Assembly (NCBI GenBank): GCA_022340405.1
Contig: JAJDOA010000269.1
Coordinates: forward strand, 1-32,702
Direction: 5' to 3'
From: Desulfobacteraceae bacterium
GTDB lineage: Bacteria > Desulfobacterota > Desulfobacteria > Desulfobacterales > JAJDOA01
Length of the DNA: 32,702 nt
Shown here piece by piece: positions 1 through 32,702 of the stretch. Position 1 is the stretch's first letter, and each line of letters begins with the position of its first letter. The translations under genes were made by a program, and so were the position numbers. Under the pieces are notes generated by a model that worked only from the letters and a program-made list of their open reading frames with translations, did no database searches and had not been told where the DNA came from.

Positions 1-1
1 G

Positions 2-172
2 GTGATCGACCGCCTTGCCGGCTGCAGCAACGCGATGATCGCGGCCGGGCACAACATGCTCGGCATCAGCATGGCGCCGGCAACAGGACGACTGGTGGCC
101 GAAATACTTTGCGGCGAGCGGCCGCATATCGACCCGTCCCCTTATCGCATTTCCCGCTTCCGCAGGTGGTGA
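2..172 (+). CDS. FAD-dependent oxidoreductase, D-amino acid dehydrogenase (DadA)-like, C-terminal fragment (5' end outside window)
   Basis: Open from window edge; translation ...AGHNMLGISMAPATGRLVAEILCGERPHIDPSPYRISRFRRW* resembles the DadA/DAO C-terminal FAD-binding segment. Confidence 0.75.
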   Translation: MIDRLAGCSNAMIAAGHNMLGISMAPATGRLVAEILCGERPHIDPSPYRISRFRRW

Positions 173-175
173 AAC

Positions 176-703
176 TCACCCCTTTCGGATTTCGTTCACT
201 TCCTCGAAAGCGGTGACCTTTTCGGCGTCGTTGTCGCTGAGCCCCGGCACTGCCACGACGGGACGGATGCGCAGCAGACCCCTTTTCAGATGCCCGGCGC
301 CTCTGGTCTCCTGGATCTGGAGCATTCCCAGCAACGTGTAGGCAGAGGGTGCGGTGCCCAGCAGCCGCATCATCTCTGGGTTGGATCGGAGGTTGTTGAG
401 GAAAAAATCCACCGGACTTCGTGTCCAGCAGCGGTGGAACACCCAACGGCTGATGCTTTTTCGGTATCCCACCAATCGCCAGGAATCGGTCCTTCGGTTA
501 TTGATCACGGCCACCGCCGAGAAGGTGGTTCGGCGCCCGGAATCCTCCAGCACCTGGTTGTTGTAGTTGAGATACCGCAGGTTTTGGGTTTGCTCGGGCA
601 TACCACATACGATGAGAATTTCCCGCAGTTGGCCAGGATCCGGTCGGACAACGCGTTGAAGCGCATTGAGCAAATCATTGATGAAATCCTGAGCCATGAG
701 CAT
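176..703 (-). CDS. hypothetical protein, 175 aa, convergent to the upstream oxidoreductase
   Basis: ORF track; ATG start, plausible soluble composition; no family recognised. Confidence 0.55.
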   Translation of the reverse strand: MLMAQDFINDLLNALQRVVRPDPGQLREILIVCGMPEQTQNLRYLNYNNQVLEDSGRRTTFSAVAVINNRRTDSWRLVGYRKSISRWVFHRCWTRSPVDFFLNNLRSNPEMMRLLGTAPSAYTLLGMLQIQETRGAGHLKRGLLRIRPVVAVPGLSDNDAEKVTAFEEVNEIRKG

Positions 704-1042
704 CCCTCTCGGCGATCCATCTGAACCCGTTTTTGATCCAAAATCGTCTTATAAACGAAAACCAATTTTTTTTCCACCAGGCAAAAGCTTTTTGACACGA
801 ATGAGGGAAACCGCTAAATTGGTCTGAACACCTGAACTCTCATCTCGAATGCCTGCCATGACGTACCCTTGGGGGGGACCAAGGGTTGGCGGTTCGGCTG
901 TGGACCTTCCCGCCGGAAACGAACGGGCTGGATGCAGCGCCTGATCAGCAGGGGGTTCAGGGCGGTGGTGGTGGAGAGCCCGAAACGGATTTCGGACCCA
1001 CATCCGCTGCGTTGCCGAATGCAAAGAGGATGGCGCGAACCG

Positions 1043-1831
1043 ATGGACACGACCGGCATCGTTTTCCGAATCCAAAAATTCGCCCTACACGACGGGCCCG
1101 GCATCCGTACCACGATATTCCTGAAAGGGTGCCCGCTTCGGTGTGTGTGGTGCCACAACCCGGAGGGCCAGGAGCCCGGTGAGCAGGTAATGCAGCCGCT
1201 CTCCGGCTCCAGCGCCGGACCGCAGAGGGTGGGAAGGCGTTTTCGGGTCGAGGCGCTGCTGAATCAGATCGAAAAGGATCGGCTTTTCTACGACGAGTCC
1301 GGCGGCGGGGTGACGTTTTCCGGCGGCGAGCCCCTTCGACAGGATGTCTTTTTAGACGCGATGCTGCGTACATGCCGGCGGAGGGAGCTGCATACGGTCG
1401 TGGACACTTCCGGTCATGCCCCGCTGTCGGTGATGGAAAAGGTGGCGCCGCTGGCCGATTTGTTTCTTTACGATCTCAAGCTCATGGACGACGAGGCGCA
1501 CCGCCGTTTCACCGGTGTTTCCAATCGAGCGGTTTTGGAAAACCTGCTTCTTCTGAACCGCTTGGGTCGACCGTTCCGCATTCGGATCCCCATGGTCCCC
1601 GGCATCACGGACGGAGAATCCAACCTTCGGCGCATTGCCGATTTTCTGGAGCCGCTCGATGCGCAGCATGGAGTGGACCTATTGCCATACCACCGGATCG
1701 GCGAGGGAAAATATCGGCGGCTGCGGATGCAGCTGCCGGTCGAGATGCCCGCCAACCGGCAGGGAATCGACATGGAAGCCGCGGCTGCAATGTTTGCCTC
1801 CCGCGGCTTCCGTGTCCATATCGGAGGATGA
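1043..1831 (+). CDS. glycyl radical enzyme activating protein (radical SAM), short form
   Basis: GPGIRTTIFLKGCPLRCVWCHNPEG (CxxxCxxC) and GGGVTFSGGEP motifs; start moved from 869 to ATG 1043; stop lies just before the downstream GRE start with a GGAGGA-type RBS. Confidence 0.9.
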   Translation: MDTTGIVFRIQKFALHDGPGIRTTIFLKGCPLRCVWCHNPEGQEPGEQVMQPLSGSSAGPQRVGRRFRVEALLNQIEKDRLFYDESGGGVTFSGGEPLRQDVFLDAMLRTCRRRELHTVVDTSGHAPLSVMEKVAPLADLFLYDLKLMDDEAHRRFTGVSNRAVLENLLLLNRLGRPFRIRIPMVPGITDGESNLRRIADFLEPLDAQHGVDLLPYHRIGEGKYRRLRMQLPVEMPANRQGIDMEAAAAMFASRGFRVHIGG

Positions 1832-1832
1832 C

Positions 1833-4196
1833 ATGAACGATCGAATCCGGCGGCTGCGCGAGCACAGCCTCAACACCCCTCCCCGACTGTCTGCGGAACG
1901 AGCCATCTGGATCACCGATTTCTACGAAAAGGGATTGGCTCTGACGGAGTCGGTGCCCGTGCAGCGAGCCATGGCCTTTCGCCACCTTCTGGAAAACAAG
2001 GAAATCTACATCGGAGAGGGAGAGCTCATCGTGGGAGAGCGGGGGCCTGCGCCCAAGGCAACCCCCACCTATCCGGAGGTGTGCCTGCACACCGCCGAAG
2101 ACCTTGCGCTCATCGACGGCCGGGAAAAAGTACCCTTTCGCGTGGATGCGGAAACAATGCGCATATACCGTGAACGGATCGAGCCCTTTTGGAAAGGGCG
2201 GACGATTCGGGAAAAGATCTTTGCCCACATGACGGACGAATGGAAGCGGGCCTATGAGACGGGCATCTTCACCGAATTCCAGGAGCAACGGTCTCCGGGG
2301 CACACCGCCATGGGGGGCAAGATCTACCACGGCGGCTTTCAGGAACTGATAGACCACATCCGCCGAAGGGCGGCGTCTTTGGATTTTATCAACGACCCGG
2401 AGGCGCTGGACCGGTTCGAAGAGCTCAGGGCCATGGAGATCGCCGCCGACGCCATCGTCTCCTATGCCCGCCGTCATGCCGACATGCTCCGGAAGATGGC
2501 CGCGGAGTCGTCCGATCCGGATCGCCGAAGCGAGCTGCTGCAAATGGCGGAAATCTGCCGGCGGGTCCCGGCAAGGGCGCCGGAGAGTTTCTGGGAGGCA
2601 CTGCAGGCGTATTGGTTCGTGCACGTTGGGGTGATCACGGAGCTCAACCCCTGGGACGCCTTTAATCCGGGGCGTCTGGACCAGCACCTGTGGCCTTTCT
2701 ACCGCCGGGAGCGGGCGGCGGGAACCCTGACCGAGGAGCGGGCCCGTGAACTGCTTTGTGCTTTCTGGATCAAATTCAACAACCATCCCGCGCCGCCCAA
2801 GACCGGAGTGACCCTCAAGGAAAGCAGCACTTACGTGGACTTTGCACTGATCAACCTGGGCGGAGTCACCTGCACCAATAAAGACGCCGTCAACGAGTTG
2901 ACCTATCTGATTCTGGATGTCGTGGAGGAAATGCGCCTGCTCCAGCCCTCTTCCATGGTCCAGTTGAGCCGGAAGAATCCGGACCGCTTCCTCCGACGGG
3001 CGTTGCGCATCGTGCGCACCGGATTCGGCCAGCCCTCGATCTTCAACACCGAGGCCATCGTGCAGGAGCTGGTCGCCCAGGGCAAGAGCGTGGTCGATGC
3101 CCGGGAGGGCGGAGCCAGCGGCTGCGTGGAAGCCGGAGCCTTCGGCCGGGAGGCCTATTTTCTCACCGGATATTTCAACCTGCCCAAAGTGCTGGAGATC
3201 ACCCTGAACAACGGCGTCGATCCCCGTACGGGAAAACGCATCGGCCTGGAGACCGGGCACGCTGGCGCGTTTCTACACTTTGACCAGCTACTGGAAGCCT
3301 TTTCCCGGCAGGTTCGCCATTTTGTGGACATCAAGATCCGGGGAAACAACGTCATCGAACGGATCAACGCCCGGCACATGCCCGTGCCGTTTCTGTCCCT
3401 GCTCATCGACGACTGCATCGAAAACGGAAAAGATTACAATGACGGCGGCCCCCGATACAACACCTCCTACATCCAAGGAGTGGGACTGGGGAGTCTGACC
3501 GATTCGCTGACGGCGCTGCACCGGCACGTGTTCGAAGACGGCACGGTCTCCATGGAGCAGATGCTGGCGGCCCTGGCCGCGGATTTCGACGGATATGACG
3601 GCCTCCATTCGACGCTGGTACACGAAACGGCCAAATACGGAAACGACGACGACGAGGCGGACGAAGTGATGCAGGCCGCCTTCGAGATCTACCACCAGGC
3701 AGTGGACGGCCGTCCCAACACCCGCGGCGGGGTCCACCGCATCAACCTGCTGCCCACGACGTGCCACGTCTACTTCGGCTCGGTGACCGGCGCCCTCCCC
3801 GACGGCCGCAAGGCGGGCGTCCCTCTTTCCGAAGGCATTTCTCCGGTGCAGGGGGCGGATGTCAACGGACCAACGGCTGTGGTGAAGTCCGCCGCGAAAC
3901 TCGACCACCTGCGCACGGGAGGGACGCTTCTCAACCAGAAATTTCTGCCCCAGGTGCTGGCGGACGACGCAGGCCTGGACCGCCTGCTGCACCTGATACG
4001 CACCTATTTCCGCATGGACGGCCATCACATTCAGTTCAACGTCGTGAGCCCTGAAATGCTGAGGCGTGCACAGGCGCAGCCGGATGCATACCGGGACCTC
4101 ATCGTTCGCGTCGCCGGCTACAGCGACTATTTCGTCGATCTCTCCGAGGCCTTGCAGGAGGAAATCATTCGCCGAACCGCCCATGCATTTCGGTAG
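1833..4196 (+). CDS. hypD: trans-4-hydroxy-L-proline dehydratase-type glycyl radical enzyme
   Basis: 787 aa; GASGCVEAG active-site Cys loop; C-terminal glycyl radical motif RVAGYSDYF; active-site residues line up with published HypD numbering at a constant offset of 3. Confidence 0.88.
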   Translation: MNDRIRRLREHSLNTPPRLSAERAIWITDFYEKGLALTESVPVQRAMAFRHLLENKEIYIGEGELIVGERGPAPKATPTYPEVCLHTAEDLALIDGREKVPFRVDAETMRIYRERIEPFWKGRTIREKIFAHMTDEWKRAYETGIFTEFQEQRSPGHTAMGGKIYHGGFQELIDHIRRRAASLDFINDPEALDRFEELRAMEIAADAIVSYARRHADMLRKMAAESSDPDRRSELLQMAEICRRVPARAPESFWEALQAYWFVHVGVITELNPWDAFNPGRLDQHLWPFYRRERAAGTLTEERARELLCAFWIKFNNHPAPPKTGVTLKESSTYVDFALINLGGVTCTNKDAVNELTYLILDVVEEMRLLQPSSMVQLSRKNPDRFLRRALRIVRTGFGQPSIFNTEAIVQELVAQGKSVVDAREGGASGCVEAGAFGREAYFLTGYFNLPKVLEITLNNGVDPRTGKRIGLETGHAGAFLHFDQLLEAFSRQVRHFVDIKIRGNNVIERINARHMPVPFLSLLIDDCIENGKDYNDGGPRYNTSYIQGVGLGSLTDSLTALHRHVFEDGTVSMEQMLAALAADFDGYDGLHSTLVHETAKYGNDDDEADEVMQAAFEIYHQAVDGRPNTRGGVHRINLLPTTCHVYFGSVTGALPDGRKAGVPLSEGISPVQGADVNGPTAVVKSAAKLDHLRTGGTLLNQKFLPQVLADDAGLDRLLHLIRTYFRMDGHHIQFNVVSPEMLRRAQAQPDAYRDLIVRVAGYSDYFVDLSEALQEEIIRRTAHAFR

Positions 4197-4260
4197 GCGA
4201 TACGATGGTCGGCCGCTGGAGGGGCCGTCCGGAAAAGGGTGAACATTCAGGGTTATGAAA

Positions 4261-4435
4261 GTGAAGAAAGCAGTGAGCAGTTAACAACAGTGAAAAGCAA
4301 TGGCCGAGGGGATGCGGATGCACTCCGCGGCTGCTTGCGCAGTCTCCATATTGCCGTTCCGTTGCAGTTGCTGCTTACTGCTCGCTGTTTACTGCTTACT
4401 TTGACACAACCCACAGCCAACAACCTACAACCCAC
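4261..4435. repeat. degenerate heptanucleotide arrays, partly inverted, upstream of the GntR regulator
   Basis: gtgagca gttaaca acagtga aaagcaa (from 4273); reverse strand of 4361-4399 reads gtaagca gtaaaca gcgagca gtaagca; 4406-4435 reads caaccca cagccaa caaccta caaccca. Confidence 0.7.
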
Positions 4436-4447
4436 GAAAAAACGGCC

Positions 4448-5155
4448 ATGCCCTTCGAAACGATCCAGAGACAGTCCGCTCCCGAGATGGCGATACAGCA
4501 GATCCTTGAACAGATCCACAACGGGGAGCTGGCCCCCGGATGCCGCCTGCCCGCTCAGCGAGCCCTCGCCCGGCGGTTGGGTGTCGGGCGATCCTCGCTT
4601 CGGGAAGCCATCAACGCCCTGGTGGTGATGGGGTATCTGCGCGCCGTGCAGGGAAGCGGCACTTTCGTGCGAAAGAATCTCCCGCAACCCTCACCGGGCG
4701 GTAAGGGACTGGCCCGGGCGCTGGAGGCGGGATCGATCTTTGATCTCATGGAGGCGCGGGAGCTGCTGGAGTGTCGGAGCGCCGCCCTGGCCGCCGAACG
4801 GGCCGAACCTCCGCAGATCGAGGAACTGCAACGGATCATCCGCCGGTTGGCATCGCTGCCGCCGGTACCCTATGAAGATTTTCTGAGCGCGGATTTCGCG
4901 TTTCACCTTTGTGTGGCCCGGGCCACCGGAAACGAGGTGATCTGCGAGATGACGCGGCTTGTACTGGAAAGAGCGGCGGAACACCACGCCAGGCTGCGAA
5001 CCGAACGATTGTCGGAGACCTACCGAAGCGCATCGCTGCGCACCGCCGAAGGGGTTGTATCGGCCGTGGCCGCAGGGGACGCTGCCGGCGCCGCCCGGCG
5101 GATGCATCAGCACCTGCATCTCATCCGGGATGAACTGCGGGAGGTGGTTCGGTAG
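4448..5155 (+). CDS. FadR-family GntR transcriptional regulator
   Basis: N-terminal wHTH ...ILEQIHNGELAPGCRLPAQRALARRLGVGRSSLREAINALVVMGYLRAVQGSGTFV plus an FCD-like helical C-terminus. Confidence 0.92.
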   Translation: MPFETIQRQSAPEMAIQQILEQIHNGELAPGCRLPAQRALARRLGVGRSSLREAINALVVMGYLRAVQGSGTFVRKNLPQPSPGGKGLARALEAGSIFDLMEARELLECRSAALAAERAEPPQIEELQRIIRRLASLPPVPYEDFLSADFAFHLCVARATGNEVICEMTRLVLERAAEHHARLRTERLSETYRSASLRTAEGVVSAVAAGDAAGAARRMHQHLHLIRDELREVVR

Positions 5156-5160
5156 TTCCT

Positions 5161-5208
5161 GCTTAGGGCTCACGGTTCACAGCTTAAGGCTTTCTGTTTG
5201 CTTTGCTA
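5161..5208. repeat. degenerate heptanucleotide array
   Basis: gcttagg gctcacg gttcaca gcttaag gctttct gtttgct: 7-nt periodicity. Confidence 0.65.
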
Positions 5209-5234
5209 CCATCCCCAACAACAAAGGACCCGCC

Positions 5235-6272
5235 ATGCTCGATGCCATGAAAAACTGGACGCCGCCGAAAAACTGGCTGGAAATCACGACACTGGATCTC
5301 CATACCGAAGGTGAGCCTTTCCGGGTGGTCACCGGCGGACTGCCCGCGCTTGGCGGCGGCAGTCTTCTGGAGCGTCGTCGGTACATGATGGAGCACCTGG
5401 ACCATCTGCGCACCGCACTCATGTGGGAGCCCAGAGGGCACGCGGATATGTACGGCTGCGTGGTCACACCTCCACCCAGCGAAGGAGCCGACTTCGGAGT
5501 GCTGTTTCTGCACAACGAAGGATATTCCACCATGTGCGGACACGGTATCATCGGTATCGCTACAGCCGCGGTGGAGACCGGGATGGTGCCGGTCGTGGAG
5601 CCGGTGACCACGCTGCACATCGACGCTCCGGCCGGCCGCATCAACGCGCACGTGCGGGTGAAAAAGGGCCGTGCAAAGAGCGTCTATTTTCACAACGTCC
5701 CCTCGTTCGTCGTGGCACTGGACGAAACGGTTTCCGTTCCCGGCCTGGGGCAAGTACGCTACGATCTGGCATTCGGGGGTGCTTTCTATGCCTTCGTTCG
5801 GGCCTCCGATGTGGGGCTGAGGCCAACCCCGGCGGATTTCAGCGCTTTGGTGGAAAAAGGGATGGCCATCAAACGGGCCGTCATGGCCAGCCGTGAAATC
5901 TCCCACCCGTTCGAGCCGGACCTGGGTTTTCTGTACGGCACCATTTTCATCGGACCCGCCCGGAGACCGGACGCCCACAGTGCCAATGTGTGCATCTTCG
6001 CCGAGGGGGAGGTGGACCGGAGTCCCACCGGGACCGGTGTGAGCGCCCGCCTGGCCATTCACCACGCGCGCGGCGACATTGCCGTGGACGAACCGCTGGT
6101 GGTGGAGAGCATCATCGGCACCCGGTTCACCGGCCGTGTGGTGGACACCGTCACCTATGGGCCCTATCCAGCGGTAATCCCAGAGGTGGAGGGAACATCC
6201 CGCATCACCGGGTGCCACCGGTTTGTCATCGACCCGGAGGACCCGCTGAAAAAGGGCTTTGTGCTGCGATAG
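5235..6272 (+). CDS. proline racemase-fold protein, probable trans-3-hydroxy-L-proline dehydratase
   Basis: MCGHGIIGIATA retains the first catalytic Cys; the second motif is DRSPTGTGVSAR (Thr instead of Cys). Confidence 0.85.
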   Translation: MLDAMKNWTPPKNWLEITTLDLHTEGEPFRVVTGGLPALGGGSLLERRRYMMEHLDHLRTALMWEPRGHADMYGCVVTPPPSEGADFGVLFLHNEGYSTMCGHGIIGIATAAVETGMVPVVEPVTTLHIDAPAGRINAHVRVKKGRAKSVYFHNVPSFVVALDETVSVPGLGQVRYDLAFGGAFYAFVRASDVGLRPTPADFSALVEKGMAIKRAVMASREISHPFEPDLGFLYGTIFIGPARRPDAHSANVCIFAEGEVDRSPTGTGVSARLAIHHARGDIAVDEPLVVESIIGTRFTGRVVDTVTYGPYPAVIPEVEGTSRITGCHRFVIDPEDPLKKGFVLR

Positions 6273-6550
6273 ATGCTGCCTGTTGGGTTCCGGCATCTTC
6301 TCTTTTTTGCCGCGGACTGCTCGGTTTGTCTGGTTTGTCGGGGTCGGATGATCGTCCGCGTCGTGAAGCTTCGATCTGCTGCAACCTTATCTTCGTCGGG
6401 GGGCGGCCTATGGCCGTCCAACCGGGCATCCGGCGCTGCCAGTCCTTTCTCCCCTCGTTCAACGCTCCGCACGCGGTAAAGCTTCCCCTTGAAATTCATC
6501 ATGCCTTACATTATTGACATATATTCAGTGCTGCTGAAAAAGGAGAAGCC

Positions 6551-9500
6551 ATGCCCAAACGCGACGACATCCATAAGATCCTCATCATCGGTTCCGGCCC
6601 CATCGTGATCGGTCAAGCCTGCGAGTTCGACTACTCCGGAACCCAAGCCTGCAAGGCCCTGCGATCCCTCGGCTACGAAGTGGTTCTGGTCAACTCCAAC
6701 CCGGCCACCATCATGACCGATCCGGGTATGGCCGATGTCACCTACATCGAGCCGCTCAACCTCAAGGTACTCACCGAAATTATCGCCGCGGAGAAACCGG
6801 ATGCCCTACTGCCGAACCTGGGGGGGCAGTCGGGATTGAACCTATCTTCCGAACTACACCGCACAGGTGTGCTGGATCGGTATGGGGTCCGTATCATCGG
6901 GGTCAACGTGGATGCCATCGAAAGGGGCGAGGATCGAACCGCCTTCAAGAACACCATGGACCGCCTCGGCATCGAAATGCCCAAAAGCCAAGCGGTGCAT
7001 TCGGTGGCAGAGGCCGAATTGGTGGCCGAGCGATTGGGCTACCCGGTGGTCATCCGTCCAGCCTATACCATGGGAGGGACCGGAGGCGGGCTTGTCTACA
7101 ACGTCGAAGAGCTGCGCATCGTGGCTGCCCGCGGCCTTTCCGCCAGCCTCATTCACCAGGTGCTGGTGGAGGAATCCGTCCTGGGCTGGGAAGAGCTGGA
7201 GCTGGAGGTGGTCCGCGACGCCGACAACAACCGGATCACCGTCTGCTTCATCGAAAATGTGGACGCCATGGGTGTACACACCGGCGACAGCTACTGCACC
7301 GCTCCGATGCTCACCATCGCACCGGAGCTGCAGCAGCGCCTGCAGGAATACTCCTACGCCATCGTGGAGGCCATCGAAGTCATTGGAGGGACGAACATCC
7401 AGTTCGCCCACGATCCGGCAACCGGCCGGGTGGTGGTTATCGAGATCAATCCCCGCACCTCACGCTCCTCTGCGCTGGCCTCCAAGGCCACAGGCTTTCC
7501 CATTGCACGCGTTTCCTCCCTGCTGGCCGGCGGACTGGGCCTGAACGAAATCCCGTACTGGCGCGACGGCACTCTGGACCGGTACACCCCTTCCGGGGAC
7601 TATGTCGTGGTCAAATTCGCACGGTGGGCTTTCGAAAAATTTGAAGGAATCGAGGATTGCCTCGGGACCCAGATGCGCGCGGTGGGTGAGGTAATGAGCA
7701 TAGGAAAAACCTACAAGGAAGCGTTCCAGAAGGCCATCCGGAGCCTGGAGATCAATCGCTATGGCCTGGGGTTTGCCAAAAATTTCAATGAACTTCCCTT
7801 GGAGTCTCTGCTTCGGATGCTCTCCGTTCCCTCCAGCGAGCGTCAGTTCTTGATGTACGAGGCCCTTCGGAAAGGGGCCGACATTGAAGCGCTGGCCCGA
7901 AGGACATACATCAAACCATGGTTTATCCAGCAGATGAAGGAGATGGTGGATCTGGAGGAGGAGATTCTCTCCCACCGGGGCAAGGACCTGCCCGACGAAC
8001 TCCTGGAGCGCGCGAAAAAGGATGGTTTTGCGGATCGAACCATCGCCCGTCTTTTGGGAATCGATGAAAAAGCAGTCCGGGAGCGACGCAAGACACTGGG
8101 TCTGGTTCAGGCGTGGGAGCCGGTGCCGGTCAGTGGTGTCGAAGATGCAGCATATTATTATTCGACATACAACGCACCCGACCGAGTCGCCGTTTCGGAC
8201 CGCAAAAAAATCATGGTTCTAGGAGGCGGCCCCAACCGCATCGGGCAGGGCATCGAGTTCGACTATTGCTGTGTGCACGCGGCCTTTGCCATCCGGGAGG
8301 CCGGCTACGAATCCATCATGGTCAACTGCAATCCGGAGACGGTTTCCACCGACTATGACACTTCGGACAAACTCTACTTCGAGCCGCTCACCGTGGAGGA
8401 CGTGCTGAGCATCTACGAAAAGGAAAAGCCCGAGGGCATCATCGCACAGTTCGGCGGGCAGACCCCCCTGAACATCGCCCGCGAGCTGGCCGCCGCGGGT
8501 GTCAGGGTCTTGGGCACCTCCCCCGAGACCATCGACCTGGCCGAGGACCGGGAGCGGTTCCGTGAGATCATGCGCCGGATAGGCATCCCCCAACCCGATT
8601 CAGGCATGGCCAGCAGTTACGACGAGGCGCTGGCCATTGCCGGCCGTATCGGCTATCCGCTCATGGTTCGGCCTTCCTATGTCCTGGGTGGACGCGGCAT
8701 GGAGATCGTCCACGACGACCGCATGCTGCAGCGGTACTTGGAGGCCGCGGTGGAGATATCTCCGGAACGTCCGATCCTCATCGACAAGTTTCTGGACAAT
8801 GCCATCGAGGTCGAAGCCGACGCCATCGCCGACGGTATCGACGCTTTCGTGCCCGCCGTCATGGAGCACATCGAACTGGCCGGTATCCATTCCGGAGATT
8901 CGGCCTGCGTGATCCCGCCCATCAGCATCGCGCCCAAACATGTGGACACCATCAAGGAGTACACAAGTCGGATCGCCGTGGAGCTCGAAGTGGTGGGTCT
9001 GATGAACATCCAATACGCCATCTATGAAAACACGGTCTACGTGCTCGAGGCAAATCCGAGGGCGTCCCGGACGGTTCCCATCGTATCCAAGGTTTGCGGA
9101 CTCTCCATGGCAAGGGCGGCTACCCAGGTGATCCTCGGCAAGCCGCTGGGTGAATTGGCGCTCCAAGACCGGCGGATTCAATATTTCGGCGTCAAGGAGG
9201 CGGTGTTCCCCTTCAACATGTTTCCGGAGGTGGACCCAGTGCTGGGCCCTGAAATGCGATCGACCGGCGAGGTACTGGGGCTTTCCCATTCTTTCGGGCG
9301 TGCATTCTTCAAGGCACAGGAGGCCACACAGACACCGTTGCCCGTGGAGGGAACCGTTCTGTTTACCATTGCGGACCGCGACAAAACCGCGGCGCTGGAA
9401 CCCGTCCGGTTATTTCGGGACTTGGGTTTTTCCATCATGGCCACCGAGGGCACCCATCGCTTTCTCCGGGAAAGGAGCATCGATACCATTCCCGTTTCCA

Positions 9501-9751
9501 AACTGGGCCTGGGTCGGCCCAATCTCGTGGACGCCATCAAAAGCGGACAAATTCAGTTGCTGGTCAACACGCCCAGTGGCAGACGATCGACAGCCGACAG
9601 CTCCGACATACGCAAAGCCGCCATCAAGTATAAAATTCCCTACATCACCACCACCGCCGCCGCCATTGCCGCTGCCCGCGGCATCGCCGCACGAAGGGAG
9701 GGATCACCCAAGGTGCGTTCGCTGCAGCGCTATCACGAGGCGGTGTGCTGA
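6551..9751 (+). CDS. carB: carbamoyl-phosphate synthase large subunit
   Basis: 1066 aa; [37 protein letters not shown]; duplicated ATP-grasp halves; MGS-like C-terminus; AGGAG RBS. Confidence 0.98.
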   Translation: [1066 protein letters not shown]

Positions 9752-9883
9752 GGCATGAGCTGCAAGGATGCTATTGCCATCCTCACGGCGGAAGGCCTCC
9801 GGTTGGTGCGGAAACCGACAAGCGTGTCGTTTCATGGGTCCCGAATCCAACCTCATGAACCAACCAAGGACAGGAGAAAGGCC

Positions 9884-11290
9884 ATGGGCGGACTGTTCGG
9901 TGTGGTGTCCAAGGAGGACTGCATCGCCGAGGTGTTCTACGGAACGGATTACCATTCCCACCTGGGCACCCGGCGGGCTGGAATGGCATTTCAGAACGGA
10001 GAAGGCATCCAGCGCTCTATTCACAACATCGAAAACAACTATTTCCGAAACAAGTTCGAGCCCGAACTTCCGCGATTCCGCGGTACGCGCGGCATCGGCG
10101 TGATCAGCGACACCGACCCCCAGCCGCTGATCATCGCCTCCCACCTGGGCACTTTTGCCATCGTTACCGTCGGCAAGATCAACAACCTGGACGATCTGGT
10201 CCGAAGGGCCCACGGCCGGAAGCGCTATTTTTCCGAAAGCCCGGGAGGCATTCCTAGCCCTACAGAGGTCGCGGCCATGTTGATCTGCGAAGAGGATAAT
10301 TTTGAAGACGGCATTCGGAAAGCACAGGAGGCGATCCGGGGCTCCTGCTCCATACTGCTGCTCACCGACAAGGGCATCTGGGCGGCCCGGGATCGCCTGG
10401 GCCGAACCCCCCTGGTCGTCGGCTGGAAAAAAGGCGCATGGGCGGTGAGTTCGGAATCCTGTGCGTTTGCCAATCTCGGCTTCTCGGTGGACTTTTTTCT
10501 GGGGCCCTCCGAAGCCGTTCTGCTTACTCCGGAGGGATCGGACCAGCGCCTGGCAGCGGGGCGGCAGATGCAGGTGTGCGCCTTCCTCTGGGTGTATTAC
10601 GGCTATCCGGCGTCGGATTACGAAGGCATCAACGTAGAGAGCGTGCGCAACCGGTGCGGGGCCTCCCTGGCCCGAAGAGACGACATCCCTGTGGACTGTG
10701 TGGCCGGCATTCCCGATTCCGGAATCGGTCATGCCGTCGGATATGCCAACGAGAGAAACATCCCGTACCGGAGACCGTTCGTTAAGTACACGCCGACATG
10801 GCCGCGAAGCTTCATGCCGCAAAACCAGGAACTGCGGGACCTGGTGGCCCGCATGAAATTGATCCCGGTGCGCAGGCTCATTGAAGGCAAGCGGCTGCTG
10901 TTTTGCGAGGACTCCATCGTGCGGGGCACCCAGTTGAAAGACAACGTCCAGGTCCTGTTCGATTGCGGCGCCCGCGAGGTGCATATGCGCACCGCCTGTC
11001 CGACATTGGTCTATCCGTGTGAATTCCTGAACTTTTCAACGTCCCGCTCCACGCTGGACCTGGCCGGGCGAAAAGTCATCTGCGAACTGGAGGGGGCCGA
11101 CGATCGAAACCTGGAACAGTATGCCTGCGTCGGCTCCGAAAAGCGCAATGCCATGGTGGAAGCCATCCGTAGACGGCTGCGCCTGACCTCCCTGCGGTTC
11201 CAACGCCTGAAAGACTTGGTCGCTGCCATCGGAATTCCCAAATCGCAACTGTGCACCCATTGCTGGGACGGGTCCAGCTACGGATATTAG
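9884..11290 (+). CDS. amidophosphoribosyltransferase (PurF)-like protein lacking the N-terminal nucleophile Cys
   Basis: GATase II-like N-terminus MGGLFGVVS...YHSHLGTRRAGMAF; PRPP loop LLFCEDSIVRGTQLKDN; start moved to ATG 9884 (RBS caggag). Confidence 0.85.
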   Translation: MGGLFGVVSKEDCIAEVFYGTDYHSHLGTRRAGMAFQNGEGIQRSIHNIENNYFRNKFEPELPRFRGTRGIGVISDTDPQPLIIASHLGTFAIVTVGKINNLDDLVRRAHGRKRYFSESPGGIPSPTEVAAMLICEEDNFEDGIRKAQEAIRGSCSILLLTDKGIWAARDRLGRTPLVVGWKKGAWAVSSESCAFANLGFSVDFFLGPSEAVLLTPEGSDQRLAAGRQMQVCAFLWVYYGYPASDYEGINVESVRNRCGASLARRDDIPVDCVAGIPDSGIGHAVGYANERNIPYRRPFVKYTPTWPRSFMPQNQELRDLVARMKLIPVRRLIEGKRLLFCEDSIVRGTQLKDNVQVLFDCGAREVHMRTACPTLVYPCEFLNFSTSRSTLDLAGRKVICELEGADDRNLEQYACVGSEKRNAMVEAIRRRLRLTSLRFQRLKDLVAAIGIPKSQLCTHCWDGSSYGY

Positions 11291-11478
11291 AGCATTTGCC
11301 AAAAATAGGTTCCGATTGGAATGGCCTTTGTCTTGTTTTCCGTAGGGGCGGGGTTGATCCCCGCCCAGCGTTGCGGGGCCTGTCACGCTGCAACGGGAGG
11401 GGATAAACCCCTCCCCTACAATTTCATAGAACCGCATAGCCAAAACGGAACGGAATTCTGGCAACCGCTATAGCGGTT
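11291..11478. repeat. MITE/REP-like composite intergenic element with nested hairpins
   Basis: Ends agcatttgccaaaaata (left, +) and agcggttgccagaattc (right, - strand); inside, gtaggggcggggttgatccccgccc faces the inverted gggaggggataaacccctcccctaca. Confidence 0.6.
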
Positions 11479-11480
11479 TT

Positions 11481-11522
11481 GTAGGTGGTGGGTGGTCCGC
11501 TGTGTGTTGTCGGTTGTAAGGG
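11481..11522. repeat. heptanucleotide array
   Basis: gtaggtg gtgggtg gtccgct gtgtgtt gtcggtt gtaaggg. Confidence 0.65.
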
Positions 11523-11650
11523 ATCGTTGGATAGAGCAAGCGCTACGCCGTGAGCCGTTACGGCGGCGGGCAGTAATTTCTTTGCCGCGGATTTCGCGGA
11601 TGGCGCTGTTTTCGGAAGTGAGCACCATTCGGCTTACGGCTCACGTCGTT

Positions 11651-12070
11651 TCATCGCACCAACAGCACCGGACATTTGGCCAGATGGGAAACCTTCCGGC
11701 TGACACTGCCCAGCAGCCAGCCTTTCACCGCGCCCAGTCCCCGAGAGCCTATCACGATGAGCCCCGCCTCGTGGGCTTCGGCTGCGTTCAGGATGGCCTC
11801 CGCTTCCGGACCCTCCAGCAGGTCCTCCTCGATCACCAGCTTCGGGTCCTTGAGTTCGCTGCGCATTTCCTCCATCAACTCCTGCCCCTTTTCTTTCCGT
11901 TTGGCGACCAGGTGGGAATAATCGCTGTAGCCGAGCAAGTCCGAAGTGGCGGGGTAGGCGTGAACGAGAACCAGCAATGAATCGAAAGCGTGCGCCAGAA
12001 CGGCAGCCTGCTGCAGCGCACGAAGAGAATGCTCGGATCCGTCCAGTGCGACAAGAATCTTCCGGTACAT
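11651..12070 (-). CDS. universal stress protein (UspA family)
   Basis: MYRKILVALDGSEHSLRALQQA...GLIVIGSRGLGAVKGWLLGSVSRKVSHLAKCPVLLVR. Confidence 0.95.
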   Translation of the reverse strand: MYRKILVALDGSEHSLRALQQAAVLAHAFDSLLVLVHAYPATSDLLGYSDYSHLVAKRKEKGQELMEEMRSELKDPKLVIEEDLLEGPEAEAILNAAEAHEAGLIVIGSRGLGAVKGWLLGSVSRKVSHLAKCPVLLVR

Positions 12071-12214
12071 GGAATCCGTCCTTTCCGGAGCCGTTCGCGG
12101 ATCATGAATTCGGCATCGGCTTCGTCTGACTCACGCCGCTGCCCCGACGGCGAAGGCTCCCTTAGGGCCGCTCACCTTTTTCCGAAAGCGGCCGCCTTGG
12201 TTTTGCATCCGGGC

Positions 12215-12868
12215 CTATCCCGCCGCGGGGCGGGAGAAATCCGTCCTTACCATACCGTCCGGCCCGTCGGCCACAACCCGGTCTCCGCCCTGAGCCTTGG
12301 CGTTGTACATCGCCAGGTCGGCTCGCTTGATCAGCGTTTCCGCATCGTTTTCCTTCCTCAACTGGGCGACCCCCATGCTGAGGGTGACGCGGTAGCCTCG
12401 GCTCGTATTTTCCGTTCCTTCGTAGGGCCATCGCTCGTTGAACGCTTTGCGGATCTTCTCCGCTGTCTGTCGAGCCTGCTCCAGATCCGTTTCGGGCAGC
12501 AGGACGAAAAACTCGTCACCGCCGTAGCGGAAGCTCGGATCGGATTTCCGTGTCACGGCCCGCAGAGTTTCCCCCACCAGCCGCAGCACGTTGTCCCCCT
12601 CCAGGTGGCCGAAGCGGTCGTTGCAGTCCTTGAAGCGGTCCAGGTCGAAACAGATCAGGCTCAGGGCTCGCTGGTAGCGGTCTGCACGCGCCAGCTCACT
12701 GGAGAGACGCTCATGAAAATACCGCTGGTTGTAAAGTCCCGTCAGCCCGTCGGTGATGGACAGCGCACGCAGTTTTTCTTCGAGTCTCTTGCGATCTCTG
12801 AGGTCGTGGAAAAAGCCCACGCTGCCGATCTCTTGACCGTTTATACCATGTGCCTTTTGAGACTTCAA
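12215..12868 (-). CDS. GGDEF diguanylate cyclase with truncated N-terminal PAS remnant
   Basis: SITDGLTGLYNQRYF... FRYGGDEFFVLLPE; N-terminus is only a PAS tail (GQEIGSVGFFHDLRDRKRLEEKL); TTG start. Confidence 0.85.
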   Translation of the reverse strand: MKSQKAHGINGQEIGSVGFFHDLRDRKRLEEKLRALSITDGLTGLYNQRYFHERLSSELARADRYQRALSLICFDLDRFKDCNDRFGHLEGDNVLRLVGETLRAVTRKSDPSFRYGGDEFFVLLPETDLEQARQTAEKIRKAFNERWPYEGTENTSRGYRVTLSMGVAQLRKENDAETLIKRADLAMYNAKAQGGDRVVADGPDGMVRTDFSRPAAG

Positions 12869-13055
12869 TTTGACGCGTTCCAGGCGGCGGGTCGAGGCCT
12901 GTCCAGCTTGTGTGCTTCCTCCGGTAGTTTCTCACCGGCAAGTCTGCTACAGTAGCCCTGTTGCTGATCCTCCGCCGGCCGGAAGGGTCCCGGCTCTCAT
13001 TTTTTTTCGAAATGCAGGGGCCTTGGGCAGCGGAAAACCGAAATCGGATGCACGG

Positions 13056-14351
13056 ATGAACTTCATTTTCTTCGCCCTTGTCGCCGTTGCCTTTCTTTTT
13101 TCGGGCTGGCGCCAGGTTTTCTTCATACCGGGGTCCGACAGCCCGGCCCCCATGGAAACGCTCTCCCGCGCCATGGTGGATTCGGCGGGCGGAGCGGTGG
13201 AGCTGGCCATCGGGCTGGTGGGTGTGATGGCGCTGTTCTTGGGCTTGATGAAGGTAGCCGAGGAAGGCGGCATGCTGCGGATCCTGGCGCGGTTGATCCG
13301 ACCGCTGATGGTGCGTTTGTTTCCCGATGTGCCGCCGGATCATCCGGCCATGGGCGCGATGATTCTCAATCTTTCCGCCAATGCGCTGGGCCTCGGCAAC
13401 GCGGCGACCCCTTTCGGCATCCGGGCCATGCAGGAACTGGATCGGTTGAATCCGCATCGAGGGACGGCCACGGACGCCATGGCGCTGTTTCTTGCCGTCA
13501 ATACGTCGAGCGTCACGCTTCTGCCCACCGGTGTGATCGCCCTGCGAGCCGCAGCCGGGTCCATGGAGCCGGCCGCGATCCTGCCCACCACGCTGTTTGC
13601 CACCATCGGCTCCACCACGGCCGCCATCCTGGCCGCCAAGCTCTACGCTCGGTTCGCTCTTTTTCGGAGCAGGGAGCAAACCGAACCCTCCCCGAAGCCC
13701 TTGCCGGCAGCGGCCGAAGAGGATCCGGCCGATGCCGACGGGAACGGAGGCTATCCGCTGTGGGTCAGTCTTATTGCGCTCGGAGCCCTTGTGGCGCTGA
13801 TACCCGTGGCAGTGGCCTTCGGCCGGCAGCTTTCCCCTTGGATCCTTCCCGGGCTCATGGCGGGGTTTCTGCTGTTCGGGCTGTTGCGACGGGTACGAAT
13901 CTACGAGGTGTTCGTGGAGGGGGCAAAGGAGGGGTTTCAGGTGGCGCTGCGCATCATCCCCTACCTGGTGGCGATCCTGGTCGCGGTGGGCATGCTGCGG
14001 GCAAGCGGCGCCTTGGATGCCATCGTCGGAACGCTGGGAATCATCACCGGCCCCTTGGGATTGCCGGCCGAAGCCCTGCCCATGGCGCTGATGCGGCCGC
14101 TGTCCGGTTCGGGCGCCTACGGCATTCTTGCCTCCGTCATCAACGATCCGGCAATCGGTCCGGACAGCTACACGGGATATTTGGTCTCCACTTTTCAGGG
14201 ATCCACGGAAACCACCTTTTACGTGCTGGCGGTCTACTTCGGTGCCGTGCAGGTGCGCCGTATCCGCCACGCCCTGGCTGCGGCCCTTACCGCCGACATA
14301 GTGGGCATCGCCTGTGCGGTCATCGCCTGCCGTTTTTTTCTGGGCGTGTGA
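13056..14351 (+). CDS. fused spore maturation protein SpmA/SpmB (nucleoside recognition / Gate domain) membrane protein
   Basis: Two Gate-like halves in one 431-aa ORF: ...MILNLSANALGLGNAATPFGIRAMQELDRLN... and ...MRPLSGSGAYGILASVINDPAIGPDSYTGYLVSTFQGSTETTFYVLAVYFG. Confidence 0.88.
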   Translation: MNFIFFALVAVAFLFSGWRQVFFIPGSDSPAPMETLSRAMVDSAGGAVELAIGLVGVMALFLGLMKVAEEGGMLRILARLIRPLMVRLFPDVPPDHPAMGAMILNLSANALGLGNAATPFGIRAMQELDRLNPHRGTATDAMALFLAVNTSSVTLLPTGVIALRAAAGSMEPAAILPTTLFATIGSTTAAILAAKLYARFALFRSREQTEPSPKPLPAAAEEDPADADGNGGYPLWVSLIALGALVALIPVAVAFGRQLSPWILPGLMAGFLLFGLLRRVRIYEVFVEGAKEGFQVALRIIPYLVAILVAVGMLRASGALDAIVGTLGIITGPLGLPAEALPMALMRPLSGSGAYGILASVINDPAIGPDSYTGYLVSTFQGSTETTFYVLAVYFGAVQVRRIRHALAAALTADIVGIACAVIACRFFLGV

Positions 14352-14378
14352 AGCAAAACGAATCGACAGGCCGTCACT

Positions 14379-14984
14379 TCACCCTTTGATCGGCTGTCGC
14401 TGCTCGGGCTCTGTCCAGTGAAATTCCATCTGCAGCGCGGTCCTTCTCGCCAAATCCAGACCGTGCAGCCGGGCGACAATGTGAAGGCTCATGTCGATCC
14501 CCGCCGAGATACCGCCGGATGTGACGACGTCTCCTTCATCGATCCAGCGGACCGAGTCACGGACGGTCAAATCCGGGTAGTGTTTCTGCAAACTTTCGAT
14601 ATCACTCCAGTGGGTGGTCACGTTTCGGTCCTTCAGCAACTCCGCCGCAGCCAGCAGAAAGGCGCCGGTACAGACGGAGGCAACAATCTCGGCTTTCTTG
14701 GCCTGGTGTGCGATCCAGCGAATCACATTCGGCTTTTTCATTTCTCCGTAATGCACTCCCCCGGAAACGATCAAGACGTCGATGGCCGGGTGATCTGCAA
14801 AACCGTAGGCCGGCTTCACCTGATATCCGGCCCTGGCAGTTACGATTCCTCCCGTTTCGCCGATCAGGAATACCGTGAAGGGGTTCTCGCCGGGGCAGAT
14901 TCTCGAAGCAGTGGAAAACACCTCGAAGGGTCCCGAAAAATCGAGCACCTCGGCCTGGTCATAAATGTAGATGCCAATGTTCAT
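14379..14984 (-). CDS. DJ-1/PfpI (ThiJ) family protein
   Basis: MNIGIYIYDQAEVLDFSGPFEVFS... VASVCTGAFLLAAAELL nucleophile elbow; TSGGISAGIDMSLHIV. Confidence 0.9.
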   Translation of the reverse strand: MNIGIYIYDQAEVLDFSGPFEVFSTASRICPGENPFTVFLIGETGGIVTARAGYQVKPAYGFADHPAIDVLIVSGGVHYGEMKKPNVIRWIAHQAKKAEIVASVCTGAFLLAAAELLKDRNVTTHWSDIESLQKHYPDLTVRDSVRWIDEGDVVTSGGISAGIDMSLHIVARLHGLDLARRTALQMEFHWTEPEQRQPIKG

Positions 14985-16138
14985 GAGCCGGTCATTTCCT
15001 TCAGCAGTGCCACATAATCCTCTGCCGCCATCGGCCGCGGATTGCTCGGATTGGAGCCGTTTTCCGCAGACTTGGCCGCGATCTCAGGAAAATCAGACGG
15101 ATCCACCCCGAAGGAGGAAAAGCGCGGAAGCTTTACTGCAGCCGCCAACCCCTCCACCCATCGGACTGCGGCTGCAGCACCATCCTCGACCCCCTGAAAG
15201 TCGATGCCCGCAGCAGAGGCCAGCCGGGCGTAGCGGGCTCGACAGTAGTCCATATTGTATCGCATCACGGCCGGAAGAACGACGGCGTTGCATACGCCGT
15301 GGGGCAGGTCGTACATTCCGCCCAGGGCCTCTGCAATGCAGTGCACGGCACCCACGTCCGCGTGACTGAACGCGATGCCGGCCACCAAGCTGGCCAGCAG
15401 CATTCCGGCGCGGGCTTCCAGGTCATTGCCATTTTCCACCGCAACGGGCAGGTGGACAGCGATCCGTTCTACGGCATGCAGGGCCATGGCGTCCGACAAG
15501 GGATTGGCGCCCTTGACCGTATAGGCTTCCACGGCGTGGGTCAGGGCGTCCATTCCCGTTGAAGCGGTGAGATCGGATGGTTTGGAAAGCGTCAGGCTCG
15601 GATCCAGAAGCGCCACCGCAGGGGCGAGCTGCGGTCCCTTGACGGAAACTTTGACATTCCTTCGGGTGTCGGTGATGACGGCGCCGAATGTCACCTCGCT
15701 TCCCGTACCTGCGGTGGTGGGAATGGCAACGATCGGCACCACCGGCCGGCTCAATCGGCCAGGACCGGCCAGATCGCGCACGCTTTGTCCATGGGCCGCC
15801 ACCGCTGCCATGGCCTTGGCACAGTCGATGGGACTGCCGCCGCCTACGGCGACGATACCGTCTGCGCCGAGCTCCTGCATCCGGAGGGCGCCCTGGTCGA
15901 CGCTTTGGTCCCTGGGATTCGGGTCGATCTCGCTAAACAGATGGAAGTCGAAGCCGGCTCCGGCCAGCTGCGCTTCGACCCGCTCCACGATACCGGCATC
16001 CCGAACTCCCGGATCCGCCACCACGAGCGGTTTCCGTGCGCCCAGCTCGTTGAGGATTTCCGGAAGATGCTTCAGACCGTCGGTTTCAAACACGATTCTT
16101 GTGGGCAACGCGAAAGAAAACGGGGAAATCGGTTCCAT
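14981..16138 (-). CDS. iron-containing alcohol dehydrogenase
   Basis: GGGSPIDCAKAMA, IPTTAGTGSEVTFGAVITD, GMDALTHAVEAYTVKGANPLSDAMAL. Confidence 0.95.
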   Translation of the reverse strand: MEPISPFSFALPTRIVFETDGLKHLPEILNELGARKPLVVADPGVRDAGIVERVEAQLAGAGFDFHLFSEIDPNPRDQSVDQGALRMQELGADGIVAVGGGSPIDCAKAMAAVAAHGQSVRDLAGPGRLSRPVVPIVAIPTTAGTGSEVTFGAVITDTRRNVKVSVKGPQLAPAVALLDPSLTLSKPSDLTASTGMDALTHAVEAYTVKGANPLSDAMALHAVERIAVHLPVAVENGNDLEARAGMLLASLVAGIAFSHADVGAVHCIAEALGGMYDLPHGVCNAVVLPAVMRYNMDYCRARYARLASAAGIDFQGVEDGAAAAVRWVEGLAAAVKLPRFSSFGVDPSDFPEIAAKSAENGSNPSNPRPMAAEDYVALLKEMTGS

Positions 16139-17613
16139 CGATGGACGCTCCTTGTTTGCTGGTGATCGTGCCGAAGCCCGCCGAACGATCCGATGATCGA
16201 AGGTAATGAAATGGGGACATCGTGAAAAGACGCGCCGGATTCCAGCCCCCTTCGTGCAAGAGCGTCTTGCCGGATGATGTCGTAATACAGCCGAATCCGC
16301 TCCACGAATTTCACGGTTTCGTCCCCGCGGGCATAACCGTAACGGGTGTCTTTGTAGTATCTCCGAAGTCGAAGCATCGGCAGGGTCTGTTTCACCGAAG
16401 GCCATCGATCGGGGGCCCATCCCTTTTTCCGTGCGAGCTTCTGGGCGTCCCGTACATGGCCGTAGCCGATGTTGTAGCTGGCCAGAGCGAAGTACATCCG
16501 CTCCTGGGGGTCCAGGATCCGATCCCAGCGCCCGTGGAGTTTGGCCAGGTATTTGACGCCGGCTTCAATACTCTCCTCGGGGTCCCTTCGGTTGTCGATG
16601 CCCATTTCCCGGGCGGTGGCCTCGGTGATCTGCATGAGTCCGCGGACGCCGGTAAAACTGCGGGCGGTGGGGTCGAAGTGGGACTCCTGATAGACGAGGG
16701 CGGCAATCAGACGCCAGTCGAATCCGTATTTTCGGGACTCACGGCGGATGGCCGGGAGGAATTTCGGAAGTCGGCTTTCCAGACGGCGGTGGAACTTCTT
16801 CAGGTCCAGGTAGTCGAAAAACCGGGCGTTGGCATAGTAGCGCCGGTAGATTTTGTCGAAGATGCCGTTTTGATGGATCTTTTCCAGGAAGGTGTTGATC
16901 TCTGCCACGAGCGGTTCGTCCCCCTTGCGGACAGCCCAGCAGATGGGCTGCGGCTCCTCGATGGGAAAAGCGATGCGGATATCGGGGTAGTAGCGACGGT
17001 TGAGCAGAGCAATGTTGGAGTCGGCAACGGTCGCTTCGATCTGCCTCTCGGCCACCTGTCGAATGAGTTCCTCGGTGGGCACGTTGCGATGGGTGATGAT
17101 GTTGAGCTGCAAACCGCCCCGTTGCAGTTCCAAGAGGCGCTCTTGATAAGAGGTCCCCTGCCGGGTATGCACCGTCATGCCTTCCAGGTCGCCGAACTCC
17201 CGCACGGTACGGTTGCTCCGGTGAAGGATGATCTGCTGCTGCACGGTCAGGTAGTCGTCGGAGAATTCGAAGCGGTCGCGACGCGAAGCGGTGGCGGTAA
17301 GGCTGGCCGCGATCAGGTCCCCCTGTCCCTCCTCGAGGGCTTCGAACATTCGGTTCCACCCCGGCGTGACGATTTTCAGCGTCACACCCAAATGATCCGC
17401 GAAAGCAGCGGCCAGGTCGTATTCGAATCCCATGGCCGTGCCCCGATACAGATAATAGGTATTGGAATTGTTATCGGTGATCACCCGCAGCGCGCCTCTT
17501 TCCCGGATGTTTTTCAGCGTGTCCCCGTTCGTTGCGATGCACCCCCAAAACAGGAGTGGAATGATCGCTCCGAAAAAGCGGATGGGAAGTCTCCGGATGG
17601 AAGCTTTGAACAA
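16072..17613 (-). CDS. mltF: membrane-bound lytic murein transglycosylase MltF-like (SBP_bac_3 + SLT domains)
   Basis: Periplasmic binding-protein-like N-terminus plus SLT domain ALVYQESHFDPTARSFTGVRGLMQITEATAREMGI. Confidence 0.92.
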   Translation of the reverse strand: MFKASIRRLPIRFFGAIIPLLFWGCIATNGDTLKNIRERGALRVITDNNSNTYYLYRGTAMGFEYDLAAAFADHLGVTLKIVTPGWNRMFEALEEGQGDLIAASLTATASRRDRFEFSDDYLTVQQQIILHRSNRTVREFGDLEGMTVHTRQGTSYQERLLELQRGGLQLNIITHRNVPTEELIRQVAERQIEATVADSNIALLNRRYYPDIRIAFPIEEPQPICWAVRKGDEPLVAEINTFLEKIHQNGIFDKIYRRYYANARFFDYLDLKKFHRRLESRLPKFLPAIRRESRKYGFDWRLIAALVYQESHFDPTARSFTGVRGLMQITEATAREMGIDNRRDPEESIEAGVKYLAKLHGRWDRILDPQERMYFALASYNIGYGHVRDAQKLARKKGWAPDRWPSVKQTLPMLRLRRYYKDTRYGYARGDETVKFVERIRLYYDIIRQDALARRGLESGASFHDVPISLPSIIGSFGGLRHDHQQTRSVHRWNRFPRFLSRCPQESCLKPTV

Positions 17614-17813
17614 CGCGTCCTCCTCCGAAAGGATGGAAGAAGATGACGGACATTAGGCTCGAACAGGCTGCAAAATTCTACCATCTGCCGCTGAAAAAGC
17701 CAAACGGCCATCTGTAACGTCTGCCCTTCGATACGCTCTTTACTTGTTTGACCCGACATGACAGATTTGGATGAACTTCATGCGAACCCACAATGATGGT
17801 TGAATGAGGGCTG

Positions 17814-18244
17814 GTGCACATTCAAATCTTAGGCCTTGTGCCCTTTCTTTCCTGGATTCGCCGCTGCCGCAACCGGGATTTCAGGGCCGACGTCATCACC
17901 GGTCTGACAGTGGCTGTTCTGTGGGTACGAACGCCCGACGCAGGAGATAAAACCGTGGAAGAGGCCATGCATTGGTTGGATCACACCAGAAAGGGGTTGA
18001 ACGTCTGCAGAAAGTTGGGACGTCTGCAGCAGCGGGAGAGGGAGGACCGGCTGCAGGAGATTTTAGCGGTCGCCGAAACCGCCTCGGTCGTCGTGATGGG
18101 CGCGGCCTCCGTCACGACGTCTACCGTAGGGCGGTGGGAAGCCTTCCCATTCAGGTCATGGCCAGAACCGAATCGAGCGTCCTCCTGGTCAAGCTCGCCC
18201 CCGAAGCCGACGCGGATTTCTTCAAGGAGCCGTTTACCTGCTGA
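17814..18244 (+). pseudogene. decayed chimeric remnant: SulP-type permease N-terminus joined to a frameshifted UspA-like C-terminus
   Basis: LGLVPFLSWIRRCRNRDFRADVITGLTVAVL resembles a SulP start; then RKGLNVCRKLGRLQQREREDRLQEILAVAETASVVVMGAAS; the Usp-like ending SLPIQVMARTESSVLLVKLAPEAD is in another frame. Confidence 0.55.
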
Positions 18245-18354
18245 ATCGGCAGGAGATGAATATCACCCATTAACTGTAGCGCTTGCCATGTGCCGATTGC
18301 CTTCGCCGTTCCTTTTTGGTTAAATCGTCCCACTGGCGAAACAGGGAGAAACCC

Positions 18355-19134
18355 ATGGAGTATGCACATCTCATCTTGGACATCGGAGAGGATTTTGTAG
18401 CCACCCTGACGTTGAACCGTCCCGACAAGCTCAACACGTTCAACACACCGCTTGCGGAGGAACTCACAGAGGCGCTGCTGCAGTTGGACGAGAACCCCGG
18501 CGCCCGCGTGATTCTCATCAAGGGCGCCGGCAAGGCCTTCTGTGCGGGGATCGACATCAACGAGGTGTTCGGCAAATCCACATTGGAATATCGTGAGTGG
18601 ATCGAACGCATGGAGTCCCCCCTGGTGACCGTCAGCCGCATGAAAAAGCCGGTGATCGCGCAGGTGCACGGAGTGGCCGCCGCCAACGGAATGGGACTCG
18701 TGGCCGCGGCGGACCTGGCCATCGCCGCGGAAAACACCCGGATGGGCCTTACGGCCATCAATGTAGGCCTCAACTGTGTGGGTCCCGTGGTGCCGGTCTC
18801 TCGAATCCTCGGCCGAAAGCGGTCGCTGGAGCTGTTGTTGTACGGAGAGTTGATCAATGCGTCACAAGCGCTGGAGATGGGTCTTCTCAACAAGGTCGTC
18901 GCCAAGGATGAACTGGAGAAAGAGGCCCGGCAGTGGGCGGCGGAACTGGCTCGGAAAAGCCCGGTGGCTGTCCAGATCGCCAAAAAGGCTTTTTATGCCG
19001 CCGAGGATTTAAACTATTCCAGAGCCTTCGAGTACATGAACGAGGCATTTGCCCGTCTTTGCTCAACCGAGGACGCCAAGGAGGGGGTCTCCGCCTTTTT
19101 GGAAAAACGGAGGCCCCTGTGGAAGGAAAAGTAG
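18355..19134 (+). CDS. enoyl-CoA hydratase/isomerase (crotonase) family protein
   Basis: VATLTLNRPDKLNTFNTPLAEEL... GAGKAFCAGIDINE ... VHGVAAANGMGLVAAADLAIAAEN. Confidence 0.93.
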   Translation: MEYAHLILDIGEDFVATLTLNRPDKLNTFNTPLAEELTEALLQLDENPGARVILIKGAGKAFCAGIDINEVFGKSTLEYREWIERMESPLVTVSRMKKPVIAQVHGVAAANGMGLVAAADLAIAAENTRMGLTAINVGLNCVGPVVPVSRILGRKRSLELLLYGELINASQALEMGLLNKVVAKDELEKEARQWAAELARKSPVAVQIAKKAFYAAEDLNYSRAFEYMNEAFARLCSTEDAKEGVSAFLEKRRPLWKEK

Positions 19135-19228
19135 AACCATCTTGAAGAAGTCGTTTCCCCGGCCGATTTTAGGGGAGAACACCGCTGCCTATGCACCCAT
19201 GGGAATGCCAAAGGAAAAGGGAAGATGT

Positions 19229-19657
19229 ATGATGAAAGTCATTCGAATTGCAGCGATTTGCGCAGCACTGTTGTTGTTTGCCGCTGGATGCAAAGACCAG
19301 GAAAATCCGGAAGCGGTAGCCGCGGCACAAGAAGCGGCCCGGAAGTGGCTGTATCTGGTCGACACCGGCCGCTATGGCGAAAGCTGGGAGGCCGCTGCAG
19401 CGTTGTTCCGCGAGGAAGTGCCGAAAGAGAAATGGGTGGAAAGTTTGACGGCGGTTCGCAAACCCATGGGGGCCAACCAAGAACGGATGCTGGACCGGGC
19501 CCGTTTCCGGTCCTCGATGAAAGGAGCCCCGCGGGGAGAGTATGTCTTCATCGAGTACAAATCCTCCTTCGAAAACAACGAAAGCGCAAGGGAGACCGTG
19601 ACCCCCACCAAAGAGGACGACGGCGTCTGGCGGGTGGCGGGCTACTACTGCAAGTGA
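19229..19657 (+). CDS. DUF4019-like lipoprotein
   Basis: Lipobox-like signal LLLFAAGCKD; AARKWLYLVDTGRYGESWEAAAALFREEVPKEKWVESLTAVRKPMG. Confidence 0.8.
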   Translation: MMKVIRIAAICAALLLFAAGCKDQENPEAVAAAQEAARKWLYLVDTGRYGESWEAAAALFREEVPKEKWVESLTAVRKPMGANQERMLDRARFRSSMKGAPRGEYVFIEYKSSFENNESARETVTPTKEDDGVWRVAGYYCK

Positions 19658-19714
19658 GGACGACCGGACCTGGGCGCAATGGCGGCATCTGTCGGTTCCG
19701 CCAGGGAGGCAATC

Positions 19715-20050
19715 ATGGCACATCCGTCCGAAAATCGCGGTAACCACCGCACCTACGATCTCCGGCCCACCGAAATCGAACTAAAGGGGCACCGGTTCCA
19801 GGTGCATGACATCGGCGCCGAGGGAATCGGCCTGATTCTGGAAAAAGGCGGCCCCCAACTGTTTATCGGGGAGCGGATCGAGCGCATTCCCCTGCCGCTG
19901 GAAGCCGGGGTGCTGATCATGCCCGGAGTGGTTTCCCACATCACGGTCACGGAAACGCATACGGTGGTCGGCATCCGCCTCATGCCCGATGCTTCACAGC
20001 TGCAGGATCTTCACCGATTTCAAGAAGAGCGGGCGCTGACCCCGGCATGA
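19715..20050 (+). CDS. PilZ-like domain protein
   Basis: 111 aa; VHDIGAEGIGLILEKG... resembles the PilZ D/NxSxxG-type region. Confidence 0.55.
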   Translation: MAHPSENRGNHRTYDLRPTEIELKGHRFQVHDIGAEGIGLILEKGGPQLFIGERIERIPLPLEAGVLIMPGVVSHITVTETHTVVGIRLMPDASQLQDLHRFQEERALTPA

Positions 20051-20112
20051 CGAGCCGTTGCAGCCGTTTACGGAATCCGGTTGCGCTCCCTCCTTGCGTT
20101 TCCATCGAAATG

Positions 20113-20189
20113 TTGGGGCGGGGCTCATCCCCTCCAACTGGTGGAATCACCTACCCCCAACGGGCGGAGATGAACCCCGCCCCTACGAA
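20113..20189. repeat. REP-like inverted repeat, second copy of the GTAGGGGCGGGG..CCCCGCCC type
   Basis: ttggggcggggctcatcccctcc faces gggcggagatgaaccccgcccctacg; same type as 11342-11420. Confidence 0.7.
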
Positions 20190-20205
20190 GGACATGATAA
20201 ACCCA

Positions 20206-20295
20206 TTTGAAGACTCCCCGCAGCCCCGGTGCCCGGGATTTCCGCTTCGCTCCAACAAGCTGCGGGGAATGCGATCGCTGTTGCCGGTGCAAGCG
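20206..20295. repeat. dispersed intergenic hairpin repeat, copy A
   Basis: tttgaagactccccg ... caagctgcggggaatgcgatcgctgttgccggtgcaagcgaag; matches 22850-22910. Confidence 0.75.
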
Positions 20296-20317
20296 AAGCA
20301 TATTTTTGGCAATTGTC

Positions 20318-22393
20318 CTAGTCGAAAAGACTTTTCAATAGCCCCTTGGCAGATTCCTTCAGAGGCTTGAGGTTTTCGTTCTTTTCGATCACCCGATCCA
20401 GTTCGCCGGAGTCGATGGCCTTTTCCTGGATCTGTTTGCGGATTTCCTGTTTGGCGGCGGATTGCAGGTCGAGACGAAATTGGGGCTCGGCAAACTTTCC
20501 CTGCACCAGCAAGGGAACCAGAATGTCGCTCGTGTTTTTCCGATCCTTGTGGACCCATTTGGGAACGATCCGCAGGTCCAGGCTTTCGGTCACCAGATGG
20601 ACATCGCCGCTGGTGTCGAACCGGAGGACCGGGGAGCTCAGCACCGTTTCGTCTGTGTGAACCGTTCCTTCGTCAGCCCGGAAGGGCACCCGAAATTCCA
20701 CAAATCGCGTCCTTTGATCCTTTCCTTTGATCCAGGACACGACGGTTTCTCCCGTATTGCGCACCATCCCTTCCAGATCAATTCCTTTGACCGCCCCATC
20801 CCGAAAGACAAGCAATCCGCTCCCCTTGAGTGTCTTCCGAATCCAGGTCGCATCGATCCCGGCGGTTCGCAGGTCCAGTTCGGCCTCCATCACCCCCTCG
20901 ATGAGATCCTTGCCTGTCAGCGCCGCAACTACGGGACCGGATTGGACCCCTTGCATGTCGAGCTTGCAACTGGACTGTGGGGTGTCCCTCCGAACATCGA
21001 AGGCGGCATCCAGGTTCACCTTTCCTTCGCTCAGTTCCATGCTGAGGGGTTGGATCCGGTAAAGGCCCTTGCTGCCGTTCAGTTGTACGTCTATGTTGCG
21101 GGCTTCGATGCCACGCACGCGCACCTCTTGCAGGACGATTTTGCCCTCGATGTTCGGACGCCGCAAGGGGGCCCAATCCACCGGAGTGGCGGGTTCCGGT
21201 TTCGATGACCCCTCCGACTTCTTCTTTTCGGCCGGTGTCGAAGGCGGTGGCGCATCGGAGGGCGCGGGCGCGTCGGATTCGGCCCTGCCGGTCTTCGGTT
21301 TGGACGAAGCGGGCAGGTAGCGATCCAGGTCGATACGGTCCACGTCCAACCGGAAGGTTGCGTCCGGATTCTCGAAAGAAGCTGCCTCTGCACTGAACGC
21401 GACCGTGGTGTCGTCGATCCGGAGAATTCCGTTGGAGACGGTTGCCTGTCGGGTGTCCCCGTTCAGGTCCGCCTTCAGGGAAATGCGGCTCAGGGCCTGC
21501 GGGTCGGCCGGGTCCACCGGAAGGGGACGGCCCATCGCCTTCAGCAGGGTGCGCGCCGAAAACTCGTTGAGGTTGAGGGCCACACGATACGTGGGGTCGG
21601 AAAGCAGTTGGTCCAGCCGCCCCTGAAGCTGTAGGCTGAGCTGCTCGGCCGCGGTGGCCGTAAGGTCGAAAATGACGGGGACGGACCCGGGCTTTGTGCC
21701 GATGGGTCCGATCTTTCCTTTCAGACCGATGGCCTGGCCCTCCACCACGGCGCTCAGAGCCAATCCAATGGGCTGGGTAAGGGAAAAATCCGTCAGAGAA
21801 AGCGAGAACGCTTCCACGGTTTTTCGGATATCGGCTGTCTCGTCGATGTACTCCAGGGAACCCTCCGATATGGAAAACTCCTGGATATCGATGGACCGGA
21901 TCGGGAGCCCGGCAGTCGTCGGTTTCGACTTTGTATCCGCTGGCGGCGGTTCCGTTGGTTGCCCTTCGGTCATCGTGGGGGGCACGCCGGAAGGGATGGC
22001 GGAAAATTTCCAATTTTCAATCCCTTGTGCGTTTTTAATGAGAACGATCCGGGGCTTGACGATGACGAATCGTTTGACCTCGACGTCCTGCGAAAGCAAC
22101 GGTAACAGCTTGACCCGAAGGTCAAAGGCCTCCACACTGACGAATTCCTGCCGTTGGAAATCCTCCGGATTGCCCAATTGAAGGTTTTCAAGGGAAATAC
22201 GAGCCCATGGAAAAAGCGACAGGCCGATCTTGCCGATTTGCACCGGTCGTCCGGTGGCCTGGGATACCTTTTTTTCGATCTGGGGACGAAACCGTTCCAC
22301 ATCGTACACCATTGGAATGACGACGAGCGCACCGACAAAAAGCACCGTTAGCGCCAACACGGCCACAATCAGCCATCGTATCGTTTTTTTCAT
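20318..22393 (-). CDS. AsmA family protein
   Basis: MKKTIRWLIVAVLALTVLFVGALVVIPMVYDVERFRPQIEKKVSQATGRPVQIGKIGLSLFPWARISLENLQLGNP; 691 aa. Confidence 0.92.
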   Translation of the reverse strand: MKKTIRWLIVAVLALTVLFVGALVVIPMVYDVERFRPQIEKKVSQATGRPVQIGKIGLSLFPWARISLENLQLGNPEDFQRQEFVSVEAFDLRVKLLPLLSQDVEVKRFVIVKPRIVLIKNAQGIENWKFSAIPSGVPPTMTEGQPTEPPPADTKSKPTTAGLPIRSIDIQEFSISEGSLEYIDETADIRKTVEAFSLSLTDFSLTQPIGLALSAVVEGQAIGLKGKIGPIGTKPGSVPVIFDLTATAAEQLSLQLQGRLDQLLSDPTYRVALNLNEFSARTLLKAMGRPLPVDPADPQALSRISLKADLNGDTRQATVSNGILRIDDTTVAFSAEAASFENPDATFRLDVDRIDLDRYLPASSKPKTGRAESDAPAPSDAPPPSTPAEKKKSEGSSKPEPATPVDWAPLRRPNIEGKIVLQEVRVRGIEARNIDVQLNGSKGLYRIQPLSMELSEGKVNLDAAFDVRRDTPQSSCKLDMQGVQSGPVVAALTGKDLIEGVMEAELDLRTAGIDATWIRKTLKGSGLLVFRDGAVKGIDLEGMVRNTGETVVSWIKGKDQRTRFVEFRVPFRADEGTVHTDETVLSSPVLRFDTSGDVHLVTESLDLRIVPKWVHKDRKNTSDILVPLLVQGKFAEPQFRLDLQSAAKQEIRKQIQEKAIDSGELDRVIEKNENLKPLKESAKGLLKSLFD

Positions 22394-22849
22394 GCATCTC
22401 TCCTTCGTTGCAGGGCTGTTCACCGGAGGGTTCCGACGTCGTAACGGCGGAGTTTTCCGCGCCGGCATCAGGGAGACTCGATTTAGGCAAAATAACAACA
22501 CGCCGCGAAAGGGTCAAGATTGCAGCCGCCGGCAGGAGGCACGGGACTCAGACGCAAATCACGCCATGGTATCTCTGCAAAACGCTTGCAGAAAAATGAC
22601 GTGCTTCAACTAGAAGCGATCTCAACATTAGGATTTTCGTTCAAGGTCAAGGAGGATCCACGTTTTCAGCCGCCCCGGTGGCACCGGGATCTGCGACAGG
22701 CATACGGCGGTATTTCGAGGACGGGAAACGAGAACCCGACGCCGAGATTTATCCGCCCCTGGCGGGTTGGGCGAAAAGACAATTTTGAGATGGCTTCTAA
22801 TTTGTAAAGGGAACGGAAAACGTATACCTTCTGTCAACGACGGGGCCGT

Positions 22850-22910
22850 ATTGAAGATTCCCCGCCACAAGCAGCGGGGAATGCGCTCGCTACTGCCGGT
22901 TCAAGCCCAG
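22850..22910. repeat. dispersed intergenic hairpin repeat, copy B
   Basis: attgaagattccccgccacaagcagcggggaatgcgctcgctactgccggttcaagcccag; near-identical flanks to 20206-20295. Confidence 0.75.
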
Positions 22911-23099
22911 GCGGTCTTAAGAGCCTTTTATCAGTTGCCCCGGTCCCGGTAGGCCTGCCGTGGCTTTTGCTTTTTTTGGAGCTTTTCCGATCCGGGGAAT
23001 AAGGAGGGCGAGGCTAGGGCGGATTGACGCATGACGTTGCTTACGGCACCCATGGTCAGGCCCCATGAAAGTGCAAACCATAGCGGTGGAGTCCAAACC

Positions 23100-23480
23100 A
23101 TGACCATTTCATTATCGGTGGATGCCTTGCGGGATTTGACCGTCTTCACCGTCGAGGGAGAGCTGAGTTTCGAAGAGCAGGTCGAGGTTCTCCGTATATT
23201 CTATGGCGGTGACCCGACCACAAACGTACTGTGGGATTTTCGGAACATCACTGGAAATCGCATTCAATCGGAAGAGGCTTCCGGGATCGTTTCTTTCATC
23301 AAAAGAAACGAGGCAAAACGACCCTCAGGCAAGACGGCCCTGGTGGTCAGTACAGATCTGGATTTTGGCTTGTCCCGGGTAAGCCAGGCCTATGGTGAGT
23401 CTGAAGGGCTGCCCTGGGAAATCAGGGCCTTTCGATCGATGGAATCCGCCTACAGGTGGATCGATGGCAGGGACGAATGA
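23100..23480 (+). CDS. small STAS/SpoIIAA-like protein
   Basis: MTISLSVDALRDLTVFTVEGELSFEEQVEVLRIFYGGDPTTNVLWDFRNITG...; fold assignment tentative. Confidence 0.65.
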   Translation: MTISLSVDALRDLTVFTVEGELSFEEQVEVLRIFYGGDPTTNVLWDFRNITGNRIQSEEASGIVSFIKRNEAKRPSGKTALVVSTDLDFGLSRVSQAYGESEGLPWEIRAFRSMESAYRWIDGRDE

Positions 23481-24142
23481 AGGACACCTATTTGGGTTTT
23501 ACTCAACTCCGACAAGAGGAGACAGAAGGGCGGGACTATCGGATTCGCCTGCGCAAGGCGGATTCGAACATTGCCGTGCTGGCGCCTCACGGTGGCGGCA
23601 TCGAGCCGGGAACGGCCGAGGTCGCCGACGCCATCGCCGACGGCGACTACACCTTCTACGCTTTCCAGGGGTTGAAACCTAGCGGAAACCGAACATTGCA
23701 CCTCACCAGCGTCCGTTTCGACGAGCCCGTGGGCGTCCAAGCGGCCAGGGCGGCGGAAATCGCCGTGACGGTCCATGGATGCCGGGACCAGGGGGAGACC
23801 GTCTTCGTGGGCGGAAGGGGCGGGGCGTGGCAACTGCGGATGCTGCAATCACTGCAGGATGCAGGTTTCGAGGCGCGAATCACCCACACCCCTGAACGTG
23901 CCGGCAGGCGTTTGTCCAACCTTTGCAATCGGTGCCGGAGCGGTGAGGGGGTTCAGCTGGAGTTGTCCCTGGGGTTGAGAAAACGCCTGCTCGTTCCGCT
24001 GTATCGGACGGCCGCGAGAAGGAGAACGGACCGTTTCTCTCTGTTCGTCGGCTCGGTTCGGCAGGCGATGCGGGGGGCAGAATTCGGTTCTCTCGCCGTG
24101 CGGCCTGACCGGTGGGGGCCGGCCGCTCGGCCCCTCGGATGA
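23477..24142 (+). CDS. poly-gamma-glutamate hydrolase family (DUF867/YjqB/PghP-like) protein
   Basis: VLAPHGGGIEPGTAEVADAIA, TVHGCRDQGETVFVGG, GRRLSNLCNRCRSGEGVQLELSLGLR; ATGA overlap with the upstream gene. Confidence 0.82.
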   Translation: MKDTYLGFTQLRQEETEGRDYRIRLRKADSNIAVLAPHGGGIEPGTAEVADAIADGDYTFYAFQGLKPSGNRTLHLTSVRFDEPVGVQAARAAEIAVTVHGCRDQGETVFVGGRGGAWQLRMLQSLQDAGFEARITHTPERAGRRLSNLCNRCRSGEGVQLELSLGLRKRLLVPLYRTAARRRTDRFSLFVGSVRQAMRGAEFGSLAVRPDRWGPAARPLG

Positions 24143-24203
24143 GCGGCGGCATCGTTTCTTCAGGGCCGGCACTTTGAACCCGCTGGACAAAAGTCGATGG
24201 AGC

Positions 24204-25316
24204 ATGCGTATGAAACCGTTTCGGTTGGAACGCTATTTCGCAAAGCATGAATTCACGGCTCCGCATCTCCTGTGCTGCTCGGACTGCGAAACCTTCTCGG
24301 TGGAGGAGCTGTTTCGGCTGGAGCCGGAAGCCCGGGACCGGTTTGCGTCCTTGCGGTTGGGCTACACCGAATCCCTCGGTTCTCCGGAGCTGAGAGAACA
24401 GATTGCCTCCCTGTACCGTCAGATCGGGCCGGAGCAGATCCTGGTCCACGCCGGTGCGGAGGAGGCGATCTTCAACTTCATGCACGTATGCCTGGAGCCG
24501 GGCGACCATGTGGTGGTCCACTCCCCGTACTACCAGTCGCTGGGTGAGGTGGCCCGAAGCATCGGTGCCGAGGTGACGGAGTGGGAGGGCGACCGGAACA
24601 AGGGGTGGCAGCCGGATCTGTCGTTTCTGGAAAAGGCCTTGAACGCCCGCACCCGCGCGGTGGTGGTGAACTTCCCGCACAACCCGACGGGCTTCCTTCC
24701 TGACGCCGATTTTCTTTCAGAACTGTCCAGGCTTTCCGAGGTCCACGGTTTTGTCGTGTTCTGCGACGAAGTCTATCGTGGGCTGGAGCACAGTCCGGCC
24801 GACCGCCTACCCGCCTTTTCCGACTTGAACCACCGAGGAATCTCGCTGGGTGTGATGTCGAAAACCTACGGCTTGGCGGGACTGCGTATCGGTTGGATTG
24901 CGACGCGGAACCGTGATCTCTATCAAAAACTATCTGCTTTCAAGGACTACACGACCATCTGCAGCAGCGCACCCAGCGAATTTCTTGCCGCTCTGGCCCT
25001 TCGGCACCGCAAATGGATCGTAGAGCGGAATCGGGGAATCATCGTATCGAACCTGGACCGGCTGGACGTGTTTTTCGCAGCACACACCGGCCGCTTCGAG
25101 TGGCAGCGTCCAAAGGCCGGCCCCATCGCCTTTCCTCGGTATCTGGGCGAATCCGTGGACGAGTTCTGCGAAAACGTACGCCGACACGCCGGCGTGCTGC
25201 TGCTGCCGGGAACCCTGTATCGAGAGGGGCTCGACGGATTTCGGATCGGATTTGGAAGGAAGGATTTTCCGGAGGGCCTCGCCCGACTGGACCGCTATCT
25301 TCGATCCCGTGCGTGA
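24204..25316 (+). CDS. class I/II PLP-dependent aminotransferase
   Basis: VNFPHNPTGFLP, VVFCDEVYRGLEH, SKTYGLAGLRIGWIA. Confidence 0.95.
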   Translation: MRMKPFRLERYFAKHEFTAPHLLCCSDCETFSVEELFRLEPEARDRFASLRLGYTESLGSPELREQIASLYRQIGPEQILVHAGAEEAIFNFMHVCLEPGDHVVVHSPYYQSLGEVARSIGAEVTEWEGDRNKGWQPDLSFLEKALNARTRAVVVNFPHNPTGFLPDADFLSELSRLSEVHGFVVFCDEVYRGLEHSPADRLPAFSDLNHRGISLGVMSKTYGLAGLRIGWIATRNRDLYQKLSAFKDYTTICSSAPSEFLAALALRHRKWIVERNRGIIVSNLDRLDVFFAAHTGRFEWQRPKAGPIAFPRYLGESVDEFCENVRRHAGVLLLPGTLYREGLDGFRIGFGRKDFPEGLARLDRYLRSRA

Positions 25317-25508
25317 CATTGTGCTGAAAGGAACGCGACCGTATCGCTTTGCGTCCAACCCGCTTTCGGCACGAAATATTGGGATGGGGGTTTTCCTTCC
25401 GCTGTGGCGGGGACCTGTCGATACAGGCGGGGGTAGGTTCCGTCCCTGAGCAAACCAGAAAGCTGGAGCGCACGCCTTGGCATGCGCAGCCGAGTTGGTC
25501 ACGGGGAG

Positions 25509-25540
25509 CCCCAAACCCGGCCCGATGGCCGGGTTTGGGG
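25509..25540. terminator. strong hairpin between convergent genes
   Basis: ccccaaacccggcc-cgat-ggccgggtttgggg: perfect 14-bp stem, 4-nt loop. Confidence 0.75.
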
Positions 25541-25549
25541 GATCATCGA

Positions 25550-25726
25550 TCAGGCCACGCTGCAGCGCCGGGCCCGGCGGCCGCTTTCGCGGGCCGCGGC
25601 GCGGTAGCAGATATGCCGGCCCCTTTCGTCCTTTGCATAGGCATCGCAGTCGGCCAACCGGTCGACCAGCCGCTCTTTCTCCATCGAACAGCAGGCCCTG
25701 GCCTTTTCACGCTTACGAAAATTCAT
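25550..25726 (-). CDS. 58-aa Arg/Cys-containing microprotein
   Basis: MNFRKREKARACCSMEKERLVDRLADCDAYAKDERGRHICYRAAARESGRRARRCSVA*; near-consensus SD gaggaggtatatcATG on the minus strand. Confidence 0.75.
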   Translation of the reverse strand: MNFRKREKARACCSMEKERLVDRLADCDAYAKDERGRHICYRAAARESGRRARRCSVA

Positions 25727-26008
25727 GATATACCTCCTCGCGCCGCGCGGGCGCCGTTCATTTCGCTTCCAGAGCAATTGTCAGGATACCGTTTGGTTTC
25801 TGTCATGGGCTTCTCAAAAAAAATGTGCACTCTTGCAGGCAATGCAAGCGCCGTGAATCGATGGGGAATCGCCCATGCGGTGCTCCCCCAAGTACCACGG
25901 AGGCGGAAGACCTGCATCGGCGGCAATGTACGCGCGTGGGTGGGGTTTTCGTCGCGTGCCCGGCGGTCGGTCTTCAGGCACTGCCGTTGGTTTGGTTCCG
26001 TTGGGTTT

Positions 26009-27664
26009 TCAGATCTGAAAATCGAAGGGTGCCTTTGGCTTTTCCGTGGCCTTGATCACCACTAGGGTGATATCGTCTTCCCGGTGACGCCCCCGGGTGA
26101 ACTCGGCAACATCTGCAAACACCGCATCCAGGATGGTTGCCGCGCTCTCCTCCGCGTAACGGCGCAGCACTTTACGGAATCGGTCCATTCCGTAGGATTC
26201 GCCTTCCAGATTCACCGCTTCCCAGATACCGTCGGTGCCCACGGCGACAACCTGTCCTTGTCGCAACCCCTCCGTTTGCTGCTCCTCGTACCGGCGGTGC
26301 TCGTCGATACCGAGAGCGAGCCCATCACCCTGCAGATTTCGGAAACGGTCTTCGTCCGGGTCATAGAGAAGCGCCGGCGGATGCCCCGCCCGGATCCAGC
26401 TCAAGACATCGTTGTGCGTATCCAGGCGGATGTAGAACAGCGTCATGAAACGGCCGGTATCCTGCACGTCGCGGGTCAACTGCCGGTTCATTCCCTCGAC
26501 GATTTGCCGTCCCGTTTCGCACTGCTGCGATCGCATGCGCAGTGAAGCGCGTGCAGCGGCCATGAGAAGAGCGGCTTCCACGCCGTGGCCGGAGACATCC
26601 CCCACGGCCACGCTGACGGAACCGTCCGCACAACGGGTATCTTCGATGAAGTCGAAATAGTCGCCCCCGATTTCATCGCAGTTCAACGTTCGGCCCTCGA
26701 TCTGAAAACCGTTCCGGTGGATACCGTTCTGGGGCAGCAGCGCCCTCTGTACTTCCCCCGCAAGGGTCAGCGCACGCTTTTGCGGCGTGATGTCGATGAC
26801 GAAAACCATGGTGCCCATGGAATGGCCTCGGTCGTCGTTGAGGCCGCTGCCGTAGATCAGCACCGGAATCTGTCGACCGTCGGCAGACGACAAGATGCCT
26901 TCGATTCCCTTGAATACCCCGGACAGGATGCCGTTCCGGTTGGCCTTTAAAAATTCCCTGTACTCTGCGGTGGTGAAATCCAACGGGGTGCGCCCGATCA
27001 CCTTTTCCCGCGGCAACCCGACCATCCGGCAAAAAGCGGCATTGGCGTCGGTGATGCCGAAGGCGGCATCCAGAAGGAGGAAGCCTTCATCGGTGGTTTC
27101 GACAATGCGGCGGTATTTTTCCTCGCTTTTGAGCACTCGTTGTTCGGCCCGAAGCCGTTGGAGTTCGGCGGCGGCCCTTCCGGCGAAAATATGAATCACC
27201 TCTTCAGCCCGCGTCTCCCTGGGCATGGGACGGGTGTCGAGAACGGCTAGGTTGCCCATTACGCTGCCGTCCGTATCGAGCAGCGGGGCTCCCATGTAAC
27301 TCACTGCGCCGATGCTTTTCAGGTCCGTATCTTCCGGAAAGATTTCGGCAATGTTGTCGTCGTAATGGACCAGCCGGCCGTTTTCGACGACAGCTTGACA
27401 GGGGGTGCCCGAGACGTCCATGACAAAGCCCGGTACCGGTCGACCCTCTGAGCACATCGCCAACACCTTCAGCTTTCCTCTCTTCCTGTCGTACTCGGAC
27501 ATCCATGCGCTCCTTGTGCGAAGCGCGCGGGAGAGGTTTTCCACCAGTGCCTCAAAGAATTTGGCACCTGTGGAAGTGGCGGTGCCTTCGAAAATGCGCC
27601 GGAGCGCAGCATTCTCATCGGTCACCCGCAAGGGAAAGGCGTTGCTGCTCGTTTCGGCATCCAT
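26009..27664 (-). CDS. GAF-PAS-PP2C (SpoIIE-type) serine phosphatase
   Basis: PAS SEEKYRRIVETTDEGFLLLDAAFGITDANAAFCRMVG; phosphatase EIGGDYFDFIE, VAVGDVSGHGVEAALLMA, GTDGIWEA, EDDITLVVIK. Confidence 0.93.
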   Translation of the reverse strand: MDAETSSNAFPLRVTDENAALRRIFEGTATSTGAKFFEALVENLSRALRTRSAWMSEYDRKRGKLKVLAMCSEGRPVPGFVMDVSGTPCQAVVENGRLVHYDDNIAEIFPEDTDLKSIGAVSYMGAPLLDTDGSVMGNLAVLDTRPMPRETRAEEVIHIFAGRAAAELQRLRAEQRVLKSEEKYRRIVETTDEGFLLLDAAFGITDANAAFCRMVGLPREKVIGRTPLDFTTAEYREFLKANRNGILSGVFKGIEGILSSADGRQIPVLIYGSGLNDDRGHSMGTMVFVIDITPQKRALTLAGEVQRALLPQNGIHRNGFQIEGRTLNCDEIGGDYFDFIEDTRCADGSVSVAVGDVSGHGVEAALLMAAARASLRMRSQQCETGRQIVEGMNRQLTRDVQDTGRFMTLFYIRLDTHNDVLSWIRAGHPPALLYDPDEDRFRNLQGDGLALGIDEHRRYEEQQTEGLRQGQVVAVGTDGIWEAVNLEGESYGMDRFRKVLRRYAEESAATILDAVFADVAEFTRGRHREDDITLVVIKATEKPKAPFDFQI

Positions 27665-27817
27665 GGCGGCGGACTTTCCGGCAAGGGTTTGCTTAAATCC
27701 CTATGAAATAAAAAGCCAAATTGAAAACAATAAGACCGCATGCAGCGCACGGCAAGCAGGGGCGAAAGACTGTTCGGAGATACGGCAGCCAGTTGGCGCA
27801 GGGGAGGATATTCCGGT

Positions 27818-28630
27818 TCAGGCTATGCAGGGGGATGCATCTTCGATTGCAGCCCAGCTGAAAATCTTCTGGCCCAGCAGCAGCTCACACCGCCGGGCGT
27901 TCCGAACCGTCTGGGCATGGAAAACGTCCAGCAACACCATATCCAGGCCCGCGGCGGCAAGCATGGGCAGAAAGGTCGTTTCCAGGGCGATCTTTCGCCG
28001 AATCGAACCGGCTCCCGAAGAGAGATTGGAGAGGCCTGCCACGGTGCGGACCGGTTCGCCCAGCAGGTCCTGCAAGCGGTGCAGCACGGACAGGACGGCG
28101 CGATTGTGGCGGATGCCGTCTTCCCAGGCCACGGGCGCCACGACGGGATCGATGAACAAGCGGTCGGCGGGGAGGGAATACCGGTGGTAGGCTTCCATCA
28201 GGGAAACGGCCAGGGTCATGAGATCCTCGGGATCCAGGGGCACTCTTCCCTCCGCATCCAGCAGATAGCCGACGATCTCGACTTCGTATCGAGCCGCCAG
28301 CGGCAGAATTCGCTCCAGTTTGAAGGGTTCCAGGGAAAATCCGTTGATGATGGATCGGTTGCGGCAAACCGCAAGCCCGGCCTCAAGAGCGTCCGGGTTT
28401 ACCGTGTCCAGCACCAGCGGCAGTTCGGTTTCTGCCTGAACGGTTTCCACCAGGAAGGCAAACCGCTTTTCAGCCTCCCTGGGCAGCGGTCCGGAATTGA
28501 TGTCGATGGCCTGGGCGCCGGCCGCGCAGCACCGCTGCACCATTTTTCGGATCGGCTTCGGGTCCATGTCCTGGACGGCCACCCCAATATCGGGGTGAAC
28601 AACATTGAGATTGTCGGCCGATAGAATCAT
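27818..28630 (-). CDS. methyltetrahydrofolate:corrinoid methyltransferase-like (AcsE/MeTr, pterin-binding fold)
   Basis: GAQAIDINSGPLPREAEKRFAFLVETVQAETELPLVLDTVNPDALEAGLAV...LFIDPVVAPV...TVAGLSNLS. Confidence 0.85.
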   Translation of the reverse strand: MILSADNLNVVHPDIGVAVQDMDPKPIRKMVQRCCAAGAQAIDINSGPLPREAEKRFAFLVETVQAETELPLVLDTVNPDALEAGLAVCRNRSIINGFSLEPFKLERILPLAARYEVEIVGYLLDAEGRVPLDPEDLMTLAVSLMEAYHRYSLPADRLFIDPVVAPVAWEDGIRHNRAVLSVLHRLQDLLGEPVRTVAGLSNLSSGAGSIRRKIALETTFLPMLAAAGLDMVLLDVFHAQTVRNARRCELLLGQKIFSWAAIEDASPCIA

Positions 28631-29319
28631 TCCGCATCCATGCTGTTTCGATCCGGCACCATCACAGTTCCCGCGCCGACGCCGATACCGGACGGTGCGG
28701 CAACCGGTCGAGGTCGGGCCCCGAAGCCCTCCCTTAGCTTGCGAAACACTGTTGTAATCCCTCTGCCGATTTTCGGCAACAACCAGATCAGGAGCAGGAT
28801 CCAGAGCAGCGCCATACCCAGAAAAACCAACGGATAGTGCAGGGCGGCCCACAGACCGCCGATCACGGCGACGTCTTCGGCCAGCGATGCGGTCCAGTTG
28901 GAGAAGGGCTCCGGGGAGGTGTTGATCAGGACACGGGTCCCCGATTTGGCGACATGGGAGACCGCTGCCATCGCACCGCCCAGAATGCCGGCGGCGACGG
29001 CGACGGCCGGGTTGACATCGCCCACCGCACCAGCGGCCAGGACGGCCCCGGCTGGAATGCGGATAAAGGAGTGGATGACGTCCCAGCCCGTGTCCACTCC
29101 CGGTGTCTTGTCCGCAAAAAACTCCGCGACGTACATGACCGCCGCCGAGCCGATGACCAATGGATGGGCTAATACCATGAGGCCTTCCGGAAGAACGATG
29201 TTTCCGGTGTGTCCCAGAACCCCCAGCATGAGTACGGCTGCATAGAGATTGATCCCGCTGGCCCAGGCGGCCCCCATGGACATGGCGATGGCATTCGTCA
29301 CCTGCAGGTAATCCTCCAT
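28627..29319 (-). CDS. DUF4126-like membrane protein
   Basis: Hydrophobic; AWASGINLYAAVLMLGVLGHTG... PAVAVAAGILGGAMAAVSHVAKSGTRVLINTSPEPFSNW; ATGA overlap with the downstream methyltransferase. Confidence 0.8.
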   Translation of the reverse strand: MEDYLQVTNAIAMSMGAAWASGINLYAAVLMLGVLGHTGNIVLPEGLMVLAHPLVIGSAAVMYVAEFFADKTPGVDTGWDVIHSFIRIPAGAVLAAGAVGDVNPAVAVAAGILGGAMAAVSHVAKSGTRVLINTSPEPFSNWTASLAEDVAVIGGLWAALHYPLVFLGMALLWILLLIWLLPKIGRGITTVFRKLREGFGARPRPVAAPSGIGVGAGTVMVPDRNSMDAE

Positions 29320-29640
29320 GATGTCCTCCCCTCGTGGAAATGCTTTGCTCTCTTGGCCGCCACGCACTGTATCGATCACGGCCGGAAAACGATAATGAGA
29401 CCCCCCTTGCGTATGCACGGGAACAAATCAATTTTCGTGCCAATCGGATGATAAAAGATTTTAGATAGTTATGAAAATAATTTGCCGCCTCCGTCGACAA
29501 TTCGGCCCGCGGATTCGACAAAAACGTCGAAAGCCGATTGCAGGGGCTCCACCTTCGAGGTCGAGCCCGTTTCGCATTGTCGATTCGGGTGGTGGCTGCA
29601 AGGATGCGGGAGCGTCAAAAATCCAAGAAAGGAAGATGCC

Positions 29641-30129
29641 ATGGGCTGGAGGAAAAGGATGCGACAGACAGCGGCAGGTCTGCTGATGCTGATGTCGGTC
29701 TCGGCGGCTGCGGGCGCTTTTCATACGGTGCGCACCCTGCCCAGGGAACAGGCGGATTATTACCCCTGGATCTCTTTTCTTTCCAAAGGTCCCGCGGAAA
29801 AGCTCCCGGCAGAAGACGCCCCGCTGGCCTATTACCGCGCCTTCCGAGTGGTTGTGGTCCAGGACCCCCAGCAACCGCTGGTGTTTCTCGAAGAGACGGT
29901 GAGCGGGGAAAACGGCTGCTGCGTTCGTCTGGCCTCCGTCGCCGAACTCGATCTCGTTCAATTGTACGCGGCATTCGGCCTGCCGGAGGGCGGATCCGAA
30001 TTTCGGTTCATCGCCTGGCAGTCGGCCACAGCTTTCACTTTTTCCATCGGCCAGCGGCGGTTTTTACTGACCGATCTGGGGAACCTCCGGGTCCGCATCC
30101 AAGAAAGGCCGCCGTTCAGCCAACCGTAA
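29641..30129 (+). CDS. exported hypothetical protein
   Basis: N-terminal signal-like segment MGWRKRMRQTAAGLLMLMSVSAAAGAF; 162 aa. Confidence 0.65.
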   Translation: MGWRKRMRQTAAGLLMLMSVSAAAGAFHTVRTLPREQADYYPWISFLSKGPAEKLPAEDAPLAYYRAFRVVVVQDPQQPLVFLEETVSGENGCCVRLASVAELDLVQLYAAFGLPEGGSEFRFIAWQSATAFTFSIGQRRFLLTDLGNLRVRIQERPPFSQP

Positions 30130-30152
30130 CCTCCAACCCTTTCGATGGGAGG

Positions 30153-30641
30153 TCACTGGAAGAGCCGGACGACGATGAAAATCCCCACCATCGCCAACGC
30201 AAGAGCCAGCTTGGCGGCGATCCCCAGTGCCAGCCCCAGCGCCGCCCCGAATCCAGCACGGCCGGCCGTTTTCAGACCCCTGCGGGCGGACAACTCCCCG
30301 AGAAAGGCACCGATGAACGGCCCCAGCAGGACACCGGGGATCCCAAAAAACACACCGACCACGGCGCCCAACATGGCACCGAAAACGGCCCGGCGGGAGG
30401 CACCGAAGGTTTTGGCGCCAAAGGCACCGGCAAGGAAATCGGCCACGTAGGTCAAGGCCGCCATTGCGGCGAGAACGGTCAACGTGACCGGACCCACATG
30501 GGCAAAGTCCTCCGCCCAGGCGGCCAGCACCAGGCCGGCGAACACCATCGGGGCACCGGGAAGAACCGGAAAGAGCAGCCCGGCGATGCCGGCCGTCACC
30601 AGCACCACCGCCAGGGTCCACAAAAGGATGTCGAGCGCCAT
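30153..30641 (-). CDS. DUF456-like membrane protein
   Basis: Gly/Ala-rich TM protein: GIAGLLFPVLPGAPMVFAGLVLAAWAEDF... GVFFGIPGVLLGPFIGAFLGEL. Confidence 0.85.
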   Translation of the reverse strand: MALDILLWTLAVVLVTAGIAGLLFPVLPGAPMVFAGLVLAAWAEDFAHVGPVTLTVLAAMAALTYVADFLAGAFGAKTFGASRRAVFGAMLGAVVGVFFGIPGVLLGPFIGAFLGELSARRGLKTAGRAGFGAALGLALGIAAKLALALAMVGIFIVVRLFQ

Positions 30642-30741
30642 GAAGAAACACCCAAGGCGTTGGTCGAGGCCGAACTCGGCCCCGCCCGTCGCAGCAAAGC
30701 GGGATGCCCGGTGACGAAACCCGCAAAGGTCCAAAAAAATC

Positions 30742-30761
30742 GAAAGGGGTGAACCCCTTTC
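30742..30761 (-). terminator. hairpin followed by T-tract on the minus strand, upstream of the DUF456 gene
   Basis: gaaagggg-tgaa-cccctttc, followed on the minus strand by gatttttttgg. Confidence 0.5.
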
Positions 30762-30972
30762 TCCCGGCAATGGTATACCAATTGCCTTGGACGCTCAACC
30801 GTGGTCTTGCCGCATTGCTTTCCCGCCAGTCGAAAAGAGTCGAATCATCTTTCATCTTGCACATCCAAGAATCTTTCTTGTAGCGTATAGCGATTGTCAG
30901 AATTCCGTTGTCATTGTGCCGAAACGGAGTTTCGACTGTATTTCTTTCACCACAGCCAAAGAGATTGCGAAC

Positions 30973-32127
30973 ATGAAACAGCTACTGGCTACAATGGCAT
31001 TGGGTGGATGGTTTCTGCTCGCTGCATGCGGCGAGTCGAAGGCGCCCGTCGCACCACCTCCGCCTCCGCCGACCCTTCCGGTGGTGGAAATCCAAACCCA
31101 GACCGTGCCGCTTTATCAGGATTTCGTCGGACAGATTTACGGCGCCGAAGACATCGCCATTCGGGCGCGCGTGGAGGGTTTCCTGGAGGGAATCCATTTC
31201 GACGAGGGCAGCGAGGTGGAAAAAGGCGATTTGCTCTACACCATCGAAAGCCAGTCCTTCGAGGCGGACGTTGCCGCCCGGCTGAGCCAGGTGGCCGAGG
31301 CCAAGACCATGCTGGCCAAGACCTCCAGCGACCTGAAGCGCATCCGGCCCCTTGCCGAACGCAGGGCCGTGAGTCAGACGGACCTGGACGCCGCCGTCGC
31401 CCATTACGAAGCCGCGCAGGCATCCCTGGAGGCGGCCGAGGCCAATCTCCGGGCGTCCAAAATCCGATTGAGCTACACCAAGGTCTTGTCCCCCATCACC
31501 GGCATCATCGGCAAGACGTGGGCCAAGGTCGGCGATCTGGTGGGACGGGGCCCCGACACCGCTATCCTGAACGAAGTTTCCCGCATCGACACGGTGAACG
31601 TGGAGTTTTTCCTGACGGAGACGCAATATCTTCAGCTCGCCCGCCGCTTTAAGGCCGAGGGCGGCGGAGATGAGGAGGCCCAGGGCAAACAGTTGCAGCT
31701 GATTCTGGCCGACGGTTCCATCTACGACCACAAGGGAAGGTTCAACTTCATCGATCGGCAGGTGGATCCCACCACGGGTGCGATCCGGATCCAGGCTTCC
31801 TTCGACAACCCCGCAAAGCTCCTTCGGCCCGGGCAGTTCGCCAAGGTGCGGGCGGAGGTGGAGACCGTGGAAGACGCCATCCTCATTCCGCAGCGGTGCG
31901 TCACCGAGCGCCAAGGACGCCATAGCGTATTCGTCGTGGGGGAAGGAAACAAGGTGACCGTCCGGCAGGTCCGTGTGGGTCCCACCGTGAACGGCTCGTG
32001 GTTGATCCGCGAGGGCCTGAAAGCCGGAGAAAAAATCGTATACGAGGGTCTGCAGCGCGTCAGAGAGGGCACCGTCATCCAGCCCGTAATCCGAGAAATC
32101 CAACCGCAAGACCGGAAAGAAACCTAA
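30973..32127 (+). CDS. RND efflux periplasmic adaptor (AcrA/MexA-like lipoprotein)
   Basis: Lipobox LLAACGES; QTVPLYQDFVGQIYGAEDIAIRARVEGFLEGIHFDEGSEVEKGDLLYTIE; LRPGQFAKVRAEV. Confidence 0.96.
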   Translation: MKQLLATMALGGWFLLAACGESKAPVAPPPPPPTLPVVEIQTQTVPLYQDFVGQIYGAEDIAIRARVEGFLEGIHFDEGSEVEKGDLLYTIESQSFEADVAARLSQVAEAKTMLAKTSSDLKRIRPLAERRAVSQTDLDAAVAHYEAAQASLEAAEANLRASKIRLSYTKVLSPITGIIGKTWAKVGDLVGRGPDTAILNEVSRIDTVNVEFFLTETQYLQLARRFKAEGGGDEEAQGKQLQLILADGSIYDHKGRFNFIDRQVDPTTGAIRIQASFDNPAKLLRPGQFAKVRAEVETVEDAILIPQRCVTERQGRHSVFVVGEGNKVTVRQVRVGPTVNGSWLIREGLKAGEKIVYEGLQRVREGTVIQPVIREIQPQDRKET

Positions 32128-32133
32128 ATCGCA

Positions 32134-32702
32134 ATGGGCAATTTCTTCGTTCGGCGGCCGGTGGTCGCCATCGTCATCGCCATCATCACGGTCATCGTCG
32201 GGACCGTTTCGCTGCTGGGACTGCCCATGGAGCAGTATCCCAACATCACCCCACCCATCGTGGAGGTTCGCGCCAACTACACCGGCGCCAATGCGCTGAG
32301 CGTGGAGCAGTCCGTGGCGACGCCGCTGGAGCAGCAGATCAACGGCGTGGACAACATGATCTACATGAAGTCCACGAATGCCAACGACGGATCCATGGTG
32401 ATCCAGACCTCCTTTGAAATCGGCACCGATCCGGACATGAACACGGTGTTCACCCAGAACCGGGTGGCGGCGGCAACGGCCAAGCTGCCCGAAGAGGTGA
32501 AACGGCTGGGGGTGACCACCGAAAAATCCCTCCCCAACATCCTGGCCCTGGTGACCCTGACCTCGGAGGGCGGCCGCTACGACCAGCAGTTTCTGGGCAA
32601 CTATGCCCTGATCAACATCAAGGACGTCCTGGCCCGCATCCGGGGCATCGGGCGGGTCAACGTCCTCGGTGCCAGCGACTACTCCATGCGGATTTGGGTC
32701 AA
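32134..32702 (+). CDS. RND efflux inner-membrane permease (AcrB/HAE1 family), 5' part, continues beyond window
   Basis: MGNFFVRRPVVAIVIAIITVIVGTVSLLGLPMEQYPNITPPIVEVRANYTGANALSVEQSVATPLEQQINGVDNMIYM. Confidence 0.97.
   Translation, partial: MGNFFVRRPVVAIVIAIITVIVGTVSLLGLPMEQYPNITPPIVEVRANYTGANALSVEQSVATPLEQQINGVDNMIYMKSTNANDGSMVIQTSFEIGTDPDMNTVFTQNRVAAATAKLPEEVKRLGVTTEKSLPNILALVTLTSEGGRYDQQFLGNYALINIKDVLARIRGIGRVNVLGASDYSMRIWV

Follow-up and report, generated by a model that had tools for sequence, protein, structure and literature searches.

A gap between two genes of a Desulfobacteraceae contig carries short units that recur every 7 nt in both orientations, and the question is what such arrays are and what they do at a gene boundary. 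The gap lies between the gene of a PFL-like glycyl radical enzyme (1833–4196, plus strand) and that of a GntR-type regulator with an FCD domain (FadR-like; 4448–5155, plus strand). The window, which is the whole stretch of 32,702 nt that was analysed, belongs to a genome of 4.0 Mb in 375 contigs (93.7% complete). An earlier note made from the letters had described degenerate, partly inverted heptamer arrays at 4261–4435, and these arrays were indeed present. Our analysis showed that the sequence at 4262–4402 belongs, as a divergent copy, to a dispersed intergenic element made up of two facing degenerate arrays of one heptamer word, which are able to form a hairpin. Such elements are located at gene boundaries, their arms always point inward, the number of their 7-nt units changes fast, and at orthologous junctions they differ in word with both arms alike.

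Organization of the element at 4262–4402

The complete inverted element, in which an array, a core of ~85 nt and a complementary array follow one another, spans 4262–4402. The outer arm adjoins the upstream glycyl-radical enzyme gene and reads GAAAGCA GTGAGCA GTTAACA on the plus strand (4266–4286); past 4286, a slip of 3 nt (ACA) is followed by GTGAAAA, with which the arm reaches 4296. The inverted arm adjoins the GntR gene and reads GTAAGCA GTAAACA GCGAGCA GTAAGCA on the minus strand (4372–4399). The core between the arms (4281–4371, minus strand) was recognized by profile match as a divergent member of an ~88-nt core family, and it extends into the final unit of the outer arm. A separate array, CAACCCA/CAGCCAA/CAACCTA/CAACCCA, occupies 4405–4435 on the plus strand and stops 12 nt short of the GntR ATG; no inverted partner of it was seen. 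Period 7 was called by TRF at 4371–4400 and at 4405–4435, with modest scores for the single arrays of the window, and the only strong lag-7 signal in the 32.7 kb was that of 4405–4435.

These assignments altered the unit lists of the earlier note in several places. Its plus-strand units gtgagca and gttaaca stood, whereas the slip puts acagtga and aaagcaa off the 7-nt register. All four of its minus-strand units were correct, but their extent is 4372–4399 instead of 4361–4399, and the array of the second type was confirmed with its start moved from 4406 to 4405. The consensus GTNRRYN, which all units were said to fit, was too loose, and three listed units miss it (acagtga, aaagcaa, and GCGAGCA, which departs at position 2); GTRARCA, in rotated form CAGTRAR, described the word better. 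The CAACCCA array had been grouped with the inverted GTRARCA pair, a grouping that we abandoned since the two are distinct words at different positions.

Genome-wide occurrence of the arrays

Three consecutive GTRARCA units with at most two mismatches had 104 matches in the genome, and the reversed pattern had 0, so that the word exceeds chance across the genome. In 35.7 kb of intergenic DNA, a sample in which about half of the contigs had been picked for holding arrays, the autocorrelation at lag 7 was the highest of all lags (0.290 vs 0.256 in dinucleotide shuffles, z = 15.1), with further peaks at lag 14 (z = 9.0) and lag 21 (z = 10.9). The signal thus withstood the comparison with shuffled controls by which the earlier note had proposed to check it. 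The lag-7 excess was absent from coding DNA, and period-7 tracts numbered 56 in the 35.7 kb of intergenic DNA vs 4 in 230 kb of coding DNA. It was also absent from the 7.9 kb of intergenic DNA of ten unselected contigs, which indicates that some contigs hold clusters of arrays and others do not. Since the array-rich contigs equalled the others in GC and tetranucleotide profile, binning contamination is not indicated. In a set of 421 kb, assembled from the surroundings of arrays and from a small number of contigs taken without selection, 68 of the 71 GTRARCA arrays were intergenic.

The intergenic regions of this genome also contained arrays of other heptamer words, among them CCGTRAG, GATGTCN, GAGTNAG, and CAACCCA. 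Additional degenerate CCGTGAG/CCGTGAA-like units were seen on the minus strand in the gap 3' of the GntR gene (5160–5216).

A core shared among copies

The gap between the arms measured 81–90 nt in nine copies, the window copy among them. Eight copies, the window copy excluded, aligned over a core of ~88 nt, which starts with GGAACTGCAGCGGCACGGCA and ends with ATGTTGTTTTTGGTTTTTAA. These eight gave E values of 1e-11 to 1e-19 with the profile that was built from them, and a copy outside the model set (C88:4325) matched the core at E 7e-13. The window core reached 11.5 bits with the eight-copy model, from which it had been left out, and was aligned end to end (model positions 2–87), while the best of 500 shuffled window cores reached 4.4 bits. 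Taken alone it had E = 0.1 in 421 kb and is a weak member of the core family; the membership is based on the profile match together with the exact place between the arms, not on the E value alone. The core was absent from the 57 other genomes of the order in which it was sought.

The conserved core with its flanking inverted arrays is a MITE-like trait. Target-site duplications were not seen by eye at the inspected copies, and the ends of the element were variable. A Y1 transposase was considered as the carrier and rejected, since the ~2-kb loci around the two Y1_Tnp genes were free of arrays; one of these loci has a REP.

Polarity of the arms and position relative to genes

Adjacent pairs of arrays on opposite strands within 600 nt faced inward in 17 cases and outward in 0 (own genome, 421 kb), and the pairs less than 200 nt apart, pooled from this genome, further genomes, and viral contigs, comprised 106 inward vs 2 outward. 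With respect to the nearest gene end, as defined by our own simple ORF caller, the arrays pointed away in 27 of 28 cases, alike at 5' and 3' ends. A looser de novo classification of CAGTRAG and CCGTRAG placed 37 away from the gene and 4 toward it. For many copies of the element the site was the 5' end of a gene or the space separating two divergent genes, and copies were also present between convergent genes.

A de novo search, in which no word was required, found 151 inverted period-7 pairs, with CAGTNA in the 5' arm 92 times and in the 3' arm 0 times. In 44 other distinct words, G minus C of the 5' arm was +1.18 (sem 0.20), without A/T skew. The loci of these pairs were retrieved via CAGT-type arrays or phage proteins, so the word frequencies are biased, but the polarity should escape that bias. 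The G skew of the 5' arm was −0.02 in ordinary intergenic hairpins, −0.01 in coding ones, and +0.48 in REP-like hairpins. Because hairpins do not in general have a G-rich 5' arm, hairpin function alone fails to explain the polarity. A U-rich 3' arm was rejected as its cause, A minus T being zero in the non-CAGT words. A stop-codon trap, in which the 7-nt spacing of TGA or TAA would bring a stop into each frame, was rejected as well: gene 5' ends show equal polarity, and other words are free of stops.

Chance or base composition is refuted as the source of the arrays by the 104 vs 0 control matches, the lag-7 z of 15, and the polarity of 92 to 0; nothing of weight spoke for it, the TRF scores in the window being merely modest. 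It is also hardly credible that the window array is an autoregulatory operator of the adjacent GntR/FCD regulator in which the 7-nt rhythm is incidental. The position directly upstream of the gene would fit such an operator, but the same word and layout recur at tens of other loci of the genome, by which this explanation is largely refuted. The heptamer as such probably does not serve the GntR gene as its specific operator.

Folding of the element and its flanking T tracts

Folded as RNA, 4262–4402 had a free energy of −59.9 kcal/mol (z = −4.2), and 0 of 200 shuffles were equally stable. The 10 nt after the 3' arm contained 4.9 T in the own genome vs a background of 2.2. At least 5 T within 8 nt after the 3' arm were present in 54% of cases in the own genome (6% expected) and in 48% in bacteria of family f69 (8% expected); the T tract was weak in the viral and mixed genome sets (13–15%), and so was that of the window copy on its plus strand. 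Since the layout is symmetric, the stem has A-rich and T-rich flanks on either strand, like a bidirectional terminator.

The scan of 4150–4500 for intrinsic terminators (compact GC-rich stem, loop of 3–8 nt, T run) gave no site, and the earlier claim that no ordinary promoter or terminator explains the 7-nt rhythm held for an ordinary promoter and a compact terminator. The loops of the elements, at ~85–290 nt, are far longer than those of standard intrinsic terminators. The Rfam search returned one sub-threshold chance match, located outside the element.

Distribution, word replacement, and unit turnover

Exact arrays of three GTRARCA units were found in Cyanobacteria, Chloroflexi, Bacteroidetes, Deltaproteobacteria, Acidobacteria, Planctomycetes, Verrucomicrobia, Elusimicrobia, and others, as well as in viral contigs. 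Within the own phylum, three consecutive CAGTNAN units occurred in 73 of 395 genomes with a very uneven spread. The reversed control (GACNANT-type heptamers) was abundant in some genomes that are poor in or free of CAGTNAN (e.g. G068, G112, G147, G394), so that other words dominate there. An inner motif, CAGTRAAAAGCAA, that seemed common to the window and the phages was dropped, as it was frequent only in the viral set (at arm ends in 44/124 viral cases, 1/10 in the own genome, and 2/72 in other genomes). Our literature search found no description of heptamer arrays in phages.

At the tail-tube junction of phages whose tail-tube proteins are 88–100% identical, the arrays consisted of CAGTGNN, RGTTCAA, AGGGNNC, CAGTAGY, or CAGTTNC, and a 73%-identical relative had REP-like palindromes at the same stop-to-start junction. 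The tail-tube junctions of the IMG/VR phages L345–L359 contained REPs or else inverted arrays with units of 7 or 8 nt, wholly replaced between close relatives. Between the phages L207 and L266, with flanks ~99% identical, the arrays differed by whole units. One bacterial junction compared in eight genomes of family f69 carried CAGTNAN in three, CAATTNN-like words in two, AGTCNNN-like words in two, and a short plain palindrome in one, which is an array-poor genome. The survey of word replacement covered this bacterial junction and the one phage gene, and at each junction compared, phage or bacterial, both arms carried one word. Arms paired with their own partners gave duplex energies of −36.1 (phage) and −31.4 (bacteria), vs −15.1 and −14.4 with arms from relatives that have another word. 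Three non-CAGT bacterial junctions folded weakly (z of −0.9 to −1.7).

Pairing of the arms unit by unit was considered and rejected, as it did not exceed that of shuffled partners. Within a word, an arm matched its own partner no better than shuffled ones (z = 0.0, 2.2, and −1.5); the unit order is thus unmatched between the arms, which are not base-by-base copies of each other. Key features lie beyond what the earlier note had seen: the polarity is fixed and inward, the copies form a family with a common core of ~88 nt, and orthologous junctions differ in their word.

Relation to known heptamer repeats

Heptamer arrays have been reported piecemeal over decades, without an accepted account of their origin or function; the cyanobacterial STRR heptamers are related repeats. 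The element described here is a further case of the paired or tandem heptamer arrays known from Xanthomonas, Beggiatoaceae, and Geobacter. The GGGAATC (GGGANTN) heptamers of Xanthomonas campestris and X. axonopodis form 70–75 convergent opposite-strand pairs, for which the cited sections of the study report that no function was found (Rehm et al. 2015, PMC4692102). According to the same sections, they are like our arrays in being degenerate, intergenic, and convergently paired, with positions 1–4 and 6 fixed, the word strand points away from genes at both gene ends, and the array length varies between close species. GGGANTN is quadruplex-forming, in contrast to GTRARCA (CAGTRAR), which has no G runs. 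Two species and one word are covered by these sections, which describe no shared core, phage copies, or word replacement (PMC4692102).

TAACTGA direct repeats are known from Beggiatoaceae, Cyanobacteria, and Bacteroidetes (MacGregor 2015, PMC4679880), and their reverse complement CAGTTAT fits CAGTNAN. They resemble the present arrays in being intergenic, patchy over phyla, and mixed with other heptamers, and 7-nt indels were seen between strains (PMC4679880). They are mostly single direct arrays just 5' of start codons, for which a possible translational control was proposed, with only one inverted case in the main genome (PMC4679880). Our words differ from them, CAGTRAR and CCGTRAG being related only through the consensus CAGTNAN, and the CAGTRAG arrays are found at both gene ends, pointing away, unlike the forward TAACTGA arrays before starts. 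Geobacter metallireducens has tandem arrays of 3–5 degenerate units of 7–8 nt in classes 1–3, of which classes 1 and 2 are, as here, dispersed opposite-strand pairs at variable distance (2009 genome paper, PMC2700814). The class 3 word MTYCTGA rotates to CTGA-M-T-Y, with the fixed and free spacing of ACTG-N-T-N found here; the Geobacter words are nevertheless different (the MTYCTGA heptamer and octamers), and binding sites of a global regulator were proposed for them (PMC2700814).

Seven is the commonest unit length of prokaryotic long simple sequence repeats according to Mrazek 2007, where slippage tied to the polymerase footprint was proposed, as summarized in the cited parts of PMC4679880 and PMC4692102. 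The over-representation of 7-nt tandem units in intergenic DNA is shared by our genome; Mrazek 2007 counts repeats, and those summaries mention neither inverted pairing nor polarity. REP/BIME sequences are, in the cited part of the family paper, GTAG-tagged palindromes (PMC3733652). Like them, the present elements are dispersed intergenic inverted DNA with a G-rich 5' arm, but REPs, which have a RAYT (Y1 transposase) as partner, do not consist of tandem heptamers, and the arrays have neither the tag tetranucleotide nor the single palindrome. The literature that we searched yielded no description of a polarity shared across words, of phage copies, or of word switching. The rules found here, i.e. 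CAGT-type words across phyla and phages, the G-rich strand inward, one word per arm pair, and replacement with the layout kept, tie the Xanthomonas, Beggiatoaceae, and Geobacter cases together, and they make origin (copying, slippage, or templated extension) and function (a gene-end hairpin) directly testable.

Origin and action of the element

The origin and the action of the element are separate questions, and a hairpin action and a DNA-level origin may both hold. At a probability of roughly 0.45, we read the element from its sequence features as a hairpin-forming unit dispersed over gene junctions, which may mark transcript ends in both directions or insulate neighbouring genes from each other. 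The whole inverted unit would be copied and so spread within the genome and to its phages, and the arms would afterwards be refreshed by 7-nt slippage. The working part would be a long stem-loop, which any word could form in transcripts of either strand. Because T-rich tracts lie outside both arms in this genome, the putative transcript-end or insulating hairpin is the most likely action, which we hold with moderate confidence. It is opposed by the long loops, by the many copies located 5' of genes or in divergent gaps, by the weakness of the T tract in the viral and mixed sets and on one strand of the window copy, by arms that fit their own partners no better than shuffled ones, and by the inward G strand.

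A tentative alternative is that the elements are a non-functional by-product of a DNA process, and that genes tolerate such insertions at their boundaries only. The two DNA 3' ends that a break or a stalled fork leaves between genes would be extended by copies of one short word and then joined, or a selfish inverted repeat would be inserted, with slippage following in either case. We keep it as a serious rival since the inward G strand, seen in the 44 non-CAGT words and not in ordinary hairpins, follows naturally from a DNA-level origin alone. The polarity is fixed regardless of gene direction, the arms share a word but not a unit order, the word pools are genome-specific, and turnover is very fast, all of which would suit a by-product. 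It would, however, leave the T tracts outside the arms unexplained, and the cores that copies in this genome have in common indicate that units were copied entire and not synthesized anew. An RVT_1 reverse transcriptase was searched for in the 93.7% complete genome without a match, by which a reverse-transcriptase origin was rejected, and no enzyme was identified. It is improbable that the arrays are traces of a telomere-like process, in which both DNA 3' ends at intergenic breaks or gaps are extended sequence-specifically. A genome and its phages would then have a pool of words, the same G-rich word would be set inward on both ends, and the ends would be joined across filler; if true, this would account for the fixed polarity, the shared word without shared unit order, the word pools, and the cross-phylum word replacement.

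Recognition of the fixed word letters every 7 nt by a global regulator, or else by a protein that binds RNA, comparable to the proposals for Geobacter and Beggiatoaceae (PMC2700814, PMC4679880), is doubtful. The fixed letters of CAGT-N-A-N with two free positions and the dispersal of sites both upstream and downstream of genes are consistent with it, but it is opposed by the wholesale replacement of words at orthologous junctions with the layout kept, by the coexistence of several words in one genome, and by the lack of a link to gene direction. We regard as very unlikely a phase- or length-variable switch in which the number of units tunes the expression of the GntR gene; close phages do differ in unit number, yet the arrays adjoin many unrelated genes, lie also between convergent genes, and are built of mostly imperfect units. 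The hairpin-forming junction element remains our preferred reading.

Other repeats of the window and genome

Leaders rich in C and A that resemble heptamers or octamers (CAACCCA, AACCCAACAAACC) were observed directly 5' of start codons in the own genome, e.g. at 4405–4435, some of them without an evident Shine-Dalgarno sequence. A REP-like palindrome, GTAGGGGAGGGGTTTATCCCCTCCC, is located at 11396–11416; the corresponding GTAGGGGAGGGG REP had ~185 matches in the genome vs 0 for the reversed control, interleaved with the arrays. Another dispersed element of ~150 bp, with the near-complementary ends AAGCCATCTCAAAATT...AATTTTGAGATGGCTTC, is present at ~22611–22800 and recurs between numerous other genes of the genome.
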